A DNA stretch of 64,000 nucleotides from an uncultured Bacteroidales bacterium (GTDB taxonomy: Bacteria; Bacteroidota; Bacteroidia; Bacteroidales; UBA932). How positions within the stretch are numbered: the stretch's first letter is position 1; every line of letters starts with the position of its first letter. A program made the position numbers and the translations under genes. The notes beneath the pieces were generated by a model. The model saw only the letters and a list, made by a program, of their open reading frames with translations, was not told where the DNA came from and searched no databases. The DNA is taken from positions 46,636 through 110,635 of the forward strand of contig ONCE01000017.1 of the NCBI GenBank assembly GCA_900316245.1, read 5' to 3'. Below, one piece after another: positions 1 to 64,000 of this stretch.

Positions 1-939
1 GGTCTTCTTGGTAAGGCTGCTCAGGCGGCGCAGGTGATGACGCTCGGGTCCGTTGGGGAACTCCTCGTAGGTGTGCACCTCTTCGGCCTCCAGCAGGCCG
101 TCCCACAGAATCTTGGCGCGGCGGTGGAACTTGGCCTTGTTGTAGCGGGCCTCCATGGGGATGAGCATGGCCATCACAACGCCAGACATGGTGGCATGAA
201 TGCCGCTGTAGTAGAACAGCACCCATACGATGATGGCCGGGACGAAATAATAACCAAGACGTTTTTCTCCCAGTTTTTTCATGAGGGCCACAAACATGAT
301 GACCACAATGGCAATGGCCAGCAGCGGCAGGTTGATGTTGCCGCCGTAGAAGAGGGCCACCACCAGGATGGCTATGAGGTCGTCGGCAATGGCGAGGGCC
401 GTCAGGAATACCTTGAGCGAAACGGGCACCTTGTCTCCCAGGATGGAGAGGATACCCACGGCAAAGGCAATATCCGTAGCGGTGGGGATGCCCCAGCCGG
501 AAGAGGCTTCGGTACCGTGATTGATCAGGGTGAAAATAACGGCCGGCATCACCACGCCGCCCACGGCGGCAATCACCGGCAGGATGGCCTTCTTGAAGGA
601 AGAAAGCTCACCGCAAACGACTTCCCGCTTGATTTCCAGACCCACGGTAAAGAAGAAGACCACCATCAGGATATCGTTGATAAACTTCTCCATGGTCATA
701 TCCTTGGGGAAGAACCAGTCTATGAACCCGTCCGGAGAGGCCACGTGGATGGTGAGCTCCGTGTGCAGGAAGTTGTGATAAATCTCTTTGGTAAAGGGCA
801 GGTTGGCCAGCAACATGGCCAGGGCCACGCAGCCCAGCAGAATCACACCGTTGGCCCAGGGCTGCTTTCTAAAGCTGTCTTGTGAAATCTTGAAGTTGCG
901 GACTTCTTTGTTCCACCAGTAAATAGGAATAAGTGCCAT
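1..939 (-). CDS. nhaA: Na+/H+ antiporter NhaA, C-terminus cut by window edge
   Basis: Inner-membrane sodium/proton antiporter that exports Na+ in exchange for H+. The 313 visible codons read from ATG at 939 to the window edge with no stop, so the C-terminus is missing. Family signatures are clear: FTVGLEIKREV, the GIPTATDIAFAVGIL helix, and ALAIADDLIAIL with the paired aspartates that carry out ion exchange in NhaA. Several hydrophobic helices follow. The start codon directly follows the ahcY stop codon (TAA then ATG), so the two are very probably co-transcribed and translationally coupled. Confidence 0.95.
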   Translation of the reverse strand, partial: MALIPIYWWNKEVRNFKISQDSFRKQPWANGVILLGCVALAMLLANLPFTKEIYHNFLHTELTIHVASPDGFIDWFFPKDMTMEKFINDILMVVFFFTVGLEIKREVVCGELSSFKKAILPVIAAVGGVVMPAVIFTLINHGTEASSGWGIPTATDIAFAVGILSILGDKVPVSLKVFLTALAIADDLIAILVVALFYGGNINLPLLAIAIVVIMFVALMKKLGEKRLGYYFVPAIIVWVLFYYSGIHATMSGVVMAMLIPMEARYNKAKFHRRAKILWDGLLEAEEVHTYEEFPNGPERHHLRRLSSLTKKT

Positions 940-2181
940 TTATTCTCCGAATAGATAATGATGCTGTTCCTTGGTGAGCGTGTCGATACGGATACCCCAG
1001 TCGGCCAGTTTGCGGTGGGCCACTTCCATATCCACGGCACGGGGAACATTGTTAAGTTTATAGGTAAGTTTGTTCTTGTTTTCTACCAGGTAGCGGGCGC
1101 TGAGGGCCTGGATGGCGAAGGACATATCCATAATCTCGGCGGGATGTCCGTCTCCGGCGGCCAGGTTCACCAGACGGCCTTCGGCAATGATATAAATTGT
1201 TTTTCCGTTTTCCAGGGTATAGCCCTCGATGTTGTTGCGGGCGGGCTTGTGGCTAACGGCCATCTCCTTGAGCTTGGCCACCGCCACTTCCACGTCAAAG
1301 TGTCCGGCGTTGCAGCAGATGGCGCCGTCCTTCATCCGGAGGAAATCTTCCGGACCGATGACGTCTTCACAGCCGGTAACGGTAATGAAGAAGTCTCCCT
1401 CTGCGGCGGCCTGGCGCATAGGCATCACCTTGAAACCGTCCATCACGGCCTCCATAGCCTTGATGGGGTCTACCTCGGTTACGATTACCTCGGCCCCCAA
1501 ACCCTTGGCACGCATGGCCACGCCCTTGCCGCACCAGCCGTAACCGGCCACCACCACGTTCTTGCCGGCCACGATGAGGTTGGTGGTACGGTTGATTCCG
1601 TCCCACACGCTCTGGCCCGTGCCGTAGCGGTTGTCAAAGAGGTGCTTGCAGTCTGCGTCGTTCACCAGCATCATAGGGAACTTCAGCTTGCCGGCGGCGT
1701 CCATGGCCTTGAGGCGCAGGATGCCGGTAGTGGTTTCCTCGCAGCCGCCAATTACGTTGGGAAGCAACTGGGGATATTCGTTGTGCAGGGTGGTAACCAG
1801 GTCTCCGCCATCGTCAATGATGATGTTGGGACCTACTTCCAACACTTTTCTGATGTCTTCAAAATAGTCTTTCTCGTTGCAGCCGTGGATGGCAAACACA
1901 TTGAGTCCTTCGTGAACCAAGGCGGCGGCCACGTCGTCCTGGGTGCTCAGCGGGTTGGAACCCGTGATATACATCTCTGCACCGCCGGCGGCCATAACCT
2001 CGCAGAGGTGGGCCGTCTTGGCCTCCAGGTGCACGCTCAGAGCCACCTTGAGACCCTTGAAAGGCTGCGTTTTCTCGAAATCTTTCTGGATGCCGTCCAG
2101 AAGCGGCATATGGGAGCGTACCCAGCTCAGTTTGAGCTCACCGCTTTCCCATAAGTTGATGTCCTTGATATGACTGGCCAT
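940..2181 (-). CDS. ahcY: S-adenosylhomocysteine hydrolase, short archaeal/Thermotoga-like type
   Basis: NAD-dependent enzyme that normally splits S-adenosylhomocysteine into adenosine and homocysteine, recycling the by-product of methyl transfer. It has 413 residues. Visible motifs: HLEAKTAHL near residue 52, NDADCKHLFDNRYGTGQS in the catalytic domain, the Rossmann loop VAGYGWCGKG, and CCNAGHFDVE. It ends in LTKEQHHYLFGE and lacks the usual bacterial C-terminal tail (Lys and Tyr near KPxxYRY) that closes over NAD. Overall it resembles the shorter archaeal and Thermotoga form; some of those prefer S-inosylhomocysteine, so the exact substrate is uncertain. First gene of an ahcY-nhaA unit. Confidence 0.93.
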   Translation of the reverse strand: MASHIKDINLWESGELKLSWVRSHMPLLDGIQKDFEKTQPFKGLKVALSVHLEAKTAHLCEVMAAGGAEMYITGSNPLSTQDDVAAALVHEGLNVFAIHGCNEKDYFEDIRKVLEVGPNIIIDDGGDLVTTLHNEYPQLLPNVIGGCEETTTGILRLKAMDAAGKLKFPMMLVNDADCKHLFDNRYGTGQSVWDGINRTTNLIVAGKNVVVAGYGWCGKGVAMRAKGLGAEVIVTEVDPIKAMEAVMDGFKVMPMRQAAAEGDFFITVTGCEDVIGPEDFLRMKDGAICCNAGHFDVEVAVAKLKEMAVSHKPARNNIEGYTLENGKTIYIIAEGRLVNLAAGDGHPAEIMDMSFAIQALSARYLVENKNKLTYKLNNVPRAVDMEVAHRKLADWGIRIDTLTKEQHHYLFGE

Positions 2182-2201
2182 ACTAACTAAAAATGAAAGC
2201 G

Positions 2202-2209
2202 CAAAGTTA
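2202..2209 (-). promoter_or_regulatory. Minus-7 box TAACTTTG for ahcY-nhaA
   Basis: Matches the Bacteroidota primary-sigma minus-7 consensus TAnnTTTG on the minus strand. It ends 20 bases before the ahcY ATG, which predicts a leader of about 14 bases. Confidence 0.6.
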
Positions 2210-2248
2210 GTAAAAACCTTGCGCTTTTCCTAAAAGGAAACCAGTTCC

Positions 2249-3004
2249 CTACTTGTACTTTTTCTCTATCTCATCTTCCCGTTTCTCCACGTAAGAGACA
2301 AAGCTCTTGCGGAGGTCTTTGGGGAGGGACTCGTCTGCTTTGACCTTCTTTTCGATGGCCCACATTTGATCTTCCACCTTCTTGGCGGCATCCTTATCCT
2401 TGTTCTTGATAAGGGTCTCGTACTTGGACATCATCCCGTAAATACCATATTTCCGGCACAGGTCTTCTACCGTGCGGGGCGTCTGGGGAACGATGGCGGC
2501 CTTCTTGGTGGGCAGGGCTTCTTCCTTCACCATCTCCACGGCGTTGAAATCGATTCTTACACCCTTGGTCCTGGCAATGATGGCATCGGCCTCTTTCTTG
2601 GAGAAGTACTTCTTTCCGTCTTCGGCGGAGAATACCACCGTGCGCTCCACGCCATTTCCGGCATTGTAAACGGGAAGGAGGCTCTGGAGGTCTTCACCCA
2701 CCAGCACGAAGCCGTCCCGCACGCGGATGTTGTGGTCGTCCAACGGAACCAGGCTGATCTGGAGGTCTTCCAGCTGGGCATCGGTTTCCTTGCGGACCGG
2801 CACCACGGCCTGAACGGTCCACTCGGAGGAGTTGGAGGGGGAAGGAACGGTGTAAAGCTTCACATCTGCGCCCAGGCTGAAGGAAGAGAAAGCGTTTCCG
2901 GCAAACTCTACCGTGCCCTTAGGGACATAGAGCTCGGAGGGTTGGTTGTTCTCGCAGGCGGCAAACAGGGCTGCGGCGGCCACCAGAATAAGGATTCGTT
3001 TCAT
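2249..3004 (-). CDS. Lipoprotein with C-terminal helical domain, paralog of 4966-5424
   Basis: Unknown function. It starts MKRILILVAAAALFAAC, a signal peptide with lipobox ending at Cys17, so it is a predicted lipoprotein of 251 residues. Residues about 20-170 are a mixed region with no recognised domain. The last about 75 residues (from TVEDLCRKYGIYG to EDEIEKKYK) align closely with the C-terminus of the lipoprotein at 4966-5424: same Leu-Cys start, NKD(K/R)KAA centre, ESLP/QSLP and charged end. It lies 38 bases after pepP on the same strand and is probably in that transcript. Confidence 0.8.
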   Translation of the reverse strand: MKRILILVAAAALFAACENNQPSELYVPKGTVEFAGNAFSSFSLGADVKLYTVPSPSNSSEWTVQAVVPVRKETDAQLEDLQISLVPLDDHNIRVRDGFVLVGEDLQSLLPVYNAGNGVERTVVFSAEDGKKYFSKKEADAIIARTKGVRIDFNAVEMVKEEALPTKKAAIVPQTPRTVEDLCRKYGIYGMMSKYETLIKNKDKDAAKKVEDQMWAIEKKVKADESLPKDLRKSFVSYVEKREDEIEKKYK

Positions 3005-3042
3005 AATATGGACAATTGGTTAGTTTTGGGTAGTTTCAGGGA

Positions 3043-4419
3043 TTACATAGCGGCTTCTACATCGTCGGGGGCGATGGGCAGGCGGGCGTGGCCCAGACGG
3101 CGGGCGCCTTCGGGCGTTACCAGCACGTCGTCTTCCAGACGGATGCCTCCGAAATCGTAGTAGGTTTCCAGCTTGGCAAAGTTGATGAACTCGGCCCCGG
3201 TTCCCTCTTTCTTGAACTTCTCGATGAGGGCGGGAATGAAGTAAATGCCAGGTTCGTCCGTTATCACGTGGCCGGGCACCAGGCGGCGGGCCATACGGAG
3301 GGAGCCCAGGCCCAGCTGCTTGGCGCGGGTCTGGTCCGGGTCATAACCCACCAGGTTTTCTCCCAGGTCTTCCATATCGTGCACGTCCAGGCCCATATTG
3401 TGGCCCAGTCCGTGCGGCTGGAACAGGCCGGCCAGGCCGATGGCCATCATATCATCGATGTTGCCGTGCACCAGGTCCAGGGCACTCAGGCATTCCAGCA
3501 TATGACGGGCTACGGCCAGGTGCACTTCCCGGTAAGTGGTGCCGGGCTTGGTAAGGCTGAAGGCCAGTTCGTTGCACTCGTAGACAATCTGGTAGATATC
3601 CCGCTGCTTGGGGGTGAACTTGCCCGAGGTGGGATACGTGCGGGTGAAGTCCGAGGCATAGTGCTCGTTGCTCTCCACGCCGGCATCGATGACCATCAGT
3701 TTGCCGGGCTCGATGACTTTGTCGTGCAGATGGTTGTGCAGGGTTTCTCCGTGCTGGGTGAGGATGGTGGGGAAAGATACGCCCCAGCCCTTGGCCAGCG
3801 CAATGCCTTCCATTTTGCCCACGATATCCTGCTCTATGATGCCCAGGGTAATGCAGTTGCGGGCTACGGAGTGCATGGCCACACCCAGGTCGCAGGCTTC
3901 GTCCAGGGCTTTGATCTCTACCGGCTCCTTGATCAGGCGCATGGAGATGACGGCCTTGATGAGGGCCTCGGACGGCTTGCCGCCGGGAACCAGTTCCTGC
4001 AGTTTGAGGGTATTGTAATAGCGGGACGGGGGCAGGAAGTGAACCGGACGTCCTTTGACGCGCTCCTCAAGCCAGGAGGCGATTTGACCGTAAGGCCTGT
4101 GGCGGGAAACGCCCACCGAAGCGGCCTTGGACTCTACGCTGGGCTGGGGACCCATCCAGATGATGTCGTCAATTTCCACATCATCGGCAAAGAGAATCTC
4201 CTCCCCCGAATCGATGCTCATAACGGCGGCCATCAGGGGCTCGTCCAGGCCCCAATAATACAGCCAGGAGCTGTCCTGACGCCATTTGTAGCAGTTGTCT
4301 TTATATTGGGCCGGGGCTTCCGCGTTTCCAACGAACAGAATGAGACCGCTCTGTCCGGCCTCCCTCATTTTGGCCAGCAGCGTGGCCCTTCGGCTTACAT
4401 ATACTTCCTTTGCAAACAT
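3043..4419 (-). CDS. pepP: Xaa-Pro aminopeptidase (M24B)
   Basis: Cytoplasmic metallopeptidase that removes N-terminal residues preceding proline. It has 458 residues: an N-terminal creatinase-like domain (about 1-180) and a C-terminal pita-bread catalytic domain. The five metal ligands of the M24 family are visible: Asp in VIDAGVE, Asp in SDFTRTYP, His in HGLGHNMGLDVHD, Glu in TDEPGIYF and Glu in GIRLEDDVLVT. The ATG follows a TATCTTTG box. It is first in a short unit with the lipoprotein at 2249-3004. Confidence 0.93.
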   Translation of the reverse strand: MFAKEVYVSRRATLLAKMREAGQSGLILFVGNAEAPAQYKDNCYKWRQDSSWLYYWGLDEPLMAAVMSIDSGEEILFADDVEIDDIIWMGPQPSVESKAASVGVSRHRPYGQIASWLEERVKGRPVHFLPPSRYYNTLKLQELVPGGKPSEALIKAVISMRLIKEPVEIKALDEACDLGVAMHSVARNCITLGIIEQDIVGKMEGIALAKGWGVSFPTILTQHGETLHNHLHDKVIEPGKLMVIDAGVESNEHYASDFTRTYPTSGKFTPKQRDIYQIVYECNELAFSLTKPGTTYREVHLAVARHMLECLSALDLVHGNIDDMMAIGLAGLFQPHGLGHNMGLDVHDMEDLGENLVGYDPDQTRAKQLGLGSLRMARRLVPGHVITDEPGIYFIPALIEKFKKEGTGAEFINFAKLETYYDFGGIRLEDDVLVTPEGARRLGHARLPIAPDDVEAAM

Positions 4420-4442
4420 CTCTGTGCTTATTTTAATTCCCT

Positions 4443-4450
4443 CAAAGATA
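4443..4450 (-). promoter_or_regulatory. Minus-7 box TATCTTTG for pepP
   Basis: Exact TAnnTTTG match on the minus strand, 23 bases before the pepP start codon. It lies between the DUF456 gene stop and pepP, marking a new transcription unit. Confidence 0.65.
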
Positions 4451-4467
4451 AGTATTTTTTTGCGGAA

Positions 4468-4962
4468 TCAAAAAGCATAGATAATTACGTAAAACAACAT
4501 CACGGCCGAACAGATGAGTTTGAGGCCAGTGCCAAACATAAAGCCCAGGAAAGCCCCAAAGGCCGATTTCAATGAAGTTGTCGTGTCTTTTTGGGCAAAG
4601 AGAAGCTCTCCGGCAAAAGCACCCAGCAGGGAACCCAGGATCATCCCTACCGGAGGAAAGACCAGGCCGATGAAAAGGCCCACGATGGCTCCCCGGCTGC
4701 CCCATTTGCTGCCGCCGGTGAGTTTGGTGAAGTACGCCGGGACAAAATAGTCCAGTACACTTACCACAATCACAATACCCAGCCACACCAACAGGAACGT
4801 GGTGGACAGGGGCTCCCCTGCGCCATTGGCTCCGGTGCCCCAGATATACAGAACCAACATCCCCAGCCAGCTCAGAGGCGGGCCGGGGAGGCCGGGAGCT
4901 ATGCTTCCGATGATTCCAACCACACCCAAGACAATGGCGAGGATGGCTATAAAGGTTTCCAT
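4468..4962 (-). CDS. DUF456 family membrane protein
   Basis: A 164-residue integral membrane protein of unknown function. It is almost entirely hydrophobic with about four to five helices and Gly-rich turns (GIIGSIAPGLPGPP, GAIVGLFIGLVFPPVGMILGSLLG) typical of DUF456, which has two glycine-zipper-like repeats. It starts 3 bases after the stop of the lipoprotein at 4966-5424 and is the last gene of the guaB-guaA-lipoprotein-DUF456 unit. Confidence 0.8.
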   Translation of the reverse strand: METFIAILAIVLGVVGIIGSIAPGLPGPPLSWLGMLVLYIWGTGANGAGEPLSTTFLLVWLGIVIVVSVLDYFVPAYFTKLTGGSKWGSRGAIVGLFIGLVFPPVGMILGSLLGAFAGELLFAQKDTTTSLKSAFGAFLGFMFGTGLKLICSAVMLFYVIIYAF

Positions 4963-4965
4963 AGA

Positions 4966-5424
4966 TTATTTGAAACGCTCCTTGATCTCTTCCTCCTTGT
5001 CCTCCACGTAGGTCTTGAAGTTGTCGCGGAGGCTCTGGGGAAGGGACTGGTCGGTCCTGACCTGCCTCTTAAGGGCGTTCAGCTGGGTTTGAGCCTCCCT
5101 GGCGGCCTTCCTGTCCTTGTTCTGGACACCCTGCTTGTACTGGTCCAGCAGGTCATAGACGCCAAGCTGGTTACAGAGACCGTCTACCGTCAGGGTATTG
5201 ACATCGGCCTCCTCCGGCTGGGCTTCGGCCTTCTTCTCTTCCCGGACCGGCTGAGCCTCCTTCAACGGAGCAGGGGCGGGCGACGGGGCGGCTTCCTGGG
5301 CCGGAGCCTCCACGGCGGGCTGCTCTCCAGCAGGGCCTTCGGGCTCGGCCTTGGGTTTCTTGTTGGTATTCACGCAGGCGGCGGCCACCAGGACCACCAG
5401 GGTCAAAGTAACAAACCTTTTCAT
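4966..5424 (-). CDS. Lipoprotein with acidic Pro/Ala-rich linker, paralog of 2249-3004
   Basis: A 152-residue predicted lipoprotein: signal MKRFVTLTLVVLVAAAC, then a low-complexity Pro/Glu/Ala/Lys-rich stretch (about residues 20-75), then a helical domain from TVDGLCNQLGVYD to the C-terminus. That domain is clearly related to the last 75 residues of the lipoprotein at 2249-3004. Function is unknown; a linker plus helical domain suggests a periplasmic or surface tether. It starts 36 bases after guaA on the same strand. Confidence 0.8.
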   Translation of the reverse strand: MKRFVTLTLVVLVAAACVNTNKKPKAEPEGPAGEQPAVEAPAQEAAPSPAPAPLKEAQPVREEKKAEAQPEEADVNTLTVDGLCNQLGVYDLLDQYKQGVQNKDRKAAREAQTQLNALKRQVRTDQSLPQSLRDNFKTYVEDKEEEIKERFK

Positions 5425-5460
5425 AGTATCAAGACAGGGATTAAACTTCAGGGGTATCCA

Positions 5461-8512
<3,052 letters not shown>

Positions 8513-8536
8513 TCAGTTTTTTAAGGTTATTCTTCT

Positions 8537-8544
8537 TATATTTG
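8537..8544 (+). promoter_or_regulatory. Minus-7 box TATATTTG, nearly at the start codon
   Basis: TAnnTTTG match 7 bases before ATG 8552. The expected transcription start falls at or next to the ATG, implying a leaderless mRNA. Confidence 0.6.
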
Positions 8545-8551
8545 CATCTGT

Positions 8552-9031
8552 ATGCGTAAACTTCTACTACTCCTGTTGCTCGCCCTGGGAGCGCTCTCCG
8601 GCGCCCAAACCCGAACTTATTCGGACAACGCCGCCGGCAGTTTCGTCTTTGGCCTGGACAGCTACTTCTACGGCGAATCCGGCACCCTGGACTTCTCCGT
8701 GGGCGGCTCTCCCGTCCGGGCCCAGCTCTCCGGCGGCTCCGTCCGCGTGGGGAACACACTTCTGGAAAGCGGCAGCGGAGATACGCTCATCGGCATCCAC
8801 GATTTCACGGGAGACAAGGCTCCCGAACTGGTGGTGGCCCGCAGGAACAACTCCTCCGTCTGGGCAAAAATCTATACTTGTTCCGCCGGGACCTGGCGTC
8901 CCATTGGAGAAATCAGGGCCGATGGAAAAGAGATCCGGGTATTCCGGCAGGTTCTCTCTATCCGCAGCGGCGAGGTCCTTCACTCGTGGACCTGGCACGA
9001 CAGCCAGTTTGACTACAAGCGGTCCAACTAG
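8552..9031 (+). CDS. Small exported protein, FG-GAP-like motif
   Basis: Unrecognised 159-residue protein. It begins MRKLLLLLLLALGALSGAQ, a strong signal peptide with probable cleavage after Ala, giving a periplasmic or secreted product of about 140 residues. The segment IGIHDFTGDKAPELVVARR resembles one FG-GAP/VCBS-type beta-propeller blade motif (DxTGDxxPEL), but only one blade is present. Its 3' end overlaps the end of apt by 4 bases on the opposite strand. Function unknown. Confidence 0.7.
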   Translation: MRKLLLLLLLALGALSGAQTRTYSDNAAGSFVFGLDSYFYGESGTLDFSVGGSPVRAQLSGGSVRVGNTLLESGSGDTLIGIHDFTGDKAPELVVARRNNSSVWAKIYTCSAGTWRPIGEIRADGKEIRVFRQVLSIRSGEVLHSWTWHDSQFDYKRSN

Positions 9032-9600
9032 CCTTCCGTCACGTGGATCAGGGACTTCACGGGAGCGATGCCTTCCAGGCGCTCGCGGCCGGGCAAGTCG
9101 TCAATCTCTACCAGGAACACAAAGTCTTTCACTTTAACCTTGTACTCCTTGCCGTCAATGTTGACCTTGAGGGCGTTCATGGCGTTGACCACACCGCTGG
9201 AAGTTCCGCCGGTGGCCAGGATGTCGTCAAAGAACGTGAGCTCGATGGTGTCTCCGTTGGGCTTGGAAGCCGCAATGTCCGAGCGACGGAAATAAATATG
9301 GTCCGGACCGTACTCTTTCATAATCTCCACCTGCACCAGGTCTCCCTCGGAGAAGGGCAGCTTGCCTTTCTTACGCAGCGTAATCACATTCTCCACCTTC
9401 TGGGCGTAAAGCATAGGGGTGGCAAACAGAAAACCGCGGGCCTCGGGGGCGGCAATGTTGGGGGTGTCGCATAAAGCCATCAGGTCATCTACCAGGTGGC
9501 GGAACAGTTCCTTGTTCTGGATGAGTGGAATGATGTCCACAAAGTTGACACCCTTTTTGGGGAAGTTGGGATAGTACTTGAGGTAAGATCTGTAATCCAT
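9028..9600 (-). CDS. apt: Adenine phosphoribosyltransferase
   Basis: Purine salvage enzyme making AMP from adenine and PRPP. 190 residues, near the family length. The N-terminus has NFPKKGVNFVDIIPLI and IAAPEARGFLFA, and the PRPP-binding loop is FFDDILATGGTSSG (canonical VDDLLATGGT). The start is only 4 bases from the stop of the hemerythrin/LuxR regulator upstream, so the two are probably one transcript. Confidence 0.92.
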   Translation of the reverse strand: MDYRSYLKYYPNFPKKGVNFVDIIPLIQNKELFRHLVDDLMALCDTPNIAAPEARGFLFATPMLYAQKVENVITLRKKGKLPFSEGDLVQVEIMKEYGPDHIYFRRSDIAASKPNGDTIELTFFDDILATGGTSSGVVNAMNALKVNIDGKEYKVKVKDFVFLVEIDDLPGRERLEGIAPVKSLIHVTEG

Positions 9601-9604
9601 ATTA

Positions 9605-10534
9605 CTATTCTACTGAATTCATGTCAATGAGGTTGTTGAGGAGGGCATATACGGTAAGGCCGGCCACCGTTTTGATGCCGGTCTTGCGCGTAATGTTCTT
9701 GCGGTGGGTGATCACCGTATAGATGGAGATGTTATACTCGTCTGCAATCTCCTTGTTGAGCTTGCCCTTAGCCACGCTCACCAGGATCTCCTTCTCGCGG
9801 GCGCTGAGTTCCTCCCCTTCCGGACGGGCGGCGGCCACCACCTCTTCCATCCGCACCACCATAGGAACCAGGATTTCGTCTTCTATGAGGGTATGTTTGG
9901 CCAGGTCCTGCCGGAGGCTGGAAAGGTAGAAGAGCACCTTGTAAGCTTCCGTCTGCTGGCAGGGGGCCGGCAGGAACATCGTCACCAGGTTCTTGAGGTC
10001 TACCAGCTTTTCCTCCACGTTGGAGTGGTTCTGCTCGTACTCCCCGATGGTGAAGGCGTTGTCGTCCTGGGAGTTGAGCATCTCCTCCACATAGGGGAAC
10101 ACCGTTTCTTCCTCGTAGGCGAAATGGGTCAGGAGTTCCTGGCGATAATCAAAAAAGAAGCGACGGATTACGCGCTTCTGCTGGTCCTCACAGGGGACAA
10201 TCAATTCTTCCAGGGCCGTCTCAAGGTTGGGGAGCAATACCTTCGTGTAGTAGCTGTGGGAATTGCGGAGGTATCCCAGGATGGCGGAAAGATCCGCGTT
10301 TTGGAGGGCCTCCCGGGAGGGCCGATAGCCGTCCATCAGATGGACCCGGCAGATGAGAAGGAAGGTTTCTGCATCCAGGCCCGCTTTTTCACAGACTTCC
10401 TCCACGCTTTCTTCTCCGAAGCCCAGGGAAAGTCCCATCCGATAGAAAACCCCCAGGAGAGAGAAGTCCGCGTCCAGAAGGTCCGCCATCTTCATAGCGG
10501 GGCTCATTCCGTTGCGTTCATGGGTGCCTCTCAT
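9605..10534 (-). CDS. Hemerythrin-like sensor fused to LuxR-type DNA-binding domain
   Basis: A 309-residue one-component regulator. Residues about 10-55 resemble the ScdA N-terminal domain (LLDADFSLLGVFYRMGL). Residues about 75-220 form a hemerythrin/RIC-like four-helix bundle with His and Glu candidates for a di-iron site: NSHSYY, LLTHFAYEEETVFPYVEE, QNHSNVEEK and LAKHTLIEDEILVP. Residues about 240-300 are a LuxR/GerE helix-turn-helix (LSAREKEILVSVAKGKLNKE). The role is inferred as gene control in response to oxygen, nitric oxide or iron. ATG 10534 is chosen because an earlier in-frame TTG lies inside the promoter box. Confidence 0.85.
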   Translation of the reverse strand: MRGTHERNGMSPAMKMADLLDADFSLLGVFYRMGLSLGFGEESVEEVCEKAGLDAETFLLICRVHLMDGYRPSREALQNADLSAILGYLRNSHSYYTKVLLPNLETALEELIVPCEDQQKRVIRRFFFDYRQELLTHFAYEEETVFPYVEEMLNSQDDNAFTIGEYEQNHSNVEEKLVDLKNLVTMFLPAPCQQTEAYKVLFYLSSLRQDLAKHTLIEDEILVPMVVRMEEVVAAARPEGEELSAREKEILVSVAKGKLNKEIADEYNISIYTVITHRKNITRKTGIKTVAGLTVYALLNNLIDMNSVE

Positions 10535-10540
10535 AGCCTG

Positions 10541-10548
10541 CAAAGTTA
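10541..10548 (-). promoter_or_regulatory. Minus-7 box TAACTTTG for hemerythrin regulator
   Basis: TAnnTTTG match 6 bases before ATG 10534, predicting a leaderless transcript. It lies 13 bases from the oppositely oriented queH box, so the two promoters interleave. Confidence 0.65.
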
Positions 10549-10561
10549 GTAATTTTTTGCG

Positions 10562-10569
10562 TATCTTTG
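10562..10569 (+). promoter_or_regulatory. Minus-7 box TATCTTTG for queH
   Basis: Exact consensus match ending 6 bases before ATG 10576. Predicts a leaderless queH mRNA and argues against an earlier in-frame TTG inside the box as the start. Confidence 0.65.
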
Positions 10570-10575
10570 CATAGA

Positions 10576-11151
10576 ATGTCAGGCAATTTTCACATTGAGA
10601 TTCCCGGGGGCGCCACGCGCGTGCTCCTGCACGCCTGCTGTGCCCCGTGCTCCAGCGCCATTGTGGAATGCCTTATGCAGAACGGAATTGAGCCTGTCAT
10701 TTTCTATTCCAATTCCAACATCTATCCCCTGGAGGAATACGAGCACCGCCTGAGCGAATGCATCCGGTATGCCCGCAAGTGGGGGCTGGAAATCGTGGAC
10801 GACGTCTACGACCACGCCGCCTGGGGCGGCTGCGCCGTAGGGCTGGAAAACGAACCCGAGCGCGGCGGCCGCTGCCTGCAGTGCTTCAAGTTCCGCCTGC
10901 TGCGGGCCGCAGAGTATGCATCGGCCCACGGGTTTGAAGTGCTCACCACCACGCTGGCCTCTTCCCGCTGGAAGAGCCTGGACCAGGTGAATGCCGCAGG
11001 CCAGTGGGCCTGTGAACAAGTTTCCGGCGTTACCTGGTGGCCCCAAAACTGGCGTAAAGGTGGCCTTCAGGAACGCCGGAATCAAATTATCCGGGAAGAG
11101 AACTTCTACAACCAGCTCTACTGCGGCTGCGAGTTCTCCCAGCGGGATTAG
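10576..11151 (+). CDS. queH: Epoxyqueuosine reductase QueH
   Basis: Last step of queuosine biosynthesis, reducing epoxyqueuosine in tRNA; QueH (former DUF208) is the non-homologous alternative to QueG. 191 residues. It shows the family cysteine motifs: HACCAPCSS near the N-terminus, GGRCLQCFKFR in the middle and LYCGCEFS at the C-terminus, which together bind a 4Fe-4S cluster and another metal. SNSNIYPLEEYEHRL is also typical. Divergent from the hemerythrin regulator. Confidence 0.93.
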   Translation: MSGNFHIEIPGGATRVLLHACCAPCSSAIVECLMQNGIEPVIFYSNSNIYPLEEYEHRLSECIRYARKWGLEIVDDVYDHAAWGGCAVGLENEPERGGRCLQCFKFRLLRAAEYASAHGFEVLTTTLASSRWKSLDQVNAAGQWACEQVSGVTWWPQNWRKGGLQERRNQIIREENFYNQLYCGCEFSQRD

Positions 11152-11795
11152 AATGCGAAGTTGACTCCCACTTTGATCTGGTTGCGGTTGGTCTTCCAAC
11201 CCTCGGTCTTGTCAACATTGAGGAGGTTGTGGTCGTAACCCACGGTGAGCAGGATGTCACCAATCTGGAAACCGAGACCGCCGCCCAGATAGATGTTGAA
11301 ACGGTTCATGTCTCCGTTCTCGGAGTTGTAGTGGTTGTAGGCTTCGCCTTCGTTGATGTGGATGGGACCAAAGTCAATGCGGCCGTTGTAAGTGGAACGG
11401 GCTACCAGGCCCACCTGGAACACGGGACCGGCAAAGGCATAAATGGAGGCGTTGTCGCTGATCTCAAACTGGTAGTTCAGGTTGACGGGCAGATTGAGGG
11501 CCAGCTCGGTGTAGTGCTCGGTGAAGGTAACGATCTCACGGACAGTGGCTGCACCATTATAGAAAAGCATATCGGCATACAGGCCGGGAGCAACACCCAG
11601 ACCGCCTACCAGCGGAATGTTATAGCTGGCACCGACATAGAAACCATTCAGCTTGATAGCATCCAGGGCAGAATTCTCGGACTTGCTCTTTTCAATGGAA
11701 AGGAGATAACCGGCACCGGGCACCAGCTGGGCAAAAGCCTCGGTACCCATCAGCAGCATCGCAGCTGCGAAAACGCTTGCAATAATTTTTTTCAT
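11148..11795 (-). CDS. Outer-membrane beta-barrel protein (PorT/OMP_b-brl type)
   Basis: A 215-residue exported protein starting MKKIIASVFAAAMLLMGTEAFAQ, a signal peptide cleaved after AFAQ. The mature part has alternating hydrophobic beta strands with Gly/aromatic turns and ends in a C-terminal aromatic strand (IKVGVNFAF), as in small eight-stranded outer-membrane barrels. It is related in layout to 11996-12643 and 51385-51981 (shared LNLPVNLNYQFEI-like and YAFAGPVFQ-like segments). Specific role unknown. Confidence 0.8.
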   Translation of the reverse strand: MKKIIASVFAAAMLLMGTEAFAQLVPGAGYLLSIEKSKSENSALDAIKLNGFYVGASYNIPLVGGLGVAPGLYADMLFYNGAATVREIVTFTEHYTELALNLPVNLNYQFEISDNASIYAFAGPVFQVGLVARSTYNGRIDFGPIHINEGEAYNHYNSENGDMNRFNIYLGGGLGFQIGDILLTVGYDHNLLNVDKTEGWKTNRNQIKVGVNFAF

Positions 11796-11825
11796 AGTAT
11801 AGAACAATTGATGTATTTCCGCCTA

Positions 11826-11833
11826 CAAAGTTA
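11826..11833 (-). promoter_or_regulatory. Minus-7 box TAACTTTG for barrel gene 11148-11795
   Basis: TAnnTTTG match, 30 bases before ATG 11795. Confidence 0.6.
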
Positions 11834-11886
11834 GTAAATATTTAAAATACCAACATCTTGGTATTGCCCGCCGTTCCAAATTCTTC

Positions 11887-11894
11887 TACCTTTG
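11887..11894 (+). promoter_or_regulatory. Orphan plus-strand minus-7 box TACCTTTG
   Basis: TACCTTTG with a TTG 20 bases upstream (11864-11866), the expected minus-33/minus-7 spacing. No plus-strand gene follows before 12.7 kb, so it points to a small RNA. Confidence 0.5.
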
Positions 11895-11896
11895 CG

Positions 11897-11985
11897 ACAG
11901 AAAATTAGCCATATAGTTTAGGTAGTTTTATCCTTTTTATTGTTGAAAAAGCCAACCCGTGAGGGCTGGCTTTTTAGTTTTCTGT
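11897..11985 (+). ncRNA. Candidate small RNA of about 90 nt
   Basis: No protein is encoded here on the plus strand. The stretch starts just after a promoter box and ends at a strong hairpin with a T-run. Its ends are complementary: acagaaaa at 11897-11904 can pair with ttttctgt at 11978-11985, closing the molecule. The first about 20 bases after the box nearly match those of the candidate RNA at 23640. Alternatively the hairpin only terminates the minus-strand gene 11996-12643 and the box is fortuitous. Confidence 0.35.
11946..11975. terminator. Bidirectional intrinsic terminator
   Basis: Stem AAAAAGCCA/TGGCTTTTT with an inner CCC/GGG pairing and a GTGA loop. T-rich on both strands, so it can end the barrel gene 11996-12643 on the minus strand and the candidate small RNA on the plus strand. 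Confidence 0.75.
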
Positions 11986-11995
11986 GCTGTCTCCG

Positions 11996-12643
11996 CTAGA
12001 AGAGATAACCTACGCCGATGTGCAGGAAGTTGCGTTTGATGGACTTGAGGTAGTCGTAATCTTCAACCCTTCTGTTAAGATTGAAAAAGCCCAGATCAAA
12101 ACCAACCTCGATGCGGAGCATATCGATGACCTCTACGCCGGCAGCGAATCCCCAGTACATATTGAAGGGGTTGCGGGCACGGTGAGAATCATTCTTTTTG
12201 CTGAGCAGCGGATAGGTGGTGCCGTTGTCGTTGATCATTTTATGGGAAAGGGCAAACTGCAGGGTGGGACCGGTCTGGCCAAACACCTTGAGGCTTTCGT
12301 TGATCTCATAGGTGTAGCAGGACTGCAGGGGCAGATTGAGGGCCAGTTCGCGCACTCTGTAATCGTCGTTGGCCCAATAGCGGCCAAACAGCATGGAGAG
12401 GTTGGCACCGGGCATGGCGGCCAGGCCGTCCAGTACGCTGTCCAGATTCAGATAATAGTTGGCACCGGCAAAGAAGCCGTCCAGGGAAGCGTGGTCATAG
12501 TCGAAGCCTTCGGTAAGGTAGTTGGCCGATTTCATGGTCTCAAATGCGTGTACGTAACCGGCATTGGCTACGACCTGAGCACGGGCCTGCCATCCCAGAA
12601 GAAGGGCGGCGGCAAGAACAATAATCTTTTTCATATTGGACAT
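11996..12643 (-). CDS. Outer-membrane beta-barrel protein, relative of 11148-11795
   Basis: A 215-residue exported protein (212 if ATG 12634 is used). Signal peptide MKKIIVLAAALLLGWQARAQ precedes a beta-strand-rich barrel ending in a C-terminal aromatic strand (HIGVGYLF). It shares the arrangement ELALNLPLQ...YTYEINESLKVFGQTGPTLQF with its neighbour at 11148-11795, so the two look like an old tandem duplication, each with its own promoter. Specific function unknown. Confidence 0.78.
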   Translation of the reverse strand: MSNMKKIIVLAAALLLGWQARAQVVANAGYVHAFETMKSANYLTEGFDYDHASLDGFFAGANYYLNLDSVLDGLAAMPGANLSMLFGRYWANDDYRVRELALNLPLQSCYTYEINESLKVFGQTGPTLQFALSHKMINDNGTTYPLLSKKNDSHRARNPFNMYWGFAAGVEVIDMLRIEVGFDLGFFNLNRRVEDYDYLKSIKRNFLHIGVGYLF

Positions 12644-12672
12644 AAATATTATAATTCGTCTCTAAATCCGTG

Positions 12673-12680
12673 CAAAGTTA
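12673..12680 (-). promoter_or_regulatory. Minus-7 box TAACTTTG for barrel gene 11996-12643
   Basis: TAnnTTTG match 29 bases before ATG 12643. Confidence 0.6.
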
Positions 12681-12735
12681 CGATTTTTTTACAATATAAC
12701 CACAAATGGGGATTGACTGGTTGCGATTTGAGCCG

Positions 12736-12743
12736 TATCTTTG
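12736..12743 (+). promoter_or_regulatory. Minus-7 box TATCTTTG for feoAB
   Basis: Exact consensus, 24 bases before ATG 12768. Confidence 0.65.
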
Positions 12744-12767
12744 CGCCCAGCGCAAAAGACATAAACT

Positions 12768-15161
12768 ATGATACTGGCAGATTTGAAAACCGGTGAGACA
12801 GCGGTGGTTGTCCGGGTCCACGGACACGGCAGTTTCCGCAAGCGCCTCATCGAGATGGGTTTTATCAACGGGAAAGAGGTGCGGGTGGTGCTCAACGCTC
12901 CGCTCAGGGACCCCATTGTCTATGAGATCATAGGCTACAAGGTATCTCTCCGCAGGGAAGAGGCCCGGCAGATAGAGGTGGTGACGGAAGAGGAGGCCCG
13001 CGAAGCCCTGGTAACCGACGAGCACCTGCAGGCTCTCCCCGGAGACCTGGCCGAAAAGGAACGCCTGGATAAAGCCCTTGCGCATCTGGCCCAGGAACGC
13101 CATCACAACATCCGCGTAGCCCTGGTGGGCAACCCCAACTGTGGAAAGACCTCCCTGTTCAACATTGCTTCCGGCAGCCACGAGCACGTGGGCAACTACT
13201 CCGGCGTAACCGTGGATGCCAAGGAAGGCCATCTGAAATACAAGGACTACGACATTACCCTTGTGGACCTGCCGGGCACCTATTCTTTAAGCGCTTATTC
13301 CCCGGAAGAACTCTACGTCAGAAAGAACATCCTGGAAACCATGCCGGACGTGGTGGTCAACGTGGTGGACGCCTCCAATATCGAGCGGAACCTCTACCTC
13401 ACCACCCAGCTCATTGATATGAACCTCCGGATGGTGATGGCCCTCAATATGTACGACGAGCTGCAGCACAAGGGGGACAAGCTGGATGTCAAGCAGCTGG
13501 GATACCTGCTGGGCGTACCGGTGTGCCCCACGGTAAGCCGCGACGGCCAGGGCATCCCCGAACTCTTTGACACCATCATCAAGATCTACGAGCAGTCGGA
13601 CCCTCAGCTGGGCCGTCATATCCATATCAACCACGGAAAGGAACTGGAGCAGAGCATCCGGCACATCCAACCCTTCATTGCCCACAACGAGTCCCTCAAG
13701 GCCCATTACTCTACCCGTTACCTCACCATCAAGTACCTGGAGGGGGACAAGGACGTGGAGCAGATCCTGTCCACGATGCCCAACATCCAGGACATCTCCG
13801 ACGCCCGGGCCGATGAGCGGCAGCGCATCCGGAAAATCCTGGGCATATCGGCCGAAAGCGCCATCGTGGATGCCAAGTACGCCTTTATTCAGGGCGCCCT
13901 GGCCGAAACGTATGAAAAATACCAGGCCGAACGCCCCCGGCGCACCCTGACCGACAAGATTGACGCCCTGGTCACCAACCAGTGGGCGGCTTTTCCCATC
14001 TTCATCCTGCTGCTGTGGTTCATCTTCTGGGCCACCTTCACCCTCGGCCAGTATCCTATGGACTGGATCGATGCCGGGGTGGCCTGGCTGGGTGAAAAAG
14101 TGGGGACGCTGCTAAGTGACGGCTGGTTCAAGGACCTGCTGGTAGACGGTGTCATTGCCGGCGTGGGCAGCGTGCTGGTGTTCCTGCCCAACATCCTGAT
14201 CCTGTATTTCTTCATCTCCATTTTGGAAGACAGCGGATACATGGCGCGCGCAGCCTTCATTACGGACAAGCTGATGCACAAGATAGGCCTGCACGGCAAG
14301 AGCTTCATCCCCATGGTGATGGGCTTTGGCTGCAACGTACCCGCCATTATGGCCACCCGCAGCATTGAGAGCCGCAAGAGCCGCCTGGTTACCATAGCCA
14401 TCATTCCGTTTATGTCCTGTGCGGGACGCCTGCCCATCTTCGTGCTCTTTGCGGGAGCCTTCTTCCCGCACCAGCCCGCGGCGCTGCTGGGCATCTACCT
14501 GCTGGGCATTCTGCTGGCCATCCTGTCGGCCCTTCTGATTGGCAAATTTGTAAAGGATGACGACCTTCCCTTTGTGATGGAACTGCCGCCGTACCGTGTC
14601 CCCACGGCCAAAGCCATCGGCCGGCATACCTGGGAGAAAGGCCGCCAGTACCTGGAGAAGATGGCCACCACCATCCTCATTTTCTCCATCGCTCTCTGGG
14701 CCCTGGGTTACTTCCCCCGCCACGAAGGCGCCTCCAAGGCCTATCAGCTGGAACATTCGTACGTGGGCACCATCGGCAAGGCCATCGAGCCGGCCATGGC
14801 CCCTATGGGCTTCAACTGGAAGATGGACGTGGGCCTTCTGGCCGGCGTAGGAGCCAAGGAGCTGGTCATCAGTTCCCTGGGCGTGACCTATGCGCAGGAG
14901 GGAGACGAGTTCCTGGCCGAAGATGATTCCGAAGAGACCGCCCTGCAGCGGGCCCTCACGGACTCCATTCCCACCGCCGCCGCCCTGGCCTTCATGGTCT
15001 TCGTGCTGCTGTACTTCCCCTGCATCGCCACCTTCGTGGCCATCAAAAACGAAACAGGAAAATGGCGCTGGGCCATTCTCCTGTGTGCGTATACCATTTT
15101 GGTGGCTTGGGTCTGTGCCTTTGCAGCCTACCGCCTGGGGCTTCTGATCTGGCCGGCTTAG
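12768..15161 (+). CDS. feoB: Ferrous iron transporter, FeoA-FeoB fusion
   Basis: Inner-membrane Fe2+ importer. 797 residues with domains in order: FeoA-like SH3 domain (about 1-75), G-protein domain with P-loop GNPNCGKTS at 121-129, switch region DLPGTYSLSAYSPEE and NMYD specificity loop, then a helical spacer and the membrane domain with two Gate-type segments (GFGCNVPAIMATRSIES with the pore Cys, and VGAKELVISSLGV). The C-terminus is hydrophobic. FeoA-FeoB fusion is common in Bacteroidota. It converges with the response regulator at 15165, whose stop is 3 bases away. Confidence 0.97.
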   Translation: MILADLKTGETAVVVRVHGHGSFRKRLIEMGFINGKEVRVVLNAPLRDPIVYEIIGYKVSLRREEARQIEVVTEEEAREALVTDEHLQALPGDLAEKERLDKALAHLAQERHHNIRVALVGNPNCGKTSLFNIASGSHEHVGNYSGVTVDAKEGHLKYKDYDITLVDLPGTYSLSAYSPEELYVRKNILETMPDVVVNVVDASNIERNLYLTTQLIDMNLRMVMALNMYDELQHKGDKLDVKQLGYLLGVPVCPTVSRDGQGIPELFDTIIKIYEQSDPQLGRHIHINHGKELEQSIRHIQPFIAHNESLKAHYSTRYLTIKYLEGDKDVEQILSTMPNIQDISDARADERQRIRKILGISAESAIVDAKYAFIQGALAETYEKYQAERPRRTLTDKIDALVTNQWAAFPIFILLLWFIFWATFTLGQYPMDWIDAGVAWLGEKVGTLLSDGWFKDLLVDGVIAGVGSVLVFLPNILILYFFISILEDSGYMARAAFITDKLMHKIGLHGKSFIPMVMGFGCNVPAIMATRSIESRKSRLVTIAIIPFMSCAGRLPIFVLFAGAFFPHQPAALLGIYLLGILLAILSALLIGKFVKDDDLPFVMELPPYRVPTAKAIGRHTWEKGRQYLEKMATTILIFSIALWALGYFPRHEGASKAYQLEHSYVGTIGKAIEPAMAPMGFNWKMDVGLLAGVGAKELVISSLGVTYAQEGDEFLAEDDSEETALQRALTDSIPTAAALAFMVFVLLYFPCIATFVAIKNETGKWRWAILLCAYTILVAWVCAFAAYRLGLLIWPA

Positions 15162-15164
15162 CTG

Positions 15165-15818
15165 CTACACACTCACGAGCCCATCGGCCACCGCATGGGC
15201 AATACACTCTACAATGCTGTCCAGACCGAATTTGGTCTTGATTCTTTCTTTGTAGCTGTCAACGGTATTAAGGGAGATTTCTAATGCAGAGGCTATCTGG
15301 GCATTACTGTAACCGGACGTGGTGAGCTGAAGGACGTCCAGTTCACGGGGTGTAAGTCCCTGGGGTTTACGGGTTTCAAGGTTCTCTTCTCCTCCGAACA
15401 GCCGGATAATCCGGGCCGAATCGAGGGTCTCGCCAAAGAAAAGGCACTTACCGGCTGCTACATCAGTTATGGCTTTCACGATGGATTCGGGAGAAGAGTC
15501 TTTGGCCAGATAGGCGCATGCTCCGGAAGAAATGGCCTTCATGATAAAGGCCGGCTTCTTATAATGAGAGAGGACCAATGTGCGCACAGCGGGAAAAGCT
15601 TCCCGGATGATACCCAGGAGAGTGAGTCCATCCGTGTCCGACTCCAACGTGATATCCACAACTGCCACATCTGTCTGGGGATGGGCGTTCAGAAAGGCCA
15701 CGGCCGATCCAGGCGAGGCTACGGATTCTACAGACGCAAATTCCTTTTGGGCCGTAAGGGCCAATTTGAGCCCCATTACAAAGACGGCAGAGTCTTCTAT
15801 CAGCAGTACATTTATCAT
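15165..15818 (-). CDS. NarL/FixJ-type response regulator
   Basis: A 217-residue two-component response regulator starting MINVLLIEDS at ATG 15818. Receiver domain: acidic pair Glu8-Asp9, phospho-acceptor Asp55 in VAVVDITL, and Lys in YLAKDSSPE. C-terminal LuxR helix-turn-helix: LTPRELDVLQLTTSGYSNAQ. The ATG overlaps the kinase stop codon (ATGA), so this is the cognate partner of the sensor kinase at 15815-18478. Confidence 0.92.
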   Translation of the reverse strand: MINVLLIEDSAVFVMGLKLALTAQKEFASVESVASPGSAVAFLNAHPQTDVAVVDITLESDTDGLTLLGIIREAFPAVRTLVLSHYKKPAFIMKAISSGACAYLAKDSSPESIVKAITDVAAGKCLFFGETLDSARIIRLFGGEENLETRKPQGLTPRELDVLQLTTSGYSNAQIASALEISLNTVDSYKERIKTKFGLDSIVECIAHAVADGLVSV

Positions 15819-18478
15819 AGGTCGATTCTTATTTCCAGTCCTCCTTGGGGCCGATTGTCCATCTGCAGGGAGGCTCCCATCTTTTCCAATAATTCCCGGG
15901 TAATCACAAGACCCAGTCCGTGCCCCCAACCCCCGGTCCCATCTTTCATCCCAGGGCCTTCGTCGGTTATGACGATGCTACGTCCTCGGGCTTTCAGAAT
16001 TACTTTTCCTCCCGGAGGCGTCACTTTTACGGCGTTGTCCAGCAGGTTCCTTAAACAGGTCAGCAGCATATTGCGGTCGGTCAGAACGATGAGTCCCTCC
16101 GGAATATCCACTTGGATGACGTTGCCGCCCTGGATGCCGCCTCTGGCTTCCTCCGTCAGCAAGGTCAGGTCCTCTTCCCGTTTTACCGGTTTCAGCATCC
16201 CTTTCTGGTCCAGGGACCAAAGCAGCAGGTTTTCCAGAAGCGAAGAGGCCTTGTCGGCCGACTCTGAGAGCGCCTGGAGGCCCTCTTTAAGCTGCTCCGG
16301 TGTAAGATGGTCGGCCTGCCGAAGCAACTCCCTGGCGAGCATTCTGTTGCCAATGACTGGATTTCTGAGGTCGTGCGAAATGATGGAGAAGAAACGGTTG
16401 CGCTTGTCCAGCTCGGCCACAAGCAGACGACGTTCACGAAGGCGGACAAACGTCCACAGGATGGCACCAACAAGCAGCATGTACAGCAGCAGAAAGGGCC
16501 AGCGGAGCCAAAGGGGCGGGGGCACGCGGAGGATCCGGACAGAGGCTCCTCCACAACCCCAACGGCCAAAGAGGTCGGAGGCCTGCTCTTCCAGAGTATA
16601 CCGACCGGCCCGCATATTTTCCGGCAATCCCGTAAAGAGCCTGTCTGTCCACTCGCCGCCGTTGAGGCGGTAGCGGTGCCGAACCCACTTTTCCAGCGGC
16701 AGGTTTCCTTGTGCCGATAGGGCCAGCAAACTGTCCGGATGGAAGGCCACTGCGCCGACGGAACCGCCAAAGGCCAGAGAACCATCCCTTAAGCGGCAGG
16801 AGACATGCTCGCCATAGATGTTCGAGGGAAATCCCAGTTCTTCGGGGACCCGGCCTACGCTGCCATCGGTGTCAATGAAATACAAGCCGTCTTCCGTGCC
16901 CGCCCAGAGGCGGCCTTTCGCATCGGCCTCCACCGACTGCACCAGCATACCGTCCAGGAAATGCGCGCCGAAGAGGCTCCACAGCCCGCTGCGGGTGGCT
17001 GCCCAGACACTGCCGTCCGGGGCAAGGCAGAGGTCCGTGACATAATCGTCCGGGATGGAGGAATTCCCCCGGTAGTATTTGGTTACCAGTCCTGTATCCT
17101 TGTCTATAACATTGATTCCGGCCTGCGTGGTGGCATAGACCAGGTTTCCCTTGGCATCTTCGATGAGGCGGCTGCCCAGACGGGAACTCAGGTAAATGTT
17201 GGTATCGGTTTGCAGGGAGGGATAGCGGAAGGGGCTGAGCCAGCGGGGCGGAAGGCTCTTTCGGGCGTAGCGATCCCATTCATTGAGGCCAACACCTTCC
17301 CAAGTGACCACCCAGAAACGGCCTTCTCCGTCTTCCAGAAAGTCCGAGATCCAGTTTGCGCCGTCCAGGGAACGAGCCTCTATCTGCTCCTTGGGGAGCG
17401 GACCGGTAAGGCGGTCCTTGTATGCTTTGCGGCCGTCCTTCCAGACCTCCCAGCCGGTGTTGTTCCACAGGCCCACGTACACAGTGCCGCTACGGTCTTC
17501 GTAGAGGCAGGAAACGCGGTCTTCGGCCCGGCCCATCCATATTTTGCCGGTATGGTCTTCCAGGAGGGCCGTGATGTTGGCCGACGATAGTGTTCGCACC
17601 TGTTGCAGGGCAGGACAGAGGACCGAGAGGCCGTTATCGCCGCCTACCCAGAGGTTCCCCTGGCGATCCTCGAAGAGGCAGTAGAGTTCTGTGGAGGCCG
17701 TTTGATAGACGGGCGTGTCTTCAGGTTTTTCCGTATTGACCGGCCCCACGCCGTAGGAGCCTGCAGCCCAGAGCTGGCCTTTATGGTCTGCCAAAAGCCG
17801 GGCGTGGGCAATGGGAAGCCGGCCCAGGGAGATGGTCGCACCCGCCTCAACGGTATGAAGGAGGGAGGTGTGGTCATCAAACGCGTAGAGCTTTCCGCCG
17901 GTTTCGGCGTAGCTTCCGATGCACATCACCCCTTCCCATGAGGGGAGGGTGATATGCGGGCTCTGTTTGTCTTCTACATACTGGTTAGAGACTAGGCGGC
18001 CGGCTATCCGAAGCTTTCCGTCCTGCGCCTCATATATTTGATAGTAGGGGTAGTCGCCTTCAGAATCCCGCTTCTCATAAGCGCAGCGGGCCTCCTCCCG
18101 GATACCGTCTTTGTAGGACAGTTTCAGCAGCAGCGTATCGCCCACGGTGGCCCAAACATAGCCCTCCGCGTCCGTGTGCAGCGCTCGGATGTTGCCGGCA
18201 ATGCCATCCTCTCTTACCCGGAGCCCCTGTGTGCTCCCTACCCACAATCGGCCCGCCTTATCCACCGTAAGCGCATTCACCCGGCCGTACTCCTTCCAGC
18301 TTTGGAAGTGCATGCCGTCAAATCGGGCCAGGCCGTTCCGGGTGCCTATCCATAGGGCACCATCGGCCCCCTGCGCTATGGCGTAAACCGTATTGGACGG
18401 CAGCCCGTCCGCCGCGCTGTAGTTCAGAAAACGCGGCGCTGCAAGCAGCAGAGACAGGATGAAGGCAAGGCATGTCAT
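15815..18478 (-). CDS. Sensor histidine kinase with periplasmic beta-propeller
   Basis: An 887-residue membrane sensor. A signal/anchor (MTCLAFILSLLLAAPRF) is followed by a large periplasmic region of two-component-regulator propeller repeats (GLPSNTVYAIAQ, GADGALWIGTRNGL, AKGRLWAGTEDGL and others), then a Y_Y_Y domain, a transmembrane helix (about LRWPFLLLYMLLVGAILWTF), and the kinase: H-box FFSIISHDLRNPV, N-box LRNLLDNAVKVTPPGG, G-boxes ITDEGPGM and GHGLGLVI. Unlike one-piece hybrid sensors of Bacteroides, receiver and HTH are on a separate protein. ATG 18478 is supported by a promoter box 7 bases upstream. Confidence 0.92.
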   Translation of the reverse strand: MTCLAFILSLLLAAPRFLNYSAADGLPSNTVYAIAQGADGALWIGTRNGLARFDGMHFQSWKEYGRVNALTVDKAGRLWVGSTQGLRVREDGIAGNIRALHTDAEGYVWATVGDTLLLKLSYKDGIREEARCAYEKRDSEGDYPYYQIYEAQDGKLRIAGRLVSNQYVEDKQSPHITLPSWEGVMCIGSYAETGGKLYAFDDHTSLLHTVEAGATISLGRLPIAHARLLADHKGQLWAAGSYGVGPVNTEKPEDTPVYQTASTELYCLFEDRQGNLWVGGDNGLSVLCPALQQVRTLSSANITALLEDHTGKIWMGRAEDRVSCLYEDRSGTVYVGLWNNTGWEVWKDGRKAYKDRLTGPLPKEQIEARSLDGANWISDFLEDGEGRFWVVTWEGVGLNEWDRYARKSLPPRWLSPFRYPSLQTDTNIYLSSRLGSRLIEDAKGNLVYATTQAGINVIDKDTGLVTKYYRGNSSIPDDYVTDLCLAPDGSVWAATRSGLWSLFGAHFLDGMLVQSVEADAKGRLWAGTEDGLYFIDTDGSVGRVPEELGFPSNIYGEHVSCRLRDGSLAFGGSVGAVAFHPDSLLALSAQGNLPLEKWVRHRYRLNGGEWTDRLFTGLPENMRAGRYTLEEQASDLFGRWGCGGASVRILRVPPPLWLRWPFLLLYMLLVGAILWTFVRLRERRLLVAELDKRNRFFSIISHDLRNPVIGNRMLARELLRQADHLTPEQLKEGLQALSESADKASSLLENLLLWSLDQKGMLKPVKREEDLTLLTEEARGGIQGGNVIQVDIPEGLIVLTDRNMLLTCLRNLLDNAVKVTPPGGKVILKARGRSIVITDEGPGMKDGTGGWGHGLGLVITRELLEKMGASLQMDNRPQGGLEIRIDL

Positions 18479-18485
18479 ACCTTTA

Positions 18486-18493
18486 CAAAGATA
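18486..18493 (-). promoter_or_regulatory. Minus-7 box TATCTTTG for sensor kinase
   Basis: Exact consensus, 7 bases before ATG 18478; implies a leaderless or nearly leaderless mRNA. Confidence 0.6.
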
Positions 18494-18569
18494 CGGCTTC
18501 CTCCGGAAAAAACCTTGTATATCAGGCCCCCGTGGCGGATTCCGCCACAAAAGAGTTTTCCAGAAGGTT

Positions 18570-18577
18570 TACCTTTG
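18570..18577 (+). promoter_or_regulatory. Minus-7 box TACCTTTG for WG-repeat gene
   Basis: TAnnTTTG match, 17 bases before ATG 18595; divergent from the kinase promoter. Confidence 0.6.
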
Positions 18578-18594
18578 TGAAAAACACGAAGACT

Positions 18595-20559
18595 ATGAAA
18601 AGAATTCTTGTTTCTTTTTTTGCTCTGCTAACCACTGTGAGCATTTTTGCCCAGGCCGGACTTGGCCATGGAGAGGCGGTTGGACAGACGACGGCCAATC
18701 CCACCCAGGGAAAAAAGCATTGTCCGCACTGCGGCATCACCATGGGCAATATTACCTATCCCTGGCAGCATGAAAACTGGTGCCCCTATTACCGGAGTAA
18801 CGGATCCGGATCCAGCAGTAGTTCCTCCTCGTCCATTTCCTCTACGGTGACAGGCGCGGCCATAGGAGCCGGCGCCGCCGTTCTAGGCAGCGCTATCTCC
18901 AGCCTCATTACCAGCGCCATGGACCACAGCCACGGCGACAACAATTACTACACCAATGACGGTTTTGCCCAGCAGCTCACCTTTGAAACGCAGTACAACC
19001 GCGACGATGATCACACTTGCGTGGTGCTCCGGGACCCCAAAACTCAAAAGAAGGGCATCTGGCACAATGCCTACGTGGCCGGTTCCAAGTCCAACAATCC
19101 CCAGCCCACGTCCGGGTTCTGGATCCTGAAGCCGGAATTCGACCAGATATATCTGGATCAGTATATGAACAAGCCCTACGCCATCACGTGTCAGTCAAAA
19201 ACCAAAAAGGGACAGTCCTTGCAGGAATGGCAGGTCTATGAATTCGGCCTGGGCACCTTCATCTATCAGGGACATGCCACCATCATTTCGCCCTTCCCGG
19301 CAGAGGACGTGGAGTTCTCTCTAAAAAGGTCCAAGCTTATGCTGCAGAAAGATGGCGCCTGGGGCCTCTACGCTGTGGCCCGCGCCGGGGCCGATGAAAT
19401 CAAAAAGCATCCCATTACACTGAAAGAAGTCGCCGCTCCTCAATTCGACAGCATCCAGTTCTACGGTACGCAGAACTGCGTTTGGAAGAACGGTCTTGCG
19501 GGCATTATCGACGATGATGGCAAGGAACTCATTCCCGTGAAATACAAAGATGTAGGCACGGTCCTCGGCAAGAAAAAATGGGCTTGGGCCCTGATGGGTG
19601 AAGGGGAATGCGGCCTGGTTAACACCAAGGGCGAAGTCATCCTCCCGTTCGAGCATGAGAGCATGCATGTGGATGAATATGGCGTATCGGCCCGCCGGAA
19701 AGGAGAAGACAAATACTTTGTACTCCTTGCCGATGGTACCAAAACGCCCGCCCTCTACGACGATGTCACCTTCACCAAGGACGGTTACGTATTCGAACAA
19801 AACGGCCTGTATGGCTTTGCCACCCCCCAGGGGAAGACGGTACTGGAGCCCGCGTTTGAGAGCATCCAGATTGTGGACAACGACCCAGATTTACTGAAAT
19901 TTGGTCCGCTGGGCAGCGAGTATGTAGGCAAAAAGATGTTTTTCGTGAAAAAGGATGGCTGCTGGGGCGCCAGGCACTGGACCGATGGCAGCTATATCCT
20001 GGAGCCTCTCATCCTTGACCGTAGCCAGATGTATTTATACCTGAACTCGCTGAATACAACCGATTACTATATGCTCGCCCGCATCCAGCGCCAGGAATAT
20101 CTGAACCGGAAGGATGAGTTTGAGACACAGGCCCAGTTCGAGGCCCGCCAGGCCAGTCCGGCCGACAATGAAGCTTACGTTGACAAGAAGATGGAGAGCT
20201 TCCCGAAGGACTTCCTGAGAGCGCAGCTCAAGAAGGCAGCCGAGTCCGGAAGTGGGATGACTATCAACTGGCACGCGTACGATGCCGACAAAGGGGCTTT
20301 CCCTTTCACCAGCAATCTCTCGCCCATCCCCATCTATTATTTACCCGTACCCATTGAGGAAGGCCCGGCTTTCCGGGAGGCGCTTGCATCGGTCCGGACC
20401 AAAGACCTGCTGCAGACAACCACGCTGTTTATCTATCAGCACTTTGCGCAAATCGGGAAAATGGACATCACCCTGCCTTCCGGCAAAGTCTATCATTATG
20501 TAAACCCGGGCCTGGAAGGCTATACCGGACCCATTGTTGAATATTCAGATTTATATTGA
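18595..20559 (+). CDS. Exported WG-repeat protein with CxxC site and Ser-rich linker
   Basis: A 654-residue exported protein; function unknown. ATG 18595 gives the signal peptide MKRILVSFFALLTTVSIFAQ. Next comes a small Cys/His site (HCPHCGITMG plus HENWCPYY) suited to metal binding, a Ser-rich stretch, a glycine-zipper hydrophobic segment (TGAAIGAGAAVLGSAISSLI) and then several WG-type beta repeats (GAWGLYAVA, GLAGIIDDDGKELIP, GECGLVNTKGEVILP, GLYGFATPQGKTVLEP, GCWGARHWTDGSYILEP). The C-terminal about 200 residues are unassigned. It is divergent from the sensor kinase and 2 bases from the next gene. Confidence 0.75.
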   Translation: MKRILVSFFALLTTVSIFAQAGLGHGEAVGQTTANPTQGKKHCPHCGITMGNITYPWQHENWCPYYRSNGSGSSSSSSSSISSTVTGAAIGAGAAVLGSAISSLITSAMDHSHGDNNYYTNDGFAQQLTFETQYNRDDDHTCVVLRDPKTQKKGIWHNAYVAGSKSNNPQPTSGFWILKPEFDQIYLDQYMNKPYAITCQSKTKKGQSLQEWQVYEFGLGTFIYQGHATIISPFPAEDVEFSLKRSKLMLQKDGAWGLYAVARAGADEIKKHPITLKEVAAPQFDSIQFYGTQNCVWKNGLAGIIDDDGKELIPVKYKDVGTVLGKKKWAWALMGEGECGLVNTKGEVILPFEHESMHVDEYGVSARRKGEDKYFVLLADGTKTPALYDDVTFTKDGYVFEQNGLYGFATPQGKTVLEPAFESIQIVDNDPDLLKFGPLGSEYVGKKMFFVKKDGCWGARHWTDGSYILEPLILDRSQMYLYLNSLNTTDYYMLARIQRQEYLNRKDEFETQAQFEARQASPADNEAYVDKKMESFPKDFLRAQLKKAAESGSGMTINWHAYDADKGAFPFTSNLSPIPIYYLPVPIEEGPAFREALASVRTKDLLQTTTLFIYQHFAQIGKMDITLPSGKVYHYVNPGLEGYTGPIVEYSDLY

Positions 20560-20561
20560 TT

Positions 20562-21224
20562 ATGAAACGTTTAGCTATTCTTTTGCTGGCCGTACTCGTT
20601 ACGGCTCCCGCGTTTGCCCAGACGAAAAATGAAAACCTGGGGAAAAAGTACGGCAATTATGAAATCAAACTGACCAAAGACAAATGGACCAGTGAGGCTG
20701 TTGTGTCGGCTATCTGGGATAACGCTACCGGTGTCTGGGTTACCGCTCCCAAACTCAAGAACAAAGAAGGTTCCATCGTCTTCCTTCCCAACACCGATGT
20801 AGACTTTATTGAGGGAGACCGCTACGTCCCGGAAGCACAAGGTCTGGTGGTTGTAGGAAACGGATACTACTGGGCCAAAGGGATCGAGAATCCCAAGACC
20901 AAGTGGCTCATCCGGGGGTGCGGGGTGTTTAAGATAGAGGACGATAAACTGGTTCCTATCCTGCAATCCGGTGATCCGCTGGATATTGCCTATATCTGGG
21001 AAGCCCGCTACACTGTCTTCTCTGTGATTCCCGGTCACGCGCTCATTCTGGGATCATTCCACCCCAAAGACAAGGACGGGTATTCCATCTTTAACCTATC
21101 CGGCGAACGCCTGTACAACGACCTGAAGGATTGGAAGTTCAAGGGAGAACCCAGCCTGAAAATCCAACTGGAAGACGGCACCTGGCACCACCTGGACCCC
21201 GCCGACGGCAGCATGGTAGACTAA
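20562..21224 (+). CDS. Exported protein of unknown function
   Basis: 220 residues beginning MKRLAILLLAVLVTAPAFAQ, a clear signal peptide. The rest is soluble, rich in Lys, Asp and Trp, and may have weak WG-like beta repeats (DNATGVWVTAPKLKNKEG, GVFKIEDDKLVPILQ), but I do not recognise a domain. ATG 20562 lies 2 bases after the WG-protein stop, so the two are co-transcribed and probably work together. Confidence 0.7.
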   Translation: MKRLAILLLAVLVTAPAFAQTKNENLGKKYGNYEIKLTKDKWTSEAVVSAIWDNATGVWVTAPKLKNKEGSIVFLPNTDVDFIEGDRYVPEAQGLVVVGNGYYWAKGIENPKTKWLIRGCGVFKIEDDKLVPILQSGDPLDIAYIWEARYTVFSVIPGHALILGSFHPKDKDGYSIFNLSGERLYNDLKDWKFKGEPSLKIQLEDGTWHHLDPADGSMVD

Positions 21225-21255
21225 GTCGCCCCCGGGTCCCGGTGATTATACTCTA

Positions 21256-21344
21256 CGCCGCAGCAAGCACTTTTGCCCAAAAACGCTTGCCGCGGCGTTT
21301 TGCGTGACGTGGCAGCCAGCAAAAAACGCCAAAAGTGCTGGCTG
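21256..21344. repeat. Twin-hairpin (REP-like) element
   Basis: Two adjacent inverted repeats. Hairpin 1: 21256-21268 pairs with 21285-21297 (CGCCGC-x-GCAAGC against GCTTGC-x-GCGGCG). Hairpin 2: CAGCCAGCA at 21313-21321 pairs perfectly with TGCTGGCTG at 21336-21344. In addition 21261-21275 pairs with 21330-21344 across both, so alternative folds exist. There is no coding potential. It could be a terminator pair for the upstream genes or a mobile REP-type repeat. Confidence 0.6.
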
Positions 21345-21353
21345 TCAAGTAGG

Positions 21354-21618
21354 CCGATACAAGGGAGGGGTGGGCTGGAGCGTATGTAGGCGAAAAAGGG
21401 TCCGTGCGGGGGCCCGTGCAGGGAGCGGTGCACGGGACGCGGCCGGGAGGGCCGGACCTTGGTCCGAGACCTTCCGGACGTGGCACGGGCATGACGGCGT
21501 GTGTTTGACGACGTTAGACGCGCCGAAGGCGTGGCTAAAAGGAGGAGTTCGCCGTCAAGCGACCGGGTGAGCCCCTTTTTCGCCGTTGGAGCTCCAGCCC
21601 ACCCCTTCCTTATATCGG
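21354..21618. mobile_element. MITE-like element with 28-bp terminal inverted repeats
   Basis: A 265-bp non-coding element. Its ends, 21354-21381 and 21591-21618, are inverted copies matching at 26 of 28 positions (the inner parts read GGGGTGGGCTGGAGC). A second matching block follows inside both ends (GGCGAAAAAGGG at about 21389-21400 and its complement at about 21573-21585). The interior is very GC-rich with further small inverted repeats. No obvious target duplication is visible. No transposase lies nearby, so it would be moved in trans. A structured RNA or boundary element is the alternative. Confidence 0.55.
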
Positions 21619-21626
21619 TAAACTGA

Positions 21627-22472
21627 TTACTTTAAATTAATAAACGGAAGGGCTCCGCCGCCGTTGTATTCGGGGAGCTTGCCGTCCCATTTCTGGATGG
21701 CGTCCTGCTGGACCAGCAGGGCGTTCAGGGAAGCTGCCACCGTACGGTTGTAATAGGCTTCGCCGTCGGCCTTGATCTTGAGGGCCTGGGCTTCACCTTC
21801 GGCCTTGGCAATCTCGATCTTGGCGTTGGCTTCGGCCTCTTTTACCTGATTTTCTGCGCGGAGGGCGCTCTGGATGGCGGCGTTCTTGGCGTCAATCATC
21901 TGACGGAGGCTCTCCGGAGGGGTGATCTGGGAGGTGAACTCCTGCACCACAAAGCCTTCTTCTCCCAGCGAGGTGTCCAGCATGGCGCGGACTTCGGCCT
22001 CAAACTTGGCGCGGCTGGCCATCAGTTCGTCGGAGGTGTAGTTGTTGGCGGTGATGCGGTAGGCGTCGTAGATGCAGGTGCGCATATAACCGGCTTCGAT
22101 GTCGGCCAGGGGCTTGCGGTACTTGGTGAAGATTTCCGTGGCCTTGTCGCGGTTCACCATATAGGCAAGGGTGGGATCCATGCTGAAGGTGGCGGCATCC
22201 TTGGTGGTTACCGTAAAGGCGGGATAGTCTACGCGCTGCACGTATACGGGATAAGTGAAGATGTCCGTAGTGAAGGGATTGATGAACACCAGACCGTTGA
22301 CGGGCTGGGTGATGAGCTTGCCCTGCTCCGTGAGGGAGAATTTCTTGAACTTGATACCCACCTCGGAGTTGTCGATGAGCTTGCAGCAGCTGGCTCCGCA
22401 AACGAGGAGGACCAGGACCGTGGCGGCAATGATCAGGAAGGTCTTGCCGGGTTTGTTAAGTTTGTTGGACAT
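21627..22472 (-). CDS. SPFH/band 7 (prohibitin-like) membrane protein
   Basis: A 281-residue membrane-anchored scaffold protein. ATG 22472 gives a Lys-rich N-terminus, a single hydrophobic segment (TFLIIAATVLVLLVCGASCC) and an SPFH domain (about 35-200), followed by an Ala/Glu-rich coiled coil (IQSALRAENQVKEAEANAKIE, shown in part) as in prohibitin/HflK-type proteins. The paired Cys after the hydrophobic segment could also be a lipobox. Family members organise membrane proteases and microdomains; the precise role is not known. It lies downstream of mdh, separated by a terminator. Confidence 0.85.
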   Translation of the reverse strand: MSNKLNKPGKTFLIIAATVLVLLVCGASCCKLIDNSEVGIKFKKFSLTEQGKLITQPVNGLVFINPFTTDIFTYPVYVQRVDYPAFTVTTKDAATFSMDPTLAYMVNRDKATEIFTKYRKPLADIEAGYMRTCIYDAYRITANNYTSDELMASRAKFEAEVRAMLDTSLGEEGFVVQEFTSQITPPESLRQMIDAKNAAIQSALRAENQVKEAEANAKIEIAKAEGEAQALKIKADGEAYYNRTVAASLNALLVQQDAIQKWDGKLPEYNGGGALPFINLK

Positions 22473-22490
22473 GGCTGTTGGTTTTAAAGA

Positions 22491-22522
22491 AACCCCCGGT
22501 GACATCGCTGACGTCGGGGGTT
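22491..22522 (-). terminator. Hairpin between mdh and SPFH gene
   Basis: AACCCCCG (22491-22498) pairs with CGGGGGTT (22515-22522). On the minus strand it follows the mdh stop by about 25 bases and is followed by a short T-containing stretch. It may end or attenuate mdh transcription before the SPFH gene. Confidence 0.6.
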
Positions 22523-22546
22523 GTAGTTTATTTGGGCCTTACCGGC

Positions 22547-23533
22547 TTAAAGGTTGGCGTTCTCCTTTTTCCAGTCTGCAACGGCGGGAACGATACCGAG
22601 GGTAACAATCTCGTCGCGCATCTTGACAAGGTGCTCGTAGGAAGCCTGGAGGGCAGCCATTTCCTCGGGGGTACCCTGAGGGTTGGTGAAGTGGCAACCG
22701 GTAGCGTCAATGACGGTGGGCATAGCCATCATCACGTTCTTGTACTCGGCGTTGTTCACATAGGTGCCGGCGGGCCATTCGAACTTCTGGCCACCCATAG
22801 CGGCCTCGATCATCTTCACGGCCTGGTAAGCGGGGCTCTGGAAGGAGCTGCGGCCACGGAGCTTGATGATGTTGGAACCACCCTGGATGGTGTTGTGCTT
22901 GATTTCTTCGAAGCGCTGGGCGCTCAGACCCATCTCTGCGAGGGGCTTGCCGTCAATCTTCACGTGGGAAGCGAACACGGCCATGGCCTCACCGTGACCG
23001 CCATAGGTGCGGGCACCGGTAACCTTGTACTGAGGCACGTTGAATTCCTGGGCCAGGGCTTCCTGCAGACGGGTGCTGTCCAGAGCGGCCAGGGAAGTGA
23101 GCTGGCTGGGCTTGAGGCCGGAGTGGATGAGGGCGGTAAGGGCCGTCACATCGGCGGGGTTGAAGATAACCACCACGAACTTGGCGTCCGGGCAGTACTT
23201 CTTGATGTTGTCACCGAACTCGGCGGCAATCTGGCAGTTACCCTTGAGGAGGTCTTCACGGGTCATGCCCTCCTTACGGGGTGCACCACCGGAGGAAATG
23301 ATGTACTTGGCATCCTTGAAGGCAACGGCGGGATCGATGGTAGCGGTGAGGTTGATGCCCTCGAAAGCGCAGTGGTCCATTTCTGCCAGGACACCCTTGA
23401 GGCCGGGCTCAAAGATATCGTACAGGCAAATGTTGGGAGTAAGACCAAGCATAGCCGCGGTCTGTACCATGTTGGAACCAATCATTCCAGCAGCACCTAC
23501 AATCAGGAGTTTTTCGTCGGTGAGAAATTTCAT
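22547..23533 (-). CDS. mdh: Malate dehydrogenase
   Basis: NAD-dependent interconversion of malate and oxaloacetate in the reductive TCA branch used by anaerobic Bacteroidota. 328 residues from ATG 23533. NAD-binding loop IVGAAGMIGSNM, substrate Arg region GGAPRKEGMTREDLLKGN, NPADVT, and catalytic His in TYGGHGEAMAVF. It belongs to the lactate/malate dehydrogenase superfamily form typical of Bacteroides. Promoter TATCTTTG is 42 bases upstream. Confidence 0.92.
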   Translation of the reverse strand: MKFLTDEKLLIVGAAGMIGSNMVQTAAMLGLTPNICLYDIFEPGLKGVLAEMDHCAFEGINLTATIDPAVAFKDAKYIISSGGAPRKEGMTREDLLKGNCQIAAEFGDNIKKYCPDAKFVVVIFNPADVTALTALIHSGLKPSQLTSLAALDSTRLQEALAQEFNVPQYKVTGARTYGGHGEAMAVFASHVKIDGKPLAEMGLSAQRFEEIKHNTIQGGSNIIKLRGRSSFQSPAYQAVKMIEAAMGGQKFEWPAGTYVNNAEYKNVMMAMPTVIDATGCHFTNPQGTPEEMAALQASYEHLVKMRDEIVTLGIVPAVADWKKENANL

Positions 23534-23575
23534 GATATTTTTGTGTTTTAAAGTTGTCTCTTTCGTTCGAGCCCA

Positions 23576-23583
23576 CAAAGATA
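23576..23583 (-). promoter_or_regulatory. Minus-7 box TATCTTTG for mdh
   Basis: Exact consensus; predicts a leader of roughly 35 bases before ATG 23533. Divergent from the box at 23627. Confidence 0.6.
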
Positions 23584-23626
23584 CGAATTTCCGAGGAAAG
23601 ATGTGTTGGAATTGACAAAAATGCGT

Positions 23627-23634
23627 TATCTTTG
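23627..23634 (+). promoter_or_regulatory. Minus-7 box TATCTTTG for candidate RNA / leader
   Basis: Exact consensus with a GTTG 18 bases upstream. The next gene on this strand begins only at 23811, leaving about 170 bases of transcribed non-coding sequence. Confidence 0.55.
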
Positions 23635-23639
23635 CGACT

Positions 23640-23790
23640 GAAAATTGTAACAATTAGTATGGAGCCTCCCAGTCAGGTCAAGTCCAACCAGTTAGCGGGC
23701 GTCGGTTCAGACGACCCTCTGTCGCGATTGTATACCCTTGAATGCTAAAAAACCCGGTGCCCTTGGAGCATCCGGGCGGCTTTGTATTGT
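23640..23790 (+). ncRNA. Candidate structured small RNA or 5' leader
   Basis: About 150 bases without a convincing gene. Visible structure: AATTG-TAA-CAATT hairpin at 23643-23655; AGTAT/ATGCT outer pairing (about 23656-23660 with 23742-23746) flanked by possible G-A pairs; GGGCGTC/GACG-A-CCC hairpin at about 23697-23717; and a final CCCGG-TGC/GCA-T-CCGGG hairpin at 23753-23776. Its promoter and first bases nearly match the candidate RNA at 11897. It may be an independent RNA or the regulatory leader of the phosphopantetheinyl transferase gene. A 29-codon ORF inside it has no supporting features. Confidence 0.4.
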
Positions 23791-23810
23791 TGTTCGAACC
23801 AAACCATTAA

Positions 23811-24449
23811 ATGGGACTATATCTAAAGAAGAAACTTGAAAACGAAGCCACCATCGGTGTGTGGCAAATCACAGAAACGGAGGAGGAGCTCACCCGCCTG
23901 AGCGCCACCCCCACGGACGAGATGGAAGAAATCTCGTTCATCAAAAGCGAATCGCTTCGCAAGCAGCGCCTGGCCGTGCGCGCGCTCCTGAACGCCCTCT
24001 TTGAAGAAAAGGTGTACCTGAGCCACCACGACAACGGCAAACCGTATCTGGAGAACAACGCCGTCAACATCTCCATCACCCATACGGAAAAATACGTAGC
24101 CGTCATCCTCCACGAGGAAGAAGACTGCGGCATAGATATCGAATCCCTGGACCGGGACTTCTCGGCCGTGGAAAAGAAAGCCCTGAGCGAGGAAGAAATC
24201 GAGGACCTCGAGGAAGAGAAGCGCAACGAGCAGCTGGCCATCTACTGGTGCGCCAAGGAAGCCATCTTCAAGCTGCTGAGCCGCTACAACGTGGACTTCG
24301 CCGAACAGATCGAGATCGAGCGTTTCCGCCCCCGCGGAGAAGGCGAGCTGGAGGCCACCTTCATTGACAAGAACGAGGACGAACAGGACTTCAAACTGGA
24401 GTATATGACCTTCGACCGCCACGTTATGGTTTGGGTGGTGGAAGACTGA
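23811..24449 (+). CDS. 4'-phosphopantetheinyl transferase superfamily protein
   Basis: Transfers phosphopantetheine from CoA to a carrier protein. 212 residues. The signature motifs are VNISITHTEKYVAVIL, CGIDIESL (Mg2+ Asp and Glu) and YWCAKEAIFKLLSR (the WxxKEAxxK motif). The size and two-half layout suit the Sfp/HetI group rather than the small AcpS type. In a genome without visible polyketide genes it may serve as the fatty-acid carrier protein activator; the target carrier cannot be told from here. Confidence 0.85.
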   Translation: MGLYLKKKLENEATIGVWQITETEEELTRLSATPTDEMEEISFIKSESLRKQRLAVRALLNALFEEKVYLSHHDNGKPYLENNAVNISITHTEKYVAVILHEEEDCGIDIESLDRDFSAVEKKALSEEEIEDLEEEKRNEQLAIYWCAKEAIFKLLSRYNVDFAEQIEIERFRPRGEGELEATFIDKNEDEQDFKLEYMTFDRHVMVWVVED

Positions 24450-24519
24450 TTGTTGAAAACTTTTCAACCGTGTAACACAAGGGTTATATTTTAGAACTAT
24501 TCTAAATACAAAATTTTAG

Positions 24520-24560
24520 TAAGCTGTTGATCTTAAATGAATTAACAGCTTATTTTTTGT
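24520..24560 (+). terminator. Intrinsic terminator after the transferase gene
   Basis: TAAGCTGTT (24520-24528) pairs with AACAGCTTA (24544-24552), with further A-T pairs inside, followed by TTTTTTG. It sits 70 bases past the transferase stop. Confidence 0.7.
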
Positions 24561-24612
24561 TCTGTTGATAACTTTTTCTTGAGAAATCGTGGGAAAGTTG
24601 GCTAGAATAGTA

Positions 24613-24620
24613 TAATTTTG
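24613..24620 (+). promoter_or_regulatory. Minus-7 box TAATTTTG for nrdD
   Basis: TAnnTTTG match 55 bases before ATG 24676. A small AGGGG/CCCCT hairpin (about 24627-24641) lies in the predicted leader. No clear NrdR box is seen. Confidence 0.5.
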
Positions 24621-24675
24621 TTCCCGAGGGGAAAGGCCCCTATATTAACACGAAGTAGAAACTAGAACTAGACCT

Positions 24676-26886
24676 ATGGTTAAGAGTGTATTAAAACGTG
24701 ACGGTCGCCGTGTAGATTTCAACAACCAGAAGATTGTTGCGGCCATCCTGAAGGCCATGGATGTGACCGATGCCGGTGAAGACATTGTACTCGCCGCCCA
24801 GATTGCCCAGACCATCTCCGAGCTGGACAAGGATGTCATGACCGTGGAGGAAATCCAGGAAGTGGTGGAGAACCACCTGATGAACAGCCCCCGCCAGGAG
24901 GTTGCCAAGGAGTACATCCGTTACCGCAACAAACGCAATATCGCACGTAAGGCCAAGAGTAACGAAATCTTCGAAACCATTATCCAGGCCCAGTCCAACG
25001 ATATCACCCGTGAGAATGCCAATATGAACGCGGACACGCCCGCGGGCATGATGATGAAGTTTGCGTCCGAAGCCACCAAGAGCTATGTGGACGAGTGCCT
25101 CCTGAGCGACCCTGTCCGCGAAGCCGTGGCCAACAACTACATCCACATCCACGATAAGGATTATTATCCCACCAAGTCCCTCACCTGCATCCAGCACCCC
25201 CTGGACATCATCCTGGAGCACGGCCTCAAGGCAGGACACGGCGAGTCCCGTCCCGCCAAGCGCATCGAGACCGCCAGCGTGCTGGCCTGCATCTCCATGG
25301 AGACCGTCCAGAACGAGATGCACGGCGGTCAGGCCATCCCCGCCTTCGACTTCTATCTGGCCCCCTATGTGCGCAAGACCTTTGAAGAAGAGGTGGAGAA
25401 GGCAGCCGAGCTGTTCAACGCGGACCTCGATGACGTGATGGAAAGAAAGGTGGACGATTATATCAAGAGAGACCTGATTGGCCTCCAGGGAAAAGACCGC
25501 GCCTTCCAGCACGCCATCAACCAGACGGTGAACCGCGTTCACCAGGCTATGGAAGCCTTCGTTCACAATATGAACACCATCCACAGCCGCGGCGGCAACC
25601 AGGTTGTGTTCTCCTCCATCAACTACGGCACAGATACTTCGGCTGAAGGCCGCTGCATCATCCGTGAGATCCTGAACACCACCTACGAAGGTGTGGGCAA
25701 CGGCTCCACCGCCATCTTCCCCATCCAGATCTGGAAGAAAAAGCGGGGCGTATCCTACCTGCCGGAAGATCCTAACTATGACCTCTATAAATTCGCCTGC
25801 AAGGTTTCGGCCCGCCGTTTCTTCCCCAACTTCCTCAACCTGGATGCCTCTTACAACCAGGACGAGGCCTGGAAAGCAGACGACCCCAAGCGTTACGAGC
25901 ACGAGGTAGCCACGATGGGTTGCCGCACGCGCGTATACGGCAATAAGTTCGGCCCCAAGACCTCCATCGGCCGCGGTAACCTGAGCTTCACCACCATCAA
26001 CATCGTGAAGCTGGCCATCGAAGCCATGAACGAAGAGGCCGACAAGAACCTCCGCATCCAGAAGTTCTTCAAGAAACTGGATTGGGCCCTGGACATCGCC
26101 GCCCGCCAGCTCAACGAGCGTTTCGAGTTCCAGAAGACCGCCCTCAAGAAGCAGTTCCCGCTGCTGATGGCCGGCCTCTGGCTGGGCAGCGAAAAGCTGG
26201 AAGACAACGATTCCATCGAGTCCGTCATCAACCAGGGAACCCTGTCCATCGGCTTCATCGGCCTGGCAGAATGCCTGATTGCCCTTGTTGGTAAGCACCA
26301 CGGAGAAAGCGAAGAAGCCCAGGAGCTGGGTCTGCGCATCATCTCCCATATGGCCGAAAAGATCAACGGCTTCGCCGAGACTTTCCAGCACAACTTCACC
26401 TTCCTGGCCACTCCGGCAGAAGGCCTCTCCGGAAAGTTCACCAAGCGGGACAAGAAGACCTTCGGCGTGCTGCCCGGCATCACGGACAAGGACTACTACA
26501 CCAACTCCAGCCACATCCCGGTGTACTATCACTGCACCCCTGAGCACAAGGCCAAGATCGAGGGCCCGTACCACAAGTACGAGAACGCCGGTCACATCTT
26601 CTACGTAGAAGTGGACGGTGACGCCACCCACAACCCCGAGGCCATCATGCGCATCGTGGACCTCATGGACAAGTACGACATTGGCTACGGCTCCGTGAAC
26701 CACAACCGCAACCGCTGCATGGACTGCGGCTACGAGAACGCAGACGACAACCTCACCGAGTGCCCGCACTGCCACGGCCATCACATCGACACCCTGCAGC
26801 GCATCACCGGCTACCTGGTAGGTACCACCGACCGCTGGAATTCCGGTAAACTGGCCGAATTACACGACCGAGTTGTTCACAAATAG
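24676..26886 (+). CDS. nrdD: Anaerobic (class III) ribonucleoside-triphosphate reductase
   Basis: Glycyl-radical enzyme reducing NTPs to dNTPs without oxygen. 736 residues: ATP-cone (about 1-95, SVLKRDGRRVDFNNQKI), large catalytic barrel, a zinc site with two Cys pairs (CMDCGYENADDNLTECPHC) and the glycyl-radical motif ITGYLVGTTDRWNSGK near the C-terminus. Pairs with its activase nrdG 79 bases downstream. A palindrome starting at 26881 overlaps the stop codon. Confidence 0.97.
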   Translation: MVKSVLKRDGRRVDFNNQKIVAAILKAMDVTDAGEDIVLAAQIAQTISELDKDVMTVEEIQEVVENHLMNSPRQEVAKEYIRYRNKRNIARKAKSNEIFETIIQAQSNDITRENANMNADTPAGMMMKFASEATKSYVDECLLSDPVREAVANNYIHIHDKDYYPTKSLTCIQHPLDIILEHGLKAGHGESRPAKRIETASVLACISMETVQNEMHGGQAIPAFDFYLAPYVRKTFEEEVEKAAELFNADLDDVMERKVDDYIKRDLIGLQGKDRAFQHAINQTVNRVHQAMEAFVHNMNTIHSRGGNQVVFSSINYGTDTSAEGRCIIREILNTTYEGVGNGSTAIFPIQIWKKKRGVSYLPEDPNYDLYKFACKVSARRFFPNFLNLDASYNQDEAWKADDPKRYEHEVATMGCRTRVYGNKFGPKTSIGRGNLSFTTINIVKLAIEAMNEEADKNLRIQKFFKKLDWALDIAARQLNERFEFQKTALKKQFPLLMAGLWLGSEKLEDNDSIESVINQGTLSIGFIGLAECLIALVGKHHGESEEAQELGLRIISHMAEKINGFAETFQHNFTFLATPAEGLSGKFTKRDKKTFGVLPGITDKDYYTNSSHIPVYYHCTPEHKAKIEGPYHKYENAGHIFYVEVDGDATHNPEAIMRIVDLMDKYDIGYGSVNHNRNRCMDCGYENADDNLTECPHCHGHHIDTLQRITGYLVGTTDRWNSGKLAELHDRVVHK

Positions 26887-26899
26887 CCGTCGGCTATTT
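26881..26899. terminator. Palindrome overlapping nrdD stop codon
   Basis: AAATAGCC-GTC-GGCTATTT, a perfect 8-bp stem with a 3-base loop beginning in the last nrdD codons. It could be a weak terminator or mRNA-end stabiliser; no T-run longer than three follows. Confidence 0.45.
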
Positions 26900-26924
26900 G
26901 CGAACCAGAGTTTTCTCGACGTTA

Positions 26925-26957
26925 CCCCTCCCCGAAACCCCCTCCCTCGGGGAGGGG
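26925..26957. repeat. GC-rich hairpin before nrdG
   Basis: CCCCTCCCCGA (26925-26935) pairs perfectly with TCGGGGAGGGG (26947-26957); 11-base loop. It ends 8 bases before the nrdG ATG and buries the only purine-rich ribosome-binding-like segment. C/G-rich hairpins of this kind often recur between genes in Bacteroidota genomes; only one such copy was noticed here, with a looser relative at 35905. Confidence 0.6.
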
Positions 26958-26965
26958 ACTTTAAA

Positions 26966-27472
26966 ATGAAGATTCGAGTTTTAGAGATAATCCACCAGAC
27001 AATGGCCGACGGACCTGGTTTCCGGACGGCCATTTACTGTGCCGGCTGTTCCCACGCCTGCAAGGGCTGCCACAATCCCGAAAGCTGGGATTTCAAGGCG
27101 GGCCGATGGATGGACGTGGAAGTGTTGCTGGAGGACATCAAGGCCGATGAACTGTCGGACGTGTCCTTCAGCGGAGGCGATCCTTTCTATCAGGTGGAAG
27201 CCTTCACGGAACTGGCCCGCCGCATCAAGGAGGAGACCCATAAGACCATCTGGTGCTGGACGGGCTTTACGCTGGAGGAAATCCAGGCATCGGCCCAGCT
27301 TTCCCAGCTGCTCCCCTACCTGGATGTCCTGGTGGACGGTCCCTTTATCCTGGAACAGCGGGATACGGACCTCCTGTTCCGCGGCAGTCCCAACCAGCGG
27401 ATCATCTACCTGCACGGAAAGCCGCCGGAGGATGTTATCCCCGGCACCGTGGCTTTAGAGCCCTTGCGTTAA
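26966..27472 (+). CDS. nrdG: Anaerobic ribonucleotide reductase activating protein
   Basis: Radical-SAM activase that installs the glycyl radical on NrdD. 168 residues from ATG 26966 (MKIRVLEIIHQTMADGPGFR). The cluster motif is CAGCSHACKGCHNPESWD (CxxxCxxC), followed by SFSGGDPFYQ, a SAM-contact segment. It converges with the EnvC-like gene, with 4 bases of overlap at the stop codons. Confidence 0.95.
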   Translation: MKIRVLEIIHQTMADGPGFRTAIYCAGCSHACKGCHNPESWDFKAGRWMDVEVLLEDIKADELSDVSFSGGDPFYQVEAFTELARRIKEETHKTIWCWTGFTLEEIQASAQLSQLLPYLDVLVDGPFILEQRDTDLLFRGSPNQRIIYLHGKPPEDVIPGTVALEPLR

Positions 27473-28671
27473 CGCTTTAACCAGTTTTCTGGATTCTGGG
27501 GATCTGAACCCTTCCACAGTTCAAAGTGGAACAAGTCTTCCCCGCCTATGGTATCCACCGTGCCCACTTCCTGGCCGGTGGTTATTTTTTGTCCGGCCTT
27601 GACCGACACGGACTTGAGTTTGCTGTACAGGGTGAAGTACTCGCCGTGGTTCACCAGCACGCACTGGTTGTAACCGGGCAGCACCACAATCTGGCTCACC
27701 GTACCGTTGAACACGGCCTTGACCGGGGCCCCGCGGCGCACCACCAGCGTGACGCCGTTGTTCTGGGGCAGCTGCACATTCTGGTAAACCGGGTGGTTGT
27801 GCTTGCCGAAGCGTTCCACGATGGTTCCCTCCACCGGCCAGGGCAGTTTGCCCCGGTTGGCGGCGAACTCGTTGGAAAGCTTGGTGTCTACCGTTGTGGA
27901 AGTGGTCTTGGAACCGGCGCCCTTCTTGCCACCTCCACTGCTTTGCTTCTTGGTCTGCTGGCGGATCATATCCGCTATCTTGCGGTTGAGTTCCTGCTTC
28001 TGGCGGTTCTTCTCCTTGAGCTGCTTCTCGTAGGTCTTGCGGTCTTTCTTGAGCTTGTCCACCATCTTGGAGGCGTCGCCTTCCTCCGAACGCAGCTGCG
28101 TGCGCTCGTCCACGACCTTCTTCCTGACCTTTTCGGCTTCGGCTTTGAGCTTGTTCAGGCGGGTTTTCTGCACCTGCAGCTCGGCCTCGGCCTCCTTCAG
28201 CTTGAGGGCCTGCTGGCTCATCTGGGAAGAGAGGTTGCGCAGGTAGCCGAACCGGTTGAAAGCCTGGCCCACGGAGTTGCTGGACAGCACATACATATAC
28301 CAGAGGCGGCTGTCGCGGTTCTTGTAGGCGCCCTTGACCAGGCGGGAATAGTAGTAAGCCAGGGTATCCCGGCGGGCCTGCACGCGGTTGAGTTCCCGCT
28401 GGCAGATGCGCAGGGAATCGTTCAGGAGATTGAGGGTTTGGTCGTAACTGGCAATGAGCTGCTCACGGGCCGATATTTTCCGCCTCACCAGGGTAAGGCT
28501 GCTGAGGGCCTCCGAACTGCTCTTGCTGTTCTGGCTGAGCTTGCGGTTGAGGAGTTCGATGTCTTTCTCCAGTTGGGCGCGCTGGCTCTCCAGACGCTTC
28601 ACGGATGAACTCTGGGCCCCGGCGCTGACGGCGCAGAGGATCAGGAGCCCTATGAGGAGAAACTTTCTCAT
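27469..28671 (-). CDS. EnvC-like murein hydrolase activator (degenerate M23 peptidase)
   Basis: 400-residue periplasmic protein: signal peptide MRKFLLIGLLILCAVSAGAQ, long coiled coils (about 22-250), Lys/Ser linker (KKQSSGGGKKGAGSKTT), and a C-terminal LytM/M23 domain (about 290-400). The M23 zinc ligands are mostly replaced: the usual HxxxD strand reads NNGVTLVV, the LYAHL His is Ser (LYSKL), and only HFELW is kept. So it is probably an amidase activator in cell division like EnvC, not an enzyme. ATGA overlap with the upstream TPR gene. Confidence 0.88.
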   Translation of the reverse strand: MRKFLLIGLLILCAVSAGAQSSSVKRLESQRAQLEKDIELLNRKLSQNSKSSSEALSSLTLVRRKISAREQLIASYDQTLNLLNDSLRICQRELNRVQARRDTLAYYYSRLVKGAYKNRDSRLWYMYVLSSNSVGQAFNRFGYLRNLSSQMSQQALKLKEAEAELQVQKTRLNKLKAEAEKVRKKVVDERTQLRSEEGDASKMVDKLKKDRKTYEKQLKEKNRQKQELNRKIADMIRQQTKKQSSGGGKKGAGSKTTSTTVDTKLSNEFAANRGKLPWPVEGTIVERFGKHNHPVYQNVQLPQNNGVTLVVRRGAPVKAVFNGTVSQIVVLPGYNQCVLVNHGEYFTLYSKLKSVSVKAGQKITTGQEVGTVDTIGGEDLFHFELWKGSDPQNPENWLKR

Positions 28672-30308
28672 TGCTTCTTGCCGGCTTCATCCAGGCGCTG
28701 GGCCTGGCTGCGGTAGACCTGGGCGGTATCGGCCTCTCCGAGGGCCTCCAGCACGGTGGCGTAGTGACGCAGGATGACGGCGCTCTCCTTGCCGCCATAG
28801 AGCATGGCGTGCTTGAAGAAGGGCTTGGCCTCCAGGTCCTTGCCCATCAGGTGCAGGATCCAGGCGAAGGTGTCCAGGTACGTAGCGTTGTCCGGTTCCT
28901 GCTCTACCGTTTTCTTGGACATGGCATACGCCTTCTTGAGTTCCTTTCCTTCCAGGCTCAGATAATAGGCGTAGTTGTTGAGGACCGGAGCGTAATTGGG
29001 GTCTATCTTGAGGGCGTTCTTGTACGCCTTGTAGGCGCCCTTGAGGTCTCCCAGGGAATGGTAGGCGTCTCCCAGCTGGCTCCAGGCATTGAGGCAGATC
29101 TTGTTGTCCTTGGGGTAGCGGGCCAGCAGCATCTTGCTGGTGGTGACTATGGCGTCATAGTCTTCCAGGTTGTAACTGCCCAGGTTGGCGTAATCCAGAA
29201 AAGCGAGTTCGTCAAAGCGCTCATAGGCCTTCATAGACTGCTCCCGCATCTCTTCCCACTTGCCCTGCAGTTGCAGATACTGGATATAAGTAGCCGTATG
29301 CTGCAGACTGCCGGGATACAGCAGGGCGTTCCTCTGGAACCACTTGCCGGCTTCTTCTTCGCGGCCGGTACTGTAATAATAAGTACCCACGGTGGAGATG
29401 AGGGTGCTGTCCGTAGGATGGGCGGCGGCGGCCTTCAGGGCCAGGGAATCAAAGCCCGCCCGGTGGATCTGGAGAATTTTGGGGTCCAGGGAACGGGTAA
29501 GGTTACCCAGGTACATACTCTTGCTCTGGGCCTGCACGTCTTCCGAAGAGAAGAAGGGTTCCAGGGTCTTGAAATAGTCCGGATACCGGCGCATATGGCG
29601 GTATACTTCGGATTTGCCCAGGATGGCCGGGATATAGCTGCTGTCCAGCGACAGGGCTTCTTCATAGCGGGACAGGGCCAGGGAATCCTTGTAATCCGAG
29701 AGGTAATAGTCTCCCAGCATGGACAGGACGGAGGGAACGGAGTACTGCTCGTTGAACTGTTCCAGGAGGGCGGCACCCTGGTCCTGCTGGCCCATAGCTG
29801 TATAAACGTCGTATCTGGTGCGGATGACTTCTTCCGAGAGACCGCGCTGCTTCTCCACCTCATCCAGGGCAGTGAGGGCCTTTTCGTACTGCTGGTTCTG
29901 GAGATAGAGGTCCAAAAGGTCGTAATGGGTTCCCTCGTTGTCCGGGAAATCCTTTACCATCGACTCATAGAGTTCGATACCCTTCAGGGGCTTGTTCTGG
30001 AGAATCTGCAGACGGGCCTGCAGGCGGCGGTACCAGTAGTTGGTGCTGTCCAGGGCCACGGCCTTCTCACTGGCCTGGGTGGCGGCTTCCAGGTCTGCAT
30101 CCCGCATCGCCGAAAGGGCCAGGTAGTACCAGACGGCGTCGTTGCCCGGCTGGGCTATGGAAAGGGTATGCAGCAGTTGGCGCGCCTGCTTGTTTCTTCC
30201 GTTGGTATAAAGAGTAACCGCGTCCACCAGATTGGCGTCCGTTTCCTGGGCGGGAACGGGGAGTGCGCACAGGCACACAAGGGCGAGGCTTACTAGGATT
30301 CGTTTCAT
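28668..30308 (-). CDS. Exported tetratricopeptide-repeat protein
   Basis: 546 residues from ATG 30308. Signal peptide MKRILVSLALVCLCALPVPAQ, then TPR units along almost the whole length (for example NDAVWYYLALSAMRDADLEAA, shown in part; AWSQLGDAYHSLGDLKGAYK; NYAYYLSLEGKELKKAYAMS). It is a protein-interaction scaffold in the periplasm or outer membrane; the exact partner is unknown, but translational coupling (ATGA) with the EnvC-like protein suggests a joint role in envelope or division. Confidence 0.85.
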   Translation of the reverse strand: MKRILVSLALVCLCALPVPAQETDANLVDAVTLYTNGRNKQARQLLHTLSIAQPGNDAVWYYLALSAMRDADLEAATQASEKAVALDSTNYWYRRLQARLQILQNKPLKGIELYESMVKDFPDNEGTHYDLLDLYLQNQQYEKALTALDEVEKQRGLSEEVIRTRYDVYTAMGQQDQGAALLEQFNEQYSVPSVLSMLGDYYLSDYKDSLALSRYEEALSLDSSYIPAILGKSEVYRHMRRYPDYFKTLEPFFSSEDVQAQSKSMYLGNLTRSLDPKILQIHRAGFDSLALKAAAAHPTDSTLISTVGTYYYSTGREEEAGKWFQRNALLYPGSLQHTATYIQYLQLQGKWEEMREQSMKAYERFDELAFLDYANLGSYNLEDYDAIVTTSKMLLARYPKDNKICLNAWSQLGDAYHSLGDLKGAYKAYKNALKIDPNYAPVLNNYAYYLSLEGKELKKAYAMSKKTVEQEPDNATYLDTFAWILHLMGKDLEAKPFFKHAMLYGGKESAVILRHYATVLEALGEADTAQVYRSQAQRLDEAGKKQ

Positions 30309-30312
30309 TTTG

Positions 30313-30320
30313 CAAAAATA
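30313..30320 (-). promoter_or_regulatory. Minus-7 box TATTTTTG for TPR gene
   Basis: TAnnTTTG match only 4 bases before ATG 30308, implying a leaderless mRNA. It lies within the minus-33/minus-7 spacer of the divergent sigma-factor promoter. Confidence 0.55.
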
Positions 30321-30331
30321 CGGGTTTTTCT

Positions 30332-30339
30332 TATATTTG
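30332..30339 (+). promoter_or_regulatory. Promoter of ECF sigma gene: TTTG-N19-TATATTTG
   Basis: Both boxes are visible: TTTTG at 30308-30312 and TATATTTG at 30332-30339 with a 19-base spacer, an ideal match to the Bacteroidota consensus. Confidence 0.65.
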
Positions 30340-30369
30340 TTCTCCACTAAAACAAATTTCGGACCCCTT

Positions 30370-30966
30370 TTGAAACGTTTTTGGTCAAATCTGCATCTTA
30401 TACAGTGGACAAGAGATGATGAGTCTCCTGGCGGAGCATCGTCCCCGGAGCGGCTGGCCGCCGCTTGCAAGGAAGGAGACCGCAACGCCCAAAAGCGTTT
30501 GTTTGATGCCCTGGCACCCAGAATGATGGCGGTCTGCCTCCGTTATATGGGAAACAGGGAAGACGCGGAAGACGTTCTGCAAGAAGGGTTTATCACCTTG
30601 TTTACCAAGTTGGACAGCTACGAAGGTACCGGATCCTTCGACGGCTGGGCGAGAAGAGTCTTTATCAACACTGCACTGATGCATCTCAGGAAAACGGATG
30701 CCCTGGGTCTGAGCGATGACATAAGCGAAGCCCACGGCCTGTTTACGGAGGAGGCCACGCCCCTGGAAAAAATGGGGTACAAGGAACTGGTCCGGCTCAT
30801 TGAAGCCCTCCCGCCAGACGCCCGAACGGTCTTCAACATGTACGTGGTGGAAGGATATTCCCACAAGGAAATCGCCCAGGAGCTGGGATGCACGGAAGCC
30901 ACCTCGCGCTCCAAGTTGCAACGCGCCAGGCTTCGCCTGCAGGAAATGATAAAAGAAGCAAAATGA
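30370..30966 (+). CDS. RNA polymerase ECF-type sigma factor
   Basis: About 198 residues. Sigma-70 region 2 (RLFDALAPRMMAVCLRYMGNREDAEDVLQEGFI, shown in two parts: RLFDALAPRMMAVCLRYMGN and REDAEDVLQEGFITLF) and region 4 (VEGYSHKEIAQELGCTEATS) are clear. No in-frame ATG lies between the promoter at 30332 and the conserved region; the best start is TTG 30370 (then KRFWSNL), with CTG 30391 as the alternative. It overlaps the next gene by ATGA, the usual arrangement for a sigma factor and its anti-sigma partner. Confidence 0.88.
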   Translation: MKRFWSNLHLIQWTRDDESPGGASSPERLAAACKEGDRNAQKRLFDALAPRMMAVCLRYMGNREDAEDVLQEGFITLFTKLDSYEGTGSFDGWARRVFINTALMHLRKTDALGLSDDISEAHGLFTEEATPLEKMGYKELVRLIEALPPDARTVFNMYVVEGYSHKEIAQELGCTEATSRSKLQRARLRLQEMIKEAK

Positions 30967-32153
30967 CAGAGAAAGATTTCGACATACAAGTAAGAAACCT
31001 CTTACAGAACGCACAGGAGCCCGTCTCTCCCAAAGTTTGGGAGGGCGTGCAGGCCGCTCTTGACAAGCCTGCCCGCGTGATCCCGCTGCGTTTCTGGGGC
31101 TACGCCTGCGCCCTGGCCGCCGCCGCGGCCGTAGTGCTCTTCGTGCTCATCAAGCCCGCTGCCCCGGTTGTAGAACCCGAACATTCTAACCCATCTATAT
31201 TTATGTCTGAGGCTTCCGGGGAAACGGTGCCCCAAACGGAGATTGTTCCTACCCAGGAAGAAACTCCCGTCCAGTTGGTACAGCTTCCCCGGAGACAACC
31301 TCGTTTAATGGCTCAGGCAGAGCCCGCCGCTCCTGCTGTGGAGGAGGAAGCCCCCGTTGCAGAAGAGGCCCCTGTTGTTGAGCAAGCCCCGGCCCTTGAG
31401 GAGGAAGCTCCCGTATCGGCCCTTATCCCTGAACAGAAGGCCCAGGAAAATGACCAGGCCCTCCTGAACCAGATGGCCTTTGAAGAGGAAAAGGCCTCGC
31501 GTCCGGCTGCAGGCGGCTTCTCCGTCCTGGCCTTCGGTAACATCCAGAGCACCCAGCGCGGCGGCATCCGCGGAGATTTCCACCGCTATGGCGCCCCGGC
31601 CCTCAACGCCGGCGTGGGTATCATCAACGAAAGCCCCGAGGTAAGTTTCAGCCTGCCGTTCTCCGTAGGTCTGGGCGTCCAGTTCAACCTGAACCAGCGT
31701 TGGGCCCTGGGAACCGGCATCCGCTACACCAACCTGCAGCGTACGTTTGTGGGAGACTTCAAGGGAGAAGGCTTCTACCTGGCCCAGACGGACATTGACA
31801 ACCAGCAGCACTGGCTGGGCGTCCCGCTCAATGTCTATTACAACTTTGTAAACACAAGCCGCTGGCGTATCCACGCCTTTGCCGGCGGTTCCGCAGAATG
31901 GCTGCTCGATAACCATTTCCTCATCCACAGCAGTCCCAGCGACATCCACCACCACCTGAAGGGTGAGCACACCCAGTGGTCCGGTGCCGTGGGTCTGGGC
32001 GTGGAATTCAAGATTACCCCGTTCCTGGGCTTATACGTAGACCCCAGTTTCCGTTACTTCTTCAACACGGATCTTCAGCCCAGGTCCCTGCGCACCATCC
32101 AGCCCCTCCGCTTCGACGTGGAGGCCGGTCTGCGCTTCTCGATTGGAAAATAA
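30963..32153 (+). CDS. Anti-sigma-like protein fused to outer-membrane-type beta-barrel
   Basis: 396 residues. Residues 1-43 are a soluble N-terminal part (MTEKDFDIQVRNLLQNAQEP), positioned like a cytoplasmic sigma-binding segment; 44-63 is one hydrophobic helix; 70-180 is a low-complexity Glu/Pro/Ala/Val stretch long enough to span the periplasm; from about 200 to the end is a beta-barrel of the PorT/OMP_b-brl kind (SLPFSVGLGVQFNLNQRWAL, PLRFDVEAGLRFSIGK). The ATGA overlap with the sigma gene supports an anti-sigma or sensory role. Whether the barrel truly enters the outer membrane is inference. Confidence 0.75.
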   Translation: MTEKDFDIQVRNLLQNAQEPVSPKVWEGVQAALDKPARVIPLRFWGYACALAAAAAVVLFVLIKPAAPVVEPEHSNPSIFMSEASGETVPQTEIVPTQEETPVQLVQLPRRQPRLMAQAEPAAPAVEEEAPVAEEAPVVEQAPALEEEAPVSALIPEQKAQENDQALLNQMAFEEEKASRPAAGGFSVLAFGNIQSTQRGGIRGDFHRYGAPALNAGVGIINESPEVSFSLPFSVGLGVQFNLNQRWALGTGIRYTNLQRTFVGDFKGEGFYLAQTDIDNQQHWLGVPLNVYYNFVNTSRWRIHAFAGGSAEWLLDNHFLIHSSPSDIHHHLKGEHTQWSGAVGLGVEFKITPFLGLYVDPSFRYFFNTDLQPRSLRTIQPLRFDVEAGLRFSIGK

Positions 32154-32154
32154 C

Positions 32155-32988
32155 TTAACCTTTAAATATTCCAAAGAAGGCCGATCCACTGCCCGACATC
32201 GCGGCATAGATTGCGCCTTTTTTGTATAGTTCCTCTTTCACCTCAGCCAGGGCCGGATACTTGGCAAACACCGTCTGCTCAAAATCGTTATCCAGACAGT
32301 CTTTCCAGCTGCACACCGGACGGCGCAGGATCTCTTTCAGCGGCACCTCGGGCTCGTGGGGGACTATTCCGCGATAGGCATCTGCCGTAGAGACGGCTAT
32401 GCCTTCCGGAATGAACACTTCTACGCGGTATCCCGTCAAATCCAACTCAAACGGCTCCAGAATCTCTCCGCGGCCGCTTCCGAACATAGGGCGGTTGTAG
32501 ATGAAGAAGGCGCAGTCGCTGCCCAGCTGGGCGGCGTAGGAAGCCAGCTGCTCGTCGCTAAGCTCAAGATTCACCAGGGTGGAGATCATCCTCAGGGCAA
32601 AGGCGGCGTCCGAGGAGCCGCCTCCCAGGCCGGCCCCCACCGGAGAACGCTTCTCCAGATAGATCTTCATAGGCGGCAGGTCGTACTGGGCGTTCAGAAG
32701 GAAATACGCCTTGGCCGTAAGGTCCTTGAGGGGGTCCCAGTCCACGCCTTCGCGGCGGGCCAGAGTGATCATCAGCTTCCCGTCTTCCGAAATGGCCTGG
32801 GTGAGCGAAGGATACTGCTCCCGGAGACCCGATAAGGTGCGGCTGTAGTCATCTCCGGTAATGATTTCCAGGCAGTCGGCTATGCCGGGATAGGGAAGGA
32901 AGAGGGTCTCCAAATCGTGGTACCCGTCTTCCCGCTTCCGCAGGACCTTCAGTCCCAGGTTGATCTTGACGTTGGGATAGCAAATCAT
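32155..32988 (-). CDS. ispE: 4-diphosphocytidyl-2-C-methyl-D-erythritol kinase
   Basis: GHMP-family kinase of the MEP isoprenoid pathway. 277 residues from ATG 32988 (MICYPNVKINLGLKVL). The ATP-binding glycine/serine loop is SPVGAGLGGGSSDAAFAL and the C-terminal motif is AAMSGSGSAFFGIF. The substrate-site DGYHDLETLF is also present. Start chosen because the promoter box lies 5 bases upstream. Confidence 0.94.
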   Translation of the reverse strand: MICYPNVKINLGLKVLRKREDGYHDLETLFLPYPGIADCLEIITGDDYSRTLSGLREQYPSLTQAISEDGKLMITLARREGVDWDPLKDLTAKAYFLLNAQYDLPPMKIYLEKRSPVGAGLGGGSSDAAFALRMISTLVNLELSDEQLASYAAQLGSDCAFFIYNRPMFGSGRGEILEPFELDLTGYRVEVFIPEGIAVSTADAYRGIVPHEPEVPLKEILRRPVCSWKDCLDNDFEQTVFAKYPALAEVKEELYKKGAIYAAMSGSGSAFFGIFKG

Positions 32989-32993
32989 GTTCA

Positions 32994-33001
32994 CAAATTT
33001 A
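32994..33001 (-). promoter_or_regulatory. Minus-7 box TAAATTTG for ispE
   Basis: TAnnTTTG match 5 bases before ATG 32988; implies a leaderless mRNA. Confidence 0.55.
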
Positions 33002-33115
33002 ATCAAGAATCGTAAGAAACACACAAAATACCGTCTCAAACAACACAACTTTTTTTACGATTATAGGATTTCTCGCCGCCTTTTCCCACCTTGCCGGCCA
33101 CAAAACTTGTGAACT

Positions 33116-34342
33116 ATGCGTAAGTGGATTGGTTTGTTATGCCTTGTAAGCTTGGTCTCCTGTAATGAGCCGCTGCTGGACTCCCTCCCCCGCTTTATGC
33201 GGGAGCAGGGCCGCCACGTCCGGGGCGGCGAGCCGGGGGACACTTCATCGGCCCGCCCTCCTTTGCCCGGTCCGGAGCCCTCCGCGCCGGAATATGTGCC
33301 CTCCGTCTATGCCACGGCCCTGCATTTCCGGGATTCGGTGAACTGGCGGCTGGACAGCCTGGGGGCGGCGGAGGTCCTTTTCTTCAAAGACGGCGCCCTG
33401 GTGCGGCGGCAGCAGGTTTCCTCGCCCCCGGACCCGGAGCGGCACCGCATCTGGAACGGACAGCTTTGGACCGACTATACGGACGGCCGCGAAACCGTCC
33501 TGCTCTGCGACGGGCTGGAGCGTTTCCGCTATCAGGGAGAGGAACTCTTACGGGGCTTCCTGATAGTAGACGGGGATGTTCACACCCTTGGTCAACGCCC
33601 GGGAAACGGCGGGTTTTGCTACCGGATCAACGGGGAACCCATCTTTTCCCAGGACAAGGGCAGCGTGCTGGGAAGCCCTTCCGGCCCGGCCTGGAAGGGC
33701 GGCGCGCTGAATCTGGACGGCGGGGAGGTCTATTACAGTTACAAGACGGACCATATCTATTATGTGATGAAGGGCGGGATGACCTTCCGCGTGGTCCCGG
33801 ACAAGACTTTTGACGCCCTCTATGACCTGAAGGTCCACGGCGGGCATCTGTGGAGCATCCAAAAGAAGGCCAACAAGCTCTCCCTGGTCTGTGACGACGA
33901 AGCCCGACCCCTGGACGTCACGGCTTCCGACGCCTATTCCTGCCGGCTGGTGCCCACCGGAGACCAGGTGCAGGTACTGGGGTGCAGCCGCCTGGGGGGC
34001 GGATGGTATTCCTTCTGGCTGGCGCCTTTCGACACCGGCACTCCCCTCTCCAAAGGTACGGGCCGATCGTTGAAGAGCGAACTGTGCTATCGGGACCCGG
34101 ACACCCTCCTGGCCGATGTGAATGACGACGGCCTCCTGCTTAAACTCCAGTTTGACAGCGTGGATCTGGTCATTCCGTCCAAGGTTTACACCGGCCCTTC
34201 GGCCCGGAATCTCTTCCTGACCCAAAGCCACTTTGCCGCGGGGCTCTCCCATAGCGGCACCGGTCCCCACCTCCTTTTGTACGACACAAAAAAGTATTCC
34301 CTTTCCTTCAACGGCTATTTCACTTCTGTCCTAATCGAATAA
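33116..34342 (+). CDS. Lipoprotein of unknown function
   Basis: 408 residues with signal peptide and lipobox MRKWIGLLCLVSLVSC (Cys16). After a Pro/Gly-rich segment (about 35-60) the rest is beta-strand-rich with repeated short Gly/Asp turns (FLIVDGDVHTLGQRPGNGG, RINGEPIFSQDKGS), resembling a propeller-like or WG-like fold, but no family is recognised. It is 3 bases upstream of comM in the same orientation. GC content of the segment is high relative to its neighbours. Confidence 0.7.
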   Translation: MRKWIGLLCLVSLVSCNEPLLDSLPRFMREQGRHVRGGEPGDTSSARPPLPGPEPSAPEYVPSVYATALHFRDSVNWRLDSLGAAEVLFFKDGALVRRQQVSSPPDPERHRIWNGQLWTDYTDGRETVLLCDGLERFRYQGEELLRGFLIVDGDVHTLGQRPGNGGFCYRINGEPIFSQDKGSVLGSPSGPAWKGGALNLDGGEVYYSYKTDHIYYVMKGGMTFRVVPDKTFDALYDLKVHGGHLWSIQKKANKLSLVCDDEARPLDVTASDAYSCRLVPTGDQVQVLGCSRLGGGWYSFWLAPFDTGTPLSKGTGRSLKSELCYRDPDTLLADVNDDGLLLKLQFDSVDLVIPSKVYTGPSARNLFLTQSHFAAGLSHSGTGPHLLLYDTKKYSLSFNGYFTSVLIE

Positions 34343-34345
34343 ACT

Positions 34346-35905
34346 ATGCTGGTCAACATTCACGGAGCCAAGTGCGTGGGCATCGAGGCCGTTCCCGTCA
34401 CCGTAGAGGTGGAAATTACCCTCGGAATAGGTATCCATCTGGTAGGGCTGGCCGATGCCGCCGTCAAGGAGAGTCTTCTCAGGACCGTCACTGCCCTGCA
34501 GGCCAAAGGGTTTCACGTGCCTGGAAAAAAGATAGTCATCAACCTGGCCCCGGCCGATATGCACAAGCAGGGCAGCGGCTACGACATTCCCATTGCCCTG
34601 GGCGTCATTGCGGCCTCCGGCCAGCGGGGGCTGCCGGAACTGGAAAAGTACCTTATTATGGGCGAACTGGGCCTGGACGCCAGCGTAAGGCCGGTCAGCG
34701 GGGCCCTTCCGATGGTGGAACTGGCCCGGAAACTGGGCTACAAGGGCTGCATCCTGCCCGAAGAAAGCGCCCTGGAGGCGGTGGACTATGACGACACGCT
34801 GCTCTTTGGCGTACGCACCCTGGACGATGTCCTGCGCATCCTCTCCGGGAACGATGATGTGTCGGACCTTCTCATCTGGAATACCGAGGCGTACCACCGC
34901 GCCCTGGCCGAACAGCCCCTGAAGGAAAAGAGCTATATGGATTTTGCCGAAATCCTGGGCCAGGAGGGCGCCAAACGCGGGGTGGAGATTGCCTGCGCCG
35001 GCGGGCACAATGTACTTCTGGTGGGAGCACCGGGCAGCGGGAAGAGCTCCATCGCCAAGGCCCTGGCGGGCATCCTGCCGCCTATGACGAGGGAGGAGAG
35101 CGCCATTACGTCGAAGGTATATTCCGTGGCGGGGCGCTCCGGCGGCGGGGTGGGGCTTATGCGCACGAGGCCCTTCCGGGCGCCGCACATATCGGCCTCC
35201 AAGGCGGCTATGCTGGGAGGCGGCAGCGGGGACAATATCCTCCCGGGAGAGGTCTCCCTGGCCACCAACGGAGTGCTTTTTGCCGATGAATTTTGTGAGG
35301 CTCCTAAATCTACCCTGGAGGCCCTCCGGGCGCCTATGGAAGACCGCAAGGTAACCATCTCCCGCCTCAAGGCCAAGATTGAGTATCCGGCCTCCTTTAT
35401 GCTGGTAGCGGCCTCCAATCCCTGCCCCTGCGGCTATTACGGCGAAGGGGACCGCTGCACCTGCACCCCGGGCCAGCGCCTCAACTACCTCGCCAAGCTC
35501 TCCGGGCCCATTATGGACCGCATTGATATCCAACTTTGGGTCCATCCGGTGGAGACCACGGTGCTGGTGCGGGGCGGGAAGGCGGAGCCCTCGGCAGAGA
35601 TTGCGAAACGGGTGCTTCGGGCCCGGGAGATCCAGAGGGAGCGGCTGGGGGGCAGCGGCATCTTCACCAACGCCGAAATGTCTTCCAAGCAGCTGGAGAC
35701 GTTCTGCCCGCTGGACGAGGACTGCAAGGTCCTCCTGGAGCGGCTCATCGACAAGCTGGGCCTCAGTGCCCGCGCCTACACGCGCATCATCAAGATAGCC
35801 CGCACCATAGCCGATCTTGCCGGATCGGCCCGGATTCTGCCGGTCCATCTCTCCGAAGCCGCCAGCTACCGCTTCCTGGACCGAAGGAATATCCTGGAAC
35901 TATAG
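34346..35905 (+). CDS. comM: YifB/ComM family Mg-chelatase-like AAA ATPase
   Basis: 519 residues. N-terminal Lon-protease-like domain (IGIHLVGLADAAVKESLLR, KIVINLAPADMHKQGSGYD), then an AAA+ domain with Walker A GAPGSGKS at 227-234 and Walker B GVLFADEF, a Cys-rich segment (NPCPCGYYGEGDRCTC), and the C-terminal Mg_chelatase_C domain. In other bacteria ComM is a branch-migration helicase in natural transformation; in Bacteroidota its role is untested. Confidence 0.92.
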   Translation: MLVNIHGAKCVGIEAVPVTVEVEITLGIGIHLVGLADAAVKESLLRTVTALQAKGFHVPGKKIVINLAPADMHKQGSGYDIPIALGVIAASGQRGLPELEKYLIMGELGLDASVRPVSGALPMVELARKLGYKGCILPEESALEAVDYDDTLLFGVRTLDDVLRILSGNDDVSDLLIWNTEAYHRALAEQPLKEKSYMDFAEILGQEGAKRGVEIACAGGHNVLLVGAPGSGKSSIAKALAGILPPMTREESAITSKVYSVAGRSGGGVGLMRTRPFRAPHISASKAAMLGGGSGDNILPGEVSLATNGVLFADEFCEAPKSTLEALRAPMEDRKVTISRLKAKIEYPASFMLVAASNPCPCGYYGEGDRCTCTPGQRLNYLAKLSGPIMDRIDIQLWVHPVETTVLVRGGKAEPSAEIAKRVLRAREIQRERLGGSGIFTNAEMSSKQLETFCPLDEDCKVLLERLIDKLGLSARAYTRIIKIARTIADLAGSARILPVHLSEAASYRFLDRRNILEL

Positions 35906-35990
35906 TTTCTCCCCGAAGGGAGGGCTATGGGATGTCAGGGGGTGGACAAGCCCCCTGACATCCTACAGCCCTCCCTATTCGACGAGAAAC
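35905..35990. repeat. Long imperfect palindrome after comM
   Basis: The arms 35917-35942 and 35951-35976 are complementary at 24 of 26 positions around an 8-base loop, and outer GTTTCTC (35905-35911) pairs with GAGAAAC (35984-35990). The hairpin starts at the comM stop codon and ends 16 bases before the tsaE promoter box. It may act as a terminator or be a copy of a dispersed palindromic repeat. Confidence 0.65.
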
Positions 35991-36006
35991 ATCTAACTTT
36001 TATTGT

Positions 36007-36014
36007 TATCTTTG
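36007..36014 (+). promoter_or_regulatory. Minus-7 box TATCTTTG for tsaE
   Basis: Exact consensus, 4 bases before ATG 36019; implies a leaderless mRNA. Confidence 0.6.
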
Positions 36015-36018
36015 TAGT

Positions 36019-36444
36019 ATGAAAAAGGAGATTGTCATTGCGGGTCTGGAAGACCTGGAGCGGGCCGCCAAGGAGTTTTTGGAGGCCATAGGCGGTAATA
36101 CGCTCATTGCTTTCTATGCCCCTATGGGCGCCGGCAAGACCACTTTCACCACGGCCCTCTGCAAGGCGCTGGGCGTGCAGGAAGACGCCGTGAGCTCCCC
36201 CACCTTCGCCATCGTCAACGAGTACCGCGGAGGGCTGGGACAGCCCATCTTCCACTTTGACTTCTACCGCATCGAGAACCCTTCCGAAGCCTTGGACATC
36301 GGCCTGTATGACTATCTGGATTCCGGGTATCTGTGTCTGATGGAATGGCCGGAAAACATTGAAGGCCTCTTGCCGGAAGAGACCCTCAAAGTTTCCATTT
36401 CCGTCCAGCCGGACGGTTCCCGCCTGGTAAGCTGGGAAGACTAG
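36019..36444 (+). CDS. tsaE: tRNA threonylcarbamoyladenosine biosynthesis ATPase TsaE
   Basis: P-loop ATPase that, with TsaB, TsaC and TsaD, makes t6A37 in ANN-decoding tRNAs. 141 residues, typical size. Walker A is APMGAGKTTFT; SSPTFAIVNEY and HFDFYRI are hallmark segments, and CLMEWPENIEGLLPE holds the conserved EWP. It converges with the CotH gene 3 bases away. Confidence 0.94.
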   Translation: MKKEIVIAGLEDLERAAKEFLEAIGGNTLIAFYAPMGAGKTTFTTALCKALGVQEDAVSSPTFAIVNEYRGGLGQPIFHFDFYRIENPSEALDIGLYDYLDSGYLCLMEWPENIEGLLPEETLKVSISVQPDGSRLVSWED

Positions 36445-36447
36445 CTT

Positions 36448-37764
36448 TTACAGATTCTCCTGAATGACCTTCAGGCGGTTTTCATAAATGTCCTTCAGGC
36501 GCTCGACGGCCTTGTCAAAGGACAGATTCTCGTCTCCGTTGATAATTTTGCCATCGTGGATCCAGGCATCGTCGGCCGGATTCCACATCTTGAAATTGAG
36601 TTCGGCCGAAGGGCGTAACCGCTTCTGGGTTTCCTCGATAAAGGCCGGAACGGTCTGCAGGGCCGGAAGCAGTTCCTGGTAGCGGGCTTTCATCTTGGCG
36701 CTGAAAGCCGGGTCTTCAAAGAGCCTCTGATACCAGATGGCCCGGCGGTTCACCAGTCCCGTCATAGCCACCGGAGACCAGAAATAAGACAGTACGCCCC
36801 AGTCAAAGTCCCAGCAGGGACCGGCCTTGAGGAGTCCGTTCCGGTCTTTGTGGAAGAAGACGCTTCCAGGGTTTCCCAGTTCGTGGTTCACCATCACTTC
36901 AAAGACAATCCAGTAGTCTATGAAGGAATCTACGTCCAGATAGGCGGCATATCCTTTCTGAGGGTCCCGGAACTGGGGACCATACAACGCTTCCGCTGTA
37001 TCGTAGATGTACTGCTTGATATATTTCAGCTGAGCGGGGGTGATGTCCTCCGGGTCCGGATACTTGACGCCGAAGGGTATGCTCTTTTCAAAGCCCGGCT
37101 CGTTGCCCTTTCCGTGCGGATCCTTCCACTGCACCTCGTTGTCATAATGGAAATCCAGTTCCAACAGGTAACCGCCGGTCACGGCCTCCCCTTCGTTGTC
37201 CTGAGGGGTCATTTCCGTCACGGGCACACGGTCTTTGTCTACCCTTACCTGTTCTATCAGGAGGTAATTGCCCACGTGTTTCCCGTCCAGGACCAGTTCT
37301 ACCGGCTCACACCGGGGGGTCCAGTCCAGACTCGTCAGGGAAGCCACCTTCATGGCTACCAGATTCCGCATCATTGTGCGGTCCATAAAGTTGGCCAGCA
37401 GGATCCAGCGCTTGTGCTTGGGCATTCCCAAAAGGGATGCCTTACTGTCCAGCTTGATCAGATAGGGCTTCTTGGGCCACTCCCAGGTGGTATTTCCCCG
37501 GCCCCGGACAGAGCAGGTGGCCGAAACGGGAACCGTAACACCCTCTCCGTTAATCTGCAGCGTAGCCCCTACGTATTCCGTCTTGGAATGCACACCCTGC
37601 CCCCTTTCCGTAGTAAGCGTAACAACGGGAAGCCCGGTCTTCTCCCATTCTTCCTTGGGGACCACTTCCGGCGGATTGTCCGGGTTACTCGGGGGGATGA
37701 TTTCTTTCCTGGCACAGGAAAGGACAACCCCCAGCAAAAGGAGGAAAAGCGTTCTTTTAGTCAT
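36448..37764 (-). CDS. CotH-kinase-family lipoprotein at the end of a glucan locus
   Basis: 438-residue predicted lipoprotein (MTKRTLFLLLLGVVLSC, Cys17). CotH domain motifs: SVRGRGNTTWEWPKKPYLIKL in two halves (SVRGRGNTTW; KKPYLIKLD), MRNLVAMKVA, GNYLLIEQVRVDKDRV and GPCWDFDWG. Spore-coat CotH is a protein kinase; surface versions in gut Bacteroidota are uncharacterised. It overlaps GH30 by 8 bases and is the last gene of the locus, so a role in the glucan system, or on surface proteins of it, is inferred. Confidence 0.88.
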   Translation of the reverse strand: MTKRTLFLLLLGVVLSCARKEIIPPSNPDNPPEVVPKEEWEKTGLPVVTLTTERGQGVHSKTEYVGATLQINGEGVTVPVSATCSVRGRGNTTWEWPKKPYLIKLDSKASLLGMPKHKRWILLANFMDRTMMRNLVAMKVASLTSLDWTPRCEPVELVLDGKHVGNYLLIEQVRVDKDRVPVTEMTPQDNEGEAVTGGYLLELDFHYDNEVQWKDPHGKGNEPGFEKSIPFGVKYPDPEDITPAQLKYIKQYIYDTAEALYGPQFRDPQKGYAAYLDVDSFIDYWIVFEVMVNHELGNPGSVFFHKDRNGLLKAGPCWDFDWGVLSYFWSPVAMTGLVNRRAIWYQRLFEDPAFSAKMKARYQELLPALQTVPAFIEETQKRLRPSAELNFKMWNPADDAWIHDGKIINGDENLSFDKAVERLKDIYENRLKVIQENL

Positions 37765-39226
37765 TCCACATTACGGATTGAAGGGCCATTGGAGGCACTT
37801 TGCAGGTCACGGAGGAACGGCCGCTGACCAGGTTGAGCTTGGCCTCCACCTTGTTTTCGTTTAACAGGAGGGCGGCATAGGAGCCATCCGGGTTACGGTA
37901 TACCTGATAGGTGAGTCCGCGAGCCTGGTAACCCTTGGTTTCCAGCCGGACGGCACCGGGCTGCAGCACTTTGGAGCAATGGGCCACCTGATAATAGTGC
38001 GTATTGCGGCTCACGGTATTATAGGAATAGGAAGACGAGGAGATGGTAACGGCACCGAAGCAGGTGCTGCAACCTCCCGGCCGATAAGGGCTTCTCTTGT
38101 CGTCCAGCATCAGGTTCCACAGCGTCACGCCCTTGCCGCCACGGGCCAGGGTGCCCAGGAAAATATCCCGGAAGTCGTTGATGATGCACTTCTCGTAGTC
38201 GTAATTCCACGTGCCTATGGAGGCTTCCGTGAAATAGATTTCCTTTTCGGGGGCCTTCTGGGTTATGCGGTCCAGGGTAGTTACGTTGCCGCCGTAGTTA
38301 TGCCAGGCCGATCCCGCCACATACTGGGAAGCATCGGCGTCGTCATAGATATGGAGCGGATAGTCGTACTGGCTGGACATATTGTCGTAGTTGTAATTGT
38401 GGTCAAAAAGCAAAATTCGGGCCTTAATCCCCGCTTCGCGGAAGGCAGGACCCACCGCTGTCTTGATAAAATCCAACTGATCTTCCCAGGGCATATACAG
38501 CGACATGGAGTTGCCCCGGTTAAGGGGTTCATTCTGAAGCGTAACGGCGTGGATGTGGTAGCCTCGGCCCTCCATAGCCTGAATCCATTTCACAAAGTAC
38601 TGGGCATAATCCTGGTAGCGGAGCGGATTCAGACGGCCGCCGGTCCATTTGTCATACGGCAGGGAGCCGTCCTCCCCCATCTTCATCCAGCGCGGACAGC
38701 TCCAGGGGGAAGCGATGATCTTAACGGCAGGATTGATGGCGTAAATCTGGTCCAGGATGGGGAACAGGTACTGTTTGTCCAGGGGATGGATGGCAAAGTT
38801 CTCCATTCCCGGCTGGTCACACCAGGTGAACTCGTCCAGGGAAAAGTCCGAACCGCCTATGCAGACCCTCACCAGGGAGGATCCCAGGCCCTTGGAGCGG
38901 CTGAACACCTCTTCCAGGAACTTCTGACGGTCCTCTTCCGGCATCTGCAGCAGATTGTAGCAGGAGGCCTGGGTGATGGCCAGGCCGAAGCCCTCCACGG
39001 TCTGGAAGGTCTTTCCGGTAAGCGTCACATTGAAGGCATCCCCTGCTGCGGGCTCATTAACGGGAAGCTGACTCTCCTGGAAACGGAGGGTAGCCGTATT
39101 GGTAGTATAAACGGAGGCCTGCCCTTTATCAGATTCGGGTTCCGTCTGGGAACCCGAATCAGGAGGGAGGGACTGGCAGGAAAGCGCCAGCACCAGCAGA
39201 GCCGTTGTAAACGGTATCATTCTCAT
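37757..39226 (-). CDS. GH30 glycoside hydrolase, likely beta-1,6-glucanase
   Basis: 489-residue predicted lipoprotein (lipobox near LVLALSC). GH30 fold: FQTVEGFGLAITQASCYNLL at the start of the barrel, IIASPWSCPRWMK, acid/base Glu in TLQNEP, nucleophile Glu in IYFTEAS, and a C-terminal beta-sandwich (from about 400). The subfamily looks like the GH30_3 group, whose members cut beta-1,6-glucan, and it sits beside GH16 and GH3 enzymes. Exact linkage is inferred from context. Confidence 0.9.
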   Translation of the reverse strand: MRMIPFTTALLVLALSCQSLPPDSGSQTEPESDKGQASVYTTNTATLRFQESQLPVNEPAAGDAFNVTLTGKTFQTVEGFGLAITQASCYNLLQMPEEDRQKFLEEVFSRSKGLGSSLVRVCIGGSDFSLDEFTWCDQPGMENFAIHPLDKQYLFPILDQIYAINPAVKIIASPWSCPRWMKMGEDGSLPYDKWTGGRLNPLRYQDYAQYFVKWIQAMEGRGYHIHAVTLQNEPLNRGNSMSLYMPWEDQLDFIKTAVGPAFREAGIKARILLFDHNYNYDNMSSQYDYPLHIYDDADASQYVAGSAWHNYGGNVTTLDRITQKAPEKEIYFTEASIGTWNYDYEKCIINDFRDIFLGTLARGGKGVTLWNLMLDDKRSPYRPGGCSTCFGAVTISSSSYSYNTVSRNTHYYQVAHCSKVLQPGAVRLETKGYQARGLTYQVYRNPDGSYAALLLNENKVEAKLNLVSGRSSVTCKVPPMALQSVMWND

Positions 39227-39228
39227 TC

Positions 39229-41466
39229 TTATTTTACGCTAAAGTGAACGGGCTCTCCTGTATTGCTGTTTCCTGCTACCCACAGATGGAAAGCACCGGC
39301 TTCCACCTTCTTCTCCCCGTCCAGGCCGAAGAAGGCCAGGTCGCTCACGGGAAGTTCGAAGGTAAGGTCTCGGGACTCTCCCGGATTGAGCTCAACCCTT
39401 TCAAAGTACTTGAGCTCCTTGACAGGGCGGGTAAGGGAACCAACCAAATCCCTTACATACACCTGTGCTACTTCAGTTCCTTTATACTTTCCGGTGTTGG
39501 AAAGCGTGAAGGAAATCTTGATCTTATCATTGACACCATACTCCGTCTTGTCCAGAGAAGGCTGCGAATAAGCGAAAGTGGTATAACTGAGGCCGAAGCC
39601 GAAGGGGAAGAGCGGATAGGCGCCGTAGTCCAGGTAATAGGAGGTATTACCCAGGGATGTCTGAGCGGCTCCCTCTTCGATGTCTTCCAGCAGCGTCTCG
39701 CCGTTGTAAGGTCGGCCCGTCATATTATGATTGTAATACAGGGGGGCCTGGCCTACGGTGCGCAGGAACGTGACGGGGGTCTTGCCGGAAGGGTTGGCCT
39801 CGCCGGTAAGCAGGTTGGCCAGGGCCGGACCGCCCATAGTGCCGGGATGGAAGCTGTAGAGCAGGGCATCCACGTTGGGCAGATCCCGCTCGATGGTGAG
39901 CGGACGGCCGGCCATAATGACGGCCACAACGGGCTTTCCGGTAGCCTTCAGGGCGGCCAGAAGATCGCTCTGGGAGCCCATCAGGTTCAGGTCGGCCAGG
40001 CTGTGGGCCTCGCCGGAGAGGATGGCTTCCTCGCCCAGGAAGGCCAGCACTGCGTCTGCAGCGCGGGCGGCGGCCACCACGTCATTGAAGTTCTGGCGCT
40101 TCTCGCGGCTGTACATCAAGCCGGGAACAAAGTTCACCTGACCGGGGAAACGCTCCTGGAGAGCCTTCAGCGGAGTTACGCTGTGTTCTTTCTGGCCGTC
40201 AAAGGCCCAGGTTCCCAGCTGCTCGTAGGGTGCGTCGGCCAGGGGACCGGTAACCAGGATGCGGCCCTTTCCACGGAGGGGAAGGATGCCGTCATTCTTG
40301 AGGAGGATGGCCGATTCTTCGGCGGTCTTCTGGGCGGCTGCCAGGTGCTCGGGGGCGTACTGGATGGCCTTGGCGGCCTCAACGTCCACATAAGGGTTCT
40401 CAAACAGGCCCAGCAGGATTTTTACGCGAAGGATATTGCGAACGGCGTTGTCAATGGTGCTTTCCTTCACGGCGCCGCTCTTCACCAGTTCTTCCAGGTG
40501 AGAGAGAAAGCCGAAGGTCATCATATCCATATCCACACCGGCGTTCACGGCCTTCTCGGCCACATCCTTTCGGTCTTCGCCAAAGCCGTGGTTGATCATT
40601 TCACCCATCGAATTCCAGTCGGTGACCACCAGGCCGTCAAAGCCCCATTCGTCCCTCAGGACCTGCTTCAGGACAAAGGCATTGCCCGTGGAGGGGACAC
40701 CGTCGTTATCGTTGAAAGAGGTCATCAGCGTCATGGCTCCGGCCTTGATGGCGGCCTCGAAGGGAGGGAGGTAGATGTTGCGCAGCTGGCGTTCGGTAAG
40801 GAAGGTGCTGTTGTAGTCACGGCCTCCTTCTGCAGCGCCATAACCCACAAAGTGCTTGACGCAGGCGGCCATGGACGTGCTGTCCAGTTCGGTGCCCTGG
40901 TAGCCCCGTACCATGGCTACGGCCATACGGGAATCCAGGTAGGTGTCTTCACCGCTTCCTTCGGCAATGCGGCCCCAGCGGGGGTCGCGGGCAATGTCCA
41001 GCATAGGCGAGAAGGTCCAGCGGACACCCTGGGAAGTGGCTTCAAGGGCGGCGATACGGGCACCACACTCTACAAGAGCGGGGTCAAAGGTAGCGGCCAG
41101 GCCCAGCGGAATGGGGAAAACCGTGTGGAAACCGTGAATCACGTCGCGGCCCACCAGGATGGGAATGCCCAGGCGGGACTCTTCCACGGCCAGGCGCTGG
41201 AATTCGTTAAGCTTCTCGGGATCCACCTCGTTGAGGATGGAACCCACCTGGCCCTTGCGGACGGCTTCGGCATAATTGGCCACGCTGCCTCCGGCGGAGA
41301 CCTGGTTCATCTGGCCAATCTTTTCGGCCAGGGTCATCTGGCTCAGCAAAGCCTCTACGCGGCTCTCTACGGCGGCATCGGCCCCTAAGGTGCCTGCCTT
41401 CTTGGGGCTGCACCCCAGAGCAAGCACCAGGATGGCCGAAAGGAATAGGTATTTGGTACGTTTCAT
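39229..41466 (-). CDS. bglX: GH3 beta-glucosidase
   Basis: 745-residue predicted lipoprotein (MKRTKYLFLSAILVLALGC). N-terminal GH3 barrel with the FSPMLDIARDPRWGRIAEG and KHFVGYGA motifs and nucleophile Asp in GLVVTDWNSMGE; alpha/beta sandwich domain (AVLAFLGEEAILSGEAHS) and C-terminal fibronectin-III-like domain (YTTFAYSQPSLDKTEYGV). It would release glucose from short beta-glucans made by the GH16 and GH30 enzymes, in the periplasm or at the outer membrane. The spacing to its neighbours is only a few bases. Confidence 0.93.
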   Translation of the reverse strand: MKRTKYLFLSAILVLALGCSPKKAGTLGADAAVESRVEALLSQMTLAEKIGQMNQVSAGGSVANYAEAVRKGQVGSILNEVDPEKLNEFQRLAVEESRLGIPILVGRDVIHGFHTVFPIPLGLAATFDPALVECGARIAALEATSQGVRWTFSPMLDIARDPRWGRIAEGSGEDTYLDSRMAVAMVRGYQGTELDSTSMAACVKHFVGYGAAEGGRDYNSTFLTERQLRNIYLPPFEAAIKAGAMTLMTSFNDNDGVPSTGNAFVLKQVLRDEWGFDGLVVTDWNSMGEMINHGFGEDRKDVAEKAVNAGVDMDMMTFGFLSHLEELVKSGAVKESTIDNAVRNILRVKILLGLFENPYVDVEAAKAIQYAPEHLAAAQKTAEESAILLKNDGILPLRGKGRILVTGPLADAPYEQLGTWAFDGQKEHSVTPLKALQERFPGQVNFVPGLMYSREKRQNFNDVVAAARAADAVLAFLGEEAILSGEAHSLADLNLMGSQSDLLAALKATGKPVVAVIMAGRPLTIERDLPNVDALLYSFHPGTMGGPALANLLTGEANPSGKTPVTFLRTVGQAPLYYNHNMTGRPYNGETLLEDIEEGAAQTSLGNTSYYLDYGAYPLFPFGFGLSYTTFAYSQPSLDKTEYGVNDKIKISFTLSNTGKYKGTEVAQVYVRDLVGSLTRPVKELKYFERVELNPGESRDLTFELPVSDLAFFGLDGEKKVEAGAFHLWVAGNSNTGEPVHFSVK

Positions 41467-41472
41467 ATCGCC

Positions 41473-42837
41473 TTATTTTTTATATACCCGAACATAATCC
41501 ACCTGCATCGTGCAAGGAAGCGCCGTTTCATCTACGCCATCCATACCACCCCAAGTTCCGCCCCACGCCAGGTTCAGGATAATGTAAAATTTCTTGTTGA
41601 AGGGCCAGGTCTTGTCATTTCCCGCCTTGTCGTTCATAAATTTCAGCAGGAGTTCCCCGTCCACATAAGTCTTGATATAGTCTTCCGTCCACTCCAGGGC
41701 ATACACGTGGAACTCGTTCTCGGCGCCGGCCGTTTTACGTTTTTCAGTCTTCTGCGTTCCCTTCTCGTGGTTGTATGCGTTGCAATGGATGGAGGAGGAA
41801 GTTTCGTTGGGCACTACGCCCACCTCTTCCAGAATGTCAATTTCACCACAGTCCGGCCAGCCTTTGGAGAAGTCGTCGGGCATCATCCAGAAAGCGGGCC
41901 AGGTGCCCTTGCCCTTGGGCAGCCAGATGGCCGCCTCCACATAGGCATACTTCCAGGATTCGCGGGAATTCATACGGGCCGATATTACCTGGCCGCCATC
42001 CTTGCGGGCCACGATATTCAGGGCTCCGTCTTTGGTGAAGGCCGTTCTGCGGTCGTTGGGGACATAGCGCTGCAGCTCGTTATTCACGCGGCCGGGCGCC
42101 CAGTCCTCGAAACGCCAGTTGTCTACAATATGATCCGAAGTCTCGGAGAAATCGTCTTGCCACACCAGCGTGTAGCCTTCGGGAACATAAGCGCCCTCCG
42201 GAACCGGCTCTCCTTCCTTCTGGGAAACGACGAGGACTTTCTCGTGGTCTCCGCTGCGGAAACGAACCTGCCTGGTACGCTTCTGGTCCACATAGCTACG
42301 GGTAAATTTCACTTTAAGGTCGCCGTTTCCCTTGGCAATGGCCTTGGGAGAAAGGCTGAACCAATAGTCGATGTCTTCCTCTACTACCGTCCAGACGGCA
42401 TTGGCAGAAGTGGTCACCGCGACCTCTCCTCCATCGCCTTCCCCCACCACTTCCGCAGCGGAGAAGGTAAGTTCCGGAACAAACAGGCCCTGGTTCAGCG
42501 TAAGCGTAGCCTTCTGGTCTCCGGACTGGAAACTGAGCGTAGCCTGGCGGGCGCTGGACGTATTGTTGGGCTGGGCCGTCACCTTGATCAGGCTCTCTCC
42601 GGAATAAACCTGGGAGGCCGATGAAAGGGCATACCAATCCTGTCCGTCCGTGGTAATGGACCACGTGGCGCTGGCCGTCACCTTGACGGAGGCCTCTCCC
42701 CCTTCGGGGTTCAGGGTCAAAGGAGAAACGGCAAACTGAATGCTGGCTTTAGCGGGTTCCGGCGTGGGATCCGGCTGGGGGCCATGGCAAGACAGCAGGA
42801 CAAGCAGGGCCGAAAGCAGAGAAAACATCTTTTTCAT
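41473..42837 (-). CDS. GH16 endo-beta-glucanase (laminarinase-like) with two BACON domains
   Basis: 454-residue lipoprotein (MKKMFSLLSALLVLLSC). Residues about 30-120 and 125-215 are two BACON-like beta-sandwich domains (ATWSITTDGQDWYALS and AVWTVVEEDIDYWFSLS), often used to lift surface glycan enzymes. The catalytic GH16 domain (about 225-454) has the ExDxxE motif in GEIDILEEVG near residue 328, WPAFWMMP, and ILNLAWGGTWGG, which is typical of beta-1,3-glucan-active members. It has its own promoter directly after a terminator hairpin, beginning the enzyme half of the locus. Confidence 0.93.
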   Translation of the reverse strand: MKKMFSLLSALLVLLSCHGPQPDPTPEPAKASIQFAVSPLTLNPEGGEASVKVTASATWSITTDGQDWYALSSASQVYSGESLIKVTAQPNNTSSARQATLSFQSGDQKATLTLNQGLFVPELTFSAAEVVGEGDGGEVAVTTSANAVWTVVEEDIDYWFSLSPKAIAKGNGDLKVKFTRSYVDQKRTRQVRFRSGDHEKVLVVSQKEGEPVPEGAYVPEGYTLVWQDDFSETSDHIVDNWRFEDWAPGRVNNELQRYVPNDRRTAFTKDGALNIVARKDGGQVISARMNSRESWKYAYVEAAIWLPKGKGTWPAFWMMPDDFSKGWPDCGEIDILEEVGVVPNETSSSIHCNAYNHEKGTQKTEKRKTAGAENEFHVYALEWTEDYIKTYVDGELLLKFMNDKAGNDKTWPFNKKFYIILNLAWGGTWGGMDGVDETALPCTMQVDYVRVYKK

Positions 42838-42841
42838 TCTT

Positions 42842-42849
42842 CAAAGTTA
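42842..42849 (-). promoter_or_regulatory. Minus-7 box TAACTTTG in front of GH16
   Basis: TAnnTTTG match 4 bases before ATG 42837 and immediately after the T-run of the hairpin 42852-42889; suggests an internal, leaderless start for the enzyme genes. Confidence 0.5.
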
Positions 42850-42851
42850 AA

Positions 42852-42889
42852 AAGGGTGGCCAAATGAAGCATGCCCTTTGGCCACCCTT
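42852..42889 (-). terminator. Terminator/attenuator hairpin inside the glucan locus
   Basis: AAGGGTGGCCAAA (42852-42864) pairs perfectly, 13 bp, with TTTGGCCACCCTT (42877-42889); on the minus strand it is followed by TTTTT. It lies between the glycan-binding gene and GH16 and would lower enzyme expression relative to SusC/SusD. Confidence 0.75.
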
Positions 42890-42903
42890 ACACAACCTAT
42901 TTA

Positions 42904-44811
42904 TTAATACACGTATTCCTGAAGAACAATGTCGCTCACTTTGATCACGGTACCGGCAGGGGTACGGCCAAAGTCGAAGATCAAGAAGGCTGCATCCACG
43001 TCCTCGGAAGCGGGGCTGAAGCCCTGCTTGCGGATGGTGACAACGCCGTTCTTGGTAGGCAGGGTGTTGTCATAGAAGCACACCTTTTCATCGGACTCAG
43101 GGTCGTTGGTGAGCTTGATGGTAAAGGAAGAGGCATCCGTTGCTTCTACCTTGCAGGAGAACTCATATTCGTGAGAAGCCTGCAGGGCGATGTTGGTGCT
43201 CAGCTTTACCTGGCCCATCCACTCACTTCCGCCGATTCCTTCGGGAATGGTGAGTTCGAAGGTCTTGTTGCCTTCGCCGGGAGTAAACTGGGGATCCAGT
43301 CCTCCGGCCCAGCTGGGATCGGAGAAGAACAGTTCCTTCAAGGAAACCTCGGCACCGGGCCACAGGTTCACCACCTCGGGCTTGTCACTCAGAGGAATGT
43401 GTCTCTGGAGGCAGAAGTCAGAAAGGGTAACAACCGTACCGGCCGGGAAACGGCCAAAGTCAAAGACCAGGAGAATGCCTTCGTGGGCGTCGTACATCAT
43501 ATGGTCGGGAGCCTCGAAGAGGAGGGTCTCTCCGGCACCGATGGCCACATTGCCATCGTAGAAGTAGCTATCGTCACCATCGGCCTCGTTGGTCATCTTG
43601 ACGGTTGCGGTACCGGCGTTGGTGGACTTGATCTGGCAGGAGAAGTCAAAGCGCTCGCGGGCATCGGCCGGGATGTGGGTCTTGATTTTGAACTGACCCA
43701 TCCATTCGCCACCGCCTACACCTTCGGGAACGGTAATCGTGATATCGTTCCTGATGGCAACACCGGCTTCCAGGCCACCGGCCCAGTCGGCACCGCTGAA
43801 CCACTGCTCATAGTCAATGGAGGTACGCATGAGGTTGGTGGGGGCGGTAGGACGGAACCAGGCGAGTTCGGATTCCGGCTTGGGATCCGGTTCCGGTTCG
43901 GGTTCGGGTTCGGGTTTTACCAGCTCGTCCTTGGGAACGAAGATGAAGTACCAGGCGTTGCCGGGTTCGGCCTCGCTGCCGCACCAGACCATGAGCTCGT
44001 GCTCATTGAGGGTCATGATGTGGTACTCGCTCTTTCCGGTGTAGAAGCCCAGGAAGGCGCCGCCGCTCAGGGTGAGGAGCATATTTTCCTCATCCAGGGT
44101 GAAGGTGAGGTTGTCGGCGGGCACGTAAGGCACGTCGTAGTCACCTACCTCCGGATTGGGAATTCCGGGGATACCCAGGTGGTTCATACCGTTTTCGTTG
44201 GTGTAGATGTTGCCCTCGTTCTTCCAGATGAGCTTGGTGCCCTTCTGGATGAAGGTGAACTCGTTCTCGTAGAGGGAGCAGCCTTCCTTACCTTCGGAAG
44301 GGCAGGCCCACCACCAACCGCCGACGTTCTCGTTGGGGGCATTGTTGACATCGTCTACGCCAAAGTGACCGGTAGTATATCTGGCAAAAACCCAGGTCTT
44401 GCCATCGGTGGCATCGGCACCGCCGGTGAGGGCGTTGAAACCAGGGGTATCCAGCAGGCTGTAGTCGTCCTCGGCAATGGTAATCACCTTGGAGATGGAG
44501 GCACCGCCGCCCGTGGTATACAGGGACATGGTGATGGTATATTCACCCTTGAAAGGATAGGCAGCCAAAACTTTGTCACCTTTTACGGTGCTTCCGTTGC
44601 CCAGATCCCACAGGGCTACGCCGCTCACAGAGGAGCTATTCTGCAGCTCGATGATGTTGGGAGTTTCCGTGGAGGGCGTGGCGGTAAAGGCCAGCTGGTC
44701 TTCCTTGGGAGCCGGTCCCAGATTGTGGGAATCCTTGTCCATAGGACGACAGGAGAACAGAAGCGCTCCGGCCGTAACCAGAAGGAGAGTAGTTTTCAAT
44801 AAATTCTTCAT
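42904..44811 (-). CDS. Surface glycan-binding lipoprotein (SusE/F position) with duplicated C-terminal domain
   Basis: 635-residue predicted lipoprotein (Cys in LLFSC). Residues about 40-115 look like a PKD domain (VALWDLGNGSTVKGDKVLAAYPFKGEY, given in part); 115-300 is an unassigned beta domain rich in Trp (GGWWWACP). A Pro/Glu linker (EPEPEPEPDP) precedes two tandem carbohydrate-binding-like domains that are copies of each other: IPEG-GGxEWMGQ(F/V)K occurs in both, as do ADWAGGL/PSWAGGL and VFDFGRFPAGTV/IFDFGRTPAGTV. Probably binds the beta-glucan at the cell surface with SusD. Confidence 0.85.
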   Translation of the reverse strand: MKNLLKTTLLLVTAGALLFSCRPMDKDSHNLGPAPKEDQLAFTATPSTETPNIIELQNSSSVSGVALWDLGNGSTVKGDKVLAAYPFKGEYTITMSLYTTGGGASISKVITIAEDDYSLLDTPGFNALTGGADATDGKTWVFARYTTGHFGVDDVNNAPNENVGGWWWACPSEGKEGCSLYENEFTFIQKGTKLIWKNEGNIYTNENGMNHLGIPGIPNPEVGDYDVPYVPADNLTFTLDEENMLLTLSGGAFLGFYTGKSEYHIMTLNEHELMVWCGSEAEPGNAWYFIFVPKDELVKPEPEPEPEPDPKPESELAWFRPTAPTNLMRTSIDYEQWFSGADWAGGLEAGVAIRNDITITVPEGVGGGEWMGQFKIKTHIPADARERFDFSCQIKSTNAGTATVKMTNEADGDDSYFYDGNVAIGAGETLLFEAPDHMMYDAHEGILLVFDFGRFPAGTVVTLSDFCLQRHIPLSDKPEVVNLWPGAEVSLKELFFSDPSWAGGLDPQFTPGEGNKTFELTIPEGIGGSEWMGQVKLSTNIALQASHEYEFSCKVEATDASSFTIKLTNDPESDEKVCFYDNTLPTKNGVVTIRKQGFSPASEDVDAAFLIFDFGRTPAGTVIKVSDIVLQEYVY

Positions 44812-44823
44812 AACGCTTATCTG

Positions 44824-46377
44824 TTAATAACCTTTGTTCTGCTTGAGTTCATACTCACCGGTACCGGCGGTACGGCTCATTTCACTCTGAGGGATGGGCA
44901 GGTACTTGTCCTTTTCGGGGTTGAAAGTACGGACGCTCTGGTGAGCGGAGTCGTTCTCGGTAAGGACGGTGGCGGCATCACCCCAACGGATGAGGTCCCA
45001 GAAACGCATACCCTCACCCACGAATTCCTTGCGGCGCTCGGCCTTGATGTTGTCGGAGCTCACGGGGATGGAACCCAGACCGGCACGGGAGCGAACCTCG
45101 TCCAGGCAAGCCTGAGGGGTCACGCCGTTGGAAGGGGTGGCACCCAGAACGCCCACCAGCTCGGCATAGTTGAGCAGGGTCTCGGCGTAACGGAAGATGA
45201 TGAGGTTGTTGGGATAGTTCAGGTCCACCGTACCGATGGGCGAACGCAGGGCCGTACGGGCGGCATACTTCTTCTGGAAGAGGCCGGTATCCTGGAAACG
45301 GGGGCCATAAGTACCCGCGGCGAACTTGTTGATGGAACCCTCACGGCGAAGGTCGCCGGGCTCATACATATCCCAAGTGGCCTGACGGACCGGGCCAAAG
45401 CCCCAGCCACCGCAGAACACGGGATCGGCCAGTTCGTTCGGGGAGATGTAAGCAGGCAGGTTGGTACCGCAACCGGTCCAGGCGGAACCCCAGTCGCGCT
45501 TACCGTCGGAAACCTGGTTGGTCTCGAAGATGGATTCGGGGGTGAAGTCATTCTCATCGGCACCCGTCCACAGACCATCAAAGGTAATGAGGCTGTAACG
45601 GCCGCTGGAGATGATCTTGGCCATATCGGAAGCCACCTCGGAGAACTTCTCTTTCTCGTTCTGGTACATCACCACACGGGCCTTGAGCATATACAGGGCG
45701 GCCAGGTTGGCGCGGGCCTGCTTGGCAGTGCCGTTGGTGAACATCGGGAACTCGTCACCGGCGTCGGAAGCAGCCACTTCGGCGGCGGCGATGTCGGTCA
45801 TGATGTCGGCATAGATTTCGTCAGCGGTCTTCTGTTTGGCCATGAACGGGTCTTCCAGAGGCTCGGTGAAGAAAGGAATGTTGCCGTAGAGTTTCCACAG
45901 GTGGTGGAGATAGTAAGCACGGAGGAACAGGGCTTCGGCCTTGTAACCGGCGAGCTTGCGCTTGGCGGCGTCGGAATCGAAACCGATGGCATTGTCAATG
46001 GCCAGCAGGGTGTTGTTGGCGCGGGCAATGGCCGTGTAGTACAGGGACCAGATGCCGGACGGGCTTTCCGAAGCGGGAATCTGGAACAGGGACATATGGT
46101 ACATCCAGGACTGGTCACCGGCATCACCGCCACCCTTGTAGATGTCGTCGGAACGCAGGTCGGAGAGCAGGAGGATGTGATTGTAGTTGTAGTTCGCATA
46201 CGAGTCCATCAGCAGCGGCTGATAAGTAGCCGTCAGATAAGACTGGATAGCGCTCTCGGTAGCAGCAGCACCGGCTTCACCCTGGTGGGTGGCGTGAGCG
46301 GTCAGGAACTTCTCACCGCAGCTGGTAAGAATCAGACCGGCGGCTGCAACGACTGCAAAAATCTTATAGAATTTCAT
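44824..46377 (-). CDS. susD: SusD/RagB-type glycan-binding outer-membrane lipoprotein
   Basis: 517 residues from ATG 46377; lipobox LILTSC. SusD-like features: N-terminal TPR helices (AIARANNTLLAIDNAIGF; KAEALFLRAYYLHHLWKLYGNIPF in part), RYAETLLNYAEL, and the C-terminal RRKEFVGEGMRFWDLIRW signature and KDKYLPIPQSEM. Forms the lid of the SusC transporter, 20 bases upstream in the same operon. Confidence 0.95.
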   Translation of the reverse strand: MKFYKIFAVVAAAGLILTSCGEKFLTAHATHQGEAGAAATESAIQSYLTATYQPLLMDSYANYNYNHILLLSDLRSDDIYKGGGDAGDQSWMYHMSLFQIPASESPSGIWSLYYTAIARANNTLLAIDNAIGFDSDAAKRKLAGYKAEALFLRAYYLHHLWKLYGNIPFFTEPLEDPFMAKQKTADEIYADIMTDIAAAEVAASDAGDEFPMFTNGTAKQARANLAALYMLKARVVMYQNEKEKFSEVASDMAKIISSGRYSLITFDGLWTGADENDFTPESIFETNQVSDGKRDWGSAWTGCGTNLPAYISPNELADPVFCGGWGFGPVRQATWDMYEPGDLRREGSINKFAAGTYGPRFQDTGLFQKKYAARTALRSPIGTVDLNYPNNLIIFRYAETLLNYAELVGVLGATPSNGVTPQACLDEVRSRAGLGSIPVSSDNIKAERRKEFVGEGMRFWDLIRWGDAATVLTENDSAHQSVRTFNPEKDKYLPIPQSEMSRTAGTGEYELKQNKGY

Positions 46378-46397
46378 ATTCGCTTGCATTTAAAGGA

Positions 46398-49300
46398 TTA
46401 GAAGGTGATGGAGGCGCCCACGGTGATGGTACGGGACTGAGGATAGATACCGCGGTCCACGCCGATGGTGGTATAGCCATCGGAAGCCATTTCGGGATCG
46501 AAACCATCATACTTGGTGAAGGTGAGGAGGTTCTCGCCGGCCACATAGAAGCGCAGGTTCTTGATAAAGACAGCGCGGAGGATCTTGGCGGGAAGCGTGT
46601 AACCGATCTGGGCGGTCTTCAGGCGGATGAAGGAACCATCCTTGACCCAAAGGTCGGAAGAACGCCAGTTCTGGTTGGGGTTGGCATTGGTCATACGGGG
46701 AATCCGGTTGGAGGTACCCTCGCCAATCCAGCGGTCCAGGATCCAGGCGGGACGGTTCATCGCAGGAACGTCACCACGCATCGAATAGTCGAAGATCTGG
46801 TTGCCGATGGTGCCCTGGAAGAACAGGTTCAGGTCGATGCCCTTCCATTCGGCGGCCATGGTGATACCATAGGTCCAGTCGGGCATACCCTTACCAATCT
46901 TGGTACGGTCGTCGTCGTTTACATAACCATCCTGGTTGAAGTCCACGAAGCGGACGTCACCGGGCTGGGCGCTGGGCTGCATAAGGCCACCGTCCTTGTT
47001 CTTGTAAGCGTAAACCTCATCCCAGTTCTGGAACAGACCGTCGGTCTTCATACCATAGAAATAAGGCCAGACTTCACCGTTGGAACCCTTTACATAGTCA
47101 CCTACACCGGAAGCACCGTTGCTCTGGTAAACAGCCTCACCGGACTCGTTGCCCAGGTTGATCAGGCGGTTGCGGAGCAGGGAAGCATTGGCGTTGATGG
47201 AGTAGTGGAAGTCGCCAACCTGCTGCTGCCAGCCGATTTCGAATTCGTAACCCCAGTTACGCATATCACCCAGGTTGGACATGGGAGCGCCCTGGCCTAC
47301 ATAAGAGGGGATGGGCTTATCCATCAGCATGCCGTTGGTCTTCTTGTTGTAGAAATCAAAGCCGAAGGTGAACTTGTCACCGAACAGGCGGGTGTCGAAG
47401 CCCAGGTCCAGCTGCTCGGACTCTTCCCAACGGATGGTGGGATTGGCCAGGGCTGCAGGAGAGGAACCGGACTGAACCGTACCGTTGGTACCTTCGTTGC
47501 CGAAGTAGTACTCCTGGCCGGTATCCATCAGGGAAGCATAGCGGAAGTTACCGATATTTTCGTTACCGTTCTTACCCCAGCTGGCGCGGAACTTAATCTG
47601 GTTGATCCAGGAGGGTGCATTGAACCAAGGTTCGTTGGAAAGGTTCCAACCCACGGAAGCAGCGGGGAAGGTAGCCCACTTGTGACCGGGGCCGAAACGG
47701 GAAGAACCGTCACGACGGATGGTGAATTCCACCATATAACGCTCGTCAAAGTTGTAGTCGATACGGCCGAAGTAGGAAGCCAGACGCTGATAGTCGTAGC
47801 CGCCGGTACCGCCGCTGGTGCGCTCGTCATCGGTAGCGCCGATGGCGGAGTCGATGTAAGCCATGCTGGGATTGGATTCCTTGAGCTTGTAGTCCGAACC
47901 GGACACATAAGTATAGGAATAGCTCATGGCAGACTGGCCCAGAACAACGGACAGATTGTGCTTGCCAAACTGCTTGTTGTAGGAGAAGTAGTTTTCTACC
48001 TGCCAGCGGAGGCCTTCGTTCATACCCATATTGACCCAGCTGGTAAGCGTCTGGTTCATAGAGCTCTTGTACTGCTCGAAGCCATAGCCGCGGTTGCGCC
48101 AGAAGGAGAGGTCTACACCGTAGCTGGTCTTGAACTTGAGGCCGGGGAGGATATCCAGTTCGGCACCGAAGTTGGCCACGATCTTGTGGGTCTTATAGAG
48201 CGTGTTGGACGGGGTGTCCAGGTTGGCCACCGGGTTGGTCAGTTCCTGATAACCGGTGGGAGGGAGAGAGTATACACGGCCGTCGGAAGCCACGATGGCG
48301 GTGGGATGGGCAGCCAGGATGGCAGCACCTTCCGCCTCGCTGGCGAACACGGGAATGCTGGGGTTGAAAGCAACGGCGGAGCCCAGGATGGAACCGAACT
48401 CGGAGTTGGTGGTGATACCCGTAGCATTGATGTTGGAGTAAGCGATGTTGGCCGAGAGGGTCAGCTTGTTCAGGAAGTTACGGTCCTTGGACTCAAAAGG
48501 AATGTAGGTGTTGTTGGAACGGATGGACAGACGGTCATAGTTGGACTTGCCGTAGTTACCGCCCACGATACCGTCCTGCTTGAAGTAGCCCAGGGATACA
48601 AAGTACGTGGCTTTTTCGGTACCGCCGCTCACGGACAGCTGGTGCTGCGTGATGGGGGCATTGTAATTGAAGGTCTCGTTCTGCCAGTCGGTGCCCTTTC
48701 CGGCAGCGGCTATTTCGGCCTGGGTGTACAGCGGAGCGCCGCCATCGTTGATGCGGGCTTCGTTCATGATCACCATGTACTCGGTGGCGTTGAGGACCTC
48801 TTTCTTGCGCCAGGGATTCTGCCAGCCGTAGCTACCATTATAAGTAATGGAAGCCTGGCCCTTCTTGCCATTCTTGGTGGTAACCAGCACCACACCGTTG
48901 GCGGCGCGGGCACCGTAAATGGCAGCGGAAGCAGCATCCTTGAGGATTTCCACGGAGGCAATGTCGGTAGGATTCAGGTAATCGATACCGCCGTCAACGG
49001 GCATTCCGTCCACAATATAAAGAGGATCGGAATTATTCACGGTGCCGATACCACGGATCTTGATCTGGGAGCCGGAGCCCGGCTGACCGGAGGCCTGGGT
49101 AATCTGAACACCGGAAACTTTACCCTTGAGGGCATCGTTTACAGTAGAAGCGCGCACGGTGTTGAGGGCTTCTCCGTCCACTTTGGAGATGGAGGCCGTC
49201 ACAACGCTCTTTTTCTGCACGCCGTAACCAACTACGACGGTCTCTTCCAGCATCTGGTTGTCGTCCTGAAGGACCACGGTAAGATTCTGGTCACCGTCTA

Positions 49301-49544
49301 CAGTGACTTGCCGCGTCTGATAGCCGATGCAGGAGACCTCGAGAACAGCACCTTTGGCCACACGGATGGAGAAAGCTCCGTCCACGTCGGTCATGGTACC
49401 ATTGCTGGTTCCTGCCTCCACCACAAACGCTCCTACGATGGGCTGGTTGGCAGCATCCAGGACTACACCTTTAACGGAGAGTCCCTGAGCCATTGCAACC
49501 AGACTCAATCCTAAAGAAAGGATTAAGGTAGCAATTTTTTTCAT
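46398..49544 (-). CDS. susC: SusC/RagA-type TonB-dependent outer-membrane transporter
   Basis: 1048 residues. Signal peptide ending LVAMAQ; carboxypeptidase-regulatory-like beta domain (VKGVVLDAANQPIVGAFVVE); TonB box region EETVVVGYGVQKK; plug domain with IRGIGTVNNSDPLYIVDGMP and ILKDAASAAIYGARAANGV; 22-strand barrel ending in GASITF. Imports glucan oligosaccharides with the SusD partner. First gene of the locus. Confidence 0.96.
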   Translation of the reverse strand: MKKIATLILSLGLSLVAMAQGLSVKGVVLDAANQPIVGAFVVEAGTSNGTMTDVDGAFSIRVAKGAVLEVSCIGYQTRQVTVDGDQNLTVVLQDDNQMLEETVVVGYGVQKKSVVTASISKVDGEALNTVRASTVNDALKGKVSGVQITQASGQPGSGSQIKIRGIGTVNNSDPLYIVDGMPVDGGIDYLNPTDIASVEILKDAASAAIYGARAANGVVLVTTKNGKKGQASITYNGSYGWQNPWRKKEVLNATEYMVIMNEARINDGGAPLYTQAEIAAAGKGTDWQNETFNYNAPITQHQLSVSGGTEKATYFVSLGYFKQDGIVGGNYGKSNYDRLSIRSNNTYIPFESKDRNFLNKLTLSANIAYSNINATGITTNSEFGSILGSAVAFNPSIPVFASEAEGAAILAAHPTAIVASDGRVYSLPPTGYQELTNPVANLDTPSNTLYKTHKIVANFGAELDILPGLKFKTSYGVDLSFWRNRGYGFEQYKSSMNQTLTSWVNMGMNEGLRWQVENYFSYNKQFGKHNLSVVLGQSAMSYSYTYVSGSDYKLKESNPSMAYIDSAIGATDDERTSGGTGGYDYQRLASYFGRIDYNFDERYMVEFTIRRDGSSRFGPGHKWATFPAASVGWNLSNEPWFNAPSWINQIKFRASWGKNGNENIGNFRYASLMDTGQEYYFGNEGTNGTVQSGSSPAALANPTIRWEESEQLDLGFDTRLFGDKFTFGFDFYNKKTNGMLMDKPIPSYVGQGAPMSNLGDMRNWGYEFEIGWQQQVGDFHYSINANASLLRNRLINLGNESGEAVYQSNGASGVGDYVKGSNGEVWPYFYGMKTDGLFQNWDEVYAYKNKDGGLMQPSAQPGDVRFVDFNQDGYVNDDDRTKIGKGMPDWTYGITMAAEWKGIDLNLFFQGTIGNQIFDYSMRGDVPAMNRPAWILDRWIGEGTSNRIPRMTNANPNQNWRSSDLWVKDGSFIRLKTAQIGYTLPAKILRAVFIKNLRFYVAGENLLTFTKYDGFDPEMASDGYTTIGVDRGIYPQSRTITVGASITF

Positions 49545-49614
49545 ACGCTTGGGGTTTGTTGCGTTTTTGGTTATTGGTTAATAATAATTTGGGTTGTCGA
49601 CACTGGGTCTGGTG

Positions 49615-49622
49615 CAAAATTA
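49615..49622 (-). promoter_or_regulatory. Minus-7 box TAATTTTG for susC
   Basis: TAnnTTTG match 70 bases before ATG 49544, leaving a leader of about 65 bases in which a regulator or small RNA could act. Confidence 0.55.
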
Positions 49623-49674
49623 GAGACATTTTATATTGGCCTCGCGCGTAAGAATGGAAAAGTAGTAAAAATAA

Positions 49675-49709
49675 AATATCAACCACCTGACAATCAGATG
49701 GTTGATATT
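49675..49709. terminator. Bidirectional terminator after the SusR-like gene
   Basis: AATATCAACCA-x-CTGA-caa-TCAG-x-TGGTTGATATT, a long stem with A/T tracts on both sides. Ends the minus-strand unit that includes the regulator and insulates it from susC. Confidence 0.8.
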
Positions 49710-49743
49710 TTTACAGAGGCCCTAAAAAGTAGTATAAAATGAG

Positions 49744-51375
49744 TTATTTAGCCAGGGCTTTCACTCTTTCTTCCAGCGTTTCCCGGTCTCCGAGAGCCGC
49801 ATTTTTGATGGCTACTTTGTAATTATAGATGGTGCTCACGGAATAATCCAACATAGTCGCAATCTTCTTGCTGTCGTCCATTCCCAGCAGAATCAGGGCA
49901 AATACGCGCTGCTCGGACGTGAGCTTTCCTTCCGGCGGAACCACCCGGGCTTCTTCCTTGAGCAAAGCGTTGAACTGCTCTACAAAATCCGGATACAGGG
50001 CCAGGAAAGTATTGTCAAAGGTTTCGTAGAAATCTTCGCGGGCCTTTTCGGAACGGCCGGTGATGGATAGTTCCTTGAGCAACTGGTCTGCCTTCCCCTG
50101 CTTAAGCAGGTTGCGGAACCGGTTGTCCTCCGCACGGATAACCGAAATCTGGGACGAAAGCCCCTGCAGGAAGTTCACGATGTACTTTTCCTTTACCCGG
50201 GCGCCCTCCGAAATCTGCCGGTTGAGCACGCTCAGGGTGGCATTGGCCTGGGCCAGGGAAGCGTTGCTGGTTTCCAGATCGCTCCGGGCTTTGTTGAGCT
50301 TGCGGGAACGCGCTATCAGGAAATACGTAGACAGGGACAGGAGCAAAGTCAGGACAGCCAGCACGATGGACCATACCTTTCCGCTGCGCGAGGCCCTTGC
50401 CAGGCGGGCCTGATAAGCATCTTCCACTTGCATCAGGAAACGGGAAATCTGCCAGGGCCGGAGCTTGGCATTATAGGTAAGCGCATCCTCCTGCGCTATC
50501 CGCAGATAACGGAACGAGTGGTCCACGTCGGTGGGCAGGATGAGCTGGGCCAGCATAGCCAGGGAAGCGTAATCCCGCACCGCGTTGATGAGGTCACATT
50601 CGGCCGATTTCACCAGCCAGTAGATGCGGGTGGGCTGATCCCCTTGGCGCTCGGAAATTTCCGACTGATAGAAAGCATAGATGGCAAAGTCCCGGTCCTC
50701 GGGCTTGACACTCCGGAGCAGCACCAGGCTTACGCTGTCTGCTTCTTCCGTCCTTTCCTCGTCCAGAAGCTGGTCCCGGTACAGCTGAAGATAACGGGCC
50801 GAATTGACCGGCAGCATCCCTAGCAGGCGGGAGCGGAAAGAGGCGGCCGGCGGGATGGACATCCGTTCCACCATACCGGAATTACCCGCCATATCCTTGC
50901 TGTATTCGTAGAGGGTCCAGAAATATTCAGCCTTCAAGGACGGCGACAAAGAAGCCGTATCTATCTGGCTGTAAAGAATCTGGGTGGCCTCCAGGTAGTT
51001 GCCGGCCTTGTCGTACAGGTGGCCCAGCATAATGGTGGCCTGGTTGTAGCGGTCCAGGTCTCCCATCCGGCTGGCAAGGGCCTGGCAACTCTTCAGATAA
51101 TACTGGGTGGAGTCAAAGCTGAAAGAAAAATACTCCTGGGCCGTTATCATTTCCAGCTCGTAGCGACGGACCGGATCTGTAGTGGCCAGGGAAAGATTCC
51201 GGTATACGTCCAGCTGATTCTGCTTTTTGGCGGCATAGGCCTCCCGAAGGGCCAGGTAGCTGTCCAACTCTTCCAGGAGGGCCTGGGTCTTTTTGTCCGT
51301 GCCGGAAGGCGCAAGGCAGGAGGCGGCCGTCAGACAGACCGCCACCAGCCCTGTAAGCTTTCTGCACAGACGCAT
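49744..51375 (-). CDS. SusR-like (DUF6377) membrane-spanning transcription regulator
   Basis: 543 residues from ATG 51375 (TTG 51384 is possible). Signal/lipobox-like start (LVAVCLTAASC), periplasmic TPR-like helices (about 30-320), a transmembrane segment (VWSIVLAVLTLLLSLSTYFLI near 340), a cytoplasmic coiled coil (LETSNASLAQANATLSVLNR) and a C-terminal LuxR-like helix-turn-helix (SEQRVFALILLGMDDSKKIATMLDYS in part; STIYNYKVAIKNAAL). This is the layout of SusR-type activators. The position beside susC suggests that it controls the glucan locus, although it appears to be transcribed with the suf genes. Confidence 0.83.
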   Translation of the reverse strand: MRLCRKLTGLVAVCLTAASCLAPSGTDKKTQALLEELDSYLALREAYAAKKQNQLDVYRNLSLATTDPVRRYELEMITAQEYFSFSFDSTQYYLKSCQALASRMGDLDRYNQATIMLGHLYDKAGNYLEATQILYSQIDTASLSPSLKAEYFWTLYEYSKDMAGNSGMVERMSIPPAASFRSRLLGMLPVNSARYLQLYRDQLLDEERTEEADSVSLVLLRSVKPEDRDFAIYAFYQSEISERQGDQPTRIYWLVKSAECDLINAVRDYASLAMLAQLILPTDVDHSFRYLRIAQEDALTYNAKLRPWQISRFLMQVEDAYQARLARASRSGKVWSIVLAVLTLLLSLSTYFLIARSRKLNKARSDLETSNASLAQANATLSVLNRQISEGARVKEKYIVNFLQGLSSQISVIRAEDNRFRNLLKQGKADQLLKELSITGRSEKAREDFYETFDNTFLALYPDFVEQFNALLKEEARVVPPEGKLTSEQRVFALILLGMDDSKKIATMLDYSVSTIYNYKVAIKNAALGDRETLEERVKALAK

Positions 51376-51384
51376 CTGCACCAA

Positions 51385-51981
51385 TTAGAAAATGTACTGG
51401 ACACCCAGCTTGAGCTGGCTGTGGTGGCATTTCCTGTCGGGTGAAGCAACGCGATCCAACAGGCCGTAGTCAAAGCCCAGAGCCACGCGGATGTGCTCGA
51501 TGATGTCAATGCCTACGCCAAAGCCGAACATTACGTCGAAACGGCGGAGATCCTTGTCGGTTTCGTAGTTGTTGGTGGTTCCGGATGCGTGGGCGTCAAT
51601 GGATAACAGATTGACCGACAGCACGGGGCCGGTAAACAGGAACAGGTTGTTACGGCCGCCCACAGGGATGTCGAAACGGGCGCGTACGGGAACGTCCAGG
51701 TAGATTTCTCCCAGGTTGATAGCGTTGTTACCGCCAAAATGGTAACCGGCTACGCCTGTAAGGGAGGCGCCGGCGGCCACGCCGAATACCTTGCTCACCG
51801 GGAAAGTGGCCTCAAAATCGATGGACAGGCCGGGAGCAACAGCTGCTTTGCTTTCATTGTCGCCGTGGAATACATAGCCGTGGGAGGAGGTTCCTGCACC
51901 AATGCTGAACTTCTGGGCAAAGAGCTTCTGGGCGGGCACAAAGGCCAGCGCGAAGCAGAGGATAGCAATCAATTTTTTCAT
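51385..51981 (-). CDS. Small outer-membrane beta-barrel protein
   Basis: 198 residues: signal peptide MKKLIAILCFALAFVPAQKLFAQ, then a beta-barrel ending HSQLKLGVQYIF. It shares the layout of the barrels at 11148 and 11996 (YLDVPVRARFDI, LFTGPVLSVNL, FGFGVGIDIIEHIRVALGFDYGL in part). It sits between sufD (12 bases upstream) and the SusR-like gene (9 bases downstream), with no promoter box visible between them. Confidence 0.8.
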   Translation of the reverse strand: MKKLIAILCFALAFVPAQKLFAQKFSIGAGTSSHGYVFHGDNESKAAVAPGLSIDFEATFPVSKVFGVAAGASLTGVAGYHFGGNNAINLGEIYLDVPVRARFDIPVGGRNNLFLFTGPVLSVNLLSIDAHASGTTNNYETDKDLRRFDVMFGFGVGIDIIEHIRVALGFDYGLLDRVASPDRKCHHSQLKLGVQYIF

Positions 51982-51993
51982 AATCGGGATAGT

Positions 51994-52578
51994 TTAAAGG
52001 TTTCTAATGGCTTTTTCTATCTCTTCTTCCCGGCCTTCCGGAATCACCGGGGACAGGAAAGAAAGCATCTGGAGCATGCGGGCCTCGGCTTCGGGGATGC
52101 CGCGGGAGCGCATGTAGAAAAGTTCATCGGGATTGAGCTGGCCCACGGTGGCGCCGTGGGAGCACTTGACGTCGTCTGCGTAAATTTCCAGCTGGGGTTT
52201 GGTTTCCACCTTGGCCTCGGGCGTGAGCACAATGTTGTGGTTTTCCTGGTAGGCTTCGGTCTGCTGGGCATCCGGGGCCACCACGATGGTGCCGTCAAAG
52301 TGCACCTGGGCCTGCCCGCCGGCAATGCCGTTGATGAGCTGGGTGCTCTTGCAGCCGGCCGCCTTGTGATGCATTACAATGCGGAAATTCACCTTTTCAT
52401 CGGCCTTGCAAAGGTACAGGGCCTTGACGTGAGCTTCCGCGCCCGGGCCCACGAGGTCGATTCCCAGTTCCATGTCACGGCTCTCCCCCGGCAGCACTAC
52501 AAACTGAAGTTCCAGCTTTTCGCCGGCCTTCACCTGGTACTGTCCCGCAGGGGGTGCGATATAATGTCCGTGGCCCAT
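51994..52578 (-). CDS. sufD: SufD, strongly shortened
   Basis: Component of the SufBCD Fe-S cluster scaffold. Only 194 residues from ATG 52578, against about 420-450 in characterised SufD proteins. It keeps the C-terminal beta-helix core and the signature DDVKCSHGATVGQLNPDELF with the conserved His, and the LRSRGI-like MRSRGIPEAEARML. The N-terminal helical half and part of the core are absent. The ATG lies 1 base after the sufC stop, so the missing part is not hidden in another frame. Confidence 0.88.
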   Translation of the reverse strand: MGHGHYIAPPAGQYQVKAGEKLELQFVVLPGESRDMELGIDLVGPGAEAHVKALYLCKADEKVNFRIVMHHKAAGCKSTQLINGIAGGQAQVHFDGTIVVAPDAQQTEAYQENHNIVLTPEAKVETKPQLEIYADDVKCSHGATVGQLNPDELFYMRSRGIPEAEARMLQMLSFLSPVIPEGREEEIEKAIRNL

Positions 52579-52579
52579 C

Positions 52580-53314
52580 TTAGAACTGGTCAAATCCCTT
52601 GGATTCAATGGCGTCTATGAGTTCACGGCCGCCGGTTTTCACAATGCGGCCGGCCTTGAGCACGTGCACCACGTCCGGCTGTACGTATTCAAGGAGTTTG
52701 TGGTAGTGCGTAATGATGATGGCGCTCTTCTGGGGGCTGCGGAGGGTGTTCACACCGTCGGCCACGATCTTGAGGGCATCCACGTCCAGGCCGCTGTCGG
52801 TCTCATCCAGGATGGAGAGATCCGGCTCCAGCAGGGCCATCTGGAAAATCTCGTTGCGCTTCTTTTCGCCTCCGGAGAAGCCCACGTTCACTTCGCGCTT
52901 GGCAAATTCGGGCTTCATCTGCACCAGGGCCATCTTTTCCTTCATCAGCTTGAGGAAGTCTCCGGCTTTCATTTCGGCCTGTCCCCGGGCCTTGCGGCGG
53001 GCGTTGACGGCGGCCTTCATAAAGGCGGTGATGGTAACGCCGGGAATCTCTATGGGGTACTGGAAGCTCAGGAAAAGGCCGGCCCAGGCGCGCTCCTCGG
53101 GAGTCAGGGCCAGCAGGTCTTGCCCTTTGTAAAGGATGGTTCCCTCCGTGACTTCATAGTCCGGACGGCCCGTCAGAACCGCGCTCAGCGTGCTCTTTCC
53201 GGCACCGTTGGGGCCCATTACGGCGTGAACCTCTCCGGGCTTGATGTCCAGGTCTATCCCCTTGAGGATTTCCTTATCCCCAATCCGGGCGTGCAAGTTT
53301 CTTATCTCAAGCAT
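52580..53314 (-). CDS. sufC: Fe-S cluster assembly ATPase SufC
   Basis: 244-residue ABC-type ATPase that drives SufBCD. Walker A GPNGAGKSTL, signature motif GFSGGEKKRNE, Walker B LSILDETDSGLD and H-loop ITHYHKLL. It overlaps pnuC by 8 bases and is followed by sufD. Confidence 0.96.
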   Translation of the reverse strand: MLEIRNLHARIGDKEILKGIDLDIKPGEVHAVMGPNGAGKSTLSAVLTGRPDYEVTEGTILYKGQDLLALTPEERAWAGLFLSFQYPIEIPGVTITAFMKAAVNARRKARGQAEMKAGDFLKLMKEKMALVQMKPEFAKREVNVGFSGGEKKRNEIFQMALLEPDLSILDETDSGLDVDALKIVADGVNTLRSPQKSAIIITHYHKLLEYVQPDVVHVLKAGRIVKTGGRELIDAIESKGFDQF

Positions 53315-53936
53315 TTTTTCTGTAGAGTTTGATCCAGGAGATGAGCGACCACAGGCCGTTCACCAGGTACAGGGCGCAGACAATGGGCATAAATACATTG
53401 CCCACGCTCAGGTGCAGGATAATCTGGGTTACGTTGACGGCCAGCCAGACCAGCCAGCAGTCCCACTTCTTGAGGGAACTCAGCAGCTGGGCCAGCAGAA
53501 TGAGGGCGGTGACGACGGAATCCAGGTAGGGATGAGGGTCTGCCGGGAAAAGCGTATCCAGCAGCCAGCCCCAGGCAAAGGCCACCAGCAGCACGCCTAC
53601 CACGCTGAGGAAGCGCTCCTGGCCGGTGAGCATGGACACGCGGAGGGCCTTGTGGTCCTGCGAGCTGCGCTCGGAAGACTTGGGGTGCGTCCAGCGGTAG
53701 TGGCCCATAATGTTGATGGCCAGCGATACCGGCTGCAGCAGCAGGTTGGCGTAGAGGTTCTTGTTCCAGAAAAGCAGGAACAGGGCGGCCGTGTACAGGT
53801 AGCCCACCCAGAAGTTGTATTTGGAGTTTCGGCCCGCCAGGAACACACAGGTAAGTCCCAGCAGCGAGCTCACAAAGTCAATCAGCAAGACCGGACGTCC
53901 GGCCAGTTCAAACAGTATTAAATCTAAATATTCCAT
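53307..53936 (-). CDS. pnuC: PnuC-family nicotinamide riboside/mononucleotide transporter
   Basis: 209-residue inner-membrane protein with about seven helices. PnuC features: NFWVGYLYTAALFLLFWNK, LLLQPVSLAINIMGHYRW and WDCWLVWLAVNVTQIIL with the Trp/Asn-rich substrate site. Imports an NAD precursor. It lies between sufB (stop and start share a base, TAATG) and sufC (8-base overlap), so it is embedded in the suf operon; this is not a usual suf gene. Confidence 0.87.
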   Translation of the reverse strand: MEYLDLILFELAGRPVLLIDFVSSLLGLTCVFLAGRNSKYNFWVGYLYTAALFLLFWNKNLYANLLLQPVSLAINIMGHYRWTHPKSSERSSQDHKALRVSMLTGQERFLSVVGVLLVAFAWGWLLDTLFPADPHPYLDSVVTALILLAQLLSSLKKWDCWLVWLAVNVTQIILHLSVGNVFMPIVCALYLVNGLWSLISWIKLYRKNA

Positions 53937-55378
53937 TATCCTACAGATCCTTCAAGGGATACTTGCAATAGTTTCTGCGCCTCAACGGCAAATTCCATGG
54001 GCAGGCGGCTCAGCACCTCGCGGGCATATCCGTTCACAATGAGTCCTACGGCATCTTCCGGTCCTATTCCCCGCTGGTTGCAGTAGAAGAGCTGGTCTTC
54101 CGAAATCTTGGAGGTGGTGGCTTCGTGCTCCACCGTGGCCGAAGGGTTCTGGCTCTGGATGACCGGGAAGGTATGGGCGCCGCAGCGGGAGCCAATGAGG
54201 AGGCTGTCGCACTGGGAGTAGTTGCGGGCGTTCTGGGCGTTCTTGCCCATCCGCACCAGGCCGCGGTAGCTGTTCTGGCTCACACCGGCCGATATGCCTT
54301 TGGAGACAATGCGGCTCTTGGTGCCCCGGCCCAGATGGACCATCTTGGTTCCGGTGTCGGCCTGCTGGTGGTTGTTGGTCACGGCCACCGAGTAGAACTC
54401 GGAGCTGCTGTAATCTCCTTTTAATATAGTAGAGGGGTATTTCCAGGTAATGGCGCTGCCGGTTTCCACCTGGGTCCAGCTCAGGTGGGAGCCGTCTCCC
54501 TTGCAGATGCCGCGCTTGGTCACGAGGTTCAGGATGCCTCCCTTGCCGTCTGCGTCTCCCGGGTACCAGTTCTGCACCGTGGAGTATTTGACATCGGCCC
54601 CTTTCTCTACGATAATCTCCACCACGGCGGCGTGGAGCTGCTGCTCGTCTCGCATAGGGGCGGTGCAGCCTTCCATATAGCTCACGTAGGAGTCTTCGTC
54701 GGCCACTATGAGCGTGCGCTCGAACTGGCCGGTGCCGCGGGCGTTGATGCGGAAGTAGCTGCTGAGTTCCATCGGGCAGCGGACGCCCTTGGGAATGTAG
54801 CAGAAGGAACCGTCCGAAAAGACGGCGCTGTTGAGCGCTGCAAAATAGTTGTCGCTGGACGGCACCACGGAGGCCAGATACTTGCGCACCAGGTCCGGAT
54901 GCTCTTTCACGGCTTCGGAGAAAGAGCAAAAGATGATGCCTTTCTCGGCCAGGGTCTTCCGGAAAGTAGTGGTAACGGAAACCGAATCAAACACGGCGTC
55001 CACGGCCACCACGCCGGCCAGCACGTCCCGCTCCTGCAGCGGAATGCCCAGCTTGTCAAACGTTTCGGCCAGTTTGGGGTCTATTTCCTTGGGGCGGTCC
55101 TTGTCTTTTTTGGGAGCGGCAAAGTAGATGATGTCCTGGAAGTCAATCTCCGGCATATCCAGATGCGCCCACTTGGGCTGCGGCATGGCCTGCCACTTGC
55201 GCAGCGCATCCAGGCGGAATTCCAGCAGCCACTCGGGCTCCTCTTTCCGGGCCGAAATCAGGCGCACAATCTCCTCGTTCAAGCCCTTGGGAATGAACTC
55301 CTGCTCCACATCCGTCACAAAGCCTTCCTTGTACTCTCCGGAGGTAAACTGCTGTATGATCTTCTTGTCTTCCGACAT
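53936..55378 (-). CDS. sufB: Fe-S cluster assembly scaffold SufB
   Basis: 480 residues from ATG 55378 ([11 protein letters not shown]). SufB core beta-helix with [27 protein letters not shown] in part (SYRGLVRMG and SQCDSLLIG, with the conserved Cys), [21 protein letters not shown] in part, and [14 protein letters not shown]. Builds 4Fe-4S clusters with SufC and SufD. Heads an apparent six-gene unit reaching 49744. Confidence 0.96.
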
Positions 55379-55384
55379 ATCGTA

Positions 55385-55392
55385 CAAAGATA
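55385..55392 (-). promoter_or_regulatory. Minus-7 box TATCTTTG for the suf operon
   Basis: Exact consensus, 6 bases before ATG 55378; implies a leaderless mRNA and rules out the earlier in-frame TTG. Confidence 0.65.
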
Positions 55393-55428
55393 CTGTTTTT
55401 TATTAAAATATCCTTGTTCCGTGCCATC

Positions 55429-55455
55429 CCGGTTTTTGCCACACGCAGAAACCGG
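55429..55455. repeat. Hairpin upstream of the suf promoter
   Basis: CCGGTTT-T-TGC pairs with GCA-G-AAACCGG around a CACAC loop. It lies between the suf promoter and the tRNA terminator; possible regulator site or part of the tRNA 3' trailer. Confidence 0.35.
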
Positions 55456-55486
55456 AACTATCGTTTTTGTCCGGTCCAAAACCCCA

Positions 55487-55514
55487 AAAAAGGACGCATT
55501 AATGCGTCCTTTTT
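55487..55514 (-). terminator. Terminator of tRNA-Leu
   Basis: Perfect 28-base palindrome built on GGACGCATTAATGCGTCC with A/T flanks, starting 4 bases past the tRNA 3' end on the minus strand. Confidence 0.85.
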
Positions 55515-55517
55515 GTG

Positions 55518-55601
55518 TGCCCAGAGCGGGAATCGAACCCGCACGATATTGCTACCACAGGATTTTGAGTCCAGCGCGTCTACCAATTCCGCCATCCGGG
55601 C
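55518..55601 (-). tRNA. tRNA-Leu (anticodon CAA)
   Basis: 84 bases on the minus strand. Acceptor stem GCCCGGA/TCTGGGC (one G-T pair), D-arm with GGTAGACGC, anticodon loop CTCAAAA (CAA, reads UUG), a long class II variable arm, T-arm GCGGGTTCGATTCCCGC, discriminator A. CCA is not encoded. It has a perfect promoter upstream and a perfect terminator downstream, so it is a single-gene unit. Confidence 0.97.
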
Positions 55602-55613
55602 CGGTAGGGATTG

Positions 55614-55645
55614 CAAATGTAAGGGAAATTAGCTGAACTGCCAAA
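55614..55645 (-). promoter_or_regulatory. tRNA-Leu promoter TTTG-N20-TACATTTG
   Basis: Minus-7 box at 55614-55621 and minus-33 TTTG at 55642-55645 with 20 bases between. The same block, including flanks, recurs at 59210-59241. Confidence 0.7.
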
Positions 55646-55656
55646 TTTTTCCCTAT

Positions 55657-56514
55657 CTACTGCTCTTTGACACCGGGGTCTTCCAACATAATGTGGACCG
55701 GGTCTGCCACACCGTAGCCTATCCAGTAGCCCAGGGCGCCGTCTACGTTGCCGTCCATAACGGTTCCGGTTTCTGCGTTGAAGACATTGGCGTACAGGAT
55801 TACCTCATAGTATCTCCAGAAATTATAGGCCTCGGCGTCCATCGTGCACAGTTTCACCCAGAACTCGTTTCCCAGGCGGATGTTGGGCATGGCAATGAAG
55901 TCCATCAGGCGCATCGTACTGTACAGGAAAACTTCCGTATAACCGTCCAGCAGTTCGTCGTCCGTCTGGGCCAGGGCCGAAGGATGGTAATGGGAGTCGA
56001 TGCCCTCCGTACGGGTGAACAACTTATAGTTGTTCCCTTTCCGGGGCGGATCCGTGAAACCGCAGACCACGTGGCAGAGGCTGTCCTTGACAGAACCCAC
56101 ATAGACCGTATCAAGGGAAACCGGTTCCGGTATGGTGGTCTTGGCCGTGGCCACATAGTCCTTGTACTCTACCCTAAGTTCATAGGTTTTTCCTACCATT
56201 CCCGTCATATGGCTGGTAGAAAACACATAGGGCGGGAAATAGTTAGGGTCTACCACGCCGGTTAGGAGCATGGTGGTATCCCCGTCACTGACCGTTACCC
56301 GGGCCCATTTGACCACATTATCGAGAAAGTCCAGGGGCTTGATTTCCTTGTCCACTTCCACCAGAAGGGATTCGGAGAGACGGACGATGGGATGGCCGCC
56401 GCTCTCAATCCATCCTTCCACAACCAGACGGGACTCGGTGTGCGGGACCTCCTTGTTGCAGGAAAGCGGCAGCAATATCGCCAAAAACAGTATAATAGCA
56501 CTCTTTTTCATCAT
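55657..56514 (-). CDS. DUF4249 lipoprotein
   Basis: 285 residues with lipobox LLPLSC. Matches the DUF4249 pattern: SRLVVEGWIESGGHPIVRLS at the start of the mature protein, WARVTVSDGDTTMLL, YELRVEYKDYVATAKTTIPEP in part, and a beta-sandwich fold to the end. In Bacteroidota these proteins are the outer-membrane partner of a TonB receptor. The ATG shares a base with the receptor stop (TGATG). Confidence 0.85.
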   Translation of the reverse strand: MMKKSAIILFLAILLPLSCNKEVPHTESRLVVEGWIESGGHPIVRLSESLLVEVDKEIKPLDFLDNVVKWARVTVSDGDTTMLLTGVVDPNYFPPYVFSTSHMTGMVGKTYELRVEYKDYVATAKTTIPEPVSLDTVYVGSVKDSLCHVVCGFTDPPRKGNNYKLFTRTEGIDSHYHPSALAQTDDELLDGYTEVFLYSTMRLMDFIAMPNIRLGNEFWVKLCTMDAEAYNFWRYYEVILYANVFNAETGTVMDGNVDGALGYWIGYGVADPVHIMLEDPGVKEQ

Positions 56515-58538
56515 CAGAAGGTATGGAAAACGGCAATGGAAGGAAGGAAACGAAGCTGGAATCCGAAGGTTCGGAAGGCATAGGACTTCTTGTCATCGCT
56601 GGTATGCATGCCCAGGCCCAGATCGTTGACTTTACCCAGCACGTTGTAAACGGAAACATTGATGCCGCTCTTTCCCTTGGGACCTTTCCGGAAATACCAG
56701 TTGGCCGAAAGGTCCAGGCGGGAATAGTACCGCAGGCGTCCCGAGTTGAACGGGGCGTACTCGCAGACGGGACGGTCTCCCATCGTGTAGACGGAGATGG
56801 GCGGCGTGTAAGGGGCGCCGGAGGCCAGGATGAACGTTCCGCCCACATCAAAGCGGCCGAAATCGTAAGTGGCTACGATATCCAGTTCGTGCGGACGGTC
56901 GTGGGCCGACGGATGTTCGCCCAGGTTGCGTCCGTTGTCAAAGGTGCGGAGACTGCGGGAGAAGGCATAGCTGATCCAGCCGGTCAGGCGACCTTTCTGC
57001 TTCTGGAACATAATGTTGGCACCGAACGCCCTTCCCCATCCCGTAGCCACGCTGGAGGCCAGGGAATACTTTCCGGTATAAACATCCAGGAGGTTGCCCA
57101 CGTATTCCAGCTGGTTGTGCAGCTGCCGGTAAAACAACTCGGAAGAAAGGACATAAACCCCGTTGGGGGACTTCCAGTTGTAGGAGAGGGAGAAATTGTG
57201 CGACCACTGGGGTGCCTGAATGGGGCCGGCCGCCACCCAGAACTCGGAGGGCAGGCCCAGGTTGGTCAGGCCCACCTGGAACAGGTTCTGCCGCTTGAGT
57301 TCGTAGCGGAACTCCATCTTGCCCCCTTCCTGCCAGTCGGCCGTGATGCCCACCTCAGGGGTGACGCCAAAGAATTGGATGTTCTCGGCACCCATAAACC
57401 AGTTCAGCCCCACTCCTGCGTGGACCTGGAACCAGTAGCCCAGATTGCGGCGGTATTCGGCCGAAAGAATGCCTTCCATAGCATTCTGAAGGGGCTCGTT
57501 GCCCTTGTTGGAGTGGTCGGAAAAATGACCTTCGGCCTTGGGGTTCTGGGGCTGGATCTGGTAGTAGGAGAAATGGGCTCCAAACCGCCAGTCATTCCAT
57601 TCCAGCGAACCCTTGTATCCATAGTCCCGGATATAGGACGGCATTTCTCCCAGGGCGCCGAAGGCCTTGACTTTGGCCTCATTGCCGTACGTGGAGAAAT
57701 AGACCTTCTGCTTTAAGGTAGCGTCCGAGAAATAGTGGTTCCAATGAAGGGCGCCCAGACCGTTGTACCAATTGGCCTCCATATTTTCAATGAGGCCGGC
57801 GCCCAGGCCTCCCTGGTCCAGACTTCCGAATACATCCACCCAGATGTGGTCCCGCTTGGTGGGCCGCCACTGCCAGGTGATGTTGGCATCCGTGAATCCG
57901 TAGCGCAAAGGGAAGTCCATATATTTGAGCATACCGCCGTAAATGGTATTGATGAAGGTGCGGCGGGCACTCACGTTCAGGGAAGACTTCCGGCCCAGCG
58001 GAATTCCAAGGGTTCCTTGGGCGGAAAGCAAGCCCAGGGACAGGTCTCCGGTAAATTTACGGGCTATCGTGTCCTTGAGCTGGATATCGATGAGACCGGC
58101 CAGGCGGGGTTCCTGTCCGGACGTAGTAGCGTACTGGATGCCTTTGTAATGAGGCGTGTTGAATACAGAGAACAGGCCCAGCAAGTGCGACATTCCGTAC
58201 ATAGGTACGCCCTGCTGGGAAACCAGGGTCATGGAACTCTCGCTTCCCTGCATATACAGGCCGCCTTCCATCTCCGTGCTCAACTGGATGCTGGGCAGCA
58301 AACGGACAAAGCGGATGGGGTCCGAATTGCCCATAATGGAAGGAATGGCGGCAATCTTGCCCATATTCACCTCTCCGCTGATGCCTTGCCGGTTCAGGAC
58401 CATGGGTTTGTCCATTTGCTCGGTGATGACGGAGTTTTTCAGGTTCTCGTGGGCAACGGTATCCCGCTCCTGTGCACCGGCACAGAAGCACCCTGCTGCA
58501 AGCAGAAGCAGCGCCAGGCTATTCCGTAGATAAGACAT
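56514..58538 (-). CDS. TonB-dependent receptor-like outer-membrane protein
   Basis: 674 residues. Signal peptide MSYLRNSLALLLLAAGCFCAGAQ, then a plug-like domain (IMGNSDPIRFVRLLPSIQLS; GGLYMQGSESSMTLVSQQGVPMYG in part; GLIDIQLKD) and a 22-strand-type barrel ending in an aromatic strand (FLPSIAVFHTF). Unlike many Bacteroidota receptors it has no N-terminal carboxypeptidase-like domain, and no clear TonB box is seen. Substrate unknown. Overlaps the upstream lipoprotein gene by 20 bases. Confidence 0.85.
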   Translation of the reverse strand: MSYLRNSLALLLLAAGCFCAGAQERDTVAHENLKNSVITEQMDKPMVLNRQGISGEVNMGKIAAIPSIMGNSDPIRFVRLLPSIQLSTEMEGGLYMQGSESSMTLVSQQGVPMYGMSHLLGLFSVFNTPHYKGIQYATTSGQEPRLAGLIDIQLKDTIARKFTGDLSLGLLSAQGTLGIPLGRKSSLNVSARRTFINTIYGGMLKYMDFPLRYGFTDANITWQWRPTKRDHIWVDVFGSLDQGGLGAGLIENMEANWYNGLGALHWNHYFSDATLKQKVYFSTYGNEAKVKAFGALGEMPSYIRDYGYKGSLEWNDWRFGAHFSYYQIQPQNPKAEGHFSDHSNKGNEPLQNAMEGILSAEYRRNLGYWFQVHAGVGLNWFMGAENIQFFGVTPEVGITADWQEGGKMEFRYELKRQNLFQVGLTNLGLPSEFWVAAGPIQAPQWSHNFSLSYNWKSPNGVYVLSSELFYRQLHNQLEYVGNLLDVYTGKYSLASSVATGWGRAFGANIMFQKQKGRLTGWISYAFSRSLRTFDNGRNLGEHPSAHDRPHELDIVATYDFGRFDVGGTFILASGAPYTPPISVYTMGDRPVCEYAPFNSGRLRYYSRLDLSANWYFRKGPKGKSGINVSVYNVLGKVNDLGLGMHTSDDKKSYAFRTFGFQLRFLPSIAVFHTF

Positions 58539-59115
58539 GCTGGAGCAGATAATCGATGAGGGGCTCTATCAGAAGTACGGTGGTAATGGAATAGGACGTT
58601 CCGTCCTTGAACCGGAGCACGGGAATGTAACCGAGGTCATAGATTTCCATACCAAACTTGGCCACGTCCTTTCCTTTGTCAAGAACGTGGACATCTGCGT
58701 AAAGTTCCCAGTTCTTGGGGCCGCCGATAATCATTCTCAGGGGCTGCAGGCTGCCGCGGAACGCCAGGCCGCCGTACATATCTCCCTCTACCAGCCAGTT
58801 GTCTCCCTCCACGTGGCGGAACCGGAGCCAGAGCATGGAGACGCTGTCCTGACGCAGGCTGTAGATGACGGATTTATCCAGGCCCCAGCTGACGACGCTG
58901 TGCTTTACAATGTATTCCTTGACATCGGCCGAACTCTCCAGATCCAACTTGGCGGCGAAAGCGGAGAAGGTCTCTTCCATATGCATTTTGACCAATTCCT
59001 CTTCGGTGGGCTCGTGCTTGGGCTCTTCGTCCTGCGTCTTGTTGCAGGCCAGGGCCGCCAGCAGGATGAGGCAAATGACGCCGAAGCGCTTTAAAAGAGT
59101 AGCAAATGATGACAT
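58519..59115 (-). CDS. Lipoprotein of unknown function, first of TonB receptor cluster
   Basis: 198 residues from ATG 59115; signal and lipobox VICLILLAALAC. After an acidic linker (TQDEEPKHEPTEEELVK) comes a mixed alpha/beta domain of about 150 residues with no recognised family. Overlap with the receptor gene and shared direction suggest that the three proteins form one export/import or surface complex. Confidence 0.72.
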   Translation of the reverse strand: MSSFATLLKRFGVICLILLAALACNKTQDEEPKHEPTEEELVKMHMEETFSAFAAKLDLESSADVKEYIVKHSVVSWGLDKSVIYSLRQDSVSMLWLRFRHVEGDNWLVEGDMYGGLAFRGSLQPLRMIIGGPKNWELYADVHVLDKGKDVAKFGMEIYDLGYIPVLRFKDGTSYSITTVLLIEPLIDYLLQHVLSTE

Positions 59116-59149
59116 TTTACTTAGGATATTCTGCGCAAATGAAAAAAAA

Positions 59150-59177
59150 CATAAGGCCTTTCTTCTCTGAGAGGCCG
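59150..59177 (-). terminator. Terminator-like hairpin in the leader of the receptor cluster
   Basis: On the minus strand GGCCT (59176-59172) pairs with AGGCC (59159-59155) around a small inner CTC/GAG pairing, followed by TTATG and eight Ts. It is positioned about 45 bases after the promoter at 59210 and 35 bases before ATG 59115. It could end a short transcript or attenuate the cluster. The stem is only 5 bp. Confidence 0.4.
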
Positions 59178-59209
59178 ATATTCTGCGCCTTCCGGGCTTG
59201 CAGTTAACG

Positions 59210-59241
59210 CAAATGTACGTAAAAAACGCTGAACTGCCAAA
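59210..59241 (-). promoter_or_regulatory. Promoter TTTG-N20-TACATTTG of the receptor cluster
   Basis: Minus-7 box 59210-59217 and TTTG at 59238-59241. Near-copy of the tRNA-Leu promoter block, sharing the minus-7 box and about 27 bases around minus-33. Confidence 0.6.
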
Positions 59242-59250
59242 TTTTTCCAC

Positions 59251-59258
59251 TATCTTTG
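59251..59258 (+). promoter_or_regulatory. Minus-7 box TATCTTTG for the aro operon
   Basis: Exact consensus, 6 bases before ATG 59265; implies a leaderless mRNA. Confidence 0.65.
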
Positions 59259-59264
59259 TGAACT

Positions 59265-60260
59265 ATGACCGGTGAATGTAAAATAGTGTCAGGAAGCCTT
59301 CTCCGGGAGGTTGCGGCCCTTCTGAAGGGGGAGCCGGAACTCTATGTGGTCTACGACGAAAACGTGGCCTGGGTAGCCGGCGAGGTTGAAAAAGCGGTGC
59401 CGGTGAAAGGCGCCTGGAGCCTGAAGACTTCCGAGGAACTCAAGACTTTGGAAACCGTCCAAGCCCTGTGCCGGAAGCTGATGAAGGCCGATGCATCCCG
59501 CAAGGCCTTCCTGCTGGCCGTGGGCGGCGGCATTACCACCGACGTGACGGGCTTTACGGCCGCCATCTACAAGCGCGGCATCCGGTACGCCAACCTTCCC
59601 ACCACGCTCCTGGCGCAGGTGGACGCTGCCATCGGCGGCAAGACCGGCGTCAATCTGGATGGCTACAAGAACATGCTGGGCGCCTTCCGGATGCCCGAAT
59701 TCACCTTCCTCTGTGAAGAAGTTCTGAGGACCCTCCCGCCCCGCGAGTTCCGCGCCGGAAAGGCCGAAATGCTCAAAACCTTCCTCCTGGGAGATGCCAA
59801 GGCCTACGAAAAGGCCCTGACCGCCAAGGAATGGCAGCCGCTCATCCAGCGCGCCGCAGAAATCAAGGCCGATGTGGTCCGTCAGGACCCCGAGGAGCAC
59901 GGCATCCGTGCCAAGCTCAACCTGGGACACACCTTCGGCCACGCCATCGAGCACGAGGCGCAGGAAAGGGGAGAAAGCATCCACCACGGGGAAGCGGTGG
60001 CGATGGGAATAATCCTGGCCGCCCGCCTGGCAGAGCGCAGGGGTCTGGCCCAAAAAGGCCTGGAGGCCCGCATAAGGGCCGATTTCAAGGCCGCCGGCCT
60101 CCCCACAGAGTGCCCCTATCCCCTGGAAACCCTGGCGCAGGCTATGGAGAAGGACAAGAAAGCCGCCGGAGGCCGCGTCAAATGGATTCTGCCCCTGGCT
60201 CCCGGCCAAGTGGAGATGGAGGAAATGACCGTAAAAGAAGCAATGGATGATTTGCGTTAG
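59265..60260 (+). CDS. aroB: 3-dehydroquinate synthase
   Basis: Second step of the shikimate pathway, DAHP to 3-dehydroquinate, using NAD and a metal. 331 residues. GGGITTDVTGFTAAIYKRGI (NAD loop), TTLLAQVDAAIGGKTGVN, metal ligands in KAEMLK, GHTFGHAIEH and HHGEAVAMG. Overlaps the fused aroD-aroA gene by 14 bases. Confidence 0.95.
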   Translation: MTGECKIVSGSLLREVAALLKGEPELYVVYDENVAWVAGEVEKAVPVKGAWSLKTSEELKTLETVQALCRKLMKADASRKAFLLAVGGGITTDVTGFTAAIYKRGIRYANLPTTLLAQVDAAIGGKTGVNLDGYKNMLGAFRMPEFTFLCEEVLRTLPPREFRAGKAEMLKTFLLGDAKAYEKALTAKEWQPLIQRAAEIKADVVRQDPEEHGIRAKLNLGHTFGHAIEHEAQERGESIHHGEAVAMGIILAARLAERRGLAQKGLEARIRADFKAAGLPTECPYPLETLAQAMEKDKKAAGGRVKWILPLAPGQVEMEEMTVKEAMDDLR

Positions 60261-62217
60261 CCTTCAAAATAAAGACTATCAGGAGATTCTGGAAATCCTG
60301 AAAACGGTGGAGATGGCGGAGATCCGCCTGGACCGCTGCGCCCTGGAGGACGAAGAGATAGAGGCTCTGTTCGCGGATTCCGACGTGCCGCTCATTGCCA
60401 CCTGCCGCCTCAGCGAGGAGCCGCAGGCCCCCGAGCTGTTGGAGCTGGCCATCCGCTCCGGCGCCAAATATGCAGACCTGGAGATGGAAGCCCCCGCCGC
60501 CGTGGGCCGCCGCATCCGCGAAGCCTGCCGGGAGTACGGCTCCGTCCTCATCCGCTCCTACCACAATTACGAAGACACCCCCTCCCTGGAAACGCTCCAG
60601 GCCCTGGTGGAAAGGGCCCGCACTTTTGGGGGAGAAGTGGTAAAAATAGTAACTACAGCCCATTCTGAGGCCCATAACGCCACGGTGGCCGCCCTGTATA
60701 AGGACGCCGTCCCCGGCTCGCTGGTAGCCTTCTGTATGGGAGAGGCCGGCAAGGCTTCCCGCCTGGACGCCCTGCGCTACGGCGCCCCCTTCACCTACGC
60801 TTGTCTAAGTAAAGAAGACGCCACCGCCCCCGGTCAGTGGACCTGGGAGGAAATGAAAGAGGCTGTGTATAAAGACTTTCGCTTTGTAAAGGCCGAAGCC
60901 CTGCCTCTGCCTTCCTCCAAAAGCTTTGCCCAGCGGGCCATCATTGCCGCCGCTTTGGCGGAGGGAACCTCCCATCTTTCCGGCTACACGCCCTGCGGAG
61001 ACAACGAAAGTGCTATAAACGTGGCAAAATCGCTGGGTGCAGAAGTAAAAATAGACGGTAACAAAATTGTTATCCGCGGGATCGGAGCCACGCCCGGCTC
61101 CCTGAATCTGGAGCAGTTGCACTGCGGCGAGTCCGGCTTCCTGACCAGGCTGATTATCCCCGTTTTATCGGTTGTTTCAAAAAACAAAGTGCGTATTTCA
61201 GGAGAAAAAACCCTCTTGAACAGGCCTCTGACCAGCGCTCACGACATCATGGCGTCTTTTGGCGTCCGACTCTATCCCGAAGGAAACAACGAAAGAAAAC
61301 AAGATTGTTACCTGCCTTTGACGGTCTCCGGCCCCCTCATTGCCGGCCGCGCGGACGTCTCCGGAAAGGGCGGTTCGCAGCTCATCTCGGGTTTGCTGGC
61401 CGCTTTGCCGCTTTGCGAGGAAAAATCGGCCCTTTATGTCCACGATCCGCGCAGCATTCCGTATCTTTTCATCACGGTGGACGTGCTCAAAAAGTTTGGC
61501 ATCCGGATGAGTTCCGAGATGGAAGGCGGAGACGATTTCCTGGAAACGCAGGACTGGGCCCTCTGCACCGGCGTCAACTTCCACATCAAGGGCGGACAGC
61601 GCTACAAGGCGGCCGATTTTGCCATTGAAGCCGACTGGTCCGGCGCCGCTCCCTTCCTGGTAGCGGGCGCCATCTTTGGAGATATCGAAGTAGAAGGGCT
61701 TGATACAGAGAGCCTTCAGGCCGACATTTCCATTATGGATATCCTGATGGAGGCCGGAGCCAGCATGTCCCAGCTGGACAGCCCCGGCGGCCCCATCCAC
61801 GTGCGCCGCGCTCCGCTGAGTCCCTTCCATACGGACCTCAACAACTGCCCCGACCTCTTCCCTATGGTCGCCGTGCTGGCGGCTTTCTGCCCCGGCAAGA
61901 GCCACATCCTGGGGGTAGAACGCCTCAGACACAAAGAAACCGACCGCGCCGCCGCCATCGAGCAGATGCTCACCCAGATGGGCGTGCCCGTTCAGATAGA
62001 AGAAGATGAAATGACCATAGAGGGCATGGGCCTTACCCAGCGCATCCTGGAAGGGAAGCTGCTGCGGGGCGGCCGATACGTTTCCCACGCAGATCACCGG
62101 ATGGTGATGGCCCTCAAAGTGGCCGCCCTGGGAGCCAACGGCCCCATAGAAATTGATGACACGGCCTGCGTGGCCAAGTCTTTCCCCTCCTTTAATGAAT
62201 TATTTGACAGACTATGA
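60247..62217 (+). CDS. aroD-aroA: Fused 3-dehydroquinate dehydratase (type I) and EPSP synthase
   Basis: 656 residues with two enzymes in one chain. Residues 1-about 205: type I dehydroquinase barrel, with the general-base His in RSYHNYEDTPS and the Schiff-base Lys in VVKIVTTAHS. Residues about 212-656: EPSP synthase, with PSSKSFAQRA (PEP/S3P Lys), GEKTLLNRPL, SGKGGSQLISG, RHKETDRAAA and SHADHRMVMALK. These are pathway steps three and six; aroE and aroK are not nearby. Start MICVSL follows directly from the aroB overlap. The last codons overlap aroC by 4 bases (ATGA). Confidence 0.92.
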   Translation: MICVSLQNKDYQEILEILKTVEMAEIRLDRCALEDEEIEALFADSDVPLIATCRLSEEPQAPELLELAIRSGAKYADLEMEAPAAVGRRIREACREYGSVLIRSYHNYEDTPSLETLQALVERARTFGGEVVKIVTTAHSEAHNATVAALYKDAVPGSLVAFCMGEAGKASRLDALRYGAPFTYACLSKEDATAPGQWTWEEMKEAVYKDFRFVKAEALPLPSSKSFAQRAIIAAALAEGTSHLSGYTPCGDNESAINVAKSLGAEVKIDGNKIVIRGIGATPGSLNLEQLHCGESGFLTRLIIPVLSVVSKNKVRISGEKTLLNRPLTSAHDIMASFGVRLYPEGNNERKQDCYLPLTVSGPLIAGRADVSGKGGSQLISGLLAALPLCEEKSALYVHDPRSIPYLFITVDVLKKFGIRMSSEMEGGDDFLETQDWALCTGVNFHIKGGQRYKAADFAIEADWSGAAPFLVAGAIFGDIEVEGLDTESLQADISIMDILMEAGASMSQLDSPGGPIHVRRAPLSPFHTDLNNCPDLFPMVAVLAAFCPGKSHILGVERLRHKETDRAAAIEQMLTQMGVPVQIEEDEMTIEGMGLTQRILEGKLLRGGRYVSHADHRMVMALKVAALGANGPIEIDDTACVAKSFPSFNELFDRL

Positions 62218-63284
62218 ATACTTTTGGAAATAAATTTAGAGTCAGCATTTTTGGCGAATCTCACGGAGAGAGAATCGGTGTTACCATAGACGGCGTCCTT
62301 CCCGGCATTCCGCTGGAAGCGAAAGACTTTGCAGAGGACCTGGCCCGCCGCAAGGCCGGCGCCCTGGGCACCACTCCCCGCCTGGAGGCCGATGAGCCCG
62401 AGATTGTAAGCGGCGTGTACCAGGGAAAGACCACCGGTGCCCCGCTTACCATCCTCTTCAAGAACGAGAACACCCGCAGCGAAGACTACGAGCAGTTCCG
62501 GAAACACCCCCGCCCCGGTCACGCAGACTTCACGGCCAATCTCAAGTTTGGCGGATTCAACGACCCCCGCGGCGGCGGCCACTTCAGCGGACGCATTACC
62601 CTGGGCGTTGTGGCAGCCGGCGTCCTGGCCAAAAAGATGCTCTATTTTGCCCAGTTCCAGGCCCGCCTGGTCAAGGTGGGCGGCCTTACGGATGCAGCCC
62701 AGTGGCCGGAGGCCCTGAAGGCCGCGCAGGCCGAAGGCGATTCCCTGGGAGGCGTAGTGGAATGCACCGTGAACGGGCTTCCCATCGGCCTGGGAGAACC
62801 CTTCTGGAACAGCGTTGAAAGCCAGATTTCCCACGCTGTCTTTGCCATTCCCGGCGTCCGCGGCATCGAGTTCGGAGACGGTTTTGCCGCCTCGGATATG
62901 AAGGGCTCCGAGCACAACGACCTCTTCCCGGAGCACGAATGCTGCGGCGGACACCACCACGAGGACGGTGAAGAGCACCATTGCTGCCACGGAGAGCACG
63001 AGGAAGGGCACGAGTGCCAGTGCCACGGAGAGCACGAAGGCGGCGAGCACCACTGCTGTGGCCGCCACAAGCACCCCCAGCCGCCTGTGACCAATCACGC
63101 CGGCGGCGTGAACGGCGGCATCACCAACGGCAATCCGCTGGTCTTCCGCGTGGCCTTCAAACCCACCGCCAGCATAGCCAAAGCCGGCATCCCCGGGCGT
63201 CACGACGTGTGCTTCGCCCTTAGGACACCGGTCATCGTAGAAGCCATGGCCGCCATTGTGCTGGTGGACCTGGCGCTTGGCTAG
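62214..63284 (+). CDS. aroC: Chorismate synthase with a His/Cys/Glu-rich insertion
   Basis: Last shikimate step, EPSP to chorismate, requiring reduced FMN. 356 residues. The conserved parts are intact: FGESHGERIG, RRKAGALGTTPRLEAD, HPRPGHADF, GGGHFSGRI, GSEHNDLF and NHAGGVNGGITNGNP. Between GSEHNDLF and the TNHAGG motif, residues 240 to about 291, lies an insertion with about 15 His, 8 Cys and 12 Glu, built from 12-14-residue repeats (EHHCCHGEHEEG, HECQCHGEHEGG, EHHCCGRHKH). Such clusters bind Zn, Ni or Cu in other proteins. Usual family members have a short loop here. Convergent overlap with the next gene. Confidence 0.93.
   Translation: MNTFGNKFRVSIFGESHGERIGVTIDGVLPGIPLEAKDFAEDLARRKAGALGTTPRLEADEPEIVSGVYQGKTTGAPLTILFKNENTRSEDYEQFRKHPRPGHADFTANLKFGGFNDPRGGGHFSGRITLGVVAAGVLAKKMLYFAQFQARLVKVGGLTDAAQWPEALKAAQAEGDSLGGVVECTVNGLPIGLGEPFWNSVESQISHAVFAIPGVRGIEFGDGFAASDMKGSEHNDLFPEHECCGGHHHEDGEEHHCCHGEHEEGHECQCHGEHEGGEHHCCGRHKHPQPPVTNHAGGVNGGITNGNPLVFRVAFKPTASIAKAGIPGRHDVCFALRTPVIVEAMAAIVLVDLALG
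62973..63070 (+). repeat. 36-bp tandem repeat coding the metal-binding insertion
   Basis: The 17-base string starting TGCCACGGAGAG occurs at 62985-63001 and 63021-63037, 36 bases apart, and GAGCACCA(T/C)TGCTG occurs at 62973 and 63045, 72 bases apart. The period equals 12 codons and keeps the reading frame, so the insertion grew by in-frame duplication. Confidence 0.75.
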
Positions 63285-64000
63285 AACATATTGAAGGCGG
63301 CACTCTGGGCGCGCTGGCTGTGCTGCGCGTTCATCTTGCCAAAGTTCCACTTGACACCAATCAGGAAGTATCGGCCCATAACCAGCCGATAGGTATCTTC
63401 CTGGTAGTTGGCCGTGATGGTGTGGCTCAGATTACGGGTCTGGTTCAGGATATCCTTGAGCTGGAGGCTCAGGTTGAAGGCGCCGATGCTCTTGGTAATG
63501 CTGGCGTCCCACTGCAGTTCCGGCCGGTTGTAGCCCTCGGCATAACCCGCGTACATCTGGTATCCCAGTTCGGTCTGGAACTCAAACTCGTGCTTAGTTG
63601 TATAGGAGCCTTCGGCATAAACCCTTCCGGAGAAGGTGTTCATATTGGCTTCCGGCTTGTTGGAATACCGGCCCAGGCGGCCTCCGGCGCTTACGCCCAC
63701 CCGCACGGAATAGCGGTCCTGGTTAAGCCGGATATTCACGCCCAGGTTGGGGGTATAGGTTTGCGTAGTGGTTTCTGCAAAGCCGCTCTGGCCGCTATAG
63801 AAGCGGTCTCCGGCGGCATTGCCCCAGAAATCGGCCATAAACTCGGAATAATTGAACTGGTCTTTGTCCAGCGCCGGGAGAACTCCCTGTGCCAGGTAGT
63901 TGGTGTAACTGCCGAAGGAGAGGCCTCCGTTAAGGCTCAAGGTCCATATTTTCTTGGCATCCAGCGGCGTAGTGTAATTGGCCGACAGGGTCATATTGAC
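63281..64000 (-). CDS. Outer-membrane beta-barrel protein, N-terminus beyond window
   Basis: The last about 240 residues of a larger barrel; the frame stays open to the window end. Alternating beta strands (KIWTLSLNGGLSFGSYTNYL, NLGVNIRLNQDRYSVRVGVS) and the sequence QLKDILNQTRNLSHTITANY near the C-terminus resemble the OMP_b-brl_3 family (TonB-receptor-like barrels of Bacteroidota). Ends in AAFNMF. Substrate unknown. Confidence 0.8.
   Translation of the reverse strand, partial: VNMTLSANYTTPLDAKKIWTLSLNGGLSFGSYTNYLAQGVLPALDKDQFNYSEFMADFWGNAAGDRFYSGQSGFAETTTQTYTPNLGVNIRLNQDRYSVRVGVSAGGRLGRYSNKPEANMNTFSGRVYAEGSYTTKHEFEFQTELGYQMYAGYAEGYNRPELQWDASITKSIGAFNLSLQLKDILNQTRNLSHTITANYQEDTYRLVMGRYFLIGVKWNFGKMNAQHSQRAQSAAFNMF

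Follow-up and report, generated by a model that had tools for sequence, protein, structure and literature searches.

A histidine- and cysteine-rich tract within chorismate synthase of a gut Bacteroidales lineage, a candidate metal-binding appendage

The DNA analyzed here, called the window below, is a 64,000-nucleotide stretch of one contig from an uncultured Bacteroidales bacterium. Near its end lies aroC, the gene for chorismate synthase (AroC), which follows two other aro genes and carries an in-frame insert rich in His and Cys codons. The features discussed are given with their positions in the window.

59265..60260, plus strand: aroB, 3-dehydroquinate synthase (PF01761 and PF24621), lying upstream within one series of overlapping genes
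60247..62217, plus strand: aroD-aroA fusion, type I 3-dehydroquinase and EPSP synthase (PF01487 and PF00275)
62214..63284, plus strand: aroC, chorismate synthase, 356 aa (PF01264; TIGR00033), the sole copy found in the genome
62904..62921, plus strand: GSEHND motif, residues 231-236, upstream of the insert (translation and alignment)
62925..63089, plus strand: His/Cys/Glu/Gly-rich tract and PQPPV hinge, residues 238-292 (translation), with its core at 62931-63086
62985..63001, plus strand: 17-nt direct repeat, copy 1 (exact repeat search)
63021..63037, plus strand: 17-nt direct repeat, copy 2, 36 bp downstream of the first (exact repeat search)
63090..63119, plus strand: TNHAGGVNGG motif, residues 293-302, downstream of the insert (alignment)
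63159..63206, plus strand: shortened C-terminal loop KPTASIAKAGIPGRHD, residues 316-331, 16 residues long against 30 in most relatives of the tree set

Apart from the insert, AroC is predicted from its sequence to be a normal, intact chorismate synthase with FMN-dependent activity. PF01264 matches residues 8-355 along the whole profile (1-327 of 327, E = 4.6e-98), and no second Pfam domain, GroES included, matched the window's AroC at E ≤ 1. The NCBIfam model TIGR00033 scored 285.6 bits against a cut-off of 212.2, and NF003793 fell slightly below its own (309.5 against 321). This is the single PF01264 match in the whole genome, which is 92.8% complete. The GESHG, RPGHAD, NGG and GRHD motifs are all present, and residues G298, G301 and G302 are invariant in a 59-row AroC alignment; G301, in the NGG motif, presumably touches FMN. 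Fold and conserved motifs are those of an ordinary chorismate synthase (PF01264). The differences are a linker of 68 residues between GSEHND and AGG, where most have 20-24, and the C-terminal loop of 16 residues instead of 30. The end of aroD-aroA and the start of aroC share 4 nt, and the neighboring aro genes give no pointer to a metal role.

The insert sits between GSEHND (from residue 231) and TNHAGG (from residue 293), which agrees with the preliminary description of this DNA, where it was placed between two conserved segments. The translation also bears out the composition given there, with 15 His, 8 Cys and 12 Glu in residues 240-291 (62931-63086). The His+Cys fraction of the tract is 0.41. 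Among all window frames of at least 100 codons, in any frame, the tract is the top 54-residue stretch for His+Cys, with 24 such residues. The runner-up, with 18, comes from a minus-strand frame near position 316 which overlaps a longer ORF of the same strand. This frame and a plus-strand frame at 1-885 were considered as a second His-rich gene and rejected as spurious; both overlap a 313-aa minus-strand ORF at 1-939, which we take by eye to be membrane-protein-like and similar to a Na+/H+ antiporter. When the 54-residue tract peptide was searched across the genome at E ≤ 10, AroC was the sole match, and the tract peptide alone matched nothing in Pfam, NCBIfam or the PDB. Short CCHGEHE-like matches elsewhere are in mild excess over the control: the DNA pattern for CCHGEHE, with up to 3 mismatches, gave 68 matches in 11 genomes, and its reversed form gave 28. 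Seven of the 68 are in AroC, and all others have at least 2 mismatches.

The preliminary description had the insert encoded by 36-bp in-frame repeats. One exact 17-nt pair does lie 36 bp apart, and the tract DNA holds further 16-nt repeats that are 81-88% alike, but Tandem Repeats Finder found no array at the tract even at its lowest threshold, and the repeat structure was overstated for the window. Clear tandem copies of the 36-bp unit are found in one relative (L034), where the first two are 97% identical over 36 nt.

AroC sequences were taken from loci on named contigs and in congeneric genomes, and a tract was scored over all loci as at least 10 His+Cys. Such tracts were found at 58 loci, corresponding to 40 distinct AroC, all at the same site and with lengths of 28 to 92 residues. 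The four motifs above are complete in 36 of these 40; three deviate by RPGQAD alone, and one is a partial frame. In the three, the near-invariant His of RPGHAD (window residue 103) is replaced by Gln (L033, identical to L127 and L183; L036, identical to L184; and L179). We take residue 103 to correspond to His110 in S. pneumoniae chorismate synthase, which lies close to flavin N1. The row set was made without ten loci whose frames are broken or partial (L045, L053, L082, L137, L131, L136, L080, L134, L135 and L138), without duplicates and without six rows whose motifs were missed by the search expressions. In rows lacking an insert, the linker that joins GSEHND to AGG mostly has 20-24 residues, with a maximum of 33 and a few rows at 9. 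The 25 tract rows have linkers of 40-104 residues that contain 12-37 His+Cys.

With a profile built from ten tracts, matches were found in 39 of the 400 genomes searched within the genus. In a family sample, 10 of 398 genomes matched, all from 1 of 25 genera, and in an order sample 1 of 393 did, representing 1 of 206 genera. These counts are lower bounds because the profile misses the known tract genomes G003 (of group B, described below), G028, G051 and G054. Neither the family sample (25 genera) nor the order sample (206 genera) contained a profile match in any genus beyond the window's own. Thirty profile-matched loci were read, a set that leaves 9 of the 39 matched genomes outside it; 29 have the tract inside the AroC frame, and the frame of the other (L182) is broken. 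Where tract contigs state a source, the records give a ruminant stomach chamber (L033, L039, L040 and L045-L048). Within these samples, the tract belongs to one gut-bacterial lineage that is largely ruminant-associated. The mapping of orthologs proposed in the preliminary description, now carried out, shows that the insert is common to many related species and absent from other relatives.

The end of aroC lies about 700 bases from the end of its contig (C32, 110,635 bases), a position that could favor an assembly or gene-calling artefact. However, the same type of tract occurs at the same site, in frame, in many separately named assemblies and contigs. Since 40 distinct AroC carry such a tract at this site, the tract is not an assembly artefact, and we consider an artefactual origin of any kind extremely improbable. 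The preliminary description had named insert-less close relatives, together with a local artefact, as grounds for giving up its claim. Insert-less relatives do exist, but the tract recurs across independent assemblies, so that these grounds do not apply. Broken AroC frames, in the linker or elsewhere, were seen at L082 and L137 (G033), L131 (G045) and L182 (G186) and reflect sequencing error or decay.

The history of the tract was followed on two AroC trees. The quick tree contained 89 AroC with the linker and the C-terminal loop removed; L050 and L077 were restored, while rows without a recognized C-terminal loop (except L060, which was kept and set by hand) and 11 far rows were left out. In this tree, 20 tract rows, including the window, form group A, and 5 form group B, which is nested among the no-tract rows L050, L051, L056 and L057. 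At least 3 tract changes are needed, the third being the no-tract rows L054 and L132 within group A. The careful tree had 58 rows, after nine more were left out and the rest thinned. Here, L054 and L132 fall beside the main group and L052, on a long branch, falls outside it, again giving 3 changes. By eye, the L052 tract looks like a mix of group A and group B tracts. Forcing all 25 tract rows into one clade cost 48 log-likelihood units and was rejected (p-AU 0.0146). The tract is scattered over at least two AroC groups, and both separate gains and a single gain followed by segment exchange fit the trees.

The shortened C-terminal loop was considered as a change for which the tract is a replacement, and this was rejected as an obligatory connection: group B combines the tract with a long loop, and six no-tract rows have the short loop (L049, L126, L054, L070, L077 and L132). 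Because no-tract rows also carry it, the short loop is not tied to the tract. In L054, L070, L077 and L132, the short loop goes together with a linker cut to 9 residues, and these AroC are only about 292-295 residues long.

The tract site is an insertion hot spot, as L113 and L119 hold unrelated linkers there, of 67 and 78 residues with 1 and 3 His+Cys. One stretch of the L119 linker, GAERSEAFERPEV, may represent a further repeat element. In some relatives, a 27-nt repeat, TGTCATTCTGAGCGNAGCGAAGAATCT, forms part of the tract itself. It is dispersed and palindromic; at up to 2 mismatches, 16 genomes hold 1 to 86 copies each, where the reversed-pattern control gave none. Its copy number is very uneven between related species (for example G028, G038, G062 and G064), and it is nearly absent from the window's genome, where the single copy, with 2 mismatches, lies on a different contig (C31). 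No copy was found in the window's own tract within 5 mismatches. At that same limit, the repeat occurs within 9 of the 40 distinct tracts, and in all 9, which are not 9 independent events, its sense frame reads CHSERSEES or nearly so. The forms CHSEHGEESHEC (L166) and CHSEDGEESHEC (L035) are intermediate between this element and CHGEHEEGHEC. Because basal group A tracts (L042 and L125) are without the element, it was probably added later. The inserts of L113 and L119 were also considered as copies of TGTCATTCTGAGCGNAGCGAAGAATCT and rejected, with best matches of 11-14 mismatches in 27. The tract would thus change length through its own repeats and, in some relatives, through in-frame capture of an element that happens to encode CHSERSEES, with selection retaining the His/Cys content.

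These observations raise the possibility that the tract is functionless, a tolerant surface loop that gathers low-complexity repeats and captured palindromic elements. The unrelated inserts in L113 and L119, the 9-residue linker of L054, L070 and L132, and the presence of a dispersed repeat in 9 of 40 tracts all favor such neutral filling. There is also a precedent in the palindromic elements of Rickettsia, one kind among the in-frame MITE fusions of bacteria. In Rickettsia, too, a dispersed palindromic repeat lies in frame inside conserved genes and enzymes, and on the one enzyme tested it is described as neutral or slightly harmful (accessible text of PMC2229807). The AroC case differs in that the repeat is only a 27-nt part of some relatives' tracts, that the window's tract is without it and that composition is kept. 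The constant use of the sense frame giving Cys, His and Glu (9 of 9, the events not all being independent) speaks against neutral filling, as does the occurrence of the tract in more than one AroC group.

The composition of the tract bears on the same question. Over the 40 distinct tract AroC, the His+Cys fraction has a mean of 0.38 and a standard deviation of 0.035. In a neutral simulation starting from the window's tract, it dropped to 0.23 after 0.3 substitutions per site, and neutral mutation halved it within 0.3-0.5 substitutions per site; drift would therefore erase the steady value near 0.38. The ratio pN/pS was calculated without gaps for 23 equal-length pairs of tracts. The five pairs that are at least 75% identical gave 0.03, 0.03 and 0.06 (group B) and 0.11 and 0.18 (group A), although three of the five come from one close group B set and are non-independent, and choosing by identity favors low pN. 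One close pair, for example, has 19 synonymous and 2 non-synonymous differences. In four of the five, Cys is unchanged (76 of 76 cells), and neutral p values range from 0.011 to 2e-11. This four-pair test was limited to pairs whose upstream lengths were equal and whose identity reached at least 75%, and neither limit was imposed on the count of 23. The four pairs are 0.94-0.97 identical in register, and shifting one copy brings the identity down to 0.32 or less. For the 18 remaining equal-length pairs, pN/pS was 0.30-1.01, and many of them are probably out of register. Over 190 group A pairs, pN/pS was 0.25 for the tract and 0.23 for the core, in a gapped alignment that favors low pN. The codons of the tract vary (397 CAC and 181 CAT; 236 GAG and 187 GAA). 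Since synonymous codons vary, it is the peptide rather than the DNA that is kept.

The tract is apparently under purifying selection, with evidence that is good but comes from few close pairs; together, pN/pS and composition are the main evidence pointing to a role at the peptide level. Neutral filling gains some ground from the fact that the case for selection rests on five close pairs while the 18 looser ones are ambiguous. It is disfavored by the present data, and we regard it as a rather unlikely explanation that ranks third among those considered. The tract is dispensable in some lineages, because the close relatives L054 and L132 have a 9-residue linker and the L125 tract has just 12 His+Cys.

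A structure prediction, which the preliminary description had also called for, returned a well-folded core with a low-confidence tract. The AlphaFold2 model, made from 59 sequences, has a mean pLDDT of 85.5. Outside the tract, 22 of 31 ten-residue blocks reach a pLDDT of at least 90, while the five tract blocks lie at 44-63, with values below 50 at residues 245-249, 256-258, 260-274 and 276-281. Against the PDB, the model had 28 matches at E ≤ 0.001, all 28 described as chorismate synthase. According to the model, the tract is probably a disordered loop on a well-folded enzyme core.

The end of the hinge precedes the invariant G301 by 9 residues and the GRHD aspartate by 39, and this closeness favors a role for the tract as a switch, in which metal binding or thiol oxidation would alter the loop leading into the NGG motif and tune AroC. 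Cys-rich sequence is redox-sensitive, which would suit such a switch. The accessible text of PMC3509576 describes chorismate synthase as absolutely dependent on reduced FMN, and substrate binding as closing the flavin off from solvent. On the other hand, linkers of 40 to 104 residues would be odd for a precise switch, and the low-confidence tract model does not give contacts. We place a switch second, as a possible but unlikely role. A bolder version, in which the tract senses metal or oxidant, opens or shuts the FMN site and thereby couples aromatic synthesis to metal status in anaerobic gut bacteria, having arisen more than once, is more doubtful still.

The explanation that we place first is that the tract is a selected, disordered His/Cys-rich appendage on a tolerant loop of AroC that binds metal as a cytosolic buffer or store, and we give it about an even chance of being right. 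The kept His/Cys-rich make-up fits metal binding, as proposed in the preliminary description. Because of the composition of the tract and its Cys-Cys-His clusters, soft or borderline transition metals are indicated; clusters such as CCH..H..HEC would likely bind Zn, Ni, Cu or Co. Metal binding, the buffering role and the identity of the metal are all deduced from sequence, and in this proposal a housekeeping enzyme would carry the buffer or store. AroC is not known to have any role with metals.

His-rich stretches occur in HypB and SlyD, both of which handle nickel, and Hpn is a dedicated binder. The preliminary description had compared the insert with HypB and SlyD, and the likeness in composition holds: these proteins, Hpn and Hpn-2 all share a metal-binding type of composition with the tract, which is different in being also Cys- and Glu-rich. 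The extension of HspA, the GroES of H. pylori, is nearer, and by analogy it may serve as the closest working counterpart of the AroC tract. The accessible text of PMC3856676 reports that this His- and Cys-rich extension binds nickel in vitro, that Hpn and Hpn-2 are nickel binders with a suggested role in nickel storage and detoxification, and that a paper cited there named the Cys-Cys motif of Hpn and HspA a metal anchoring site. As far as that text goes, HspA resembles AroC in being a conserved housekeeping protein, the sole member of its family in the cell, with an unusual His/Cys-rich extension. The HspA extension is at the C-terminus of a co-chaperonin, whereas the AroC tract is an internal loop of a flavin-dependent biosynthetic enzyme. 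Unlike the former, the tract is partly repeat-built, variable in length and present in more than one AroC group, and its metal binding is a prediction.

A direct functional parallel of HspA would be a nickel store for hydrogenase maturation. Full-length HypB was found in 23 of the 27 genomes that have the tract and in 21 of the remaining 53 (Fisher p = 1e-4), where the 53 include three genomes without a recovered AroC and a fourth with its first half only, and where 19 of the tract genomes had been hand-chosen, partly by completeness, out of 35 further ones matched by the tract profile. In a plain sample of 61 genomes, HypB was present in 7 of 8 with the tract and in 21 of the other 53 (p = 0.019). 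One HypB that was read (L192) is without a His-rich stretch, so a separate nickel store could be useful. However, on the tree used for the ancestry-aware test (69 of the 80 genomes), there are 2 changes of the tract against 14 of hypB, and independent pairs are powerless. Because the tract changes just twice, ancestry alone can explain the association. Two tract genomes paired in the tree (G028 and G402) have no HypB match, and two others (G057 and G034) have HypB without the tract; the genomes compared are incomplete. The link between the tract, nickel and HypB is suggestive and confounded by ancestry, and a nickel store of this kind appears improbable. Fur-family regulators (PF01475) were found in all 14 genomes examined and do not discriminate by tract.

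Among the open-licence papers listed for the enzyme, titles and the beginnings of abstracts pointed to no chorismate synthase with such an insert. Nothing was found there on Cryptobacteroides with histidine-rich proteins or on His-rich metal-binding inserts in housekeeping enzymes, and the repeat string TCATTCTGAGCG was found in no open-licence paper. The accessible part of PMC7144000 contains nothing on the AroC linker. His/Cys-rich metal-binding extensions on housekeeping proteins are already known; what is new is an internal, partly repeat-built and maintained one in AroC.

If the tract does bind metal, a core biosynthetic enzyme would have taken on metal storage in one gut lineage. This would mean that loop expansion can graft metal buffering onto an unrelated enzyme, an unusual second job for an everyday enzyme, and that a dispersed repeat supplies raw material to a maintained protein segment. 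With linkers of 9, about 20 and 40-104 residues, and tracts in more than one group, the lineage offers a natural series for measuring both what such a graft costs and what benefit it brings.
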